From Schaalia sp. 19OD2882 (GTDB lineage: Bacteria; Actinomycetota; Actinomycetes; Actinomycetales; Actinomycetaceae): a stretch of DNA of 64,000 nt. Positions 1 to 64,000 of this stretch are shown here, in pieces. How positions within the stretch are numbered: position 1 is the stretch's first letter; each line of letters opens with the position of its first letter. A program made the position numbers and the translations under genes. Location: positions 2,356,001 to 2,420,000 of the forward strand of contig NZ_CP065521.1 of the NCBI RefSeq assembly GCF_018986735.1. The letters run 5' to 3'. The notes below the pieces were generated by a model that worked only from the letters and a program-made list of their open reading frames with translations, was not told the origin of the DNA and did no database searches.

Positions 1-1344
1 TGAACGCGTGTGCCAGATGATGTCATTGAGCATCGGCGCCACGAGGAACATGATCGTGGGCACCAGCAGCCACGCGGGATAGTGCAGGTCGTAGCCCAGG
101 GCCGGGAAGACCACGACGTTCATGATCAGGTACAGCGAGAAGAACACCGTCAACGGCAAGTTGTACGTGAACAGGATGATGTCGAGCTTCTCGTACCACC
201 TGAGGGGTGAAGTGAGAATCCTCTTCGTGTACTGCTTGATGAACTCCATGTTGCCTTGCGTCCACTTCGAGTGGCGCTTCTTGAAGGCGAGGTAGTCGAC
301 GGGGTATTCCTCTTCGCAGATGATGTCGTGGGCGAAGGAGACCCGGTAGCCCTTCATACGGGCCTCCAGGCTGAAGCACAGGTCTTCGGCCACCACGTGC
401 GGGAATCCGCCCGCTGCCTGGTAGCACTCGCGGCTGATCATCGCGCCGTGACCCAGCAGAGACAGGAACCCGAAGCGCCCCTTCACCAGCTGGTAGGTGG
501 GCCAGTGCGAATCGACGCCCACGGACAGCGTCTTCATGAAGCTGTTGCGGTTGCGGGAGGCCACGTGTGTGGCCTGCAGGATGCCGAGGTTCTTGTAGGA
601 GCGGAAGTAGCGCAGGGCCTTGGTGATGAAGTCGGGCGGGATGATCTCGTCGCTGTCCAGCAGGACGAAGTAGTCGTAGTCGGTGCGCCCCCACAGGAAG
701 TTGTTGATGTTGCCGGCCTTGAAACCTTCACGCCCCTCGCGGCGCACCACCGGGATGCCGCGGCTCCATGCGAACTCGTCGACCTGGCGCATGAATTCCG
801 GGTCCTTGGAGTCGTCCAGGATGACCGTGCGGAAGTTCGCGTAGTCCTGGCGCATGGACAGGTCCAAACTCTCGGCGTTGAAGTCGTTGGCCGTGCAGTA
901 GACCAGCAGGACGCGCTCGCCGGAGCGCCACACCTGCGGCCCGTCGAACTTCTCTTCGAGGCGCCGGTGGCCCAGGTAGTAGAAGGTCACGTAGACGATG
1001 TCCTTGAGGCCGTTCAGCCAGAAGTACGAGATGAACAAGGCATTGAAGACGACCAGTGCAGGAATCGCAAAGGCCTTGAATCCTTCGAGGGGCGCTCTGT
1101 TCTCCGCGTATGCGGACAGCAGCCAAGGGATCGTGAATCCGAAGAGAATCGCCCACACCATCAGCAGCACGATGTACAGCGTGTTCGTCGCCCTGATCAT
1201 CCGCATGTACTGACCAACCCACTTCCATGTCTCCACCAAAGCGCGTACGCCACAGAGCTCGAAGTGAGGTGGCGGCTGCCCTCGGTGTTCCTGGGGATCA
1301 CCGGAGTCGAGGTTGGCCCGACCGGGAGATGACCCTGTCAACAT
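1..1344 (-). CDS. membrane family-2 glycosyltransferase, 3' end outside window
   Basis: Probable processive glycosyltransferase that polymerises or exports a surface polysaccharide at the membrane. 448 codons are visible and the C-terminus runs off the left edge. A short N-terminal tail is followed by two hydrophobic segments (about residues 55-75 and 93-113). Then comes a GT-A core with LDDS (~172), the metal-binding LDSDE (~228), AEDLCF (~318) and a SKWTQGN signature (~358) in place of the usual QxxRW, and further membrane segments. These are the D, DxD, ED and (Q/R)xxxW landmarks of cellulose/hyaluronan-synthase-like GT2 enzymes. Start uncertain: ATG at 1344 has an AAGG directly abutting it, while GTG at 1236 is a shorter alternative just before the first membrane segment. 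The polymer made is unknown. Confidence 0.85.
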   Translation of the reverse strand, partial: MLTGSSPGRANLDSGDPQEHRGQPPPHFELCGVRALVETWKWVGQYMRMIRATNTLYIVLLMVWAILFGFTIPWLLSAYAENRAPLEGFKAFAIPALVVFNALFISYFWLNGLKDIVYVTFYYLGHRRLEEKFDGPQVWRSGERVLLVYCTANDFNAESLDLSMRQDYANFRTVILDDSKDPEFMRQVDEFAWSRGIPVVRREGREGFKAGNINNFLWGRTDYDYFVLLDSDEIIPPDFITKALRYFRSYKNLGILQATHVASRNRNSFMKTLSVGVDSHWPTYQLVKGRFGFLSLLGHGAMISRECYQAAGGFPHVVAEDLCFSLEARMKGYRVSFAHDIICEEEYPVDYLAFKKRHSKWTQGNMEFIKQYTKRILTSPLRWYEKLDIILFTYNLPLTVFFSLYLIMNVVVFPALGYDLHYPAWLLVPTIMFLVAPMLNDIIWHTRS

Positions 1345-1579
1345 CCTTGACGTTATCAAGCTTTGACCACTTTGTATAACTTCTGGGATCGACAGCATGT
1401 GCACGTGTCTCGCAACGGCGTGTCGCAGATCACACGGTTGTCGGCGAATGTGCAGGTGGGAGGGACCGGGCAGCGGCGCACCGATTGACCATCCCTGAGA
1501 GCAGCATCACGTGCAGCCCTCCAGGACCAGAGTCGGGTCGCAGGCGACGGGCGGTCTCCAGGCCCGCCTGCCCACCATC

Positions 1580-1684
1580 TCGCACACAATGTGCGCCACC
1601 ACAACCAGTTGTGGCGGGAGAAAATGGCAAATTCCCGCCTGTTCCAGCATCTTCTGTGCTCTGGGCCACCAGCATTGTGTGCGA
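1580..1684. repeat. inverted-repeat element, copy 1 (105 bp)
   Basis: Bounded by a perfect 12-bp inverted repeat, TCGCACACAATG (1580-1591) and CATTGTGTGCGA (1673-1684). The same ends, spacing and parts of the interior recur at 55713-55816 and 55871-55978. It lies between the glycosyltransferase start and the end of the pullulanase gene. The rest of 1345-1750 shows no convincing gene; a weak TATACA (revcomp at 1373-1378) could be the glycosyltransferase -10 box. Confidence 0.8.
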
Positions 1685-1753
1685 AATGAATGCACCCCCG
1701 TAGATGGGTTGCGCTGCCACCGAGCTGGCTGAGCCGGTCGAGGTGGGTTTGGA

Positions 1754-1828
1754 ACCTCACGCGGCCCGAGCGGGGCCGTGAGGTCTCGAAAGACGGACCG
1801 CCGACCCCGAGTTCCGGGGCCGGCGGTC
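1754..1828 (-). terminator. tandem hairpins downstream of the pullulanase gene
   Basis: Two stem-loops lie just past the pullulanase stop: about 1754-1782 (CCTCACG...CGTGAGG arms, with a bulge) and 1796-1828 (GACCGCCG...CGGCGGTC arms with an inner CCCCG/CGGGG stem). No long T-run follows, as is common for actinobacterial terminators. Confidence 0.6.
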
Positions 1829-1865
1829 GTCCTCACTCACGCGACAGGCGATGGTTCACCACGCG

Positions 1866-8075
<6,210 letters not shown>

Positions 8076-8145
8076 GAGAACTCCTTCGTCGACGTGTTCG
8101 TCCTCGGCGTCGAGGGGTGGGACAACCGTACGAGTCCGGAAGTAG

Positions 8146-8166
8146 TTTCTGCAAGATTTCTGCAAG
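8146..8166 (-). promoter_or_regulatory. CTTGCAG direct repeat upstream of pulA
   Basis: Read on the minus strand this is two CTTGCAGAAA units 11 bp apart (heptamers at 8149-8155 and 8160-8166), about 75 bp before the pulA start. Direct CTTGCAG repeats are described near actinobacterial amylase genes as sites linked to MalR-type LacI regulators. The assignment here rests on that resemblance only. Confidence 0.45.
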
Positions 8167-8263
8167 CGCCTTCCCGCTTGTCCCACTAGTTGGACCTGCC
8201 TCCGGCTGGACCTGCCCTGCCAGGAAGGCGGCGAGCGACCTCGTGGCGTCCGGAGGGGCTGCT

Positions 8264-8614
8264 TCAGGGCACCAACTTCACAGTGAGTCGCGACCAGGGC
8301 CACTTGGCCCGGTGAGCAAACGAGCGGAGAAATCGAATGTGAGTCTGGAACACGTTGGTCAGCGCTGGATCATATTCTCCGTCACCGTTGACTTCGTAGA
8401 AGGCTTCAAGCGCAATGTGGAACCATCCCAGACGCCCATCCAAGCTTGAGGCAAAGGCGCAGAGTTCCGCCAACCTCATGTCAACTCGGATTTCTCGACT
8501 GGCGTCCCGAATACCGAAGGCTTGCCCGTACCACTTCGCCTCCCTGAGACGTTCGGAAACGTAATTCATCGACGCCGACAGTTCCTTGACGGAGTAGGTT
8601 CTCCTCAACACCAT
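8264..8614 (-). CDS. putative Rhs-toxin immunity protein, paralogue 3
   Basis: 116-aa soluble, probably cytoplasmic protein of no family I recognise. It is clearly related to the product of 11182-11532 along its whole length (shared YS.KELS near the start, YGQAF/FGQAF, AL..FYEV, and the end W.R.TVKLVP) and to that of 10652-11005 at the C-terminus. Paralogue 1 overlaps the end of the Rhs toxin gene by 10 bp. This gene overlaps a relic of a toxin end by the same 10 bp, so it is best read as an immunity gene that lost its toxin. ATG at 8614 follows GGGGAG. Function is inferred from context. Confidence 0.7.
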   Translation of the reverse strand: MVLRRTYSVKELSASMNYVSERLREAKWYGQAFGIRDASREIRVDMRLAELCAFASSLDGRLGWFHIALEAFYEVNGDGEYDPALTNVFQTHIRFLRSFAHRAKWPWSRLTVKLVP

Positions 8615-8670
8615 GGCAGGCTCCCCTGTTCATCAACTACATCTGGATCCGTACGCGCCGATTCCGAACT
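8605..8670 (-). pseudogene. relic of an Rhs toxin C-terminal end
   Basis: A short minus-strand frame ends ...DEQGSLPWC with a stop at 8605-8607, overlapping the ATG of the next gene by 10 bp. The intact Rhs tip ends ...GQGDLPWR and overlaps its immunity gene by exactly the same 10 bp. The similarity is short (Q-G-x-L-P-W plus the overlap geometry), so this is a probable, not certain, remnant. Confidence 0.5.
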
Positions 8671-8677
8671 CACCGGT

Positions 8678-9313
8678 TCACGGCCTTCGCGAGGCCCGCT
8701 TTTGCACTTCGACCATAACACTCAGTTGTTGCAGAAGATAATCACACGCCGACGCCTCGTCAGCGAACCGTTTTTCGGGTGACAGGATCGCACGATCATC
8801 ATGGAACGCGACTAGCCACGGGCGGTTTCTCGCCCAGACGCTTGGCCGGTAGGTGATGATGTGTTGACACAATCGCTGAGGATCTCCGAAGCAGAACATC
8901 TTGCGGTCGATGCCCAGCTCGTCGGCTTTGGCGAGCAGTGACATGTAGGGGCTGGAGTAGCCGATCGACTCTTCAACGCGCGTCCAGTCACTCGCCTGAC
9001 AGTTCGAGTGAAGGTCTTCCTGCCTCCACTCGGTTCCGCGAAGGTTCCCGATGAGGGCCTTGACCCTCTTTTGCGAAAGCGAGTTGTAATCCGTCAGGAA
9101 CCACATCGCGTCATCAAGGTGGACTTTGCCCACCAGTTGACCATCCTCGAGCGCGAAGACCTTGATCTGGAAGTGCCTTTCGGGCTTGAAAGCATCATCC
9201 GGACAACAGATGCGCTTCCACAGTGGCGGATGCGCATGATTCTTGCATGTGAGCGATCGAATCTCGATCCACTGCTCTTGCTCGCGCTCAGGCTCGGAAG
9301 ATGTTGGCATCAT
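8678..9313 (-). CDS. unknown soluble protein coupled to the membrane protein upstream
   Basis: 211-aa protein with no recognised domain, signal peptide or membrane segment. It is rich in Trp, Cys and charged residues (several CK/CC/CF motifs and a D..W..NRPW..AF stretch near the C-terminus). The ATG at 9313 overlaps the stop of the upstream membrane-protein gene in an ATGA junction, so the two are almost certainly co-translated. An alternative ATG follows immediately at 9310. The pair sits inside an array of immunity-like genes. A role there is possible but unproven. Confidence 0.75.
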   Translation of the reverse strand: MMPTSSEPEREQEQWIEIRSLTCKNHAHPPLWKRICCPDDAFKPERHFQIKVFALEDGQLVGKVHLDDAMWFLTDYNSLSQKRVKALIGNLRGTEWRQEDLHSNCQASDWTRVEESIGYSSPYMSLLAKADELGIDRKMFCFGDPQRLCQHIITYRPSVWARNRPWLVAFHDDRAILSPEKRFADEASACDYLLQQLSVMVEVQKRASRRP

Positions 9314-10575
9314 GCGCGTTTCACGTCCTTCCAAGTGTCACTGGTTCCGCCAGTCGACTCGCTCCGTAACCAGGCACCGATGCGGGCACGCTCGGATGCG
9401 GTGATTGTTCGCAGCGGTGACGACTCGCCGAAGAAGACCAGAGCGTCCTCGGGGAAGATCATGCCTTCGATGGCCTCACCGACGAACGAGTCGACCTCGA
9501 CGAGTGTCGGATCGAACAGGAAGCAGATCCTCTCGGGGCTGCCCGCACATGCCTCGATGATGCTGGGGTGCTGCATGGCCTCCAGGACCTCGCTCGCTTC
9601 GAAGTACGCCTCATGCGCTCCGAGTCGAAACGTGACCCGCCTGCGTGGCCGCTGCCACCTTGCAAACACACCCTTGGGAGCAACCTCGCTCATCGACACC
9701 ACGAGGTCGCCAAGACTCAGTTGCGCGGGCAGGCCCTTCACGGCGGTGGACGACTCGACGCGGTGCCCTGCCCGGCTCATGTCGCCATTCGAAGACGATG
9801 ACACGCCCGCTCCCACCACCGCCGTTCCTTCCTGATCGCCAGTTCTCCCACCGGCACTTCGCTGCCCTCTGGTCATCTCGGCGTAGGTCGTCGGGTCCTT
9901 CGCAATGCAGGCGATGATGTAGCTCGCCAACCAGGACGAGGACACAAGTGTGGCAGCTTCCATGCCATATCTCTGGAGAACTGCGGCGACCAGAACCGGC
10001 ACGAGTAACGAGGGGAAGAGTCGGTAGGAGCGTGTGACCAGCGCAATCACGATCCCGATGGCGCCCCCAAGGCCAGCACTCGCGCCGATCACGCTGAGCT
10101 CGGCACCACCGAGGAATGGCGTCACGCCCCCATGGATGACCACGCAGGCGGTTCCCAGAACGATTCCAGGCAGATAGAAGGCCAGCCTCGGGCATCGGCC
10201 TGCCTCGCCTGAGCTCTTGTAGCCACGCCATTCTTGTTCCACGAACTCCATTCGGGCATCATTGAGCGCACCCGACCAAATGATCAGTAGCACAAGGCCA
10301 GCAAATGTCCACAGCAGGCGGCTTGAAGGCACGACGAGCCCGTCGACAATGGAATATCCGAAGAGTTCGATCACCAAAACCGGGACGATGGACCACAAGG
10401 GCGACATTCCAAGCAGAAGAAAGAACGCCGTCAGCTGTATGACGATCATCAGCAGGAAGCCCGACAACGACGTGGATCCATGGAGCGCAGGAGGGATGAC
10501 AAGCGCCACGATGACCACCAGGCCGGTAGCGCCCCCAGCCCACAAGCGCTCTCCCGGAATCCTTGCAGCACTCAC
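9310..10575 (-). CDS. polytopic membrane protein with cytoplasmic C-terminal domain, unknown function
   Basis: About 421 aa. The N-terminal half holds roughly seven hydrophobic segments (for example VVIVALVIPPAL, FLLMIVIQLTAFFLLL, LLWTFAGLVLLIIW and a Gly-rich GASAGLGGAIGIVIAL). After a Ser/Gly-rich linker comes a ~130-residue soluble domain with no family I can name. The start is uncertain: GTG at 10575 follows GGAAGGGA, but the frame is open back to a TTG at 10605. The stop overlaps the next gene (ATGA). Base composition is lower in GC than in the flanking pulA gene, which suggests acquisition. It lies between two immunity-like paralogues. Confidence 0.75.
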   Translation of the reverse strand: MSAARIPGERLWAGGATGLVVIVALVIPPALHGSTSLSGFLLMIVIQLTAFFLLLGMSPLWSIVPVLVIELFGYSIVDGLVVPSSRLLWTFAGLVLLIIWSGALNDARMEFVEQEWRGYKSSGEAGRCPRLAFYLPGIVLGTACVVIHGGVTPFLGGAELSVIGASAGLGGAIGIVIALVTRSYRLFPSLLVPVLVAAVLQRYGMEAATLVSSSWLASYIIACIAKDPTTYAEMTRGQRSAGGRTGDQEGTAVVGAGVSSSSNGDMSRAGHRVESSTAVKGLPAQLSLGDLVVSMSEVAPKGVFARWQRPRRRVTFRLGAHEAYFEASEVLEAMQHPSIIEACAGSPERICFLFDPTLVEVDSFVGEAIEGMIFPEDALVFFGESSPLRTITASERARIGAWLRSESTGGTSDTWKDVKRA

Positions 10576-10651
10576 GCGAAGCAATCCCTTCCACACCCCC
10601 TGCAAGGGACGCAGTAGCAGCGCCAGTCACCATCTCTTCCTTCCGGTAGAG

Positions 10652-11005
10652 TCACGGCACGAGCCTCACTGTCAACCTTGACCAGGGACGCTTGGCTAGA
10701 CGAGCGAACCGCGCGATATCCTCAACATACTCCTGATAGGCGTCACTTGCCGCATGGTCGATCTGCCCATTGTTGCGAGTGATGTAGACCTGGTCGACAC
10801 TCGAGTACCCCCACCCCAATGCGGCGTGAATTTCTCTGCCTATCCGACGAAGAGACTTCGAATCGACGGGCACCACCAGACTGTTGACGACACTCTCCAG
10901 ACGATCTGATTGGCGACGATGTTCAAGATGCTTCTTGAGGTGGAACGAGACGAACTCGAGCTCTTGCCGAAGAGTTGCAACATGATACATGTATCGAAGC
11001 ATCAT
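10652..11005 (-). CDS. putative Rhs-toxin immunity protein, paralogue 2 (divergent)
   Basis: 117 aa, the same length as paralogues 1 and 3. The last ~35 residues match them closely (FARLAKRPWSRLTVRLVP) while the N-terminal half has diverged. ATG at 11005 is chosen because a GTGAGGA site lies 8 nt upstream and it gives the family length; the frame is open further back. Upstream, 11006-11181 contains a 7-C run and short frames that could be a decayed gene, but nothing I can identify. Immunity function is inferred from paralogy and position. Confidence 0.65.
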   Translation of the reverse strand: MMLRYMYHVATLRQELEFVSFHLKKHLEHRRQSDRLESVVNSLVVPVDSKSLRRIGREIHAALGWGYSSVDQVYITRNNGQIDHAASDAYQEYVEDIARFARLAKRPWSRLTVRLVP

Positions 11006-11181
11006 CACCCAAGTCCTCACCTTTCCACAATCGAGAGAAATGGCGGTCGAAGAGGAGCCCCATTGCGTCCACAGCATGAACCAGACAAACGAGTTGACGA
11101 CTCTCGAATGTCAAATCCGCCCCCCCGTTGCGCAACCTCACCATCAACACCACCACTCCTGTCGGTCATCATTCCAACCAT

Positions 11182-11532
11182 TCAGGGGACCAGCTTCACC
11201 GTGAAGCGCGACCAAGGACGCTTGGCACGACGGGCAAATCCGCGAACGTAGCGAAGATGGGCACGGAACACACTTGTGAGCTTTGGATCATATTGCCCTT
11301 CATCATCAACTTCGTAGAAGTCTTCGAGCGCGTAGTGCCCTTCCCCAAGGTGAGCATCCAGATTTGTAGCAAAGGCTCGCAATTCCTTCGCAGTCATTTC
11401 CGATCGCAACTTGCGCGCCGAGTCACGGACATCAAAGGCTTGACCAAACCAGCGCGCCATTCGGATGCGTTCAACAATGTAAAACATTGAGTCCGACAAC
11501 TCTTTGGCAGAGTAACTGCGCATCAACGCCAT
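11182..11532 (-). CDS. putative cognate immunity protein of the Rhs toxin, paralogue 1
   Basis: 116-aa soluble protein starting 10 bp inside the end of the Rhs toxin gene. Its AAGGAG ribosome binding site lies within the last toxin codons, so translation is probably coupled. This toxin-then-immunity order is standard for polymorphic toxins, in which the small protein binds the toxin tip in the producer and its kin. It is closely related to paralogue 3 over the full length. No motif reveals the mode of inhibition. Confidence 0.72.
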   Translation of the reverse strand: MALMRSYSAKELSDSMFYIVERIRMARWFGQAFDVRDSARKLRSEMTAKELRAFATNLDAHLGEGHYALEDFYEVDDEGQYDPKLTSVFRAHLRYVRGFARRAKRPWSRFTVKLVP

Positions 11533-11960
11533 GGCAGGTCTCCTTGCCCGATGATCACACCATGGTCCGAAGAATCGGGTATATGAACCTGTCCCGTCCC
11601 TCCGGGGTACGTCACACCTCGCCCACTCGTTTGCGGCGCCACAATTCCTTCATAGACAGGCGTGCCGGGCCTGAATTCAGCGGCGTACCAAGTGTCAAGA
11701 ACACTAGCACTCCCCACCTTCAATTGCCCATCAACCCTTTTCATCCAATACGGGAGAACCGCCTTCTCATGGCGTACTTGATACACACTGACAGGCTTGT
11801 CCACAGACCAGTACCTCCCGAAGTCCTTGCGGAAGCCGGTTGTTCCTGCTCGGTACAGCGTGGTCGGCTCGTGAAGATAGTATCCACGGTAGATGCCCCA
11901 TCTGAAGTTCGTCATGTGCTCCCATGAGATCCATTTGGGTTGGGAGGCAACGACGCCGCC
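11523..11960 (-). other. low-GC C-terminal toxin tip of the Rhs protein
   Basis: Last ~145 residues of the Rhs reading frame, distinct from the core in composition (visibly AT-richer). Motifs seen: LYRAGTTGF, FGRYWS, KPVSVYQVR, GTPVYEGI and GGTGQVHIPD, ending GQGDLPWR. Similar YRxG...GRYxS...GGxxQVxIP patterns occur in bacterial toxin and ADP-ribosyltransferase-like folds, but I cannot name a family, and the enzyme class is a guess. The tip is followed directly by its putative immunity gene. Confidence 0.55.
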
Positions 11961-14900
11961 TGTCGCCATTCCGATTCCGCCATTGACGAAGGTGGCATGG
12001 GCCAGTCCGGCCGGGGTGTGCGGCCCCGGCTCAAGCATGTAGCCAGTGGCTCCCGATACGGAGCCGTCGGTGAATCCGATGGTTGCTCCCATTGTGGTTC
12101 GCCCGAGGGCGGTGCGCAGGAAGGGGGTTGCCGCCTTGGCCGTGCCTCCCGCCGCTTCTGCGCCGGCGGTCGCCGCGCTGGTGGCGAACCTGCGCGCGAC
12201 AACGGCTCCAGCGCCTCCGCCGGCCAGTGCTGAGACCCCTCCGGTCGACGGTTCCGGAGGTGTACTTCTGCGAGGCCACCGAGACTCCACCGCCGATCAG
12301 CGCGCCGCCACCCGCCAGGAGCGCCAGTCCCACGGGTCCGCCAATGCCTGTGCACATCAGGGCGACACCGACGACAATGGCGGTTCCTGCGAGTAGGTAC
12401 TCCCAGTTGTTTCCCACCCAGTTCAAGGCTTGGGCACCGAGACCGGAGTTGGCTTGGTTGTATGCGGCCAGGTCAGCATCGGTGATGGGCTTCAGGCCGG
12501 TGGGGTCGGTGAAGGCCAGGGGATTGTTGGCGGCGTACGAGTAGGGGGTGGATGCCCAAGGTGCTGTCGGCACATGCTCCAACGGGTCTGTGGACAGGAA
12601 CTGACAGGTCGCAGGGTCGTAGACGCGCCGGCCCATGATCTCGAGAGCGCCCACATGGATGCTGCCGTTCACATCCACGCCAACGCCCTCTACCAACGGG
12701 TGGGCCGGCGATGCCCACGGGTTGGCGGGGGTGGTGTGGCGGGCAAGGCGTGGCCCGTGGGGGATGAGTCGAGTGCCGAGGGCGGGGGCGCCCGGCAGGA
12801 CCGTGATCGGAGTGTCGCCGATCCTTGTGAGGGCGCCTGCCCGGTCTGTGGTGACGGCCAGGCCATTGATGGTGGCAGGGCGGCCGTCCTCGTCCCAGGT
12901 CATGTCAACGGTGGCCGCCGCGCAGCGGATTGAGGCGAGTCGACCGGTGGGGGTCCACTGGTAGGCGAGGGCGCCATCAGGTCCTTTTTCGCGGGTTCGC
13001 CGACCGGCCTGGTCGTAGGCGAAGACTGTGACACCGGCGGGGCAGGTGCGACTGAGCAGTTGACCCGCCGCATCGTATGTGAATGACTCACAGGTGGAAC
13101 CCGTTTCGTCGGTCCGGGTGATGGAGGTGAGTCTGCCGGCCTGATCCCACGCGTAGCAGGTCCGCCCCGCGTGAGTGTCCACGCTGGCGAGCTGACCGGT
13201 CTCGTCGTAGGAATACGTGGTGGCGTCCCCGTCCACACTGATGCGCGCCGGGCGCCCGTCCTCGTCATAGGAAATGACGGTCTCAGACGAACCGTCTGGG
13301 GTGTCGACCCGATAGGAGGTGACGCGGCCCAAGCCGTCGGAAACCCACTCCTGAGTCAGGCCTTCGGCGATCATCCGGGTCGAGGAATCGATGTACTCAT
13401 ACGACACGATCCCGAAGGTTCCGCCCTCGATGTGGGAGAGTCTCCCGGCCTCGTCCCGCACGTACATGAGGCGATCGGAAGCGTCTTCGCGGCTGTGTTC
13501 GCCCGCGCCCCGGTTGCGTGCTGACGACACTGAGGAGGCGTTGACACGCATCCCGTCGGGGGATTCGGTGAACAGCGGGCGGCCTGCGGCGTCATACCCA
13601 GCCCGCCACGTGCGCCCCAACGGGTCCGTGACAGCAGAGACACGATCGTCGGACGTGTACTCACGCCGAGTCACCCCGCCCACAGGGTTGGTTTCCGACA
13701 CAGGGCGGGCGCACTGGTCGTAGGTGAAGAGCGTGGTTCCCCCCAAGGCATTCGTGATGGAGGTGAGTTGACCCGCCGCATCGTAGGCGAAACGCCGCTT
13801 GCCCCACGCTGCGTCCCGCATCGCAGTGAGACGGCCGGCCAGATCGTAGGAGTAGGTGGTCGGCGACGTTCCAGGCGCACTGATGCGCGTCAGGCGTGAG
13901 CATGCGTCCCACTCGTAGCGGATCTCGCCCGCAGGGCCGCGTTCGGACACCAGCCGATGGTCTGCGTCATAGGTGTACTCCACCGCTCCCGCAGGCCCCT
14001 CGACGCGCTCTCGGCGTCCCAGGGCGTCGTAAGTGATCGTCACCGCCTCCCCGTCCCGCTCGATGCGGACCGGGCGCCCTGCTGCGTCACGTTCGATCCG
14101 CGTCAGGGCCCCGTCGACATCGATGGCTTCGACGATGCGGCCCGCCAGGTCGCGCACCACCACCTGGTCCCCGGAGGCGTCATGGACGCGGACAGGCCTG
14201 CCCAAGGCATCGGAAACGATCCCCGCCACGCCCTCGTCGTCGATCATGGATGCGCCTTGGCCCCATGAGAATTGGGTGGTCGCACCAGTCGGATCGCTCA
14301 TGGAAGTGGGTCTGCCCAAGGCGTCATAATCCGTCGACCAGGCCGCCCCGCTGGGTGAGACGACCTCGCGCAGGCGTGAGAGCGGATCGTGCGAGAAGGC
14401 CTAGGTCCGCCCGTCGGGCAGCCTCACCTGTGCGAGGTTGCCGAGGTCGTCCCACGTTGAAGAGATGACGCGACCCAACGGGTCCGTTGAGGAGGCCTCC
14501 AGGCCCGACGGCCCGTATTCGACGCTCGACCTGGCCCCATAAGGGTCAATGGTCGCGGTCAGGCGCCCCGCGGGGCTGAACTCCCAAGCCCATACCGCGC
14601 CATCAGGGTCGACACGTGAAACCACGCGGCCGGCCTCGTCGTACACATACCGGGTGAGGGAGCCTCCAGGGGTCGTGAACGTCACCGGACGGCCTGCCTG
14701 GTCATAGTCGAACGAGGCTCGCCCGCCCTGCGCATTGACGATCCCTATGAGATCGCCGAAGCGGTTGTACTCATACGTCAAGGACACGCCCACAGGGTCC
14801 GTGACCGAACGCAGCAATCCGTTCTCCCACACCATGGTTGTGCGCCCGCCGACGGGATCGATGATGAGGCTGGGATCACGGCACTCGCCCTCGTAGGAGA

Positions 14901-16857
14901 ACCGCGTGCGGGCTGTCGATGTCGGCCGCGCGGCAGGAACACCTTCATGACCCGCAGGTGCTGGATACGACACGACCACTTCGGTGAGTCGATCCAACTC
15001 ATCCCAGGACATTGTCGTGCGCACGCCCGCCGGGTCCAGCGAGGCGACCATGCGCCCACGTGAGTCGTATTCGCTGACCGTCACGGACCCTGACCTGTCT
15101 TGGGACATGACACGACGCCCCCATCGGTCGTACGCCAGACGCTGGGAGCCACCGTCGGCGTCCACAACTCCGATGAGACGACCGAAGTCGTCGTTGATCC
15201 ACGTGTTCGCGCGCGACCCGTCCGAATCCGACACCTCCGTCACACCACCTGGAATGTACGTGTAGCGCGACAGACGCCCAGCGGGAGAACGCTGGGTACA
15301 CACGCGACCGGCCTCGTCATAGGTGTTCTCCACCTCGACGACACCATCGGCGTCCACGATCCGCCAGATGACGCTGCCGGCGTCATCCCAGTCGTACCGC
15401 CTGGCGCCACCATCGCCACCACGGACCTCGACCAGGCGCCCGCCCTCGTCGTAGGAGTACACCACGCGACGACCGCACCCTGACACCTCCACGATCCGTG
15501 ACGCCTCGTCATCCCACGTGATGTCGAGGTGGCGACCACGTTCATGTACGAGGCTCGACGCAACGTCACCGTCCCACTCGCAAAACACCGTGGTCCCAGG
15601 GCCTCGGCTCAAAGAGCGCAAACGCCCCGAATCGTCATAGGTCCACCGTCCGCCCTCAGCGTCGCAGACAACGAAATCCCCGGCATTGGGTGACGTGCGA
15701 GAAATCCAGAACGAGTCGCCCAGCGAACGCCCCCACCCCTGGCCCTCGCGAGGAAAGCGCACGAGCCGACCATCCGGCATCCACCACCGAGCCTCACCGA
15801 CTTCACCGCCAGCATCGGTTTCGCCGGCCTGCTCGATCTCGATGCGCGAATCCACAACACTGCACCAGCCCGGACCGAATGCGCCGATCGCAGTCGACAT
15901 CGAGTTGTACATCCTGCGCCACGCCAGCCCGACACCACCGCCCTGGAGCTCCAGGTCGGTTTCCGGCTCGATGAAGTTGCCGGTGGCCGCATTGACCGGA
16001 TCATCAACGAAACCCGACGAGGGCGCAACGCCCTGCATCTGAGCGGGAACCATGTTGACTCCCAGGCGAGACAGGGAAACCCCCGCAGCCGCCAACGCCG
16101 CCATCAACGTCGCATCCGACAGAGTCGACACGACGCCGGAACCACCAGCGGCCTCGAAGGCCGAAGCGATCACATTGGCCCACTGAGCATCGGCACGGTT
16201 CGCCGCAATGTACGAGTCGAAACCGGTCCACACCGACCCTGCCGACAGGCTCCCCCATTCACACCCCGCGACGAACGCCGCCTCGGCAGCCCGCAGGCCC
16301 GCGATGACCGAACCCAGTTCATCGTCTGCGCCACCGTAGTTGGTCGCGAGTCTGCGCAAGTTCTCCGGGCGCGCCGACGACGTCCCGCTTTCCGAGTTCG
16401 TACCCGACGACGGCGTCTGGCGCGCCAGCATCGCCGGGGCGCTCACCTCCAACGAGGGCGCCTGGCCGTTCGTTCCCACAGGTCGTTGATCGATGTCCCA
16501 AAAGTCGTTCCAGCCTCGTTGGATCTCCCACATCTGATCCCGGCGAGCCTGCCACTCCCGTGCCCGCTGACGCGCCGCATTCTCCGCACGCGCGAGTTCG
16601 ACGAGTCGGTCCACCTTCGCGGCCACATCCTCCAGACACGCGCACAGATTCGTCGCATCGACACCTTCGGACGCCGAGTTGTCTGCGAAGAGGCGAGAGA
16701 AATAGCCCGAGAAATCCTGCGAAGCCTCGAACACCCACCCCACGCGAGCTCCGTGCAGCTCGTCAACACGCGACCGCGCCGCCCGACACTTCGCCGCCAA
16801 ATCCGAGGCCGCCAAGAAGTCGAAGCGAACATCGGCAGTGGTCATCGGATCAATCAT
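11523..16857 (-). pseudogene. Rhs/YD-repeat polymorphic toxin, broken by amber codon and frameshift
   Basis: Would encode a ~1780-aa exported contact toxin. Start ATG 16857 follows AAGAGG (6 nt); the frame is open to 17010 but lacks a ribosome site there. Order: helical N-terminal domain of WXG100/LXG-like look (~1-120), linker, DUF6531-type DPVNAATGNF motif, many YD repeats (YDxxGR), Rhs-core junction (GRRVYDPATCQFLSTDP), alanine/glycine-rich hydrophobic stretch, toxin tip. Two lesions: an in-frame TAG at 14401-14403 within DGRT*AFSHDPLSRL, where Tyr would be expected (one base from TAC), and a frameshift at roughly 12240-12270, after which the tip continues in another frame (open from 12290). 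Repeats on both sides of the TAG read on in frame. Either the gene is decaying or the assembly has errors. Confidence 0.85.
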
Positions 16858-17363
16858 CAGAACCTCTTGTGCCAATGCCATCCCCATGACATGCACACGC
16901 ATGAGCGGCATGGCAGGGACAACGAGACGATGTGACGCGAACTGCAACCGCAGTAAACCATCCGCAGACCCCATGAGGGAAGTACTTGGCGGACATTCGA
17001 AGACCTTCACGATGACTCACTGGGCCCGCATGTGCCCGCCTGCAGGGGACACCAGCGCATCCAACGGGCGAATATGCCTCTCCAACTGTCCCAACCCCGT
17101 CCGCTGCTCCGAGGCCGGTCCGACCGAGCGCGAGCGTCTCAACGAAGCGGCCTCGACCTCGCGCGTGATCCACCAGAGACTGCCCGCCCTCGTGCCAGCC
17201 ATTCCGGCAGGCGGCCCCGCCCTCGTCGATGACGGACGAATCCCGCGGAACGACGGACGATGCTCACGGGAGGGGTCGAGAGGCCACGACAAAATCAACC
17301 GAAAGGCAGACAATTGATGCAGCCGCACCGACGCGGCCACACCCCAGACCAACGGAGGCCACC
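16858..17363. other. intergenic region, rhs to adh
   Basis: No convincing gene. It contains the dispersed motif GCCCCGCCCTCGTC at 17214-17227, followed by two copies of a GACGGACGA-type repeat (17231-17242 and about 17251-17260). These belong to two short repeat families seen elsewhere in the window. The promoters of the divergent rhs and adh genes must lie here, but no clear -35/-10 pair stands out. Confidence 0.5.
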
Positions 17364-18422
17364 ATGCCCGAGGTTCTTGCCTACGCCTGCGACGACACCC
17401 GCACCACCTTCCACAGGACGCGCATCTCGCTGCGCGAACCCGGCCCCGGCGAGATCCACTTCGAGGTCAAGTACGCCGGGATCTGCCACTCCGACATCCA
17501 TACGGCCCGCGGCGAATGGGGGCCGGCGAAGTACCCCCTGATCCCCGGCCACGAGATCGCCGGCATCGTCGCGAAGGTCGGCCAGGGCGTGACGAAGTAC
17601 GAGGTCGGCGACAAGGTCGGCGTGGGCTGCATGGTGAACTCGTGCGGCACATGCCAGATGTGCCGGGCCGACCTCGAACAGTTCTGCGAGGGCGACCCCG
17701 CGGGCCTGTCCGGAACCCTGTGGACCTACGGCGACGACGCCGACGGCAACCCGACCGCCGGCGGCTATGCGCAGGGCTTCACCGTGTCGGAGGACTTCGC
17801 GTGCCGCATCCCCGACGAGATCCCCTTCGAGGCCGCCGCGCCGCTGCTGTGCGCGGGCATCACGACGTACTCGCCGCTCAAGCGCTGGGGCGCGGGTCCG
17901 GGCAAGCGCGTGGCCGTGGTGGGCATGGGGGGCCTGGGGCACATGGGTGTGCAGATCGCCGCCGCATTGGGCGCCGAGGTCGCGGTCATCAGCCACGGGA
18001 GGTCGAAGGAGGAGGACGCGAAGCGCTTCGGAGCCACCGAGTTCTACGCGACCAGTGAGGCGGAGCCCTACGCCGACCTGCCCGCCGGCTTCGACATCAT
18101 CTTGTGCACGGTGGGCGCGGACAACCTGGACTACGGCTCGCTCATCGACCTGTTGCGCCCCATGGGCGCCTTCGTCGACGTCGGCCTGCCGGAGAAGCAG
18201 CCGCTGATCCCCCTGATGCCCCTGCTGCGCGGCAATCGCGCCGCCGCGGGCTCGATGATCGGCGGCATCGCCGAGACCCAGGAGATGCTGGACTTCTGCG
18301 CGGCGCACGGCATCGCCCCGCAGGTCGAGGTGATCAGCGGCGAGGAGATCACAGAGGCATACAACCGGGTGGTCGATTCGAAGGTTCGCTACCGCTACGT
18401 CATCGACACCTCGACCTTCTGA
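17364..18422 (+). CDS. zinc-dependent alcohol dehydrogenase (YahK/CAD-like)
   Basis: 352-aa medium-chain dehydrogenase/reductase that interconverts alcohols and aldehydes or ketones with NAD(P)H in the cytoplasm. Catalytic zinc: C of GICHSD, the GHE motif and the later Cys. Structural zinc: CGTCQMC...C. Rossmann nucleotide motif VGMGGLGHMG. The sequence is of the cinnamyl-alcohol-dehydrogenase/YahK type with broad aldehyde preference; the actual substrate is unknown. ATG at 17364 is preceded by GGAGG at the right distance, whereas the frame upstream (to 17229) reads non-native sequence. It stands alone. Confidence 0.9.
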   Translation: MPEVLAYACDDTRTTFHRTRISLREPGPGEIHFEVKYAGICHSDIHTARGEWGPAKYPLIPGHEIAGIVAKVGQGVTKYEVGDKVGVGCMVNSCGTCQMCRADLEQFCEGDPAGLSGTLWTYGDDADGNPTAGGYAQGFTVSEDFACRIPDEIPFEAAAPLLCAGITTYSPLKRWGAGPGKRVAVVGMGGLGHMGVQIAAALGAEVAVISHGRSKEEDAKRFGATEFYATSEAEPYADLPAGFDIILCTVGADNLDYGSLIDLLRPMGAFVDVGLPEKQPLIPLMPLLRGNRAAAGSMIGGIAETQEMLDFCAAHGIAPQVEVISGEEITEAYNRVVDSKVRYRYVIDTSTF

Positions 18423-18490
18423 GCTTTGGCCCGACTCTTCGGGGACGAGGGCGGGGCGGGCTCGGGGGTTCGCCGGGTCATTCAGCCGCT

Positions 18491-18556
18491 GCCCTCGTCC
18501 GACGAGGGCGCGGCCGCGGACACGTCTCCACCCTGTTCTGCCCTCGTTTCGAGGGC
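18491..18556. repeat. two GCCCTCG-type palindromic hairpins after adh
   Basis: Perfect hairpins GCCCTCGT/ACGAGGGC (18491-18509) and GCCCTCG/CGAGGGC (18540-18556), with an exact GACGAGGGCGGGGC motif at 18444-18457. They may end adh transcription, but they are also members of the dispersed motif family. Confidence 0.6.
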
Positions 18557-18628
18557 GAGGCGGGGCACACCCGGGCACCTGCTTGCCCTGCGCCTGCCAC
18601 TCACGGGCCGATGCCGGTGAACGCCGAA

Positions 18629-18661
18629 GTCCCAGGACATCTTCGAGGGATGTCCTGGGAC
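18629..18661 (-). terminator. hairpin downstream of tRNA-Ser(GCT)
   Basis: Perfect 12-bp stem GTCCCAGGACAT / ATGTCCTGGGAC with a 9-nt loop, 10 bp past the tRNA 3' end on the minus strand. Confidence 0.65.
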
Positions 18662-18671
18662 AACTCAGCGC

Positions 18672-18760
18672 GGAGACGGCGGGATTTGAACCCGCGAGGG
18701 GCTTGGCACCCCTACCTCCTTAGCAGGGAGGCGCACTCGACCGGACTATGCGACGTCTCC
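18672..18760 (-). tRNA. tRNA-Ser(GCT)
   Basis: 89-nt class II tRNA. Acceptor GGAGACG pairs with CGTCTCC; the anticodon loop CTGCTAA gives GCT; a long variable arm precedes the GGTTCAAATCC T-loop. CCA is not encoded. Reads AGC/AGU serine codons. Confidence 0.95.
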
Positions 18761-18861
18761 AGTACCGGACCAGAGTAACCGAGGCAGGCCCTGTCGGGAA
18801 ATCCGAGCCGAAGAAGTCGCCCCTGCGGCCAGCTCCGCTGGCCGCCTCGCGGGGAAGTCGG

Positions 18862-19065
18862 TCACTTGCCGAGTCGCTCCATCAGTTCGGCGTAACGCGA
18901 CTTGGCTCTCCCGGATGACGCGGAGACCGCCTGGGCGTGTCCGTGCAGTCGGACGACCTCGTGGATCGCGCGAATGGTCGCTTCCTGTTGGCTGACGCCC
19001 TCAGATGCAACCAGAGCGGCCAGCAACTGCTCGCCGTCCTCGGAAAACCGCAATGTCATCACCAT
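18862..19065 (-). CDS. small ribbon-helix-helix/antitoxin-like protein
   Basis: 67-aa protein. It begins MTLRFSEDGEQLLAALVASE, then EGVSQQEATIRAIHE, and ends in a basic tail. This strand-helix-helix look is typical of small CopG/VapB-like DNA-binding antitoxins of actinobacteria. No partner toxin is adjacent, as a tRNA lies on each side. Start uncertain: ATG 19065, or an ATG two codons downstream; the frame is also open to 19092. Confidence 0.6.
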   Translation of the reverse strand: MVMTLRFSEDGEQLLAALVASEGVSQQEATIRAIHEVVRLHGHAQAVSASSGRAKSRYAELMERLGK

Positions 19066-19209
19066 CCCCGGATGATACAGGTGTGGCACCAAGCGGTCTC
19101 ACGCACACGATGATCCACCCGGCCGAGGGCTGAGAAGCGAAGGGGCATGGCGAGAGAAGTGAGGCGCAGGTTGACCCCGGACAAGCCCACCGCCCCTCCC
19201 CCTCCCTGC

Positions 19210-19324
19210 GAGATTCGTCCATCAGGTCGACTCTCGACACGAGAGAGGTCGATTCTCGCGAGATTCGTCGGACGCCCCGAACCCTCGACGAGTCCCGGGG
19301 CGCCACGGCGCACTCCCCGGGACT
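19210..19324. repeat. GAGATTCGTC repeats and perfect hairpin near tRNA-Ser(TGA)
   Basis: GAGATTCGTCC at 19210-19220 and GAGATTCGTCG around 19260-19270 flank a CTCTCG/CGAGAG hairpin. A perfect 10-bp stem, AGTCCCGGGG/CCCCGGGACT (19291-19324), follows and abuts the 3' end of the tRNA gene, where it may terminate it. GAGATTCGTCC belongs to a repeat family found at several other gene ends here. Confidence 0.55.
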
Positions 19325-19330
19325 TCGCTG

Positions 19331-19420
19331 TGGCGGAGGGCGAGGGATTCGAACCCCCGGTGCCATTGCTGACACAGCGGTTTTCAAGACCGCCACCTTC
19401 GGCCGCTCGGTCAGCCCTCC
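19331..19420 (-). tRNA. tRNA-Ser(TGA)
   Basis: Class II tRNA with GGAGGGC/GCCCTCC acceptor, anticodon loop TTGAAAA (TGA), long variable arm, GGTTCGAATCC T-loop and encoded CCA. Reads UCA-type serine codons. Confidence 0.95.
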
Positions 19421-19494
19421 AGACCAGCCGATGGTACCCGAAAGCGCACGATCAGAGCCACCACACGCACGGCCGCCCCTCGATCGCGCAGACG

Positions 19495-20832
19495 TCAGCC
19501 GATGTGAAGGCCGAAGAAGTTCCACGACTTCTTGTCGGAGGGAGCCTCCTGCGGCTTGTCCAACAGTTCACGCGAGATCGCCGAGGGCAACGGCGGCCAC
19601 AGGGGCACGCGCGGCATGAGCATGGTTTGAAGTGCGTGGTAGACGTCCCACCGTGACGCGGTCTCCACCGACAGCGGCTCGTTGGTCTCGCTCAGGCTGC
19701 GCCGCCACCTGCCCGGCATGGTGATCAGGTAGTCGTTGGCGTAGTCCAGCCACGAGCGATAGCAGTGGTCGAAGTGCTCGACCTCGTCCTCACGGGCCCC
19801 GTTGTCCAGCATCGCCCGGCGGATCGCCACGGTGGCGCAGATGCCTTCACAGGTCACCCACTGCATGTGCTCGGTCATGCGCGGCGCCCCGTCCTCGTCA
19901 AGGGTCGTGACGAAACCCGGGTGGCCGTTCTTGCGCCACGCGTCCACACGGGCTCTTTCGAAGAGCTCGTTGGCCATCTCGAAGAGGTGGTCGGGGGCAG
20001 TGCGTCCCATCGAGCGCAGGCCCGCCCGCAGGTGCAGGGCCAGTCGCGCCCACTGCATGGACCGGCCCGGCACCGAGCCTTCGTACAGGCGCCTGCCGTC
20101 CCACACCTCGGCGCGCGTCGGAGTGGCGATGGCGTGCCCCTGCTCGTCGAAGAACTCGGGCACACGCCACCGGTTGGCCTGGGCCATGTCGCGCACGAAA
20201 GCGACAATGGTCTCCACGCGGTCGATCCACACGGGGTCGGTGGTCGCCTCGGCCACCAGCAGGTATGCCTCGGCCGTGTGGAACAGGGTGCCCATCGAGT
20301 GGATCGGGGAAGCGGTGGTGAAGGCCTCGTCCCACTGGTCGACCACCAGCCCGTTGGGCAGCAGCCAGTGCTCCTGCTGGCCGTGCAGGACCTCGCTCAG
20401 CAGTTCGTGCGCGCCGGGGCGGTTCGCCACGGTGGCGGCGGCGACACCGGTGACCAGGAAGGCGTTGTGCATCTGCGACTTGCCGCGCCCGACCTGGTCC
20501 CATGGGACTCCATTGCCCTCCGCGTCGGGCTCGGCCTTGATGGAGGTCCACATCCCACCGTGGACAGGGTCACGGAAGCAGGTGCGCAGGCACTTCATCG
20601 CATGGTCGGCGTAGCGACGCGAGCCCGGCAGTCCCATGAGGGTGCCGAGCGAGAACACGTAGAGCATGCGCGAGGTGACCGCCAAGTCGATCGGGCGGGT
20701 CGGGTCGGCCTCGCCGGTCTTGGTCAGGTGGGCGAATCCCGTGGGCGCGATCGCCCCTTCGGCCTCGCGGACCAGGGCCTGCATCTGGGTCGAGAGCCAC
20801 CTGTTGTGCTCGACGGAGTCAAACCAACTCAC
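19495..20832 (-). CDS. AGE-family sugar epimerase/isomerase
   Basis: 445-aa cytoplasmic (alpha/alpha)6-barrel protein of the N-acylglucosamine 2-epimerase / YihS-like family, which interconverts aldoses and ketoses or epimers at C2. Family signatures: HGGMW (~90), the HNAFLVTG helix with its histidine, LYEGSVPGRSMQWARL, and HPGF..TLD...GAP....QW toward the C-terminus. Slightly longer than typical members (~400 aa). GTG at 20832 is preferred because GGAGG sits 5 nt upstream; ATG at 20844 is the alternative. Substrate cannot be told from sequence: mannose, cellobiose-type and sulfoquinovose-type enzymes share the fold. Divergent from the nuclease gene. Confidence 0.8.
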   Translation of the reverse strand: MSWFDSVEHNRWLSTQMQALVREAEGAIAPTGFAHLTKTGEADPTRPIDLAVTSRMLYVFSLGTLMGLPGSRRYADHAMKCLRTCFRDPVHGGMWTSIKAEPDAEGNGVPWDQVGRGKSQMHNAFLVTGVAAATVANRPGAHELLSEVLHGQQEHWLLPNGLVVDQWDEAFTTASPIHSMGTLFHTAEAYLLVAEATTDPVWIDRVETIVAFVRDMAQANRWRVPEFFDEQGHAIATPTRAEVWDGRRLYEGSVPGRSMQWARLALHLRAGLRSMGRTAPDHLFEMANELFERARVDAWRKNGHPGFVTTLDEDGAPRMTEHMQWVTCEGICATVAIRRAMLDNGAREDEVEHFDHCYRSWLDYANDYLITMPGRWRRSLSETNEPLSVETASRWDVYHALQTMLMPRVPLWPPLPSAISRELLDKPQEAPSDKKSWNFFGLHIG

Positions 20833-21081
20833 TTCGTCCTCCATCAGACGTCGCTGTCGTCCTGCGCGCAGCAGGGCGCGAGGGCGTGCCCGGACGGTCG
20901 AGCCACGCGAGATCAAGCGTAGTTGGAGGCCCGCACTGTCGTCCCGGTCACAGGTCCCAGGAATCGCCGCTCCGCCGAGAAGCCCCCAAGCGGCACCCTC
21001 GTGCCCCACAATGTGAACCACGCTTCGACATCCCTCACGCTCGTCCGCCCTCGCGGCGAGCCCAATCCCTGGAGTCCACCA

Positions 21082-23523
21082 ATGCACTCACGATCCGGCG
21101 TCCGCATCGCCGCCGCCGCAGCAGCCGGCCTCGCCCTGGTCCTGACCGGCGGGCCGTCCTTGGCCGCCCCCACCCCCGACCCGCAGCCTGCGCCCGCCGA
21201 CACCTCCCAGTCGGCCGCCCCGCAGTCCGCCGCCTCCTCTGCCGGTGACGGTGCCGCCTCCGCCTCCTTGGGTGAGGAGGGCGGGGCTCCCGCAGCCAGC
21301 GGACCCGCCTCCCCCACCGGACCTTCTTCGGCCACCGGCGGCACCGAAGCTGCCGCGCGTCCCGCCCCGGCCGACGGCGCGCTCTGCCCTGCCGACGCCA
21401 CCACGATCGCGCAGATCCAGGCCACCGACGGCGCGAGCGACGACTCGGCGATGACCGGGACGGCGAATGTGCGCACCTGCGGTGTCGTCACGTCTTCGCA
21501 CCCCAGGAACGAGGGCGGGTTGACGAACACGCTGGACGGATTCACCATCCAGACCCCGGGTTCGGGCGGTTCCTGGGACCCGGCGCGCGCGGCCTCGGAC
21601 GGCATCTTCGTGTGGATGGGCACGTCGAAGGCGGCGATGCCCCCAGTCGGCAAGTGCGTGGTCGTCACCGGCACGATCGCCGAGTACCCGGGAGTCAAGG
21701 ATGCGACTGCCGCGACCCCCAGCCTCACCCAGATCACACGGCCCAAGGTGGAGGTCCTGGACGCGGACTGCTCGGCTACGGTCACTCCCGTGACGCTGCC
21801 TCATGTGCCGACCTCGGCGCAATTGGAGGCGCTGGAATCGATGCTGGTGGCCCCACAGGGCACGTGGACGATCACCGACAACTACCACGCGAATTCCTAC
21901 GGGACCCTGTCCTTGACTCCGGGTACCGAGCCGCTGCGCCAGGCCACGGACGTGGTCTCGCCGGGCGCCGAAGCCATCGCCTACGAGGCGGAGAACACTG
22001 CGAAGGCCATCACCCTTGACGACGGGTCGAGCGCGAACTTCCAGACGAACAAGACCGCTCACAATCACCCCTTCGCCTACCTCACGCCGCAGACGCCTTC
22101 GCGGGTCGGCACGAACGTGACCTTCACCAAACCAGTGCTGGTGGACTCGCGTCACGGGGAGTTCATCTTCCAGCCCACCACGATGGTGGCAGGGTTCCCG
22201 CAGCGTTCACCCCTGTCGCAGACGACGGTGCGCCCCGAGGCGCCCACGGTTGACGGCGACATCCGTGTGGCCACCTTCAACGTGCTCAACTACTTCACGG
22301 ACTTGGGGCAGGACGAGGCCGGGTGCGGGTCCTACAAGGATCGCGACGGCACCCCTGTGACGACCAACAGGTGCAACGGCGTGCGCGGCGCGTACACGCG
22401 GAAGGCTTTCGAGGACCAGCAGGCCAAGATCGTGCGTGCCATCGCGGCCCTGCGCGCCGACGTGGTCGCCCTTGAGGAGATCGAGAACCCGACCTTCCCG
22501 GCGATCGGAGGCACTGACCGCGACGCTTCACTGAAGGCCCTGGTGGCTGCCCTGAACGCCTTCGAAGGCTCCGAGGTGTGGGCGCCGGTCCCCAGCCCCG
22601 CCACGGTGCCGGCCGTGCAGGACGCGATCCGCACGGCTTTCATCCACCGCGTGGCCACGGTGGCGCCCGTGGGCGAGTCGGTGATCCTGGACGACGCGGC
22701 CTTCACGGGTGTGGCGCGCCAGCCTCTTGCCCAGGAGTTCCGTCCGGTGGTCACCGCCAACCAGGAGGGTACGAATGTGGTGGTCATCGCCAACCACTTC
22801 AAGTCCAAGGGGTCGGTGCCCAAGGGCATGGAGGAGGGGAACACGGACTCCGGCGACGGCCAGGGCAATGCGAATGCGATTCGCGTGGCCCAGGCGCAGG
22901 CCTTGGCGACCTTCGCCGGGTCTGCGGCTTTTGCGGGAAAGCCGGTGCTGCTGGTGGGAGACTTCAACTCATACTCGAAGGAGGACCCGGTGAAGGTCCT
23001 GCTGGAGGCCGGTTTCACGCATGAGTCCGCGGGTACGCACACGTCCTACGCCTATTCGGGTCGCGTGGGGTCCTTGGACCACGTGTTCTCCAATGCGGCG
23101 GCCCATCAGCTGGTGCGGGGCACCGCCGTGTGGGCGGTCAACGCCGAGGAGTCCGTGGCCTTCGAGTACTCGCGCGCGAATGCGAATGTCACGCAACTGC
23201 TGGACACGTCGGTGCCGTGGCGGTCCTCGGACCACAACCCGGAGATCATCGGGTTGGACCTGGTGCGTGAGAAGCAGGTGACTCCGCCGCCTGCCAAGCC
23301 CGGCCCGTCCACGCCCCAGACGCCTCAGCCGTCGACGCCGGCTCCCTCCACCCCTGCTCCGGCCAAGCCCTCGGCCCCCGCGAAGTCGGCGCCTGCAGGA
23401 TCCACGGGATCGAGGCTGGCTCGAACTGGTTCGGCCACTGTCGCCTGGGTCGTGACTGCGCTTGCACTCGCGGGCGCGGGCGGCGTGTTCCTCCTCGCGG
23501 GACGAGGGCGACGCAGGTCCTGA
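21082..23523 (+). CDS. cell-wall-anchored extracellular endonuclease (ExeM/NucH-like)
   Basis: 813-aa surface nuclease that should degrade extracellular DNA or RNA for nutrients or biofilm remodelling. Signal peptide (~1-31), Ala/Pro-rich linker, OB-like region (~95-390), then an endonuclease/exonuclease/phosphatase domain (~392-735). That domain has [19 protein letters not shown] (metal Glu), [26 protein letters not shown] and the catalytic SDHNPEI. A Pro/Ala/Thr spacer leads to LARTG (~777), a membrane helix and RGRRRS, a sortase signal variant. ATG 21082 follows GGAG (7 nt). The upstream intergenic 20833-21081 holds the divergent promoters; none is obvious. Confidence 0.9.
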
Positions 23524-23534
23524 GTCGCTTCGGG

Positions 23535-23594
23535 GACGAGGGCGGGGCGCTCTTGCCGACGCAGGAATGCCGACGGCGCAGCCCCGCCCTCGTC
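23535..23594 (+). repeat. inverted pair of GACGAGGGCGGGGC motifs after the nuclease gene
   Basis: GACGAGGGCGGGGC (23535-23548) and its exact reverse complement (23581-23594) can form a 14-16-bp stem around a 32-nt loop just past the nuclease stop, a plausible terminator built from the dispersed motif. Confidence 0.6.
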
Positions 23595-23681
23595 CCTTGG
23601 CGCCGGTCGGTGCCGAGGCGCACCACAATTGCCTCGCGGACAAGGGGTGTGCACACCGGTGGGCCGTGTCACACTGTGTCC

Positions 23682-25352
23682 ATGCATGAAAGAGCTGGAA
23701 CCCTTGCCCTGCCGGAGGACCTCATCGACGTGGACGAGGTCACGGCGTCCTACTACGACATCGAACCTGATCCGACCAACCCCGACCAGAGGGTCGTCTT
23801 CGGCACCTCCGGACACCGGGGATCCTCACTCGACGGGGCCTTCAACGAGGCCCACATCGTCGCCACCACTGCGGCCATCGTCGAGTACCGTGCTGCCCAA
23901 GGCATCGACGGTCCACTGTTCATCGGCCGCGACACCCATGCCCTGTCCGAACCCGCATGGCGCTCCGCCCTGGAGGTTCTGGCCGCCGCAGGTGTGACCG
24001 TCAAGGTCGACTCGCGCGGCTCGTACACGCCCACACCCGCCGTGTCGGTGGCGATCCTGTGTGCCAATGGCGCACCCGAGGCGCTGCGCACCACCGGTGC
24101 CGGACTGGCCGACGGCATTGTGGTCACCCCCTCGCACAACCCGCCTCGTGACGGCGGCTTCAAGTACAACCCGCCCAATGGCGGCCCTGCCGACAGCGAC
24201 GCGACCGGCTGGATCGCCGCCCGCGCCAATGAGATCCTCGAGTCCGGCTGGCGCAGTGTCCCGCGCGTCATCGGCTCGGACCTTTTCGAGCACCCGTGCA
24301 TCCAGGCCTTCGACTACCTGGACCACTACGTTTCGCAGCTGGACCAGGTCATCGACATCGACGCCATCCGCGACGCGGGGGTGCGTATTGGCGCCGACCC
24401 GCTGGGCGGAGCCTCCGTCGACTACTGGGCGGCCATCAGCGAGCGCTACGGGCTGGACCTGACCGTCGTCAACCCCAATGTCGACCCGGCTTGGCCCTTC
24501 ATGACCCTGGACTGGGACGGCAAGATCCGCATGGACTGCTCCTCGCCCAACGCGATGGCCTCGCTGCGCCACACGATGACTCCCGGGCCTGACGGGTCGA
24601 CCCCGTACGACATCGCCACCGGCAATGACGCCGACTCCGACCGCCACGGCATCGTCACCGCCGATGGCCTCATGAACCCGAACCACTACTTGGCGGTGGC
24701 CATCGAGTATCTCTTCACCCACCGTCCTGGCTGGCCCGCCACTGCGGCGGTCGGCAAGACGCTGGTGTCGTCCTCGCTGATCGACCGTGTGGTCGCGGCG
24801 ATGGGGCGTTCTTTGATCGAGGTCCCGGTGGGCTTCAAGCACTTCGTGCCGGGCCTGCTGGACGGCTCGGTCGGCTTCGGCGGAGAAGAGTCTGCGGGGG
24901 CCTCGTTCCTGCGCAAGGACGGCACCGTGTGGTCCACCGACAAGGACGGGATCATCTTGGCGTTGCTCGCCTCGGAGATCCTGGCAGTGACCGGCAAGAC
25001 CCCCTCGCAGTTGCATGTGGAGCAGGTGGAGCGATTCGGAGCCTCGGTCTACGCGCGCGTGGACGCTCCGGCGAATCGTGAGCAGAAGGCGAAGCTTGCG
25101 GCGCTGGATCCTTCGGATGTGACCGCGACAGAGCTGGCGGGCGATCCGATCACCGCGAAGCTGGTGCGTGCACCCGGCAATGATGCGCCGATCGGCGGCT
25201 TGAAGGTGACCACCGACGCCGCATGGTTCGCTGCGCGCCCGTCGGGCACTGAGGACGTCTACAAGATCTACGCCGAGTCCTTCAAGGGCGCCGAGCACCT
25301 GGCCGAGGTCCAGCAGGCGGCCCGGGAACTGGTGTCGGCAGCTCTGGGCTGA
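23682..25352 (+). CDS. pgm: alpha-D-glucose phosphate-specific phosphoglucomutase
   Basis: 556-aa cytoplasmic enzyme interconverting glucose-1-P and glucose-6-P; it links glycogen/starch breakdown and UDP-glucose synthesis to glycolysis. Motifs: GTSGHRG near the N-terminus, phosphoserine loop TPSHNPP (~148), Mg loop [10 protein letters not shown] (~313), sugar-binding GGEESAGAS (~400) and phosphate-binding [10 protein letters not shown] (~519). It matches mycobacterial-type Pgm over the full length. ATG 23682 (MHERAG) fits the family start although its ribosome site is weak; the frame is open upstream. Confidence 0.95.
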
Positions 25353-25370
25353 GCCGACTCACCGCCACGC

Positions 25371-25402
25371 GGGGTCCCCGGGGCAGATGTCCCGGGGACC
25401 CC
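25371..25402 (+). terminator. terminator of pgm
   Basis: Perfect 12-bp stem GGGGTCCCCGGG / CCCGGGGACCCC with an 8-nt loop, 19 bp past the pgm stop. Confidence 0.75.
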
Positions 25403-25492
25403 GATCCGGGTTCCTGTGATCCATTCCTGGGTGACCAACAACGCCTGATCGGGCCTTTTGCGGCCACCACGGCCTCACTACGATTGAACCTC

Positions 25493-26740
25493 GTGCTCAA
25501 GACCTACGGTCAGATCCTCAGGCTGCCCGGCGCATGGCGTTTCAGCCTGGCCGGGTTCTTCTGGCGCATGCCGATGTCCATGGTCGGCATCTCGATGATC
25601 CTGCTGGTCAAGGCCGAGTACGGAAACTACGCCACGGCGGGCTTGGTCGCCGCTGCGGGAGTCATCGCATCGGCGGCTGTGGCACCCATGCTCTCCCGCC
25701 AGGTCGACCGTCATGGACAACTGCGAGTCATGGGGCCCGCAACCTTGGTCTCGGCGGCGTCGGCGGCGTCCTTCGTGTGGGCCGCGTCAATGCACTCACC
25801 CGAATGGGTGCTGGTGCTGCTGGCAGTCGTCAATGGGGCGACGTGGGGTTCTCCCGGCGCGATGGTCCGCAGCAGATGGGCGGCCATGGTCACCCACCCG
25901 CGTGACCTGGCCACCGCCTACGCCTTCGAGTCCGCCATTGACGAGTTCATCTTCATCATCGGCCCGGTGGTTTCGACCGTGCTCGGCGCTGCGGTCCACC
26001 CGGGGCTCGGATTGTTGTTGTCGACCGGATTCCTGATCTTCGGCGGCATGGGGTTCCTGCTGCAGCGCTCCACCGAGCCCGAGCCGCGCCCCGCGCCGAC
26101 CGGTGGCGGCCCGCGCACGTCGGTGCTGCGTGACCCTGCGGTGATCGTTCTGGCGCTGACATACATCGGGGCGGGTGCCCTCTTCGGCGCCAATGACGTG
26201 TCCGTGGTCGCCTTCACGGAGGAACGCGGGATCCCCGCGATGTCGGGCGTCCTGTTGGCGGTGTTCAGCTTCGGGTCGCTGCTGGCGGGTCTGGTCTACG
26301 GGGCGCGCGCGTGGCGCCAGCCCCTGTGGAAGCTCTTCGCCATCGGGATCCTTGCGCTTGGCGCGGGAGTGTCGGTGTTCCTGGTCGCCCCGAATGTGTG
26401 GGCCCTGGGGGTGGCGATGCTCATAGTGGGCTCGACCTGCGCGCCCACCACGACCAACGTGAACATGATCGTGGCCAGGGTGGTGCCGGACGGGCGTCTG
26501 ACCGAGGGGCTCACGTGGATGACCGCGTCGATGAACATCGGGGTGTCCCTTGGTGCGGCTCTGGCCGGACCGGTCATCGACCATGGCGGGTCCTTCGGCG
26601 GGTACGCGGTGACGGTTGCCTTCGCGTGGATGATGGTGGCGATTGCGCTGGTGGGGATCGGCTGGGTGCGTACCAGCGTCGAACGCGCGGAGACGAGGAC
26701 GATCGCGGAGCTTCACGAGGGCGTAGTCCCGGCCACCTGA
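25493..26740 (+). CDS. MFS transporter
   Basis: 415-aa inner-membrane protein with about 12 hydrophobic segments and the charged loop SRQVDRHG between helices 2 and 3 (motif-A-like). Substrate unknown; the overall look (FSLAGFFWRMPMSMVG opening) matches a common actinobacterial family of uncharacterised drug/metabolite exporters. GTG 25493 matches the family start; TTG 25484 is also possible. No good ribosome site is seen. Confidence 0.85.
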   Translation: MLKTYGQILRLPGAWRFSLAGFFWRMPMSMVGISMILLVKAEYGNYATAGLVAAAGVIASAAVAPMLSRQVDRHGQLRVMGPATLVSAASAASFVWAASMHSPEWVLVLLAVVNGATWGSPGAMVRSRWAAMVTHPRDLATAYAFESAIDEFIFIIGPVVSTVLGAAVHPGLGLLLSTGFLIFGGMGFLLQRSTEPEPRPAPTGGGPRTSVLRDPAVIVLALTYIGAGALFGANDVSVVAFTEERGIPAMSGVLLAVFSFGSLLAGLVYGARAWRQPLWKLFAIGILALGAGVSVFLVAPNVWALGVAMLIVGSTCAPTTTNVNMIVARVVPDGRLTEGLTWMTASMNIGVSLGAALAGPVIDHGGSFGGYAVTVAFAWMMVAIALVGIGWVRTSVERAETRTIAELHEGVVPAT

Positions 26741-26804
26741 GTCGGCCTCGCCTGCTGGTGGGCGACACCTCGGCGCCTCCACGGGTACCGCGCTCGGGGA
26801 GCGC

Positions 26805-26840
26805 GCCGGGCCCGCCCTCTTTTGGATGGTCGGGCCCGGC
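26805..26840. terminator. bidirectional terminator between MFS and rhamnosidase genes
   Basis: Perfect 10-bp stem GCCGGGCCCG / CGGGCCCGGC with a loop containing TCTTTT, between converging genes. Confidence 0.75.
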
Positions 26841-26867
26841 GGCTCATGCGATCACCTCCGGCTGCAA

Positions 26868-29800
26868 TCACTTCCGCTTTCGCCGTACCAGGACGAAGGC
26901 GCCGGCGCCCAGGGCGCCCAGAGCCGCGACCACTGCCACGGTCCAGCCGATGGCTGCGCCGGTGAGGGACATCGAGCCATTGACGCCGCACCCTTGGCCT
27001 TCTGGGCCGTCGGACCTGTTGCCTGGAGCAGCAGATGTGGCTCCGGACCGACCCGGATCACCGGGATTGCCGCTGGACACCACCGTCATCGCGGCCTTGG
27101 CCAGCTCATTGCCCGAGGAATCGCAGGCCAGCACCACATGCTCCCCCGCGGGGAAGTCGGTCGGAACCTTCCACGCCTGCGACAGCTTTCCCGAGGCGTC
27201 CGAGGTCACTGTCCCCACAGTCACCGGGTCCGAATGGACGATCAACTCCACCGGAGCCCCTGCAGGCAGGTCGATGCCGCTGATCGTCACATTTCCGCCC
27301 TGGGCGACCCGCGACGGATCCACCACCAGGCCCGGAGCACCGTCCTTCTTGACCGTGAAGTCGTAGGAGCCCGAGGCGACCTCCAGCTCCACCGTGTCAC
27401 CCACGGTGCCCACGACCTTCACGCCCTCGGCCTGGGTGACGGGGACGGCGCCCTCGTACAGGGTTTCACCGGTATCCAGGGTCGGCACGAAGACCCGGGA
27501 CGAAGTGTTGGCCGGAATTTCCACGTGGTAGGAGATGTTCCCGCCCTCGTTCAGTCGCCAATGGGACACGATCGGCCCGTGGACGGACTTGAAGGTCGCG
27601 TTGGCCCAGGTGACCCGGCCATCGGCATCCATGCGCGGACGAAGCACGGACTTGGCGAACCCAGCGCCTGAGGGGTCCACGTCAATGCCCGCCACATTCG
27701 AGTAGATCCACTTCGACACTGCGCCGTAGGCGTAGTGGTTGAAAGAGTTCATCGAGACATCGCCGAAACCGGACTCTTTCGTGTAGGAATTCCAGCGCTC
27801 CCAGAAGGTCGTGGCCCCCTGGTCCACCGAGTACAGCCACGACGGGTAGGTGTGCGAAAGCAGCAGGTCGTAGGCTGCGTCGACCTGGCCGTTGGCGGAC
27901 AGGGCGGGCAGGATGACCGGTGTTCCCAGGAATCCTGTGGTCAGGGCCGAAGCCCCGCCCTCGCCTCCACGCGAGAGTTCTGCAAGGTGCGCGGCGATCT
28001 CCGGGGCTTTGCCCTGCGGGTACAGGCCGAACTCGAGAACCATCGCGTAGGCGGCCTGCGTGTCCAGGTTCTCGCCGGTCAGAGTGGCCCCACCGTCCGG
28101 GAAGTACTCGGCGAGGAAGGCGGCCCGCCATTGGTCGCGCCAGGCCGCGTAGCCGTCGGCCTGTGCCGTGTGGCCGGCGGCGCGAGCCATCTGCTCCAGC
28201 AGCGAGATGACATGTGCTTTGTACGCCTTGAACACGAATTGGGAGTCGGTCTGGGTGGGCGCCAGCCAGTCGCCCAGGATCGGGCCGCGTTCACCGTCGC
28301 GCAGGGCCTGCGCGTACTTCGTCATCTGGGCCCAGTTGGCGTCGATGATCGCCGTGTCCCCGTAGGTCTGCCACAGGGCGTGAGGAACGATGATTGTCGC
28401 GTCGGTCCACGGGTCCGACTTGCCGATGGTGAAGTCCCACCCTGAGTGCCACGGGGTGAAACGCGGGTAGTGGCCGTCGGGCATTTGACTGGCGGCCATG
28501 TCGACGGACGTGAACTTGCCCAGGAAGTTGCGCACATCGGCGGTCATGGTCGCTGCCGGCGCGAAGACCTGGATGTCTCCCAGCCAGCCCATGCGCTCGT
28601 CCCGGGCGGGAGTGTCGGTGGGGATCGACAGGAAGTTGCCGCGCAGTCCGTTGATGGTGTTGTGGTACAGCGTGTTGATGTCTGCGTTCGACGAGTCGAA
28701 GTCCATGGTCAGGGTCTTCGCGGAGCTCAGCACGATGCCCTTGACATCTTCGGAGGCCACGCTGTTCGGGTCGAATCCGTCGATGCCGGAGACCTCCAGG
28801 TACCGGAATCCGTGCACGGTGAATTTCGGCTGGAAGGTTCCCGTGCCGCTGGGGCCGATCCGGTAGTGGTCGGTGGCCTTGGCGCTGCGGAAGTTCGCGT
28901 TGTACACGGTTCCTGCGGGGCCGTCCGCCCCCGGCGAGGAGTCGTTGAGCATCTCCCCGTAGGACAATTCGACCACCTGTCCGGTTTTGCCGGTGACGGC
29001 GATCCGCGGGACGCCGACCATGTTCTTGCCGAAGTCGAAGACGACATTGCCGTTGCTGTCAACTGTGCGTGAGATGGGCGCGACTTCCTCGACTGCGGTG
29101 ATGGCGCTTGCCTCGTCGGCGACGACTCGGGGGACGGAGTGTGCGGCGATCGAGGAGGGCACCCATCCGGTGGTCGTGTAGGTGCTGGTGGACCAGCCTT
29201 GGATCTTCGCTTCACGGCCGGCGTCGTAGCTTTCACCGTCCATGATGTTCGAGTCGAGGATCGGCCCCTGTCCGAAGTAGGACCAGGTGGGGTCGGTGAC
29301 GATGGACTCGACCGTCCCGTCCTGGTGGGTCAGGCGCAGAAGTGCCTTGAAGGAGGGTTGGGGGCCGTAGGGCTTGTGCAGGGCGCCGAAGGAGCCCGAG
29401 TACCAGCCGTCACCGAGGATTGCGCCCAGGGTGTTGTCCCCGGGGGTCACCATGTCGGTGACGTCGTAGGCGTTGTACAGGCCGGTGGTCTTGAAGTCGG
29501 TGGTTCCCGGCGCCAGGAATGTGTCGCCCACCTTTGCGCCGTTGAGTTCGAATTCGACGACTCCCAGGGCGCTGGCGTACAGGGTGGCGTTGGTGACCTT
29601 CGAGGGCGTGTGGAAAGTCTTGCGGAACATCCCGTCCGAGGGCGTGGTGTCGGGTTCCTCGACGTGGCGGTCGCGCACGGTGATCTTTCCGTCGGCGATT
29701 TCGGCGCCCTCGACCTCGTGGAAGATCGAGCCGTGCGGCCCGGCTGCGAGGAAGGCGCTGGTCTCTTCAAGTTTGAGGGGCGAGGGCGAGTTCGGCATCG

Positions 29801-30764
29801 CCAGGGACAGGTCCGTGTACGAGGCCGACAGCCCTTCCAGGCCCAGTCCCAACCGCCCTGCCCTGAGCAGGGTTCTGTTGGCGGCCAATTCGAATGTGGT
29901 GAGGCCCTTGCCGTCCAGGGCGATCGTCCATTTGGAGGATCCGGGGAACACGGAGTCGTCGGGTCCGGCCTCGGAGACCTTGAGGGTGTGGGGCACCTTC
30001 GGGTCGAATGTGGGGTCGAGGGCGATGTCGACGGGTGCGAACTTCTTCTCGTCGGGCCAGGTTTCGCCGCGCGGGACGTTGCGTTCGCGGGTGAAGACGG
30101 CGATGCCCCGGGAGCTGCCGTCCAGCAGTTGAAGGTGCCATGCCCCGTCGACCTTTCGCACTGCTGCTGCCGTGAATTCATCATCGTCGCCGCCAAAGGT
30201 GATGGCGGCGCCTTCGGAGATGATCTGGAAGGTGGCTTGTAGGTCGAAGGTCAGGGCTTCGAAGCGGTCCTCGCCGCGCGGCATTTGGATGGCACTTCCG
30301 GTGATCCACTGGGCGTTCTGCCAGTTGGTGGTCCCGTCGGTCGAACGCAGGCCCGTGCGGAAGGCGCCGCTGGCCGGTGCGGACTGTGCACCTTGGGCGT
30401 CCCAGACACTCACATTCCACGAATACGAGGCCGTCGCTGCCAGATCCGGACCGCCGTAGGCCACGTCCACGCTCTGGCTGGAGGAGACTTTGCCGGAGTC
30501 CCACACGAGGGCGCCCGTCGAGTCGGCGACCTGGATCCTGTAGGCGGACTGCGTGGCACCACGCGCCCCGGAGGTCAATTGCCACGAGAACACCGGTGAC
30601 CCGTCCACCAACAGCGGGGACGCCACATGATTGACCTTCGGATCGACCACGGTCAGATCAGAGCCGGTGGCAAGGGCCGGCCCGGCGAGGAGCGACGACA
30701 TGACGAGCGACAACGTCCCCGCTGCCGTCAACAGGGAAACCCTGCGCTTGAAGGGATGATGCAT
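26868..30764 (-). CDS. secreted GH78 alpha-L-rhamnosidase, membrane-anchored
   Basis: 1298-aa extracellular enzyme releasing L-rhamnose from glycosides or polysaccharides. Signal peptide (~1-33), N-terminal beta domains including a fibronectin-like region, rhamnosidase N-domain, then an (alpha/alpha)6 catalytic domain. The catalytic domain has the RDERMGWLGD signature containing the predicted acid residue (~725) and downstream SWLYSVDQGATTFWERW. After a beta-sandwich the C-terminus has a Gly/Pro-rich spacer, MSLTGAAIG, one membrane helix and VRRKRK. This looks like a surface anchor, but no LPxTG is present. ATG 30764 lies 12 nt after AAGGA. A perfect palindromic operator lies upstream, divergent from rhaD. 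Confidence 0.92.
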   Translation of the reverse strand: MHHPFKRRVSLLTAAGTLSLVMSSLLAGPALATGSDLTVVDPKVNHVASPLLVDGSPVFSWQLTSGARGATQSAYRIQVADSTGALVWDSGKVSSSQSVDVAYGGPDLAATASYSWNVSVWDAQGAQSAPASGAFRTGLRSTDGTTNWQNAQWITGSAIQMPRGEDRFEALTFDLQATFQIISEGAAITFGGDDDEFTAAAVRKVDGAWHLQLLDGSSRGIAVFTRERNVPRGETWPDEKKFAPVDIALDPTFDPKVPHTLKVSEAGPDDSVFPGSSKWTIALDGKGLTTFELAANRTLLRAGRLGLGLEGLSASYTDLSLAMPNSPSPLKLEETSAFLAAGPHGSIFHEVEGAEIADGKITVRDRHVEEPDTTPSDGMFRKTFHTPSKVTNATLYASALGVVEFELNGAKVGDTFLAPGTTDFKTTGLYNAYDVTDMVTPGDNTLGAILGDGWYSGSFGALHKPYGPQPSFKALLRLTHQDGTVESIVTDPTWSYFGQGPILDSNIMDGESYDAGREAKIQGWSTSTYTTTGWVPSSIAAHSVPRVVADEASAITAVEEVAPISRTVDSNGNVVFDFGKNMVGVPRIAVTGKTGQVVELSYGEMLNDSSPGADGPAGTVYNANFRSAKATDHYRIGPSGTGTFQPKFTVHGFRYLEVSGIDGFDPNSVASEDVKGIVLSSAKTLTMDFDSSNADINTLYHNTINGLRGNFLSIPTDTPARDERMGWLGDIQVFAPAATMTADVRNFLGKFTSVDMAASQMPDGHYPRFTPWHSGWDFTIGKSDPWTDATIIVPHALWQTYGDTAIIDANWAQMTKYAQALRDGERGPILGDWLAPTQTDSQFVFKAYKAHVISLLEQMARAAGHTAQADGYAAWRDQWRAAFLAEYFPDGGATLTGENLDTQAAYAMVLEFGLYPQGKAPEIAAHLAELSRGGEGGASALTTGFLGTPVILPALSANGQVDAAYDLLLSHTYPSWLYSVDQGATTFWERWNSYTKESGFGDVSMNSFNHYAYGAVSKWIYSNVAGIDVDPSGAGFAKSVLRPRMDADGRVTWANATFKSVHGPIVSHWRLNEGGNISYHVEIPANTSSRVFVPTLDTGETLYEGAVPVTQAEGVKVVGTVGDTVELEVASGSYDFTVKKDGAPGLVVDPSRVAQGGNVTISGIDLPAGAPVELIVHSDPVTVGTVTSDASGKLSQAWKVPTDFPAGEHVVLACDSSGNELAKAAMTVVSSGNPGDPGRSGATSAAPGNRSDGPEGQGCGVNGSMSLTGAAIGWTVAVVAALGALGAGAFVLVRRKRK

Positions 30765-30850
30765 GAATGAGTCCAATCCTTGGTGACGGACACGATGGCG
30801 AGGTCTCCCACGCGTCGTGAGCAGCAGTTTCCGGCGAATGAGGACCCCTG

Positions 30851-30906
30851 GGTGTGAATCGATTCACACCCGAATCCATTCTTCCGAAAGGGCGGCGCGG
30901 CTTCAA
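30851..30906 (-). promoter_or_regulatory. rhamnosidase promoter with LacI-type operator
   Basis: Minus-strand -35 TTGAAG (30906-30901), 17-bp spacer, -10 AAGAAT (30883-30878). The perfect 20-bp palindrome GGTGTGAATCGATTCACACC (30851-30870) starts 7 bp after the -10, where a repressor would block initiation. Its core TGAATCGATTCA recurs at the other rhamnose promoters. Confidence 0.75.
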
Positions 30907-31442
30907 TGCTTTGAGAAAAATCTTACCCGCCTCCGGACAGGACTTCAGGCGGCTCTTTGATCCCAGCGGCAGACGAACATGCCAGTGCTGAGCCAGCCTG
31001 AAGGCGCCAAGGTCCGATGGGCCCCGATGCCGTGGACCCCCAAGGGCTACGGGTCACCGGGCTGCGGGACGCCGGAGTTGCGGAGGCTCAGGCTGCGGGG
31101 CCTCATACGGTTACGAGGCCCCGGGGATGCAGGGCCCCACTGCCATCGAGTCGCAGGGGCGCGACAACGGACACGGGTCAATGAATGTGCCCTTGGGCGC
31201 GGGCCACGGCCCCGACCTCGCCACCTGGCCCCTTGATGCGCAATCGCACACGGCCGCGCCCACCGCCCATGCGACACCCCAACGGCCCCGACAACCTCAC
31301 CACACCGCCACTTGCGCCGCCCTCACGACCTCGCCACGCCACCATTGCCGCCAGGAGTGCCACCCGACTGCACCATCACCCGGCCGGCCACATCGCCCTG
31401 CCATCCTCGTCACGCCACCACCCCACTGCATCGGAGCACTCA
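30907..31442. other. long intergenic region between rhamnosidase and rhaD
   Basis: No convincing coding sequence on either strand. A perfect 9-bp hairpin CGGGGCCTC/GAGGCCCCG lies at 31096-31123. The remainder is GC-rich sequence with no feature I recognise, until the rhaD promoter. Confidence 0.5.
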
Positions 31443-31500
31443 TTGACACGGTCGCGACGCGCCCCTAATCTGAGTCTGAATCGTTTCATGTATCGATTCA
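31443..31500 (+). promoter_or_regulatory. rhaD promoter with two abutting operators
   Basis: Near-consensus sigma-70-type promoter: TTGACA (31443-31448), 17-bp spacer, TAATCT (31466-31471). Immediately downstream are two back-to-back 12-bp sites, TGAATCGTTTCA (31477-31488) and TGTATCGATTCA (31489-31500), matching the rhamnose operator consensus. Confidence 0.8.
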
Positions 31501-31527
31501 TGGCCTCGTGTTGAAAGGATCCCCGGG

Positions 31528-32670
31528 ATGTCGGACCTGATCGCTCAGATCATCAGACTCGCCAACGAGATCGGCGGAAACACCGAGTTCTCCCGCGCGG
31601 GCGGCGGCAACGCCTCCGTGAAGATCGACGGGGTCCTGCACATCAAGCCCAGCGGCGTCCCCCTGGCCACCCTCGAGGCCGAGGACCTGGTCCCCCTGCG
31701 CATCAACGTGCTGCTGGACGCCCTGCGCTCTGACGATCCGGTCGGCAAAGATCCCGTCCGCGTCGCCGCCGAGAAGGCGCAGGTCCGCGACGTCAACGGT
31801 CGGCGCCCCAGCGTGGAGATCCTCTTCCACGCGCTCATCCCCGACGCCCTCGTCCTGCACCTGCACCCCCTGACCGCCAACGCCCTGACCTGCAACCAGG
31901 ACGGACCGGCCCTGGCCCGGCGCATCCTGGCCGACGAGGCCGTGTGGGTGGACTACATCGACCCGGGGGTTCCGCTGGCCCGCGGAATCCTGCGCGCCCG
32001 CGAGGCCTACACCGCCCGCACCGGCCGCCCGGCCCCCGGCATCACGCTGCTGGGCAACCACGGGATCATCGTTTCGGGGAACTCCTTCGACGAGGTCGCC
32101 GCCCTGGTCGATTCCCTCACCCTGCGGATCATGGCGGCCGTGGACGCTTCCCCGGCCCCAGCTGCGATTCCCCATCCGGAGATCACGCCGGAACGGCGGA
32201 GTCAGGTGGCCGAGGACTTCCGCGTGGCCCTGGGCGCCGCGAATGTCACATCCAGTTGGGAGGGGCTGGCGCGTGAGGCCTCCGGCCCTGCCGCCGGACC
32301 AGTGGCCCTGGGGCCGTTGATTCCCGACCAGATCGTCTACTCGGGCTCATTCCCGGTGGTGCTGGAGGCCACCGCAACAGCGGCCGACATCAAGGCTGCA
32401 GTGTCCACCTTCCGCACTGCTCACGGTCGCGACCCGATCGTCGCGGTGATTCCAGGCGCGGGTGTCTTCGCCATCGGCTCCTCGGCCGAGGGTGCGGACA
32501 CTGCCCTGAACACCTACCTGGATGCACTGCGCGTGGCCCGCGATGCGGACCGCTTGGGCAAGGTGCGAGTCATGGACGAGCACGAACGCCACTTCATCGA
32601 GAACTGGGAGGCCGAGGCTTACCGCCGCCAAGTGGCCAAGTCGCCAAGTCCAACCACCCCCTCCCCGTGA
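31528..32670 (+). CDS. rhaD: rhamnulose-1-phosphate aldolase (class II), aldolase domain only
   Basis: 380-aa cytoplasmic enzyme splitting L-rhamnulose-1-P into DHAP and L-lactaldehyde. Class II aldolase features: FSRAGGGNASVK near residue 22, zinc ligands in LHLHPLTANAL (~110), and GNHG (~175). A second lobe contains IPGAGVFAIG and ends HFIENWEAEAYRRQV. This layout is that of the N-terminal half of bifunctional RhaD/YuxG aldolase-dehydrogenases (~680 aa), in which a short-chain dehydrogenase follows. Here the protein stops after a Ser/Pro/Thr tail and that half is absent. ATG 31528 follows AAAGGA. Controlled by the two operators upstream. Confidence 0.85.
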   Translation: MSDLIAQIIRLANEIGGNTEFSRAGGGNASVKIDGVLHIKPSGVPLATLEAEDLVPLRINVLLDALRSDDPVGKDPVRVAAEKAQVRDVNGRRPSVEILFHALIPDALVLHLHPLTANALTCNQDGPALARRILADEAVWVDYIDPGVPLARGILRAREAYTARTGRPAPGITLLGNHGIIVSGNSFDEVAALVDSLTLRIMAAVDASPAPAAIPHPEITPERRSQVAEDFRVALGAANVTSSWEGLAREASGPAAGPVALGPLIPDQIVYSGSFPVVLEATATAADIKAAVSTFRTAHGRDPIVAVIPGAGVFAIGSSAEGADTALNTYLDALRVARDADRLGKVRVMDEHERHFIENWEAEAYRRQVAKSPSPTTPSP

Positions 32671-32685
32671 GATTCGTCGGTGGAT

Positions 32686-32809
32686 CCGTGAGATTCGTCC
32701 GTCGTGGTCGGGGGTGGTCTCTCTTGGTGTGGGCGATGGTGTCCTGCTGTCGAGGTGGGGCTTTGGTTGCTCACGATCGGTTTCCCTTTGGTTCCTGAAG
32801 CGCCTGGCG
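32686..32809 (+). repeat. 124-bp direct repeat, left copy
   Basis: About 97% identical (4 visible mismatches) and co-oriented with 36639-36762. It begins with the GATTCGTCCGTC motif and lies just after rhaD. The two copies bracket ~3.8 kb of mobile-element and toxin-antitoxin remnants. Confidence 0.9.
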
Positions 32810-32878
32810 AACCGCGCTGGGTGAGGCTTTGAGGGCGGGACCCTTGTTGTCGATGAACCGGGCTGCGATCAGGGTTGG

Positions 32879-33610
32879 GCTGTGGGTCGGGGTGGATCCA
32901 AGCGTGCTGCGCGGATGGGTCAAGCTGGCTTGTATGCTTCTGGCCGGGCTCCTTGGTGTGACCATCACCAGCGAGTCGGCTCGTATCAAGGCGTTGGAGG
33001 CCTAGGACCGGGAGCCAAAGCGCGTCAACGGGATCTTGTTGGCGGCTTCAAGTTTCATACGCGGCGGGAACTCGACTCGCGATTGTCGTGGTGGTGGCCT
33101 TCATCGAAGAGCACAGGGTCCGATTCGGGCTCACACCGATCGGTGAGGTGCTCACCGAGCGTGGCTGCAAGATCGCCTCATCCGCTGACTCGGCGGCTCG
33201 CAAGCGTCACCCCTTGGCACGAGTGTTGTCGGATGACGTGGTGTGGGAGAAGAGCAAGGCCGTCCGAGCCGACCCCGCGAAGGGTGCAGCATGGCCGGGT
33301 GTCGCAAGATGTGGCATCTGTTGAAGCGGGCAGGTCTTCATGTGGGGCGCCAGCGTGGCTCGACTCATGGCCGCTCACGGGATGCAAGAGGGTGTCAGAG
33401 GTGGGAAGAAACATCACCGCCCGTGCGGAGGCCACTGCTGAGCGGCCCGCTGATTTGGTGCAGCGGGACTTCACCGCGCGCCAGCCCCTAACCGGCTGTG
33501 GATCGTGGATTTCGCCTGTGCACCAACTTGGTCTGGGATGGTGCCCACCATCTTCGTGACCGATGTCCACCCCGCCGGTTCGTCCGGTGGCGCGCCTACC
33601 AGGCCATACC
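32879..33610 (+). pseudogene. degenerate IS3-family transposase (OrfA+OrfB)
   Basis: Decayed insertion-sequence transposase in at least three frames. The OrfA part reads VDPSVLRGWVK ... TSESARIKALEA, an in-frame TAG, then DREPKRVNGIL. OrfB starts with AFIEEHRVRFGLTPIGEVLT (~33090), continues as MWHLLKRAGLHVGRQRGS and later NRLWIVDFACAPTWSGM ... IFVTDVHPAG (the DDE region, first Asp in VDF). Stops and shifts make it inactive. Ends and target duplications could not be defined. It abuts a truncated zeta toxin. Confidence 0.8.
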
Positions 33611-33639
33611 CACCCAACTGTCCCCGGACGCCTGAGCCG

Positions 33640-33912
33640 TCACCCGGGGCATGGCCAAGGGTCGGTACGCATCAGGTGCCGGTGGTCGGGGTGGTAGGCA
33701 CGCAAGTCATCGCCGACAACTGGGACGAAACCCGGGTACCGCTCCTGGACCCTCGCCAGGCTCTGGCTCTTTCCTGCCCTGGGCTGTCCACCCACGAACA
33801 CCACCACCGGGCGCCCCACGGCTTGTGGGAGGGCTCCGAGCCGGTCCAGCTCGGGGCGGATCTCCGCATCGAAAACGGTGCGCACCTGATCCTGGGTCAG
33901 TTCACCCGTCAT
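33640..33912 (-). pseudogene. truncated zeta-type toxin
   Basis: 90 residues of a zeta-toxin kinase, which in intact form phosphorylates UDP-N-acetyl sugars and poisons wall synthesis. The Walker A motif GGQPRAGKS (~41) and GDDLRAYHPDHRHLM are preserved; the rest of the domain is missing, cut at the IS3 remnant. ATG overlaps the antitoxin stop (ATGA), the normal operon order. A fragment this short should be inactive. Confidence 0.75.
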
Positions 33913-34184
33913 CGCACAAAGGCCGGCGCGTGCTCAGGCATGGCTGCCAGCTCATCACGCAGCTTCGCCGTCATCGCCTTGACCGCCCGCAAGTTGTCGA
34001 CATCGACCGCGCGAACCTCCAGGCGAGTGCGGAAGCGCTCCTCCTGCCAATGAGCCTTCTCTTCAGGCGTGGTTGCCTCACGCTCCCATGCCAAGTAGCC
34101 AGCGACAACCTGGTTGGCGAGTTCTCGCATGACGTCGTAGATCATCGGATCATGGTAGTGATCCTCATCCATCCAATCCTCCAT
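33909..34184 (-). CDS. zeta-toxin antitoxin-like protein
   Basis: 91-aa acidic/helical protein (MEDWMDEDHYHDP ... WEREATTPEEKAHWQEER) directly upstream of, and overlapping by 4 bp, the truncated zeta toxin. Position and size fit the epsilon-like partner that neutralises zeta kinases in actinobacteria. ATG 34184 has GGGAGG 6-7 nt upstream. It seems intact although its toxin is broken. Confidence 0.65.
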   Translation of the reverse strand: MEDWMDEDHYHDPMIYDVMRELANQVVAGYLAWEREATTPEEKAHWQEERFRTRLEVRAVDVDNLRAVKAMTAKLRDELAAMPEHAPAFVR

Positions 34185-34517
34185 CACGCTGCCTCCCTTT
34201 CTGCGGGTCTGCGTCCAGCCTAACCTGCTGTTCAAAACGGTCTATGAGTGGTTTCGGTTTCGGCGGGGGTTTTGACCACCCGGCGGCCGCGGGACAGTGT
34301 GGGGCATTCTCCTGCGTCAGGACGAGGAGGAGTTGCGGGCCAAGAAGAAGCGCTGCGTGCATTCCAGTCGACTCTCGACGAGTTTCCTAGAGCCTGCGCT
34401 TCCTTGGCGGAGGGCGCTGAGTTGAGTCAAACCAGCGACATCACACGCATGGAAACAGTGCGAATGTTCTCTCTGACGAAGGAGGAACATGCAGTCACGT
34501 TCCCCTCTCGTGGCAGG
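34185..34517. other. region without a recognised gene
   Basis: Short frames on both strands, one including LRQDEEELRAKKKRC on the plus strand near 34310-34360, look like debris. Nothing identifiable. Confidence 0.4.
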
Positions 34518-34721
34518 TCACCAGCGGGCATCCCGGATACGGTCGACGACGCAACGACCGAACCGAATGAAGAGCCCAAGAATCCGGAAGAACAGGACGC
34601 CGACCAGCTTTACTAGCCACAGAAGAACCTGCATCACGGCGCCGAGTCCGTAGATGAGGATGGCGACAATGACGCCCAGGAGAAGCAGCGCAAGTCCAAT
34701 CCTCAGCCATGCGGTCCCCAT
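34518..34721 (-). CDS. small hydrophobic membrane protein
   Basis: 67-aa protein with two hydrophobic stretches (WLRIGLALLLLGVIVAILI and VLLWLVKLVGVLFFRILGL) and a basic C-terminus. ATG 34721 has a strong GGGAGGAGAG site. No family is recognised; such small proteins occur as orphan membrane proteins, holins or toxins, and nothing here decides between these. Confidence 0.55.
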   Translation of the reverse strand: MGTAWLRIGLALLLLGVIVAILIYGLGAVMQVLLWLVKLVGVLFFRILGLFIRFGRCVVDRIRDARW

Positions 34722-34757
34722 GGCCTCTCTCCTCCCGGTTTCAGTCACAGTCTTGAG

Positions 34758-34995
34758 TCACACCAAGGCATGACTCACGCTGGAGCGGCCCACGCCGAGC
34801 ACTGAGTCGATCGCTTGGAGGAAGTGACCGTCCTCGCGCATGCGTTCGGCCTGGCGAGCCCGCTCAGGCGTCATGACGGTGGGCCAACCACCCACATGAC
34901 CATATGCCCGAGCCGAAGCAAGACCCACCAAAGTGCGTTCACGCATCAAGTCTCGCTCGAACGTCACTCGTCGAGATCCGCGCATACCCAGTCAC
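34758..34995 (-). pseudogene. serine recombinase with large internal deletion
   Basis: The N-terminal start VTGYARISTSD (GTG 34995) of a resolvase/invertase is followed almost at once, in a different frame, by the distal part FERDLMRERTLVGLASARA ... and a C-terminal helix-turn-helix ending LGVGRSSVSHAL. The ~100-residue middle including most of the catalytic domain is gone. A relic of a Tn3/Hin-type element. Confidence 0.8.
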
Positions 34996-35155
34996 ACCAA
35001 CCTCAACCGTCCTCCCGGTCAACCCGCTCGGCCTCACCGCCCGCACGATGGGCTCGCTCGGCCAAGCGACGCTCAATCTCAGCACCCAAGGACCGGCGGG
35101 TGGTCACACCCCTTCTCGCTCATGCGAGCCGGGTCGGCGCTCTGGGCGCCACGCG

Positions 35156-35788
35156 TCAGAACCGACGGGCGGGGCGCGCGATTGCCTGGAACACCGGCAC
35201 AAGTGAGTCAGGAACAGGCTCGTAGCGGCCAAGGTCAGGCCCTGACAGCATGCTGGCCTGGTTCCAGACCTGCGGACTGACCTGGGCGAAGTCAAGAGAA
35301 AATTCCGAGAGTTCAGCGACATGCTCCATGAAAACTTTGGAGGTGCGTCCATTACCCTCACGGAACGGATGTGCCTGGTTCAAGTAAGAGAACACTTCCG
35401 CGCTCGCCCGAGCAAAAGCGTCACGATCCAACCCGGCCCAGTCGGCGGCCCCAACGAGGCAATGCACATCAGACAAGTACCGGTCGATCTGTCCGGTGTG
35501 AACGTCAGCGAAAGAGGAGAGGCTCTTGGTCATGTTCACGCTCCGGTACTGCCCCGCCCACTCGTACACGTCCTGGAACAAGTACTGATGGATCGCTCTC
35601 ACATGCTCGGCATCGAAAGTACGTTCCACGATGGAAGGATCTGAGCGCAGTTGGCGGTGGCGCCACGCCACCGCCCCATACTCGAACGCTTGCAAGGCCA
35701 AGGGGTCGCGAATGCCCTCCAGGTTGCGCATTGTCGCATTGTCCGGGGGTGGGTAGAAGTATGACTCCCACGTGTCAAATGTGGCCAC
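35156..35788 (-). CDS. fic: Fic-domain toxin (adenylyltransferase-type)
   Basis: 210-aa protein of the VbhT/Doc-like class. The complete Fic motif HPFREGNGRTS (~139-149) supplies the catalytic His and ATP-binding residues; upstream are the Fic helices and the YEWAGQYRSVNM flap. Such enzymes AMPylate targets such as DNA gyrase/topo IV and arrest growth. Starts 4 bp after the stop of an antitoxin gene (35793-36029). Intact, in contrast to the wrecked elements around it. Confidence 0.92.
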   Translation of the reverse strand: MATFDTWESYFYPPPDNATMRNLEGIRDPLALQAFEYGAVAWRHRQLRSDPSIVERTFDAEHVRAIHQYLFQDVYEWAGQYRSVNMTKSLSSFADVHTGQIDRYLSDVHCLVGAADWAGLDRDAFARASAEVFSYLNQAHPFREGNGRTSKVFMEHVAELSEFSLDFAQVSPQVWNQASMLSGPDLGRYEPVPDSLVPVFQAIARPARRF

Positions 35789-35792
35789 AGAC

Positions 35793-36029
35793 TCACCCGA
35801 CGGCGACAGGCGCCATCCGCTGTGCCGCCTCGCGGACGCGCCGCAGGTACTCGGCCCCGTCGATCGCGCCGCGAGCTTCGTCCGTCAAGTTCTCCACATC
35901 CTCACGATTCGGCACCCAACCCTCATGCCACGCAGCTGCCAGCGACTGACGCACCGCATCGCGCTGCGCATCGTCGAGCTGAGCGAACAACTCGGGCCAA
36001 CGATCCTCAACATCGAACTTCTCGCCCAT
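35793..36029 (-). CDS. VbhA-type antitoxin of Fic
   Basis: 78-aa protein with the helix QSLAAAWHEGWVPNRED typical of VbhA-like inhibitors, whose (S/T)xxxE(G/N) motif reaches into the Fic ATP site. The Glu-Gly is present, but the position four residues before Glu is Ala, not Ser/Thr; a Ser occurs seven residues before. Immediately upstream of fic. Confidence 0.82.
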   Translation of the reverse strand: MGEKFDVEDRWPELFAQLDDAQRDAVRQSLAAAWHEGWVPNREDVENLTDEARGAIDGAEYLRRVREAAQRMAPVAVG

Positions 36030-36638
36030 GGGGTCTCCTCACGCCGGTCGCACATCCATTCTACACGCGACGCTCGAAAACGTTATAGAGGTGATTTTGG
36101 GCGGATTTGGTTTCGGGTCAGTGTTTCGGGCGTCAAATGCTGGGCACTACACCACGTCATGGCGATCGTCACAGGACCGCCCAAAATACGGTCGTTTCTG
36201 AATTGCTTGGCCATGCGGGACTTGTCCATGTTTTGCGAAGCCGGCCCGACAGATCGGTCAACCACGGGGCGGGCAAGTCTCTCACTCAGCCAAAGAACGC
36301 ATGGTGCCCCATTGCGACAATGTGGCGCTCGAGCCGTTCGTCGCGAGCATCCACCCTTCTGCGTCCAACCATCTTCTTCCAGCACAAATCTTGGCCCGCA
36401 AGACCCTTGCCAGTCAGACTCGAACGACATGAGGCCGACACGAAGGAAATCCGGAAACCCTGTCGAAATGCACGACGGGACACGATCGAAGAAATGCTCG
36501 ACCCACGCCTCCGCCAGACGCTGGACTGAGCTGGGCCGCACGACAAGAGGAAAATGACAGGCGCTCGAAATCGAGGAAGAAGAGAACTGGCGTTGCGCTG
36601 GCCGCGAGAAGCTGCTTCCGGCCAGGCTCGTCCGTCCT
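36030..36638 (-). other. unidentified degenerate region
   Basis: Lower-GC sequence in which protein-like pieces appear on the minus strand in changing frames (AEAWVEHFFDRVPSCIST; DARDERLERHIVAMGHHAFF; KQFRNDRILGGPVTIAM). This suggests a broken gene of unknown origin between the Fic pair and the right direct repeat. No family recognised. Confidence 0.4.
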
Positions 36639-36762
36639 TCCGTGCGATTCGTCCGTCGTGGTCGGGGGTGGTCTCTCTTGGTGTGGGCGATGGTGTCCTG
36701 CTGTCGAGGTGGGGCTTTGGTTGGGCCCGATCGGTTTCCCTTTGGTTCCTGAAGCGCCTGGC
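36639..36762 (+). repeat. 124-bp direct repeat, right copy
   Basis: Co-oriented partner of 32686-32809, with the same start (GATTCGTCCGTCGTGG) and end (CTGAAGCGCCTGGCG). It marks the right edge of the mobile island. Confidence 0.9.
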
Positions 36763-37357
36763 GCGTGAGGCTCGGTGGTGGTTCGTGGTGGGACGCGTGC
36801 AGGTGTGCGTTTGCGTGCCTTGTTGCGGGGAGCGTGTTTGGCTCATTGGGGCTGGTGAGCGCATGTTCTTCCAGCAATGACGAGGGCGGGGCCCCTGATT
36901 CTGGGCAGGTCCGAGCACTCTGTCGACGCAGGCTCTTCGAGCCCGGCCTTCCAACAGTTTGCCCGGTTTGCAGGTGTCGTCATCTCCGGTGGGTATGTGG
37001 TGGGCCCGGATGGGAAGCTGGTTCGGCCCGTGGACCCGGACCTTGAGAAGCCGACCGCGCCCCACGCCGTCACGAAGAATTGGACGGTTGGAGACGCAGA
37101 AGCGGCAGCCAAGTACACCGGACATGCCCATGCCTGCGCATGGGTCACCGGCGAGGCCTCAGCCTCGAATCCGCCACCTCACCCTTCACGCGGCCCCGCC
37201 CTCGCCCCCGAACACACCCACCCAAAACCCGCCACACAACCAACGACAAACGAAACTCACCAACCGACCACCGAATCTCACGGAAGGAGGGAAGGAGGGG
37301 GTGAGGATTCCAGGTTCTCGGATTCGCAGGGCCTCAAGTTCTCAAGGCCCCAAGTTC
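36763..37357 (+). other. intergenic region with a possible short protein fragment
   Basis: A plus-strand frame from 36877 reads coding-like for a while (GYVVGPDGKLVRPVDPD ... AVTKNWTVGDAEAAAKYTGH) and then becomes low-complexity Pro/Thr-rich. It may be a fragment of a hypothetical gene. The exact motif GACGAGGGCGGGGC lies at 36879-36892. A CTCAAGTTCTCAAGG-type tandem near 37330-37365 precedes the permease stop. Confidence 0.35.
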
Positions 37358-38518
37358 TCAGGTTCTGAGGTTGTACCTGCGGGCGGCGTAGCTGTTGATG
37401 AGGATCGAGCCGATCAACACCGTCCCCAGGGCCAGAAGCTGCATCCGCGAGCCCATCGACCCTTCGAAGCTGATGAGCAGCGCGGCGTTCAACCACGTGA
37501 TCAACAAGGCGCCGGTGACGACTCCACTGACCCTCCCGAAGCCCCCTTGGATGAGCACGCCCCCCAAGGCGGCGATCGTGATCGCCGGTAGCGCCATGCC
37601 GTTGCCGGCAGTGCCCGCATCAGGGCGGGCGGAGGCGAATTGCGCCACATTCACCACGGCGACGATGCCGCACAGCAGGCCCGACACCATGTACGCAGAA
37701 GCACGGGTCATGCGCACGTCCTGTCCGGCGTAACGCGCGGCCACATCATTCGTGCCCACCGCCAGCAGCCTCCGCCCCCAGACGGTGCGTTCGAGCATGA
37801 ACCACACCAGGGCGGCGACAGGAACAAGGAAGGTCAGCACCTGCAACGGCAACGTCGCGTTGGCGAACACGGGGATGTTCGCGGTCAGACTCTGGTTGGT
37901 CGCAATGACCCGGTCCCCAGAGATCGGCGATTGGCCCGAAGCGACCAAGGCTGTCGACGCGTACGCGTACTGGGTGGCAAGGGTCGCGATGAGCGGCGGA
38001 TACCCCATGTATCCGACCAGGAAGCCGTTGACCGCCCCCAGAAGCGCTCCGACCACGACGGTGACCAAGGCCGCGAGCGCCACGGGCACGCCCGCGACCT
38101 GGATCAGGTATCCGAAGAGCAACCCCGACAGTGACACGATCGCCCCGACCGACAAGTCGATGCCGCTGTAGCCGGAGATGATGACGACCATCTCAGCCAA
38201 GGCCAGCAGGGCCAAGGGGACGAGGGACTGCAGGGAGGACAGCATGTATGCGGCGTCGAAAGGCGCGAACAGGAAACCATTTGCCCCCAGGACCAGGAAA
38301 GTTGCCACCAGGAGCACCAGGATCACGGCCAGGGCGATGACGCGTTCGGTGAGGAAGAGGCGCAGCAGGCGAGCGCCCGGCCCTTCCGTCGCCAAGGGAG
38401 CGGCGTCACGCGGAGCGTCACCGCCGCTTCCACCCCCGCCCTCGTCCTTCGAGGACGATCTGCCGCCCCCGGCCAGCACCGCCCTGGTCGAAGCGGTGAG
38501 TGTACGCAAGAAGCTCAT
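37358..38518 (-). CDS. CUT2 sugar ABC permease, importer 1 (second permease)
   Basis: 386-aa inner-membrane permease of the ribose/xylose/rhamnose (BPD_transp_2) type with about ten hydrophobic segments and the conserved SGIDLSVGAIVSLSG and family-typical ALGGVLIQGG loops. A ~60-residue Gly/Ser/charged N-terminal extension precedes the first helix. ATG 38518 follows AAGGAGG and overlaps the upstream permease stop by 4 bp. Last gene of a four-gene importer operon. Confidence 0.9.
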   Translation of the reverse strand: MSFLRTLTASTRAVLAGGGRSSSKDEGGGGSGGDAPRDAAPLATEGPGARLLRLFLTERVIALAVILVLLVATFLVLGANGFLFAPFDAAYMLSSLQSLVPLALLALAEMVVIISGYSGIDLSVGAIVSLSGLLFGYLIQVAGVPVALAALVTVVVGALLGAVNGFLVGYMGYPPLIATLATQYAYASTALVASGQSPISGDRVIATNQSLTANIPVFANATLPLQVLTFLVPVAALVWFMLERTVWGRRLLAVGTNDVAARYAGQDVRMTRASAYMVSGLLCGIVAVVNVAQFASARPDAGTAGNGMALPAITIAALGGVLIQGGFGRVSGVVTGALLITWLNAALLISFEGSMGSRMQLLALGTVLIGSILINSYAARRYNLRT

Positions 38519-39570
38519 CGTCGTGCCCTCCTTGCCTGACGCACCAGGTCGACGCCGACGGCCACCAGGATGATGACGCCGACGAACAGCTGGGTGAGCT
38601 GATTGGGCAGGTGCAGGTGAATGACTGCGGCCTCGACGCTGCCGACCAGGACCGCGCCCAACAGGGTCCCCAGGACCGTGCCTCGCCCGCCGATCACCGA
38701 GGTGCCGCCGATGACGCATGCGGCGATGACGGACATTTCCATGCCGTATCCGACGTTCTGCTGGATCAGGCCCCCCGATCCGATCGAGACGACACCGGCA
38801 AGGCCGACCATCATTCCGCAGAACACGTACAGTTCGAAGACTCGTCGACGCACCTTGACGCCGGCAAGGCGCGCGGCGTTCGCGTCGTTCCCGATGGCAT
38901 ACACGTGGCGTCCGGCAGCCCAGTCCCGCATGTAGAACCACACGAGGGCGGTCAGGACCAGTGCCAGCCACATGGCGTTGGGGAATCCGAGGAAACTCGC
39001 GTCGGCCAGCGATCCGCCGAGCCCCTTGAGTGTGCCGGGAACACCGGCCAGCTGCGTCTCGCCGAAGATCTGCAGTGCGACGAATCGGAAGATGTTGAGT
39101 GTGCCGAATGTGCACACCATCGCCGGGACCCGCCCGATGGCGATGAGCAGCGCGTTGAGCGACCCGAGAAGGGCTCCGACTCCCAGGGCGACAACCAGGG
39201 CGAGGGCGAGGCCGGCCCCCAGATCGCGGACCAGTCGGCCGATGACGACCATGACGATCGCCATTGAGGCCCCGACGGAGACGTCGATGCCGGCGGTGCA
39301 CATGATGGGCGTCATGGCCATGCCGATGATGGTGATGGGGGCGACGTGGTAGAAGATCGCGAAGACGTTCGACGCTTCGAGGAATGTCGGCGTCAGGAGA
39401 CCCATGGCGGCCCACAGTGCGAGGAGGACACCGATCAGGACGAGCTCCTGCCCTTCGATCCACGGGCGTCGTCCTCGAACAATTCGCGAGGGCGGGGCCG
39501 CTTGGGCGTGTGGGCGCGCGTGGTCCGGGGCGGCACTTCGTGGTGGGACCGGTTCGGTGGCAGCGTTCAT
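38515..39570 (-). CDS. CUT2 sugar ABC permease, importer 1 (first permease)
   Basis: 351-aa membrane permease pairing with the next gene to form the channel. Signatures AGIDVSVGASMAIVM and CVIGGTSVIGGRGTVLG mark the BPD_transp_2 family. ATG 39570 has GAAGGA 7 nt upstream. It overlaps the ATPase stop by 4 bp. The N-terminal ~45 residues are Pro/Ala/Arg-rich. Confidence 0.9.
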   Translation of the reverse strand: MNAATEPVPPRSAAPDHARPHAQAAPPSRIVRGRRPWIEGQELVLIGVLLALWAAMGLLTPTFLEASNVFAIFYHVAPITIIGMAMTPIMCTAGIDVSVGASMAIVMVVIGRLVRDLGAGLALALVVALGVGALLGSLNALLIAIGRVPAMVCTFGTLNIFRFVALQIFGETQLAGVPGTLKGLGGSLADASFLGFPNAMWLALVLTALVWFYMRDWAAGRHVYAIGNDANAARLAGVKVRRRVFELYVFCGMMVGLAGVVSIGSGGLIQQNVGYGMEMSVIAACVIGGTSVIGGRGTVLGTLLGAVLVGSVEAAVIHLHLPNQLTQLFVGVIILVAVGVDLVRQARRARR

Positions 39571-41132
39571 TCCGCGTCCTTCTTTCCGTCGCCGCACGCC
39601 GCTTCGTCGCCGTCCACGGGGCTGTCCCCATTGGCGACGCCCAGCAGTTCGACGGCCGACACGTCCCCGGGGAGGACGGCCTCGGTGCGCCCTCGCCGCA
39701 TGACGACGATGCGATCGGCAAGGAAGCGGATCTCCTCAAGGTCGGTGGACAGGACGAGGGCGGAGTTGCCCTGTGCCACGTGGTCGAGGATCAGCTGGTG
39801 GATCTCGGCTTTGGCGCCGACATCAACCCCTTGCGTGGGCTCTTCGACGAGGAGGATTCGGGGGTCTTCGACCAGCTGTCGCGCCATGACGACCTTCTGC
39901 TGGTTGCCGCCCGACAGGTCTGCAATGACGGTGTCGGGGCCGGGCGCCTTGATGCGCAGGCGGTCGATGACGCTGCTGGTGTGCCTGCGTTCCTCGGCGT
40001 GGTCGAACAGGCCGAGCCGGGAGAAGAACCCCAGGTGCGAGGAGCTGATGTTGAAGCTCAAGGACTTGGGCAGGAAGACCCCTTGAGTCTTCCGGTTTCC
40101 CGGCAGCATGGCGATTCCGTGGGCGGCGGCCCTTGCGGGGGTGTCGATGCGAACCTTGTGACCGTTGATCTCGATGGTGCCTTTGGCGGCTGGAGTGATC
40201 CCGTAGAGGGCTCGTACCAGTTCCGTGGTGCCGGAGCCGATGAGGCCGTACACGCCGAGGATCTCTCCTTTCCGCAGCTCCAGGTCGGCGCCCGCCAAGT
40301 GTCTGCCGGCGGCAAGCCCTCGGGCAGCAAGGACGACCTCGTCCCTGACTTGGGAATCGCGACCGCTGCGGTCGGCCACCTGGAATTTGTCGCCCACCAT
40401 TGCGCGCGCGATCTTGGTCGGCGTCATGTCTTCGGTGCGGTGGGTGCCCACCACTGCCCCGTCGCGCATCACCGTGATCCGGTCGGTGATCTGGCCCAGT
40501 TCGTCCAGGCGGTGGGAGATGTAGATGACGCCGATTCCTTGGTCGCGCAGTCCTTTGACGATGGTGAAGAGTCTTTCGATGTCGGCGTCGGCCAGGATCG
40601 CCGAGGGTTCGTCAAGGATCAGCAGGCGCACGTCGGCGGCGAAGGCCTTGGCGATGGACACCAGTTGCTGTTCTCCCACGGGCAGGTCTGCGACGCGCAT
40701 GTGCATGATCGCCGGATCTAGGTGCAGCCGGTCCAGCAATTCGCGCGCCTTGACCTGTTGTTCGCGCCATCGCACGCGTCCACCAACGGTGTCCTCGCGC
40801 CCGAGGAAGATGTTCTCGGCGACGGTGAGGTCGGCGAAGAGCTGCGGTTCCTGGTAGACGGCGGAGACTCCCGCGGCCAGTGCCGCCTGGGTGTTGCCCA
40901 GTGGGATCTCGTGGCCATCGACCTTGACCGTGCCCGCGTCGGGGACCTGGGCGCCGGAGATCATCTTGATCAGCGTGGACTTGCCTGCGCCGTTCTCGCC
41001 GACGAGGCCGTGGACCTCTCCGGGCCGGACGGACCATGTGACGTCGTCCAGGGCGTGGACTCCCCCGTACCGTTTGTCCAGACCTGTGACTTCGAGGACT
41101 GGCCGGGCAGATTGCGGCGGGTCATCCGTCAT
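39567..41132 (-). CDS. CUT2 sugar ABC ATPase, importer 1
   Basis: 521-aa RbsA-like fusion of two nucleotide-binding domains that powers import. First domain: Walker A GENGAGKST and Walker B LLILDEPSA. Second domain: a degenerate A-loop GLIGSGTTE but an intact signature LSGGNQQK and VEEPTQG, the usual asymmetry of this family. ATG 41132 has GGAGG 6-7 nt upstream. A 276-bp gap separates it from the binding-protein gene. Confidence 0.92.
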   Translation of the reverse strand: MTDDPPQSARPVLEVTGLDKRYGGVHALDDVTWSVRPGEVHGLVGENGAGKSTLIKMISGAQVPDAGTVKVDGHEIPLGNTQAALAAGVSAVYQEPQLFADLTVAENIFLGREDTVGGRVRWREQQVKARELLDRLHLDPAIMHMRVADLPVGEQQLVSIAKAFAADVRLLILDEPSAILADADIERLFTIVKGLRDQGIGVIYISHRLDELGQITDRITVMRDGAVVGTHRTEDMTPTKIARAMVGDKFQVADRSGRDSQVRDEVVLAARGLAAGRHLAGADLELRKGEILGVYGLIGSGTTELVRALYGITPAAKGTIEINGHKVRIDTPARAAAHGIAMLPGNRKTQGVFLPKSLSFNISSSHLGFFSRLGLFDHAEERRHTSSVIDRLRIKAPGPDTVIADLSGGNQQKVVMARQLVEDPRILLVEEPTQGVDVGAKAEIHQLILDHVAQGNSALVLSTDLEEIRFLADRIVVMRRGRTEAVLPGDVSAVELLGVANGDSPVDGDEAACGDGKKDAE

Positions 41133-41408
41133 GGTCGGTCGACCTCCACTCATTCGTGTCATTTCGGACTCGGTCGGGTCGTCTGGCCCCACGAGCGGGT
41201 TTCGCGCGCGGGTCACGTGTCGGACTCGCGGTGGGAGGCCGTCGTCGCGTGGGGTGTGGCCTTGAGCCGTTCACGCTTGCGTCGTGTGCCTTGGGCCATG
41301 CATCTGCGCCCCGGCGCCACGGGCCCTGCGCCGAGCGCCCCAAGCCCTGCATCCCCGGCCGAACACCGTGGGGCCGGCCCCCTCGCCGCGCCTTTCGTCC
41401 GACTGGGA

Positions 41409-42446
41409 TCAGTAGTTGAACTCGCCCGCGTTCTCGGCGGTGAAGATCATCGGCTCACCCAACAGCAGGGTCTTGGTCGCCTTGTCGTAGGTGACGCCCT
41501 TGATGTGGCCGACGTCCTGGGTGTCGGCGAATTCCTTGCCCTGGGCCAGCATCCATCCGCCCCACGCGGTGAGATAGCCGAAGTCTTCGACGTTCCACAG
41601 GACTGATGCATGTGAGGACTTGTCCTTGAGGTAGGGCAGCATGCTTGCGGGTGTGCCGACCCCAACCGTCTGGATGGTGCCGATCTTGCCGGATTCCTGG
41701 ACGGCTTGGGCCACGCCGGGCGCCGAGGTCGTGCACATGCCGATGAGGCCCTTGAGTTTCGGGTTGGCGTTGATGAGGTTCTTCGACATCGTCACGGCCT
41801 TGGCCTGGTCCTCATCCGCGTAGACGGTGTCGACGATGGTGATCTTGGGGTGTTCGGCGGGGATCTTCTCGTTGATGACTTTGATCCACGAGTTGAGGTT
41901 CACGGCGGTCTGTCCGCACGAGACGATGGCGATTTCGCCCTCGTCCCCGATGGCTTTGGCGATCTGGTCGACCAGGGCGGACCCGATGCCTTCGGCGGAG
42001 GCTTGCTCGACGAAGACTTCACGGGTCGAGTTCGGTGCGTCGGTGTCCGCGGCGCCGACTTTGATGCCCTTGCCCTGCGCCTCGGTGATGAGGGGCGACA
42101 TGGAGTCAGGGTCGTTGGGGGCGACCATGAGTGTGCTGACGTTCTGCTGGATGAGCGAGCGGACCACTTCACTTTGAGCCGCCGGGTCGGCGGTGGTGGG
42201 GCCCGAGTAGACCCACGTGAAGCCGAATTCCTCGCTGGCCTTCTTGCCGCCGGCGTTCATGGCTTCGAAGAAGGGGATTCCCTGGATCTTCGGGACGAAG
42301 GCGACGGAGAGCCCGCCGGAGCCGCCGGAGGCCGCAGCACCGGACTGCGTGTTGCTGGAAGTCGGCCCGCTGCCCCCTGCGCATGCCGTCATCATCAATG
42401 CAGTGGCCGCGAGGCCGGCCAAGGTTGCGGTCACTTTGTGCGTCAT
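41409..42446 (-). CDS. rhamnose/autoinducer-type substrate-binding lipoprotein, importer 1
   Basis: 345-aa periplasmic-binding-type lipoprotein (lipobox MMTAC, then Gly/Ser-rich tether) of the RhaS/LsrB-like peripla_BP_4 group. It captures a sugar outside the membrane for importer 1. Motifs: FVPKIQGIPFFEAM, VAPNDPDSM and GQTAVNLNSW. ATG 42446 follows GGAGG. Ligand inferred from context as L-rhamnose or a related deoxysugar. First gene of the operon, behind a promoter with a rhamnose-type operator. Confidence 0.88.
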   Translation of the reverse strand: MTHKVTATLAGLAATALMMTACAGGSGPTSSNTQSGAAASGGSGGLSVAFVPKIQGIPFFEAMNAGGKKASEEFGFTWVYSGPTTADPAAQSEVVRSLIQQNVSTLMVAPNDPDSMSPLITEAQGKGIKVGAADTDAPNSTREVFVEQASAEGIGSALVDQIAKAIGDEGEIAIVSCGQTAVNLNSWIKVINEKIPAEHPKITIVDTVYADEDQAKAVTMSKNLINANPKLKGLIGMCTTSAPGVAQAVQESGKIGTIQTVGVGTPASMLPYLKDKSSHASVLWNVEDFGYLTAWGGWMLAQGKEFADTQDVGHIKGVTYDKATKTLLLGEPMIFTAENAGEFNY

Positions 42447-42507
42447 GGCTCCTCCGTCCGGGCGCCGTTGCCCTGTCACTCGTGTCGAGCAGGTGGATCA
42501 GTTGCAG

Positions 42508-42564
42508 ATGAATCGATTCGCGATCCAGTATTTGAAGTATTGCAATCGCAGAGCAGTCAGTCAA
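42508..42564 (-). promoter_or_regulatory. promoter and operator of importer 1
   Basis: Minus-strand -35 TTGACT (42564-42559), 17-bp spacer, -10 AATACT (42541-42536), then operator TGAATCGATTCG (42509-42520) overlapping the likely transcript start. Confidence 0.75.
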
Positions 42565-42661
42565 GATATTGAAAGACTCGTCCGCGGATTGCTCGGGTCT
42601 CGGCCGCGATCCACCCTTCCGGCATTGACGAGGGCGAGGCCGGTCGTCCACCCACGCACCT

Positions 42662-42734
42662 GACGGACGAATCTCACGGAACCACGGACGAATCTCAGCA
42701 AACGACGGACGATTCTCACGAGAATCGTCCGTCG
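42662..42734 (-). repeat. GACGGACGAATCTCAC repeats and terminator hairpin of rhaB
   Basis: Three tandem variants of the motif at 42662-42677, ~42684-42697 and 42704-42719. The last forms half of a perfect 15-bp stem CGACGGACGATTCTC / GAGAATCGTCCGTCG (42703-42734), 32 bp past the rhaB stop. It probably ends the rha operon transcript. The motif belongs to a dispersed family. Confidence 0.75.
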
Positions 42735-42765
42735 GCAGACCTGCAGACCCAGGGCCGGAGCGAGC

Positions 42766-44268
42766 TCAGGAAGAGAAGACTCGGGCTTCGGCCTCGTCCC
42801 AGACGGAGGCGGCTCCGGGGCTCGGCTCGTGACGGGACAGCGAACTCGACTCGGCCACGACCACCCGCAAGTCCTGCAAGGACCCCGACAGGGCGCCGAT
42901 GGCGCGCAACTGCACGACCATGTTCCCGATCGCCGTACCCTCGACCGGACCTGCCACCACCGGCAAGCCGGTGGCGTCCGCGGTCAACTGGCACAGCAGC
43001 GCATTCTTGGATCCGCCGCCCACGATGTGCACGACCCCCAGCGGCCGCCCGCTGAGCTCGACCACCTCACGCAGCGCGCGCCGATAGGCCACCACCAGCG
43101 ATTCGGTGATCGCACGCAGCACTTGGCCGCGAGTCTGCGGTACGGGTTCTCCTGCACGGCGACACCAGTCCTCGATGCGCCCGAGCATCCCGTCGGGAGC
43201 CATGAATGCGGGGTCGTTGATGTCGAAGAGGGTGCGCAGGGGCTCGGAGGCTTCGGTCTCGGCGTCCAGGACGGCCCACGACATGTTGCGCATGTCCTGG
43301 TCGATCCACTCACGCAGGCACTCCTGCTGGACCCACATGCCCATGATGTTCTTCAGGTAGCGCACGGTGCCGTCCACCCCGAGCTCATTGGTGAAGTTCG
43401 CTGCCCGCGAGGCCTCCGACAGGACCGGCGCATCCAGCTCGGTACCGACCAGCGACCAGGTGCCGGAGGAGATGAAACCGAAGGGCAGCCCGTCCACCGC
43501 CGGCACACCGACCACGGCCGATGCCGTGTCGTGGGTTCCCACGGCCACCAGCGGCGTGGGCCCACCGGCCGAGTCGCGCATGTCGATGTCGGCGATCGCG
43601 ACCGGGCCGACGACGGTTCCCGCTTCGACCAGCGGCGGCAGGATCTGCGGGACCGGCACGCCGAAGGAGTCGGCCAGAAGGCGCATGACCGCAGGGTGCC
43701 ACCTGCGCGTGGAGGGGTCGATCATGCCGGTGCTGGAGGCGTTGGTCACCTCGCACACGCTGCGTCCGGTCAGCCAGTGTCCGATGAGGTCCGGCAGCAT
43801 GAGCATCGTGTGTGCAAGCGAGTTCCTGACCCGCGAGGTGTCCGAGACCAGCTGGAACATGGTGTTGAAGGGCTGGAACTGCAAGCCGTTGCACCGGTGG
43901 AGCTGCTCACGGGACAGGGCGGAGAAGACCCACTCGACGGGTTCGGCCGTGCGCGAGGACCGGTACGCCGCCGGGTTTCCCAGCAGGCGGCCGTCCTCGT
44001 CCAAGAGCCCGTAGTCGACCGCCCACGTGTCGACCCCGACGGCGTCGACGGGGCCGCGCTTGGCCGCTTCGGCCAGGCCGGTGCGGATGCCGTTCCACAG
44101 GAAGAGGATGTCCCACTCCAGGTCGTCGACGCCGCCGGCAGGCACGTGCACCGGCGCATTGGGGAAACGGTGGCACTGCTCGACGGCGAGGACGCCGCCG
44201 TCCAGCACTCCGCGCAGCACGCGCCCGCTGGAGGCGCCAAGGTCCACTGCGACTACGGTGTGGGCCAT
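42766..44268 (-). CDS. rhaB: rhamnulokinase
   Basis: 500-aa FGGY-family kinase phosphorylating L-rhamnulose at O1 with ATP. N-terminal phosphate motif VVAVDLGASSGRV, DTWAVDYGLLD (catalytic Asp region), VGTHDTASA, SSGTWSL, and ADP-binding VHIVGGGSKN toward the C-terminus: the standard RhaB pattern. ATG 44268 follows AAAGG. Follows rhaI in the rhaM-rhaI-rhaB operon. Confidence 0.95.
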   Translation of the reverse strand: MAHTVVAVDLGASSGRVLRGVLDGGVLAVEQCHRFPNAPVHVPAGGVDDLEWDILFLWNGIRTGLAEAAKRGPVDAVGVDTWAVDYGLLDEDGRLLGNPAAYRSSRTAEPVEWVFSALSREQLHRCNGLQFQPFNTMFQLVSDTSRVRNSLAHTMLMLPDLIGHWLTGRSVCEVTNASSTGMIDPSTRRWHPAVMRLLADSFGVPVPQILPPLVEAGTVVGPVAIADIDMRDSAGGPTPLVAVGTHDTASAVVGVPAVDGLPFGFISSGTWSLVGTELDAPVLSEASRAANFTNELGVDGTVRYLKNIMGMWVQQECLREWIDQDMRNMSWAVLDAETEASEPLRTLFDINDPAFMAPDGMLGRIEDWCRRAGEPVPQTRGQVLRAITESLVVAYRRALREVVELSGRPLGVVHIVGGGSKNALLCQLTADATGLPVVAGPVEGTAIGNMVVQLRAIGALSGSLQDLRVVVAESSSLSRHEPSPGAASVWDEAEARVFSS

Positions 44269-44364
44269 CTTGTCGACCTTTCGTCGTGGGAGTGGGATGG
44301 GGAACGAGGGCGGGCCTGTCACGCTGACCACCCGCCCCCGTCCTCGTCGAAGGAGAGGGAAGGC

Positions 44365-45543
44365 TCAGGCCCCCCAGCCGGCCTGTTGACCGCCGACGCG
44401 CTCGGCCTCGATCTTTGCCGGGTATCCGGAGGCGGCGAAGGCGGCCAGCGGGTCGGGATCGATGCCCTTTTCCTCGCGCAATTCACGCAGCAGCGGGCGC
44501 ACGTCGGTGCTGTAGGCGTCCATGAGCACCTGGTTGGCGCCGATGACGTCGTGGGCCTTCTGGGCGGCGGCCAGCGCCTCGCGGTCGACCAGCAGTGCCT
44601 TGGCGGTGGCCTCCTGGACGTTGAGGGCGGAGAGGATCTCGCCGGGGATCTTCGCCTCGAGGTTGTGGCACTGGTCAAGCATGAAGTTGACGCCGGAGTC
44701 CTTGTCCACGGCGCCGAAGCCGACCAGTTCGTGCATGATGCGGAACAGCTGGAAGGGGTCGGCCGCGCCGACGATCAGGTCGTCGTCGGCGTAGTAGCGC
44801 GAGTTGAAGTCGAATGCGCCCAGGCGCCCCGCCCGCAGCAACTGCACGACGATGAACTCGATGTTCGTGCCCGGCGCGTGGTGGCCGGTGTCCAGGCAGA
44901 CCACGGCGCGCTCGCCCAGGGCCAAGCAGTGCGCCAGGGCGGTGCCCCAGTCCGGAACGTCGGTGTGGTAGAAGGCCGGCTCGAAGAACTTGTACTCCAG
45001 CAGCAGCTTCTGGTCGTCGTCCATGGCGGCGTAGATCTGCGCCAGGGAGTCGGCCAGGCGCTCCTGACGTGCGGCGATGGAGTCCTGCCCGGGGTAGTTG
45101 GTGCCGTCGCCCAGCCAGATCTTGAGGGTGTCGGAGCCGGTGGCGCGCATGACCTCCAGGCAGTCCAGGTGCGCCTTGACGGCCTTGGCGCGGGCGGCTT
45201 CGTCGGAGTTGCACAGGGACCCGAACTTGTAGTCCTCGTCCTGGAAGACGTTGGAGTTGACGGTGCCCAGCTGCACGCCCTCGGCAGCGGCGTGTTCACG
45301 CAATTCGGTGAAGTCGTCGACCATGTCCCACGGGATGTGCAGGGAGACTCGCGGGGTGACACCGGTGAACTTGTGGACCTGGGCGGCGTCGGAGATCTTC
45401 TCGAAGGCGTTGCGCGGGGTGCCGGGTGTGGCGAAGACGCGGAAGCGGGTGCCGCTGTTGCCGAATGCCCAGCTGGGCAGTTCGATGGTCTGCTCGGCGA
45501 GCAGGCGGCGTTGCTCGGGGGTGAGGTCGGCCAAGGTGACCAT
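44365..45543 (-). CDS. rhaI: L-rhamnose isomerase (RhaI type)
   Basis: 392-aa TIM-barrel metalloenzyme converting L-rhamnose to L-rhamnulose. It resembles the Pseudomonas/Bacillus-type RhaI (xylose-isomerase-like), not E. coli RhaA. Metal ligands are expected in LLLEYKFFEP, CLDTGHHAPGTN, FDFNSRYYADDD and MLDQCHN. ATG 45543 has an AACGGAGAA site. Between rhaM and rhaB. Confidence 0.93.
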   Translation of the reverse strand: MVTLADLTPEQRRLLAEQTIELPSWAFGNSGTRFRVFATPGTPRNAFEKISDAAQVHKFTGVTPRVSLHIPWDMVDDFTELREHAAAEGVQLGTVNSNVFQDEDYKFGSLCNSDEAARAKAVKAHLDCLEVMRATGSDTLKIWLGDGTNYPGQDSIAARQERLADSLAQIYAAMDDDQKLLLEYKFFEPAFYHTDVPDWGTALAHCLALGERAVVCLDTGHHAPGTNIEFIVVQLLRAGRLGAFDFNSRYYADDDLIVGAADPFQLFRIMHELVGFGAVDKDSGVNFMLDQCHNLEAKIPGEILSALNVQEATAKALLVDREALAAAQKAHDVIGANQVLMDAYSTDVRPLLRELREEKGIDPDPLAAFAASGYPAKIEAERVGGQQAGWGA

Positions 45544-45620
45544 GGGGTTCTCCGTTCAGGTGGGGGACGCGGATGTGGCGGTTGTTCAGGGACGAGGGCG
45601 GGGCCGCCCGCCGTCCCCGC

Positions 45621-45980
45621 TCAGGGCAGGTGGAAGTACTGGGGCAGGATCTGGGCGGTGCCGCCCTCCGGTTGGACGAAGTAGCGCGCCATGGCCGCCT
45701 GCCACCGGGTGTTGACCTCGGTGGCGGCCATGGCCTCCTGCGCGGCAGAGGTGTCGTCGGCTTCGAAGTAGCCGACACAGGTGCCGGTGGCCACGTCGAG
45801 GAACAGCGAGTAGTTGCGCCAGCCGGCGTCGCTGAGAGCTTGGCGCATGTCGTCCCAGACGTGCTGGTGGACCTGGACGTACTCGGTCAGGCATTCGGGG
45901 CGCACACGAAGGAGGAAGCATGCCCGGGTGGGGCTGGCCTGGTCGGTGGTGCTCAGCAGTTTCTTGAGTTCAGCGTCCAC
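45621..45980 (-). CDS. rhaM: L-rhamnose mutarotase
   Basis: 119-aa protein interconverting the alpha and beta anomers of L-rhamnose. Family features: CFLLRVRPECLTEY, HQHVWDDM, NYSLFLD and VGYFEADD. GTG 45980 is chosen because AAGGAG lies 6 nt upstream; an in-frame ATG five codons earlier (45995) overlaps that site. First gene of the rhaM-rhaI-rhaB operon. Confidence 0.9.
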   Translation of the reverse strand: MDAELKKLLSTTDQASPTRACFLLRVRPECLTEYVQVHQHVWDDMRQALSDAGWRNYSLFLDVATGTCVGYFEADDTSAAQEAMAATEVNTRWQAAMARYFVQPEGGTAQILPQYFHLP

Positions 45981-46016
45981 ATGGGGCTCCTTCATCGTTG
46001 AAGTTCCTGTAGTCGA

Positions 46017-46045
46017 ATCATCGCATGAAACGTTTCATCTCACAA
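46017..46045 (-). promoter_or_regulatory. rhaMIB promoter with operator in the spacer
   Basis: Minus-strand -35 TTGTGA (46045-46040), 17-bp spacer, -10 GATGAT (46022-46017). The perfect palindrome ATGAAACGTTTCAT (46025-46038) fills the spacer, so repressor and polymerase would compete directly. Confidence 0.75.
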
Positions 46046-46155
46046 GTGCCCCTCCCCGCGCCACAAAGGTGACACGTGACCAAGGGCTGTCAGGGCGCCA
46101 CCGAAGCGATCGCTGCCCACGGACCACCTCGGACGACCTCGGCCGCCCGATGGGT

Positions 46156-47592
46156 TCACACGTGCCTGTGTTCCAGTCCGAGCAGCGAGGCGACTCGGCC
46201 GACCTGTCCGGCTCGCGCACCAATGGACAGCGCCCAGTGATGCCCGATGCCCGTACTGCTCCACTCATCGACCCACTCACCGGGGTCTCGCCCGAAGTCC
46301 ACTCGTGAAGTCGTGTTCCCGATCTCCAGGAGCGGACCTGGAACCACCTCCCCTTCGGAGGTGACCAGCGAGTACGAACCATCACGATCCTGAGCCAGGC
46401 CGATCAGCGTCACCGGGCCGTGGGCCACGTCGAATTCGACGGACACGCCCCACCCACGTTTCCCGTGGTAGACCCCCAGTCCGCGCAGCAAGGGCCGTCT
46501 GGAGGAAATCGCCAAGTGCGCCGGACCGTCGTGGCCCATCTCGACCACTCCGTCCTCGTAATTCAGAGCCTGGATCTCCGTGAAGGACCCGCCCGCGCCG
46601 AGAACCTCGGCGATGAGCATCGCCACGGACGTCCGCAGTTCGTACTCTCCCGCCGCAGGAATTCCCTGTCCCGTGAGCAAAGAGGCACCGAGAATCATCC
46701 CGGCCCCAAGTCTCTCGTGGAGTTCCTCGGCCAGGCCCCGGTGGTAGTAGGCAAGAGTGTCCAGATCGAAATCCTCCACCAGACGATCAAGTCCGACCGA
46801 CACACGCGCCGCCCAGGCGAAGTCCTCGTCGACAACCGAGCCGTCGATCTCGAAGACTTCCCGCGCAAGTTCGATCCGGTCACGAACCTGCAGGTCGGTC
46901 ACCGCATTCACGCGCTCACGCAGATCGTCGAACTCCAGCACTTCGACGTGGGAACCAAAAGTTGTCGACACAGTGGTCAAGTCCGTCGAGACATCCAGCA
47001 TCCCCGGGTAGACGTGCCCCATGAGACCATGTCGCGCCTTGCGAAGACGTGCACGAACCGCGGTGGCACTGACCCAGTCCCGGATTCTCCTCCACGCTGA
47101 TTCCTGCTCCAGCCATCCGGTGACCGATCGGAACTCAATGCCGGCTCGACGCATGACGTTGCCGACCTCAGGGAGTGGACACTGGCCGCAGTAGACCAGC
47201 CACTCCCCCGTTCCGAAGGTCGCATGGTCCATGCGCGCCGATGGTTGGAGATCGATGAAGAGGACGGGTGCGCCGACCCGTTGGGCGATCGGCAGCACCA
47301 TCGACGAGGTCAGGTAGGTCGTCAGATGGACGACCAGCAGGTCGCAGTCCTCCCTCCTGAGTCGCTGTGCGGCCGCGGCGGCCTCGACAGGGTCGGAGAC
47401 GAATCCTGCAGAGACCACATCCGCGTCCAGGGTCCGCAGTTCCTTCTCGACGCGGGCCACACAGGTCTCGAGTTGCGGTCGAAGTTGAGGAAACTGCTCC
47501 CAGTACGCGCCCAGCCCACCACTGACGATCCCGATCCGCATTCTCGGTCGTCGACGCTCGACGGTTGACGGAACCGCCTGGCGTACGTTCAT
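46156..47592 (-). CDS. AraA/FucI-like sugar isomerase, substrate unknown
   Basis: 478-aa protein resembling the L-arabinose/L-fucose isomerase fold: GIVSGGLGAYWEQFPQL near the start, VVHLTTYLTSSMVLPIAQR, MGHVYPGMLDVSTDL, and a C-terminal beta-domain with EMGHDGPAHLAI (metal His). These enzymes interconvert aldoses and ketoses. Because a canonical rhaI is present, this one may act on a second deoxysugar or pentose (fucose, arabinose) brought in by importer 2. ATG 47592 has AAGGAGG. Last gene of the importer 2 operon, after a strong hairpin. Confidence 0.78.
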   Translation of the reverse strand: MNVRQAVPSTVERRRPRMRIGIVSGGLGAYWEQFPQLRPQLETCVARVEKELRTLDADVVSAGFVSDPVEAAAAAQRLRREDCDLLVVHLTTYLTSSMVLPIAQRVGAPVLFIDLQPSARMDHATFGTGEWLVYCGQCPLPEVGNVMRRAGIEFRSVTGWLEQESAWRRIRDWVSATAVRARLRKARHGLMGHVYPGMLDVSTDLTTVSTTFGSHVEVLEFDDLRERVNAVTDLQVRDRIELAREVFEIDGSVVDEDFAWAARVSVGLDRLVEDFDLDTLAYYHRGLAEELHERLGAGMILGASLLTGQGIPAAGEYELRTSVAMLIAEVLGAGGSFTEIQALNYEDGVVEMGHDGPAHLAISSRRPLLRGLGVYHGKRGWGVSVEFDVAHGPVTLIGLAQDRDGSYSLVTSEGEVVPGPLLEIGNTTSRVDFGRDPGEWVDEWSSTGIGHHWALSIGARAGQVGRVASLLGLEHRHV

Positions 47593-47604
47593 GATTCCTC
47601 CTTG

Positions 47605-47669
47605 CCCCAAAGGATGCGGGCACGGTTCCCCGGCGTCCCGACGAACCTGGGAACCGTGCCCCTTTGGGC
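47605..47669 (-). terminator. large intercistronic hairpin between rhaS and the isomerase gene
   Basis: Outer arms CCCAAAGG/CCTTTGGG and a perfect inner 13-bp stem GGGCACGGTTCCC / GGGAACCGTGCCC. It begins right at the rhaS stop (47672) and ends a few bases before the isomerase ribosome site. Likely a partial terminator or RNA-stabilising stem that keeps binding-protein mRNA more abundant. Confidence 0.65.
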
Positions 47670-47671
47670 GA

Positions 47672-48763
47672 TCAGAAGTCGTACTTGTCGATGTTGTCCT
47701 TGTTGAAACGCACGGGCTCGCCAACGATCACGATTCCGCCGTCTTCGACAGTGCGCTCACCCAACTCACCGGCAGCGAAGGTGTCACCGACCTTTCCCTC
47801 GATCCGTCCGGCCGCAAGAGCCTTTCCTGCGTAGGAGGCCAGGTATCCCAGTTGCGCGGGGTCCCACAGAGCGAATTCCTTGACCGTTCCGTCCTTGACG
47901 AAGGAACGCATCTCGTTGGGCAGGCCAAGTCCGGTCAGAGCGACCTTGCCCTTGTACTCCGAGGTCGACAGGTAGCGAGCGGTCGCCGCAATGCCGACCG
48001 TGGTGGGCGAGATGATGCCCTTGAGGTTCGGGTTGGCCTGCATCAGGCCCTGAGCCTCCTGGAAGGACTTCGTGTCGTCGTCATCGCCGTAGACCTTCGC
48101 GACGATCTTGATCTTCGAGTACTCGGGGTTGGAGGCCAGTTCCTCCTCCATGTACTTGATCCACTCGTTCTGGTTGGTGGCGTTGGCCGTGGCCGACAGG
48201 ATCGCAATGTCCCCTTCGCCGCCGATCTGCTCCGAGATCATCTGGACCTGGACCTTCGCGACGTCCTTTGCCACCACCTGACTGATGAACAGGTCACGGC
48301 ACTTCGGGTTGGTGTCGGAGTCGAAGGTGACGATCTTCGCTCCGCCCTTGCGGGCCTCCTCCAGTGCGGGGCAGACCGCGTCCGGGTCGTTGGCGGCCAG
48401 GACGATGACATTGGTTCCCGCCTGGGTTTCGGCGTTGATGAAGGAGACCTGGGAGGAGGCCGAGGCCTCCAGCGGGCCCACGACGTTGGCTTGGGCGAAA
48501 CCGATCTCTTCGGCGCCCTTCTTCCCTCCGCCCAGAACCACGTCGGTGTAGGGGTTGTTCAGCTGCTTGGGGATGAAGGTGATGGTCTGCTCGGCCATGG
48601 CAGGATCAGCCGCCGCGGAGGAACCGCCGGCCGTGGAATCGCCCGAGGCCGCGCCGCTGGCCGGACCCGAGCCCGTGGCGCCGGAGCAGGCCGCCAAGGC
48701 CATGGTGGCCGCGAGGGAGAATGCGGCGAGTGCGGCAATCGAGCCGCGCTTGGTGAGGGACAT
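47672..48763 (-). CDS. rhaS: rhamnose-binding lipoprotein, importer 2
   Basis: 363-aa secreted lipoprotein (lipobox LAACSG plus Ala/Gly/Ser tether) of the RhaS type: TITFIPKQLNNPYTDVVLGG, VLAANDPDAVCP, VTFDSDTNPKCRDLF and TGLGLPNEMR. It delivers the sugar to the RhaT-RhaP-RhaQ complex. The ATG has GGAAGGA upstream. Only about 31% of the first ~60 residues are ordered-looking; the rest of that tether is low complexity. Confidence 0.9.
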   Translation of the reverse strand: MSLTKRGSIAALAAFSLAATMALAACSGATGSGPASGAASGDSTAGGSSAAADPAMAEQTITFIPKQLNNPYTDVVLGGGKKGAEEIGFAQANVVGPLEASASSQVSFINAETQAGTNVIVLAANDPDAVCPALEEARKGGAKIVTFDSDTNPKCRDLFISQVVAKDVAKVQVQMISEQIGGEGDIAILSATANATNQNEWIKYMEEELASNPEYSKIKIVAKVYGDDDDTKSFQEAQGLMQANPNLKGIISPTTVGIAATARYLSTSEYKGKVALTGLGLPNEMRSFVKDGTVKEFALWDPAQLGYLASYAGKALAAGRIEGKVGDTFAAGELGERTVEDGGIVIVGEPVRFNKDNIDKYDF

Positions 48764-48788
48764 CTTCGTCTTCCTTCCGTGGGGGTTC

Positions 48789-49904
48789 TCAGGCGCTGGC
48801 TGCGCCGGTGCGGGGGGTTGGCGCGGCCGCGCGTGCGGCCACCTTGGCGCGGTGGCGCCATTGCTTCCAGGCGTCGACCAGGGAGGGGGCGACGACGGAG
48901 AAGATGAGCAGCAGTCCTGTGATCGTCACGAGGACGACGTCGGGGACCCGGTCGAGGCGGAGGGCGTAGTTGATGACGCCCACCGTGAACACGCCGCACA
49001 CGGAGCCCCAGATGGAGCCCTTTCCGCCGAAGACGGAGACTCCTCCGAAGACGATGGCGGCGATGACGGTCAACTCCAGGCCCTCGGCGTTGTCCGAGCG
49101 GGCGCTGGAATAGCGCAAGGTCCAGAAGATCCCGGCCACGGAGGCCATGAGTCCGGACAGGACCAGGGCCAGGGCGCGGGTTCGGCGGGTGTCGATCCCG
49201 ACGAATCGTGCGGCCTCGAGGGAGTGCCCGAGGGCGAAGACCTGGCGGCCCCACGGGGTGCGGTGCAGCAGCAGCCAGAAGAGCAGGACGATCAGCGCCA
49301 AGGGGATGGAGATCCACGGGATTCCCGTGCCCCCGATGGTGGAGGTGACGAAACCGGTGGCCCATTCGGGGAAGTTGGCCACCGCCCGGTCGCCGATGAC
49401 CACCAGTGCCAGACCCCGGTACAGGGCCAGGGTGCCGATGGTGACGGCAAGCGCCGGCAGGCCGACGTAGGCGGTCATCACTCCGTTGAAGGCGCCGCAG
49501 GCCACACCGATGACCAGGCAGACGCCGATCGCCGCCCAGAAGGGGACTCCGCCCTCGACCATGACTCCCAGTGCCGCACTGGACAGGCCCGCGGTGGAGG
49601 CGACCGACAGGTCGATGTCGGCGGCCACCATCACCAAGGTCATCGGCAGGGCCATGAGCAGGATCGCGACCACGTCCATGAGCAGGAAGGTCATGGTTCT
49701 GGCCTGGAGGAAGCGGGGCACCATCCACGAAGCCAGAAGGATGACGGCCACGAGGACGACGCTCATGTGGGTGTCCCGCGAGCGCAGCAGACGCCCCAGC
49801 AGGTCGCCGCCGAGCGGCCCCGCAGAGGACGTGCCGGCATCCTTGCCGCCGGAGGTCGTGTGACGGGACGAGCGGGTCCGGGTGGGCTTCGTCGGGGAGC
49901 TCAT
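48789..49904 (-). CDS. rhaQ: CUT2 permease, importer 2 (RhaQ-like)
   Basis: 371-aa membrane permease with AADIDLSVASTAGLS and FGGVSVFGGKGSIWG family loops and about ten helices. Basic/Ser-rich N-terminus. ATG 49904 overlaps the end of the preceding permease gene by 4 bp. Gene order ATPase-permease-permease-binding protein matches rhizobial rhaT-P-Q-S. Confidence 0.88.
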   Translation of the reverse strand: MSSPTKPTRTRSSRHTTSGGKDAGTSSAGPLGGDLLGRLLRSRDTHMSVVLVAVILLASWMVPRFLQARTMTFLLMDVVAILLMALPMTLVMVAADIDLSVASTAGLSSAALGVMVEGGVPFWAAIGVCLVIGVACGAFNGVMTAYVGLPALAVTIGTLALYRGLALVVIGDRAVANFPEWATGFVTSTIGGTGIPWISIPLALIVLLFWLLLHRTPWGRQVFALGHSLEAARFVGIDTRRTRALALVLSGLMASVAGIFWTLRYSSARSDNAEGLELTVIAAIVFGGVSVFGGKGSIWGSVCGVFTVGVINYALRLDRVPDVVLVTITGLLLIFSVVAPSLVDAWKQWRHRAKVAARAAAPTPRTGAASA

Positions 49905-50932
49905 GCCGCCCCTCCCTTCTTGCGCAGCTGGGATTGTCTGCTGATGGTGGCCACGCGGTCGATGACGATGGCGACGATGATCAGTGCGCCGACCACGGCC
50001 TTCTGCCAGAACTTGTCGACGCCCACTGCGGTCAGTGCGCTGGTGATGGTGGTCAGCAGCAGGGCGCCGATCGCCGCACCGTAGGCGGTCCCCACGCCGC
50101 CGACAATGGCGACACCTCCGACCACGCAGGCTGCGACGATGTCGAGTTCCATGCCGGTGCCGGTGGTGGCGCCGACGGAGTTGAAGCGTGAGGCGTACAG
50201 GACTCCCGCAAGTCCCACCAGCGCGCCGTTGGCGATGAAGGCCGTGAGGACACGGCGTCCGACGGGGATGCCGTACACCTTGGCGGCGGCTGGGTCGGAG
50301 CCAATGGCGTACAGGTCGCGACCCGATCGTGCAAAGTACTGGTACAGGGACACGATGGCGATGACGACGAGAGCCAGGACGGTCAGCAGCGGGATGCCGA
50401 CGATGGTGGCCACACCCAGGTCTCCGAAGGCCTGGGGGCGGTCTCCTGCGAAGTACTGCTTGGAACCGGCCCACCAGTTGAGGGTCCCGCGGAAGGCGTA
50501 CAGGGTGCCCAGGGTGATGACCATGGCGGGGACCTTCGCCCATGTGGCCAGCAGGCCGTTGACCGCGCCAAGGGCGGCTCCCACAAGGGTTCCGATGACG
50601 AAGACGAGGGCGATGGGGGTGCCCGGGTGTTCGGCGAAGACGTAGCCGGTGGTGAAGGCGCAGATGCCCAGGACCGAGCCGACCGACAGGTCGACGGACT
50701 TGGTGGTGATGATGAGGGACTGTCCCGCAGCCATCATCATGGCGATGGTGGCGTTGAGCAGCAGGTCCTTGACTCCTTGGGCGGCCAGGAAGCGCGGGTT
50801 GACGAGCCATGTGGCCAGGACCAGCAGGACGAGGGCGACCAGCACCGGGGTCTCTCGCAGGCTGAGGGCCCCGCGCAGGGTGGCCGACCAGTCGCGGCGT
50901 TGCCCAGTGGGCGCGGCGGTGGCGGTGCTCAC
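49901..50932 (-). CDS. rhaP: CUT2 permease, importer 2 (RhaP-like)
   Basis: 343-aa membrane permease with TTKSVDLSVGSVLG and CVVGGVAIVGGVGTAYG motifs. Starts at GTG 50932 (VSTATAAPTG), with AAAGGAGG 8 nt upstream, overlapping the ATPase stop by 4 bp. Forms the translocation pore with RhaQ. Confidence 0.88.
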   Translation of the reverse strand: MSTATAAPTGQRRDWSATLRGALSLRETPVLVALVLLVLATWLVNPRFLAAQGVKDLLLNATIAMMMAAGQSLIITTKSVDLSVGSVLGICAFTTGYVFAEHPGTPIALVFVIGTLVGAALGAVNGLLATWAKVPAMVITLGTLYAFRGTLNWWAGSKQYFAGDRPQAFGDLGVATIVGIPLLTVLALVVIAIVSLYQYFARSGRDLYAIGSDPAAAKVYGIPVGRRVLTAFIANGALVGLAGVLYASRFNSVGATTGTGMELDIVAACVVGGVAIVGGVGTAYGAAIGALLLTTITSALTAVGVDKFWQKAVVGALIIVAIVIDRVATISRQSQLRKKGGAA

Positions 50933-52458
50933 GAGGCGACCCTCCTTTCGTGTGCGGTGGCGTGGTCGGTGGCTGCGGTCATGATCTTTTCGGCGGTGGC
51001 TTCCTCGCGGGAGAAGTGCGCGGTGACGGCGCCCTCGCACATGACCAGGACACGGTCGGCGATACCCATGACCTCGGGCAGTTCGGAGGAGATCATGAGG
51101 ATCCCGACCCCTTGGGCGGCGAGCGTGCCCAGCAGGCGGTGGACCTCTGCCTTGGTGCCCACGTCGATGCCTCGGGTGGGTTCGTCGACGATGAGGACGC
51201 GCGGGTCGGTGGCCAGCCACTTGGCCAGGACGACCTTCTGTTGGTTGCCGCCGGACAGTGTGGACACGGCTGCGAATGGGCTGGAGGTCTTGACCTGCAG
51301 TTTCGTGCACCATTCCTCGGCCTCGCGCTGTTCGAGGGCGCTGGGGATCAGCCCGAAGCGGGCCAGGGTGTTGCGCAGGGTCAAGGTCGTGTTGCGCAGG
51401 ACTGACAGGTCCATGACCAGGCCCTGTTTGCGACGGTCCTCCGGGACGAAGGCCAGGCCTGCACGGATGGCGGAGGGCACGTCCCCGGCGCGCAATTGGT
51501 TGCCGGCCAGGGTCACCGAGCCGCCCTCGGCCTTGTCGATTCCCATGATGGCGCGGGCCACCTCGGAACGCCCCGCACCGACGAGGCCGGCAAGGCCGAC
51601 GATCTCACCGGAGCGGACCTGCAGGTCGACGTCGTGGAAGACCCCTTGGCGGGTCAGGCCCTTGACGTCCAGCAGCACGTCACCGATGGCGGCGTCGACC
51701 TTGGGGAACAGCTGGTCGACGCTGCGACCGACCATGTCCTTGACGATCTCGGCTTCGGTGGTGCCGGCGATCATGCGGGTGCTCACGTAGGCGCCGTCGC
51801 GCATGATCGTGATCCGGTCGCACAGGTCGAAGACTTCTTCCATGCGATGGGAGATGAACATCAGTGCGGCGCCCTGGTCGCGCAGGGAGCGGGCAATGGT
51901 GAACAGCCGCTCCACTTCGCGGCCGGACAGGGCGGCGGTGGGTTCGTCCATGATGAGGACCTTGGCGTCCAGGGAGATGGCCTTGGCGATCTCGATGACC
52001 TGCTGGTCCGCGATGGACAGGCCCTGTGCGGGTTGGGCCGGGTCGATGTCGACCTCGAGGCGGGTGAAGAGGTCGCGGGCAGCGCGGCGCATTGCGGGGT
52101 GGTCGATCATTCCCAGTTTGTTGGTGGGTTGGCGACCGATGTAGATGTTCTCGGCGACCGACAGGTCGGGGAACAGGGTCGGCTCCTGGTAGATGACCGA
52201 GATGCCTGCCGCCTTGGATTCCGCCGGCGTGCCGAAGTCCACCGTTTCACCGCGGTACAGGAATTCGCCGGTGTCGCGGCGGTGGATTCCGGCAAGGATC
52301 TTCACCAGTGTGGACTTGCCGGCGCCGTTTTCACCCGCCAGGGCGTGGATCTCGCCCGGGTGGAGCTCGATGGAGCCCTTGGACAGGGCGACGACGGGCC
52401 CGAAGGTCTTGACCGCATCGGTCAGGCGGATGATCGGCTCCGTGGAGTCGCTGGCCAT
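50929..52458 (-). CDS. rhaT: CUT2 ABC ATPase, importer 2 (RhaT-like)
   Basis: 509-aa double nucleotide-binding protein: GENGAGKST, SIADQQVIEIAKA and LIMDEPTAALSG in the first half; GLVGAGRSE, LSGGNQQK and LIVDEPTRGIDVG in the second. Energises importer 2. ATG 52458 has GAGGAGGTGAACTG. First gene of the operon rhaT-rhaP-rhaQ-rhaS-isomerase, divergent from the LacI-type gene. Confidence 0.92.
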   Translation of the reverse strand: MASDSTEPIIRLTDAVKTFGPVVALSKGSIELHPGEIHALAGENGAGKSTLVKILAGIHRRDTGEFLYRGETVDFGTPAESKAAGISVIYQEPTLFPDLSVAENIYIGRQPTNKLGMIDHPAMRRAARDLFTRLEVDIDPAQPAQGLSIADQQVIEIAKAISLDAKVLIMDEPTAALSGREVERLFTIARSLRDQGAALMFISHRMEEVFDLCDRITIMRDGAYVSTRMIAGTTEAEIVKDMVGRSVDQLFPKVDAAIGDVLLDVKGLTRQGVFHDVDLQVRSGEIVGLAGLVGAGRSEVARAIMGIDKAEGGSVTLAGNQLRAGDVPSAIRAGLAFVPEDRRKQGLVMDLSVLRNTTLTLRNTLARFGLIPSALEQREAEEWCTKLQVKTSSPFAAVSTLSGGNQQKVVLAKWLATDPRVLIVDEPTRGIDVGTKAEVHRLLGTLAAQGVGILMISSELPEVMGIADRVLVMCEGAVTAHFSREEATAEKIMTAATDHATAHERRVAS

Positions 52459-52480
52459 CAGTTCACCTCCTCATTGAGCA

Positions 52481-52530
52481 TGAAACGTTTCAGCGGTATG
52501 CAGTCTGCCACTGGCGCGGAAGGCTGTCAA
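52481..52530 (-). promoter_or_regulatory. promoter and operator of importer 2 operon
   Basis: Minus-strand -35 TTGACA (52530-52525), 17-bp spacer, -10 CAGACT (52507-52502), followed by the palindrome TGAAACGTTTCA (52481-52492) over the expected start. Confidence 0.78.
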
Positions 52531-52549
52531 TGGATTCGACCTGCGAGAA

Positions 52550-52572
52550 TGTAACGATTCATCATCGATTCG
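52550..52572 (+). promoter_or_regulatory. tandem operators upstream of the LacI-type regulator
   Basis: TGTAACGATTCA (52550-52561) and a weaker, one-base-overlapping ATCATCGATTCG (52561-52572). The back-to-back arrangement mirrors the rhaD promoter. Suggests autoregulation and/or looping with the site at 52481. Confidence 0.6.
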
Positions 52573-52732
52573 ACACCGTGTCACGCGAGCTGGCTTGCGG
52601 GGCGGGCGCACACGCAGGGCATGATTGACCCACGGATGCACGCCACTGGAGGCGCCTCCGTGCCACGGTCTGCTCCCCCTGAACCGGCCCCCGGGGTTCA
52701 CTCCCCATTCCTGCGACAGGAGGCTTCACACG

Positions 52733-53980
52733 ATGGTCGACTCCATCCCCCGTCGTGACGCGACGACTTCCCCAGCCGCACAGCCCCGCCCTCGTTCCAC
52801 GAGGGCGACACCCAGCACAGCGACGCCACCATCCCGCCAGGGCGGCCGCCCTCGTCCCGAGGAGGCCACCCCCTCCCCCACCGGCGGACGCGCTCCCAGC
52901 GTCAAGGACGTCGCGCGCCTGGCCGGCGTCTCGGTGGGCACCGTGTCGAACGTCGTCAACCAGCGCGGCACCGTGCGCGCCGACATCCGCGAGCGCGTCG
53001 CCCACGCCATCTCCGAACTGGGCTACGTCCCCAACCCCACCGCCCAGGCTCTGCGGCGCGGAGTCTCGCCCGTGGTCGGCGTGGCCGTCCTGGACCTGCG
53101 CAACCCCTTCTTCATGGAGGCCGCCGCAGGAATGGAACGGCGGCTGAGCGCCGACGGGTGCGTGATGTCCCTGTCCGCCACGCACTCCGACCCGGAGACC
53201 GAGTCTCGCCTGCTGCGCACACTCGCCGGCCAGTCGCCCCGCGGAATCCTGCTGGCGCCCTCCGACGCCGACCTGGTCACCGCCCACGAACTGGTGGCGC
53301 GCGGAATCCCCGTGGTCCTCTTCGACTGCCCCGAGACTCCCGATGACATGTCGTCGATCTGCGTGGACGACCGGGCCGGCGCGCGCCTGGCGATCAGTCA
53401 CCTGCTGGACCTGGGCCACCGTCGGATCACCATGCTCAACGGCCCCTCCACGGTGCGCCAGGCCAGACACCGGCAAAGCGGGGTCATGGAAGCCGTCGAA
53501 GCCTTCACCACCCATTCACAGGACCCGATCGACCTGCGCGTGTGCGAGGTGGAGGACTTCACCGCCGAAGCCGGACGCGAGCAGACCCAGCAGATGCTGG
53601 CCGACGCGGGCGTGGAGGTGCACCGAGGGACCAGCGGCGTGGGCAAGAGGACGGGGCCGTTGGCGCCGCCGGTGCTGCCCGACTCCTTCCCCACGGCGCT
53701 GTTCTGCGCCAATGACCTCATCGCCTTCGGCGCGATGACGGCACTGCGCGACTCGGGGGTGCGCATCCCCGAGGATGTCTCGCTGGTCGGTTTCGATGAC
53801 ACTCCGGTCGCCTCGCAGATGTCGGTGCCGCTGACCACGGTCAACCAGCCCATGGACGAGTTGGGCTGGGCTGCCGCAGAGTTGCTGCTGGGCGGCGGGC
53901 CCAATGCGCGGATCCGCCACGAACGCTTCTTCCCGAACCTCGTGGTGCGGGCCTCCACAGGGGCCCCGCGGGGAAAGTGA
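52733..53980 (+). CDS. LacI-family regulator of the rhamnose region
   Basis: 415-aa repressor. The helix-turn-helix SVKDVARLAGVSVGTVSNVV is at ~56-80 followed by the hinge helix (PNPTAQALRRG), then a sugar-binding core with VVGVAVLDLRNPFF, DDRAGARLAISHLL, FCANDLIAFGAM and LVGFDDTP. About 50 Pro/Arg/Thr-rich residues precede the HTH, which is unusual because LacI proteins normally begin with it. That extension is encoded by GCCCTCGT-type hairpin repeats. ATG 52733 has AGGAGG 9 nt upstream; internal starts just before the HTH cannot be excluded. The effector is probably L-rhamnose or a pathway intermediate. Operators at six promoter sites in the window fit this protein. Confidence 0.9.
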   Translation: MVDSIPRRDATTSPAAQPRPRSTRATPSTATPPSRQGGRPRPEEATPSPTGGRAPSVKDVARLAGVSVGTVSNVVNQRGTVRADIRERVAHAISELGYVPNPTAQALRRGVSPVVGVAVLDLRNPFFMEAAAGMERRLSADGCVMSLSATHSDPETESRLLRTLAGQSPRGILLAPSDADLVTAHELVARGIPVVLFDCPETPDDMSSICVDDRAGARLAISHLLDLGHRRITMLNGPSTVRQARHRQSGVMEAVEAFTTHSQDPIDLRVCEVEDFTAEAGREQTQQMLADAGVEVHRGTSGVGKRTGPLAPPVLPDSFPTALFCANDLIAFGAMTALRDSGVRIPEDVSLVGFDDTPVASQMSVPLTTVNQPMDELGWAAAELLLGGGPNARIRHERFFPNLVVRASTGAPRGK

Positions 53981-54269
53981 AGGCCGAGCGGGTTGCCCCC
54001 GGAGTCGGGCCCGTCTCCCCGGGCCGGGCACCAGGATGGTCGTGTCGAAAGGTTGCGGCCAAGTGGGCACCACCGAACGGTCGGTACTGTTGATCGACTC
54101 GTCGCTGCTGGTCGCATGCGGTTCACGAGGTCCGGTTGGTGGTGTCCGTGTTCCCCTTCCTGCCACCGTCAGGCACAATGGTGGCCGTGCCCGGAGTCGC
54201 CCGGCGGGCATCGCCAGTCGATGCCGGCCATGACCCGCGCACCATCCCGTCCACCTACCGAGGTCCCAC

Positions 54270-55658
54270 GTGCGCCCTGACATCCTGATCGACGACGAGA
54301 GCCCATCCGTCCTGCTGTCGGTGGCCAATCGCGTGGGCGAGACGTGTTCCACCTTGATCGCCAAGGCACTGGGCCAGGCGCTGCACATGCATCCGGGTGT
54401 GGTCGGTTTCGGCGGGCACGGCACTCCGCGCTTCGCGCGCATCCTCGGGCGCGTGATGATGGACCGCAACAACGACCAGCGCCTCTGGCTGCTCAGGCGA
54501 CGTGGATGGCGCCAGTTCTTCGACGCGCAGGTGCCGCGCCAGCCGGTGGTCGTCACTGTGGGCCGTGCACGCCAGATCGCCCAGGCGGACAGGGGCGGCT
54601 ACATCGACTTGACCGTTCATGACCACGGCTTGGCCCCCGGCTGGCACACGGCGTGGATCCAGGTGCTGCATTCTGCTGATGTGCGCGCCCTTCGCGGCGC
54701 CCCCGTGGACCAGGACGCCGTGGCCTGGGACGCGGAGTCCCTGCTCGGCCCGTCGACCGATCCCACTGCCGCCAGCATGACCCGGCCCGGCCGCGTGCGC
54801 GCCGGGCGGCCCATCCCTGTGGCCGTGCGCATCGTCGGCGATGAGGAGACCGTCGGCGTCGTCTCGGACATCGACGACACGGTGATCGTCTCCAACGTCC
54901 CGCGACTTCTGGTGGCTGCCAAGCATTCCTTCGTCGATCGGGTCTCCGCACGCCAAGCCGTACTGGGAATGCCTCAGCTGTTGTGTTCCTTGGCGTCCGG
55001 CCCGGATCTGCAAGGAACCGACTGGCGGGCGGCGCGCCTGAACTCTGCTGCGGCGGGCGCCGGGTCCGGGTCTCGCACTGGCTCGGGATCCGGACCCGGG
55101 GCGATCAGCTGCCAGGACTGGGCGTTCGACGTGAAGGGGGCGACCTTGGACCGGCAGAACCCCATCGCCAGCCCGCCCTGGCTGGCCACACACGGTCCTG
55201 TCGTGTACCTGTCCACAGGGCCGTGGAATGTACTGCCGACGGTGCGGAATTTCCTCGAGCGCCTGGGGTATCCGCGCGGTGGTTTGTTGATGACGGACTT
55301 CGGCCCGTCCAACACGGGCTGGTTCCGTTCCGGGCCCGAGCACAAGCGGCGCGAGCTGCGGCGCCTTGCCGCCACCTTCCCGCACATCAAGTGGTTCCTG
55401 GTGGGCGATGACGGCCAGCGCGACCCGGAGATCTACGCCGAGTTCGCCCGGCACTACCCGGACCACGTCGCGGGCATCGCCATACGCTCACTGACCCAGA
55501 TCCAACAGTTCATGGCCCACGGCTCCTTCGAGTCCATGGTGCCCGAGGACCTGTGGACGGTGCCCTCACGCATTCCCGTGTGGTGGGGTCAGGACGGGTT
55601 CGTCCTGCTGGAGGAAATCTGCCGCGGCGGCCTGGACCGCTTCACCTCGGAGGACTGA
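54270..55658 (+). CDS. App1-family phosphatase (DUF2183)
   Basis: 462-aa protein with the HAD-like DIDDTV motif (~198), [23 protein letters not shown] and [14 protein letters not shown]. This is the conserved phosphatase block of yeast App1p phosphatidate phosphatase and its bacterial relatives. The bacterial role is not established. An N-terminal ~190-residue domain and a Ser/Gly-rich linker (~265-285) are present. GTG 54270 is preceded by GAGG. The 290 bp upstream hold no recognisable feature. Confidence 0.85.
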
Positions 55659-55712
55659 GCCCGGCGTTCGTGATCTCCAGGACGGGCGCCATCCGCCGTC
55701 CGCCATCCATTC

Positions 55713-55816
55713 CGCACACAATGTGCTCCATCGGAGCCTCGGACCGTTGATGAGACTGGCAAGATTCCGGGCTTTCGGTGACGCACCTGCCCGGGTCACC
55801 GCCAGCATTGTGTGCG
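55713..55816. repeat. inverted-repeat element, copy 2 (104 bp)
   Basis: CGCACACAATG (55713-55723) and CATTGTGTGCG (55806-55816), perfect 11-bp ends. The interior shares CTGGCAAGATTCCGGGCTTT-like sequence with copy 3 and more weakly with copy 1. No coding sequence in 55659-56054. Confidence 0.8.
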
Positions 55817-55870
55817 AAAATCAGGGGTGGAGACTCCCCAGCCCAGCAGCACCTGTCCACCCACTTCGAT

Positions 55871-55978
55871 TCCGCACACAATGTGGGCCATCAACGCTGT
55901 GCCCCATTGACACCAGTGGCGAGATTTCAGGCTTCCGGGCACACGCCGCCCGAGGCCACTGACGGCATTGTGTGCGGA
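55871..55978. repeat. inverted-repeat element, copy 3 (108 bp)
   Basis: TCCGCACACAATG (55871-55883) and CATTGTGTGCGGA (55966-55978), perfect 13-bp ends, 54 bp after copy 2 and in the same orientation by interior similarity. Confidence 0.8.
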
Positions 55979-56054
55979 TCAGTCGGCGCCCGGAGGAAGA
56001 ACACTCGCCTGTCGGTGTCCCGCACTTTGACCCGTTCAGAAACCGGCAGTCCGC

Positions 56055-56912
56055 TCAGATTGACGGTGCCGGCATTGAGAGCGCATGTTCCCTCAGCGCC
56101 AGAACCTCTTGAACCAGGTTTCCAGCACCGAAGACGTCGTCATAGCTGAACCTGACGACCAGGTACCCCATTGCCGTCAGCTGCCTGTCGCGCCACATGT
56201 CGAGCTCCCGCTGCGCCCACGGCTGATGATGCTCTCGACCGTCGGTCTCCACGATCAGGCGATCGAAGACGACCATGTCCACTTCTCCCACGCCCGGGAT
56301 CTGCACTGCGACTCTCACTGCGATGCCGGCTTCTTCAAGTTGCATCCGCGCTGCTGTTTCGAGAATGGACCGGACTCCACGACGCGAGGCTTCCATGGCG
56401 CGGCGGATGCGCGAGGTGCCTGGCCCGCAGGGTGCCACAGTGATTCCCGACAGGTCACTGAGCCCTTTGAATCGTGCGGCATCCATCATGGCCACTGCTT
56501 CGACAGGGTCACAGCACACGGCCGCACGACGCAACGTCAAGTCAACACTGGCCAACCAAGGACGCAGCGGATCTTCCTCGATGGGGCCCCTTTCCCTGTG
56601 TACGCGCACGTCGTCGAGAAGCCTGTGGCGACTGATGTGCATGCCTCTGTGTGCCGACACGCTGATGTGAGTACGGGTGTCGTTGCCGTGCAATACGGGC
56701 AGACCGTGGATCACAGCGGCGCTGCGGCAGCTGACAAGGCCGTTGTAGACCTTGGCTCGAACTTCGTCCACTGACACGACATCTTGCAGGTAGAGCACAC
56801 CTCTGTAGACCTTCACCCATTCGGGCAGGTCTGCCAGAACCAGTCCTTGGGAGCGCAGGGAGGCGCGACTGGCAATGCCGCCTGCGGCCATGAGGTGCTT
56901 TCTGAGGTCCAT
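56055..56912 (-). CDS. AbiEi-like N-terminal plus DUF559/Vsr-like endonuclease-fold protein
   Basis: 285-aa protein. The N-terminal ~90 residues look like the winged-helix AbiEi antitoxin-type domain (GGIASRASLRSQGL ... VYRGVLYL). The C-terminal part resembles DUF559 nucleases: GVGEVDMVVFDRLIVETDGR, RDRQLTAMGYLVVRFSYDDV. Those Glu/Asp positions are the expected metal site. Such fusions are widespread in actinobacteria and their function is unclear (defence or DNA processing). Monocistronic, lower GC than flanks. Confidence 0.8.
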   Translation of the reverse strand: MDLRKHLMAAGGIASRASLRSQGLVLADLPEWVKVYRGVLYLQDVVSVDEVRAKVYNGLVSCRSAAVIHGLPVLHGNDTRTHISVSAHRGMHISRHRLLDDVRVHRERGPIEEDPLRPWLASVDLTLRRAAVCCDPVEAVAMMDAARFKGLSDLSGITVAPCGPGTSRIRRAMEASRRGVRSILETAARMQLEEAGIAVRVAVQIPGVGEVDMVVFDRLIVETDGREHHQPWAQRELDMWRDRQLTAMGYLVVRFSYDDVFGAGNLVQEVLALREHALSMPAPSI

Positions 56913-56976
56913 TCCTCATTCATAGCGGTTCAAGCTACTTCAACTCAATATCCGGAGCAAGTCTGTGGACAACAAA

Positions 56977-57010
56977 GTGGTGCCCCCGGGACAGAGCCCA
57001 GGGGCATCAC
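56977..57010 (-). terminator. terminator of the DUF4342-like gene
   Basis: Imperfect stem GTGGTGCCCCCGGG / CCCAGGGGCATCAC followed on the minus strand by TTTGTTG, 15 bp past the stop. Confidence 0.65.
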
Positions 57011-57024
57011 ACGTCATGACAGTC

Positions 57025-57456
57025 TCACTCCTTCGGCATGACCTCTCCGGTGACGGGAGGTTCGGGCTGGCCGGGCGTCCAGGTCGGAGTCTGCTGCGCA
57101 GAGCCTTCCTGCTGCGCGGGCTGGTCGGTGCGAACCACCTCGATGGTGACCTTGGAGACCAGGGCCGCAATGGCGCCCACCGCTGCCAGAACGGGCGCGG
57201 CCAGCACGGCGAGTCCGCCGACAACGGCTCCGGCGGTCATGGGGATGGAGAACAGTTCGGCGCCGGTGGCGTCACGCAGGATGATGCGTCGGACGTTGCC
57301 GTCGGCGATGAGCTGCTTGACGGTGGCGATCAGGTCGCTGCCAGCCACCTCGATCCACTCGACGAAGGTGCGGCCGCCGCCGGGCTGGCCGCCGCCGGCG
57401 CTCTGCTGGAACTGCGGTTGGGGCTGGGGCTGGGGTTGCGGGTTCGGTGTGCTCAT
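57025..57456 (-). CDS. DUF4342-like membrane-associated protein
   Basis: 143-aa protein. N-terminal PQ repeat (PQPQPQPQPQ), then the domain FVEWIEVAGSDLIATVKQLI, GNVRRIILRD and FSIPMTAGAV. One hydrophobic segment (VGGLAVLAAPVLAAVGAIAA) and a Gln/Pro tail follow. This matches the small DUF4342 family of unknown function found in Firmicutes and Actinobacteria. ATG 57456 has TGGAGG. Confidence 0.8.
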   Translation of the reverse strand: MSTPNPQPQPQPQPQFQQSAGGGQPGGGRTFVEWIEVAGSDLIATVKQLIADGNVRRIILRDATGAELFSIPMTAGAVVGGLAVLAAPVLAAVGAIAALVSKVTIEVVRTDQPAQQEGSAQQTPTWTPGQPEPPVTGEVMPKE

Positions 57457-57596
57457 GCCTCCAGTTTCCATCGACGAGGACGCCGCCGCCATCAGGGTCT
57501 CCCCCGGTTCAACCCCGGCGTTCCTGCCAACAGACTCCCACAACTCGGGCCACCCATACCCCAGGTGATGTAGGACCCTCTGGTTACGATCCACGG

Positions 57597-60500
57597 GTGA
57601 CAACGGAGCTGAAGCTGATGCCAGGTGTCTATCAGACACCCTTGACTCGCCGCATGGACGCGGCAATCCGAGCCAACACCCAGTTGACTGCCGGAACTGA
57701 TGAGATCCCCACGCCACTGCTGCCCGCCAGCCTGACCCACCTGGTATCAACGGAACTCAAGCAGGCGCTTGCAGTGCTGTCTCCACAAGACCAGGTCGCG
57801 TTGGTGAACCGCCTTCTCGCCATGCTTCCACCTACTGCGATTGGTACGACCGAAGATCTGGCACTGGTCACCTCTGCAAAGCAACCTGCATTGGAGCTCC
57901 GGTCACTGACAGATGATCCTCTTCGAGAAGCCCCACGGCACCCATGGATTCGCCTCACTGACGCAGCTCTCATCACGAACGCTCCGACTGAACCGGCACT
58001 TGCCCACATCCTCCGTGATGAGCTTGCAACCGCAGATCGCGTGGACTTGCTGTGCGCATTCGTTAAGTGGTCTGGCATGCGACTCCTCAGTGAGGCTTTC
58101 GCCGAGCTTCGCGATCGAGATGTACCGTTCCGAATCCTTACCACGACATATATGGGCGCGACTGAACGGCGAGCCCTGGAAACTCTCGCACGCAAGTATC
58201 GAGCTCAGATCAAGATCAGTTACGACATTGCAGCCACTCGGTTGCACGCAAAGTCGTGGATCTTGCACCGAAATTCAGGATTCGACACTGCCTTCGTTGG
58301 CTCCTCAAACCTGTCACGTGCGGCAATGCTCGACGGACTGGAGTGGAACGTGCGGATAGCCTCCTCTACCACTCCGGACCTGTTCCAGAAGCTCACTCAG
58401 ACCTTCGAAAGTTACTGGCATCGCCCTGTCTTCGAAGAGTACGACCCTGAGCAAGACGCAGATCGACTAGACCAGAGCCTTCAGTCGGCGAATGGCCACG
58501 GTGATGTGCTCGACCTTGATACGAGTTTCCTTGCGATCGAGCCGCAGCCCCATCAACGCATCATGCTCGCCGACCTTGCCCACGAGCGCCAACAGGGACG
58601 TCACCGTAACCTTGTCGTGGCAGCCACCGGGACTGGGAAGACCGTCCTTGCGGCGCTGGACTATCGCGCACTGTGTGGTGGAACTCCTCACAAACGGTCA
58701 CTCCTCTTCGTCGCTCACCGCAAAGAGATTCTCCAGCAAGCGCGCGCCACCTACCGGCGCGTGCTCGCAGACTCCACCTTTGGAGAACTTCTGATCGACG
58801 GCCGACAACCGAACAGGTGGAAGCACGTTTTTGCCTCTGTCCAGTCGCTGACCGAAGGCATGCTCAAGAAGCTTCGTTCCAACCTCTTCGACATCATGGT
58901 CATCGACGAATTCCATCACGCGGAAGCACCCACCTATCAACGAATACTTAAGCACTTCCATCCCCAGGAGTTGCTTGGCCTAACTGCCACCCCGGAACGC
59001 GCCGACGGAGTGGACGTAGCCTCCCGCTTCTTTGAAGGGCGCGTGGCGTCTGAACTTCGCCTTTGGGATGCACTCGAGGGTGACCTACTTGTCCCATTCC
59101 ATTACTTCGGGATCTCTGACAGCTCGGACCTCCGTGAATTGGACTTCCGCCGAGGCAGCTACGACGTGGAGCAGCTTGAGAAGCTCTATCTTGAGAACGA
59201 CGCACGATCTGAGCTGATCCTCAAGGCGATCGAAGAGCACATCGCAACGCCCCAACACATGCGCGCGTTGGCGTTCTGCGTCAGCGTGAAACACGCCAAG
59301 TACATGTCCCATGTCCTCAACCGTGCCGGACTGAGGTCCACACACCTCAATGGAACCACTGGGCCGGGGGAGCGTGAACGTGCCCTGGCAGATCTTCGCT
59401 GTGGCAGGCTTGCGTGCATCTGCACCGTCGACCTGTTCAACGAAGGGCTTGACATCCCTTCCATCGACACCATCCTGATGCTTCGCCCCACTCAGTCAGC
59501 CACGATCTTCCTCCAGCAACTTGGACGCGGTCTACGTAGAGCGCCCGAAAAGAGCGTTCTCACGGTTCTCGACTTCGTGGGCCACCAGAGTCAACAGTTC
59601 TCCTTTGAGCCGAAATTCCGAGCATTGACGGGCCTCGGACGAAAGGCGCTGTTGGAGGCAGCAGAGCAGGGCTTCCCGCAGCTTCCGCCTGGTTGCGGTA
59701 TCCACCTTGATCGGGTAGCTCAAAAGATCGTGCTGAATAACATTCGAGCACAGACTGTCGTGCGCCTACCTCAACTCGCACAAGATCTCCGTAACTACGC
59801 GAACAGAAGCGGTGATCCCACGAACTACTCACTGACCCGCTGGCTCATTGAAATGGATGCTGACCTATCCATACTCTACGGGCGGACCTACCAAAGCAAA
59901 CCTCTCGACTGGGAGCGCATCCGCCACCTTGCGCTCCTCACACCCAGCATCGGCGAATCACCAACTGCCATTCATCTACGCTCACGAGTCCGTGTCTTCG
60001 CCCATGTGAACGACCCATTGCGTGCCGGCCTGTATTCAGCACTTGCCCTGGGAACATGTGGCTCGATAGCCGACTGGTCAGCCGAGCAGAGAAGCGCAGC
60101 TCACATGCTCTTCTACAACATCTGGCCTGATCGAAAGAACCCTGAAACTGGCGCTCGTTTCTCGAGTCTTGAAGAAGGCCTCAGCTTACTGCATCACCAT
60201 CGGTGGTTCGGCGAGCAAATCAGCGAGGTGATGGCCCACACGGTGGCCCGATCACGTTCGGTTTTCGGCGAGCCGGGTGGCAACCTTTCCGACACGGTGC
60301 TGCTGACTCATGCGGCCTATCGCCGCGAGGAGTTGCTGGCTGGAGTGGGACTTGGCGAGGACTTCGCAGCTTCGTCAGTGCCGGGCACCGTTCGCGAAGG
60401 CGTCTACTTTCAGCCAAGGCGAAGTGTCGACGCGCTCATGGTCAACCTCCACAAGGACTCAGCGAAGTTCTCTGAGTCCACCCGGTACCAGGATTACGCC

Positions 60501-60779
60501 CTGACGGAGGACCTCTTCCACTGGCAGTCGCAGAATCAAACGAGCCCGGAGTCAGCAACCGGACTGCGCTACCAAGGCCTGTCGGGCGTCGCCTCAGACA
60601 TTGCGCTCTTCGTTCGCGCAGATGAGACCGATGAGTTCGGCAAGGGCGCTCCGTACACCTTCCTAGGACTAGCGGACTTCGTGTCGACTCACGGCACACG
60701 CCCCATGTCAATCACCTGGCACTTGCGAACCCCGATGCCTCAAGAGCTCTACCTTGAAGCCCGAGCTGCGGCTTCGTAA
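57597..60779 (+). CDS. PLD nuclease - superfamily 2 helicase - DUF3427-like protein
   Basis: 1060-aa multidomain protein. N-terminal region, then a phospholipase-D-type nuclease half-site (HAKSWILHR ~215, GSSNLS ~234). An SF2 helicase follows, with Walker A ATGTGKT (~342), DEFHH (~436), LTATPER, and C-lobe motifs LFNEGLDIP and QLGRGLRR (~640). The rest is a ~350-residue C-terminal domain like DUF3427 (YQGLSG..SDIALFVR). Such proteins are thought to act on foreign or damaged DNA and turn up in defence contexts; this role is inferred. Lower GC than neighbours suggests transfer. GTG 57597 is likely; ribosome site weak; ATG 57618 is an alternative. Confidence 0.85.
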   Translation: MTTELKLMPGVYQTPLTRRMDAAIRANTQLTAGTDEIPTPLLPASLTHLVSTELKQALAVLSPQDQVALVNRLLAMLPPTAIGTTEDLALVTSAKQPALELRSLTDDPLREAPRHPWIRLTDAALITNAPTEPALAHILRDELATADRVDLLCAFVKWSGMRLLSEAFAELRDRDVPFRILTTTYMGATERRALETLARKYRAQIKISYDIAATRLHAKSWILHRNSGFDTAFVGSSNLSRAAMLDGLEWNVRIASSTTPDLFQKLTQTFESYWHRPVFEEYDPEQDADRLDQSLQSANGHGDVLDLDTSFLAIEPQPHQRIMLADLAHERQQGRHRNLVVAATGTGKTVLAALDYRALCGGTPHKRSLLFVAHRKEILQQARATYRRVLADSTFGELLIDGRQPNRWKHVFASVQSLTEGMLKKLRSNLFDIMVIDEFHHAEAPTYQRILKHFHPQELLGLTATPERADGVDVASRFFEGRVASELRLWDALEGDLLVPFHYFGISDSSDLRELDFRRGSYDVEQLEKLYLENDARSELILKAIEEHIATPQHMRALAFCVSVKHAKYMSHVLNRAGLRSTHLNGTTGPGERERALADLRCGRLACICTVDLFNEGLDIPSIDTILMLRPTQSATIFLQQLGRGLRRAPEKSVLTVLDFVGHQSQQFSFEPKFRALTGLGRKALLEAAEQGFPQLPPGCGIHLDRVAQKIVLNNIRAQTVVRLPQLAQDLRNYANRSGDPTNYSLTRWLIEMDADLSILYGRTYQSKPLDWERIRHLALLTPSIGESPTAIHLRSRVRVFAHVNDPLRAGLYSALALGTCGSIADWSAEQRSAAHMLFYNIWPDRKNPETGARFSSLEEGLSLLHHHRWFGEQISEVMAHTVARSRSVFGEPGGNLSDTVLLTHAAYRREELLAGVGLGEDFAASSVPGTVREGVYFQPRRSVDALMVNLHKDSAKFSESTRYQDYALTEDLFHWQSQNQTSPESATGLRYQGLSGVASDIALFVRADETDEFGKGAPYTFLGLADFVSTHGTRPMSITWHLRTPMPQELYLEARAAAS

Positions 60780-61049
60780 TACAAGAGAGGCCGACTCCCA
60801 ACCCGATCCGAGTTTCCCAACCCACCCTCGGCCACGGCCGAACGAGTCCTGGACCCACCTGCTGAGAACACCCCGTCCTCGCCCCCACCCGGCCTTTCAC
60901 TTCCTTGACCGTTCCGCAACCTTCCGTTACGCCTTTGCAATCGTCACATCACGGACGAGGAAAGCCCCACTGCGTACCCTCCCCTAGACTCGGGGAGCAT
61001 CGGTTCGGCCTGCGAACCGGGACGAACCCCTGAACACAGGAGGCAATAC

Positions 61050-62675
61050 ATGAAGAAGAGGACTTGGCTGGCGCTCCCGGCCGTCCTGGCGCTGGGCCTG
61101 ACCGCCTGCGCGGGCAACGCTGACTCCGCCGCCTCGGCCGCCTCGGACGCCGCATCGGGCGCCGCCGTCGAGGCCACCACCGGCGTCGTCACCACCAACG
61201 GCGCCGAGCCCCAGAACCCCCTGATCCCCGGCAACACCAACGAGACCGGCGGCGGCAAGATCATCGACCTGCTCTTCTCCAAGCTGGTCACCTACAAGGC
61301 TGACGGCACCGCGGTCAACGACGCTGCCGAGTCGATCACCTCCGACGACAACAAGGTGTGGACGATCAAGCTGCGCCAGGACGGCAAGTTCTCCGACGGC
61401 ACCCCGGTGCTGGCCAAGAACTTCGTCGAGGCGTGGAAGAAGGCCGCCAAGGAATCCATGCTCGCCTCCTACTTCTACAAGGAGATCGAGGGCGCGTCCG
61501 AAGAGGGCACAGGTGACCTGACCGGCCTGAAGGTCGTCGACGACTACACCTTCACCATCACCCTGAAGCAGCCCGAGGCCGAGTACCCGGCCCGCCTTGG
61601 CTACTACGCCTACGCGCCGCTGCCCGACTCGACCCTAGCCGACCTCAAGGCGGGTGGCGAGAAGCCGGTCGGCAACGGCCCCTACAAGCTGGGCGAGTCC
61701 GGCTGGGAGCACAACAAGCAGATCTCCTTGGTGCCCTCCGAGACCTACAACGGTGTGCGCAAGGTGATGAACGGTGGTGTGACCATCATCTTCTACGCCT
61801 CGCAGGATGCTGCCTACGCCGACCTGACCTCCGGCGAGCTGGACATCCTGGACGCCATCCCGGACCAGGCCTTCAGCACCTACATGGAAGAGCTGGACGG
61901 CCGTGGCGTCAACCAGCCTGCCGCCATCTTCCAGTCCTTTGCCATCCCGACCAGGATGCCCCACTTCTCCGGTGAAGAGGGCTACCTGCGTCGCGAGGCC
62001 ATTTCCTACTCGATCAACCGTCCCGAAGTCACCAAGGCGATCTTCGCCGACACCCGCACCCCCGCCAAGGACTTCACCTCGCCCGTCGTGGCCGGCTACA
62101 ACGACGCGGTGCCCGGCTCCGAGGTGCTGAGCTACAACCCCGAGAAGGCCAAGGAACTGTGGGCCAAGGCTGATGCCATCGCCAAGTGGGACGGCAAGTT
62201 CGAGATCGCCTACAACTCCGACGGCGGACACCAGGCGTGGGTCGACGCGGTTGCCAACTCGATCAAGAACACGCTGGGCATCGAGGCCGCAGGCAAGCCC
62301 TACGCGGACTTCAAGTCCCTGCGCACCGAGGTCACCAACCGCACCATCACGACCGCCTTCCGCACCGGCTGGCAGGGTGACTACCCGTCGAAGTTCAACT
62401 TCATCGCCCCGCTGTACGGCACCGGCGCCGGCTCGAACGACACCGAGTACTCCAACCCCGAGGTGGACAAGCTGATCAAGGAGGCCGCTGCCGCCAAGAC
62501 TCCGGAAGAGTCGCAGGCCATCTTGGACAAGGTCCAGGAGATCCTGTTCAAGGAACTCCCGGTCATCCCGCTGTGGTACTCCAACTCCTCCGCCGGCTGG
62601 TCCCACAAGGTCGACCACGTCGTCTTCGGTTGGGATTCGGTGGCCATCTACACCGACGTCACCAAGGCCGAGTGA
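61050..62675 (+). CDS. oppA: oligopeptide-binding lipoprotein of an ABC importer (OppA-like)
   Basis: 541-aa extracytoplasmic solute-binding protein family 5 member. Signal peptide with lipobox LTACAG, Ala-rich tether, then NPLIPGNTNETGG, GKFSDGTPVLAKNF and PVGNGPYKL, typical of peptide binders. ATG 61050 has AGGAGG. An upstream CTCCCC/CGGGGAG mini-hairpin lies around 60982-61000. Followed by a terminator and then the first permease gene, so binding protein and membrane components are probably expressed at different levels. Confidence 0.93.
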   Translation: MKKRTWLALPAVLALGLTACAGNADSAASAASDAASGAAVEATTGVVTTNGAEPQNPLIPGNTNETGGGKIIDLLFSKLVTYKADGTAVNDAAESITSDDNKVWTIKLRQDGKFSDGTPVLAKNFVEAWKKAAKESMLASYFYKEIEGASEEGTGDLTGLKVVDDYTFTITLKQPEAEYPARLGYYAYAPLPDSTLADLKAGGEKPVGNGPYKLGESGWEHNKQISLVPSETYNGVRKVMNGGVTIIFYASQDAAYADLTSGELDILDAIPDQAFSTYMEELDGRGVNQPAAIFQSFAIPTRMPHFSGEEGYLRREAISYSINRPEVTKAIFADTRTPAKDFTSPVVAGYNDAVPGSEVLSYNPEKAKELWAKADAIAKWDGKFEIAYNSDGGHQAWVDAVANSIKNTLGIEAAGKPYADFKSLRTEVTNRTITTAFRTGWQGDYPSKFNFIAPLYGTGAGSNDTEYSNPEVDKLIKEAAAAKTPEESQAILDKVQEILFKELPVIPLWYSNSSAGWSHKVDHVVFGWDSVAIYTDVTKAE

Positions 62676-62710
62676 CCTCACCGGGCAACCACATGTGCGG
62701 TGCCCCACCA

Positions 62711-62748
62711 GTGGCGGGCAGGGTTCGTCCCTGCCCGCCACCTTCTTT
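62711..62748 (+). terminator. rho-independent terminator after oppA
   Basis: Perfect 13-bp stem GTGGCGGGCAGGG / CCCTGCCCGCCAC, 5-nt loop, followed by CTTCTTT. Confidence 0.88.
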
Positions 62749-63094
62749 GCACACACCGGCATTTCCCCATTGACGAGGGCGGCGCAGTGCGCATTCCCCA
62801 AGACTGCGGGGCACCGTCCTCGCGCGGGCGAAACACCTGCTCAGGCACCCTCCCCACGCGCCGGGCCGCGCCGCCGCGCCATCGCCCCGCGCGGATCGCC
62901 GAAGCGGGCTTTCCCACTACCCAACCTTCACCTGCCCGAATGTCGATTTGCGCGCTCTTTACACTATGCTGTCCTGAAGCGTGGCGGCCCCGGTCGCACA
63001 CGCGCACTCGGAGCCGACAAGGCCCCGGGATCACCCTTCCTCGGGCCCGCGCATCCAACGCGCCCGGGGACTGACTCATCCAGAAGGACCTACC
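62749..63094. other. intergenic region, oppA to oppB
   Basis: No gene seen. Contains GACGAGGGCGGCGC (62772-62785), one base off the dispersed motif, and TTTACACTATGCTG around 62959-62972, whose TATGCT could be a -10 box for oppB. Confidence 0.45.
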
Positions 63095-64000
63095 ATGCTG
63101 CGTTATGTCGGACGCAGGTTCCTGGAGACCATCCCGGTCTTCTTCGGTGCCACGTTCCTGATCTTCGCGATGGTGTACCTCATGCCAGGTGACCCGGTCA
63201 CCGCCCTCGGTGGCGACAAGGGTCTGTCGGCAGATGCGTACGCCCGAATCGCCACCGAGCACAACCTCGACAAACCCTTCTGGATGCAGTACCTGCTCTA
63301 CCTCAAGGGCGTGTTCACCCTGGACTTCGGAGTGACCTTCTCCGGCCGCCCCGTCATCGAGGTCCTCGGACAGGCCTTCCCCACCACCGTCAAACTGGCC
63401 GTCATGGCCCTGATCTTCGAAGCCGTCCTGGGCATCCTCATGGGCGTCATCGCCGGTGTTCGCCGCGGCGGGGTCTTCGACTCCACGGTGCTGGTCCTGT
63501 CCTTGGTGGTCATCTCCGTGCCGACCTTCGTCATCGGCTTCGTCATGCAGTTCGTCCTGGGCGTCAAACTCGGCTGGCTGCCCACGACGGTCGGATCGAA
63601 GGAATCCTTCACGGCCTTCCTCATGCCGGCGATCGTGCTTGGTGCCACCTCCTTGGCGTACGTGCTGCGGCTGACCCGCCAGTCGGTGTCCGAAAATGCC
63701 GTCGCCGACTACGTGCGCACCGCCCGCGCCAAGGGCCTGCCCAACGACCAGGTCATGACACGGCACATCCTGCGCAACTCCCTGATCCCCGTGGCCACCT
63801 TCCTCGGGTCGGACCTGGGTGCCCTCATGGGCGGAGCAATCATCACCGAAGGCATCTTCAACATCAGGGGCGTCGGTGGCACCCTGTGGCAGGCCATCAT
63901 CAAGGGTGAGCCGGCCACCGTCGTGTCCGTGACCACCGTTCTCGTCCTCGTGTACATCATCGCGAACCTGCTGGTGGACCTGATGTACGCCGTGCTCGAC
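63095..64000 (+). CDS. oppB: oligopeptide ABC permease (OppB-like), 3' end outside window
   Basis: First 302 codons of a DppB/OppB-type permease: MLRYVGRRFLETIPVFFGAT, the MPGDPV motif after the first helix, several membrane helices and the cytoplasmic EAA loop DYVRTARAKGLP..V...H.LRN. ATG 63095 has AGAAGGA 7-8 nt upstream. Most of the protein (usual length ~310-325 aa) is present. Likely continues into oppC/D/F. Confidence 0.93.
   Translation, partial: MLRYVGRRFLETIPVFFGATFLIFAMVYLMPGDPVTALGGDKGLSADAYARIATEHNLDKPFWMQYLLYLKGVFTLDFGVTFSGRPVIEVLGQAFPTTVKLAVMALIFEAVLGILMGVIAGVRRGGVFDSTVLVLSLVVISVPTFVIGFVMQFVLGVKLGWLPTTVGSKESFTAFLMPAIVLGATSLAYVLRLTRQSVSENAVADYVRTARAKGLPNDQVMTRHILRNSLIPVATFLGSDLGALMGGAIITEGIFNIRGVGGTLWQAIIKGEPATVVSVTTVLVLVYIIANLLVDLMYAVLD

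Follow-up and report, generated by a model that had tools for sequence, protein, structure and literature searches.

The 64,000-nucleotide stretch of DNA analysed here (the window; positions 2356001-2420000 of genome G000, 2.56 Mb in one contig) carries a palindromic element of about 100 bp and, adjacent to it, a gene for a putative nuclease, which are probably two parts of one genetic system. In our interpretation, the elements form a population of REPIN-like repeats that a Vsr-type nuclease maintains; that it binds, cuts and moves them we infer. The association between elements and nuclease is strong: part of the nuclease gene family is bracketed by elements, and the two largely occur in the same genomes.

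The original prediction placed three copies of an inverted-repeat element in the window, and all three were found there with perfect 11-bp ends (CGCACACAATG/CATTGTGTGCG, Table 1); the arms of the third copy indeed reach 13 bp. Ends with at most one mismatch occurred 7 times in the window (1.57 expected), and none of 100 shuffles reached 7. The second and third copies stand in tandem, with a period of 160 bp. The number three was real but understated. Exact end pairs spanning 82-112 bp overall, as suggested for checking the element, were found 13 times in G000, as compared with 0 for a reversed-pattern control. When end mismatches were allowed, 27 pairings were obtained, from which 3 overlapping alternatives were dropped, leaving at least 24 elements, 23 of them 101-105 bp long and one of 81 bp; this is a lower bound, drawn from stretches around end matches that included only some of the places with a lone one-mismatch end. 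Four exact ends had no partner, and the 130 bp on either side of them show no element. A single exact end match is adjoined by direct repeats around GACGAATCTC (L048:4069 onward, G000:C1:408068).

Table 1. Elements and candidate partner gene in the window
Feature	Position	Length	Strand	Remarks
Element A, class 1	1581..1683	103 bp	+	ends 1581-1591 and 1673-1683; central motif ~1620-1644
Element B, class 1	55713..55816	104 bp	+	ends 55713-55723 and 55806-55816; central motif ~55752-55776
Element C, class 1	55871..55978	108 bp	+	13-bp arms; 11-bp core ends 55873-55883 and 55966-55976; central motif ~55912-55936
Candidate partner gene	56055..56912	285 aa	-	76 bp between its stop codon and the element C arm

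The interiors of the G000 elements fell into two classes (class 1, n = 14; class 2, n = 10), each with copies in both orientations. In all 14 class-1 copies the central motif GAAAGTGGCNNGATTCCGGGCTTTC had the same offset, and the best match to GAAAGTGGCCGGATTCCGGGCTTTC began at offset 39, with 15-24 of 25 letters identical; the class-2 motif, around CGCAGGTCA, lay at offset 43 in 8 of the 10 copies. A covariance model (R1) was built from the 14 class-1 copies, and an alignment (A2) from 8 of the 10 class-2 copies. Element A scored 86.8 bits with R1, whose training set included it. One class-1 interior devoid of recognisable ends (G000:C1:694949-695030, L050:950-1031; model positions 20-101, E 3.9e-8) is probably a decayed element. 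Of the 24 elements, 22 lie between genes; the two others, the copy of 81 bp and a copy at 2530265, lie within predicted ORFs. These calls come from a rough gene caller that also missed the nuclease gene, and are a guide only. By the same calls, the genes flanking elements are convergent, divergent or co-directional. No position of the 11-bp arms of the 14 class-1 copies had changed on both sides; changes were one-sided or the pair was lost, as would be expected from separate recognition of two DNA ends and not from a stem.

A search of 57 other genomes, 34 of which belong to the same genus, gave no exact copy. The class-1 covariance model nevertheless retrieved full-length elements with different ends in this genus. 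A more general pattern (CGCAYRYAA with its inverse at 70-92 bp) had matches in 13 of the 35 genus genomes: G011 (86), G010 (83), G023 (75), G012 (68), G019 (51), G022 (37), G006 (34) and G021 (26), with lower counts in G000 (15), G034 (13), G028 (11), G025 (3) and G031 (2). The reversed pattern had no match within the genus and a single match in each of two genomes outside it. Many genomes of the genus had none of the element types that we searched for. A scan of genome contigs with the G000 ends gave one 97-bp match, in a Wildermuthbacteria MAG and probably due to chance, and none in viral contigs. The 15 pattern matches of G105, from another family of the order, were not counted, because all but one were parts of a different, 28-bp palindrome sharing the CGCACGTAA half. 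This palindrome, CGCACGTAAGCCAGTTACGTTACGTGCGG, and variants of it are repeated on contig C2 (L111, L114, L116-L118); it and some G011-type ends are built from the same CGCACGTAA half. In another genus, an element of G063 (G063:C1:686945-687064, L075) has the ends GACCACAAAG, and the element adjoining one of the two nucleases of that genome (L213) has other ends. Near-identical direct pairs in G010, considered as gene cassettes, were dropped; these duplicated segments (up to 928 bp, on contigs with ambiguous bases) are probably assembly artefacts.

In 420 kb of G011 (single contig), 116 end pairs were found at 60-140 bp, and the 89 elements of 102-105 bp were retained. The two ends of these elements agree in a triplet: TGC/TGC in 49, CGT/CGT in 29, TGC with CGT in 1 and other combinations in 10, while TGT/TGT and CGC/CGC were not seen. 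Such agreement is consistent with a single complex that reads the two ends. Types of arm, centre and end are variously combined, yet not independently: right arms with TGACC, for example, accompany CGT ends in 20 cases but TGC ends in only 7, on a crude classification. RNAalifold on the 89 elements supported the outer stem only and no interior stem, and Rfam gave no match on elements (window at the gathering score, 17 loci at E up to 5), its matches elsewhere being tRNAs and sub-threshold hits. Ends were matched in 79 of 85 G011 elements and in 21 of 28 from four element-poor genomes devoid of the nuclease (P 0.017), a hand-tallied comparison that left out one 88-bp chance-like hit and to which we gave no weight. 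In G006 and G021, the centre itself consists, by eye, of two inverted copies of the end motif (13-8-13), so that the element is built as 34+34+34 bp. The G011 spacers (flanks in L136-L175) also contain further stretches of ~80-160 bp beside elements, recurring at distant places.

An 18-kb region of G011 was set beside the corresponding regions of ten further genomes. Elements stood at corresponding places in G012, G023, G019, G022 and G010; no element was found in the counterparts in G034, G028 and G031, and one in that of G025. Among 26 candidate orthologous pairs, the 19 with an interior identity of at least 0.7 were used. Their identity was 84% in the interior, 91% in the ends, 67% in the flanks at 0-20 bp and 48% at 20-70 bp, as compared with 33% for random alignments; 4-fold sites of neighbouring genes were 76-81% identical in the five genomes concerned. 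The ends were thus kept in place while the flanks decayed. Mismatches at the 36 ends of the 18 pairs taken for this analysis fell only at positions 5 (16), 7 (16) and 8 (1), so that, apart from the triplet, the ends are held fixed. The triplet had switched at both ends together in 7 of the 18 pairs, orthology being clear for only 3 of these 7 (148621-G012, 159209-G019 and 159209-G022), the others of which may be paralogues.

Nothing contradicted the original prediction of no transposase nearby; the third copy does, however, have a nuclease gene next to it. The N-terminal region of the 285-aa protein (about residues 1-177) is AbiEi-like and its C-terminal domain (about 180-280) Vsr/I-Bth0305I-like. 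Pfam assigned DUF559 (E 2.6e-8); MTES_1575, a Vsr-type nuclease domain whose name is explained in PMC3710099, fell below the cut-off. In an AlphaFold model made with six sequences (pLDDT 86), residues ~180-279 matched 3hrl as well as Vsr and the domain of the homing endonuclease I-Bth0305I, and residues 1-177 matched, less firmly, the AbiEi antitoxin, whose fold comprises a winged helix and a C-terminal domain. Across the 15 relatives aligned, the nuclease residues E222, D224 and D238 do not vary, and H229 hardly does. The modelled domain thus has a Vsr/EDxHD fold with conserved acidic and histidine residues, and cleavage is predicted. NCBIfam returned no family, and PADLOC gave only a weak homing-endonuclease match, to the G011 protein (E 0.003). 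Beyond the gene, on the plus strand (57447-60779), the window has an ORF of 1110 aa that is by eye helicase-like, with a phospholipase-D-like N-terminal region.

The window gene is homologous (42% identity) to a nuclease gene in the G011 region, which sits between two elements and is present in the element-rich genomes; no relative of the latter was found in G025, G028, G031 or G034 (E 1e-10). Full-length relatives (E <1e-50) occurred in 12 of the 35 genus genomes, one in each, and weaker ones in G033, G020 and G000; at E 1e-40, the nuclease was found in 61 of 213 genomes of the family, the genus included. Named species with a relative are Schaalia vaccimaxillae and Actinomyces faecalis. The G020 gene (G020:C3:906740-907579), whose element ends differ, sits in the region (L186, G020:C3:897763-909044) that corresponds to the one holding the G011 nuclease. 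G000 has a second, weaker relative (G000:C1:1246651-1247274, L201), with an element of another type (L201:2356-2472, ends GACACACAGTGG) on one side; a dispersed G000 element has ACACAGTGG ends (G000:C1:2217944-2218040).

Among 35 nuclease genes (15 from the genus, 17 family loci and 3 further ones in G140), 14 were bracketed by elements sharing an end, and for 21 no two-sided bracket was found. The control gave 7 of 3000, four of them at the two bracketed nucleases of G140 and two in the element-dense region L140. An initial test with 15-bp ends had given 10 of the 35, against none of at most 600 in the control; it was too strict, and the final rule was chosen afterwards. The window nuclease is not among the 14, elements B and C being on one side only. 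At the 17 best-scoring loci from other genera, the final rule gave 4 two-sided brackets (G140, G120, G143 and G228), and several were one-sided. The bracketing ends were CGCACACAGTTTC in G013 and G020, AGACACAGTCGT in G004, CGCACACAAGG in G006, CGCACGTAATTCC or CGCATGCAATTCC in the G011 group and GCACAGAAT in G033. The ends follow the lineage of the nuclease, similarity between ends correlating with nuclease identity; there are exceptions, such as G140, whose second bracketed nuclease has ends unlike those of the first while the two proteins are 79% identical. In 398 kb sampled from G140 there were three dispersed copies (1-2 end mismatches) besides the bracket pair.

A full-length nuclease and at least 15 element copies coincided in 11 genomes, with one exception each way; the genomes are related and the counts not independent. 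If the end code is revealed by the brackets, G013, G004 and G020, in which the first pattern had no match, should hold dispersed copies with ACACAGT ends. A pattern for these ends, built from the nuclease carriers, gave 25 matches in G013, 25 in G004 and 18 in G020, brackets included, and 0 when reversed. Elsewhere there were 2 in G000 (one beside the second nuclease), 1 in G024, 1 in G026 and none in the other 29 genomes. Several of these copies show, by eye, centres known from other elements (CGTTGGAATT..CAACG, CGCAGGTCA and CCGCATGATTTCAACG).

We consider it unlikely, if worth weighing, that the protein functions chiefly in regulation by binding DNA, in the manner of AbiEi antitoxins, with the bracketing elements serving as operators or terminators, the dispersed copies regulating other genes and the nuclease domain being secondary. 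The predicted AbiEi-like fold, the conservation of ends and interior in place across species and the presence of ordinary genes beside elements would suit such a function, but the flanking genes, as roughly called, occur in all orientations and indicate no evident promoter preference. The invariant acidic residues, the nearly invariant histidine, the up to 86 copies and the patchy presence also argue against it. A second alternative, quite unlikely in our view, is that the elements benefit the host as sites at which the chromosome is organised or DNA is processed (loop anchors, or marks for replication or repair), with a domesticated nuclease serving them and spread being rare or past. Host regulation or service is compatible with the conservation in place, and G011 copies are strongly clustered on the circle around ~107 kb (75 positions, near neighbours merged by hand; Rayleigh R 0.51, P ~3e-9), but G000 showed no such clustering (21 positions, R 0.22, P 0.36) and many genomes of the genus lack all the element types searched for.

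Correia and RUP elements are MITEs: ~100 bp long, with terminal inverted repeats, intergenic and dispersed. The present elements share all these traits, together with a short constant length and many copies, and the mobile, repeat-like nature implied by the proposal of a MITE was supported: they are multicopy, patchy and absent from the corresponding spacers of some relatives, although these spacers are too diverged for boundaries to be placed. That they are ordinary MITEs of an undetected DDE transposase, with the nuclease genes as hitch-hikers, is nevertheless improbable. No target-site duplication or flanking repeat was noticed by eye, no cognate transposase was seen, the matched neighbour is a nuclease gene, the interiors are very divergent between copies within one genome and the ends are conserved in place; bracketing and the tracking of ends with the nuclease would have to be coincidence, which is already hard to reconcile. 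A structured RNA, also proposed originally, is highly improbable, the matched end triplets of G011 being the sole observation that a stem would explain too, and even these switch as a unit and not pairwise. The arms of the class-1 copies show no two-sided change, and folding, RNAalifold, pair counts and Rfam all failed to indicate an interior structure.

The reading that we prefer remains a nuclease acting with its elements. AbiEi antitoxins bind inverted repeats, and the AbiEi-like half of the protein may similarly recognise the inverted ends, and perhaps the centre. The proposal of a protein-binding boundary element fits to this extent, a candidate binder being predicted next door. The nuclease would probably act as a dimer or higher oligomer joining both ends, and its Vsr/homing-endonuclease-like half would cut at the element; repair or re-insertion could then yield copies at new intergenic sites. 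A nuclease gene with an element on each side could be moved or preserved in the same way, and the dispersed elements would form a non-autonomous population. Homing enzymes occur in introns, inteins or beside one target. The difference with EDxHD/Vsr-like homing endonucleases (I-Bth0305I, PDB 3r3p) is that several relatives of the present gene are bracketed by palindromes that are also dispersed, and the difference with AbiEi antitoxins (PDB 6y8q) is the attached nuclease domain.

The elements resemble REPIN-RAYT systems (REP doublets with REP-associated tyrosine transposases; PMC3116915, PMC8049555) in their paired inverted ends, near-constant spacer, conserved ends and looser interior. They are also alike in having many extragenic copies, tandem clusters and more than one end flavour per genome, as well as a gene for the enzyme next to repeats of the matching type and lower copy numbers where the enzyme is absent. 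REP palindromes carry a GTAG/CGTC tag at the foot, according to PMC3733652. Unlike REPIN-RAYT systems, the present elements have central motifs in common even between genomes whose ends differ, and the candidate enzyme, rather than being a Y1 tyrosine transposase, is a Vsr-like nuclease that carries an AbiEi-like domain. The RAYT signature searched for, PF01797, was found in 0 of the 35 genus genomes (E 0.001) and in 5 of 14 control genomes. Although REPIN-like in organisation, the system is thus not REPIN-RAYT, no Y1 transposase having been detected in the genus.

The statement that no described family has these ends held in the open-access literature, where titles and the beginnings of abstracts yielded nothing recognisable on DUF559 with palindromic repeats or on these elements. 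We regard it as an evenly balanced possibility that they represent a new repeat/enzyme class, in which Vsr-type nucleases with AbiEi-like domains spread and maintain palindromic elements of ~100 bp throughout the genome, each nuclease lineage having its own end code, with a shared centre and co-evolution of matched pairs. For a nuclease family that has had no name beyond domain of unknown function 559, the association provides a partner and a target that are concrete and testable. If true, it would be a second, enzymatically unrelated solution to the role of REPIN-RAYT. The natural enzyme/end pairs, two of them in one genome, make recognition directly testable, which bears on why bacteria keep such repeat populations.
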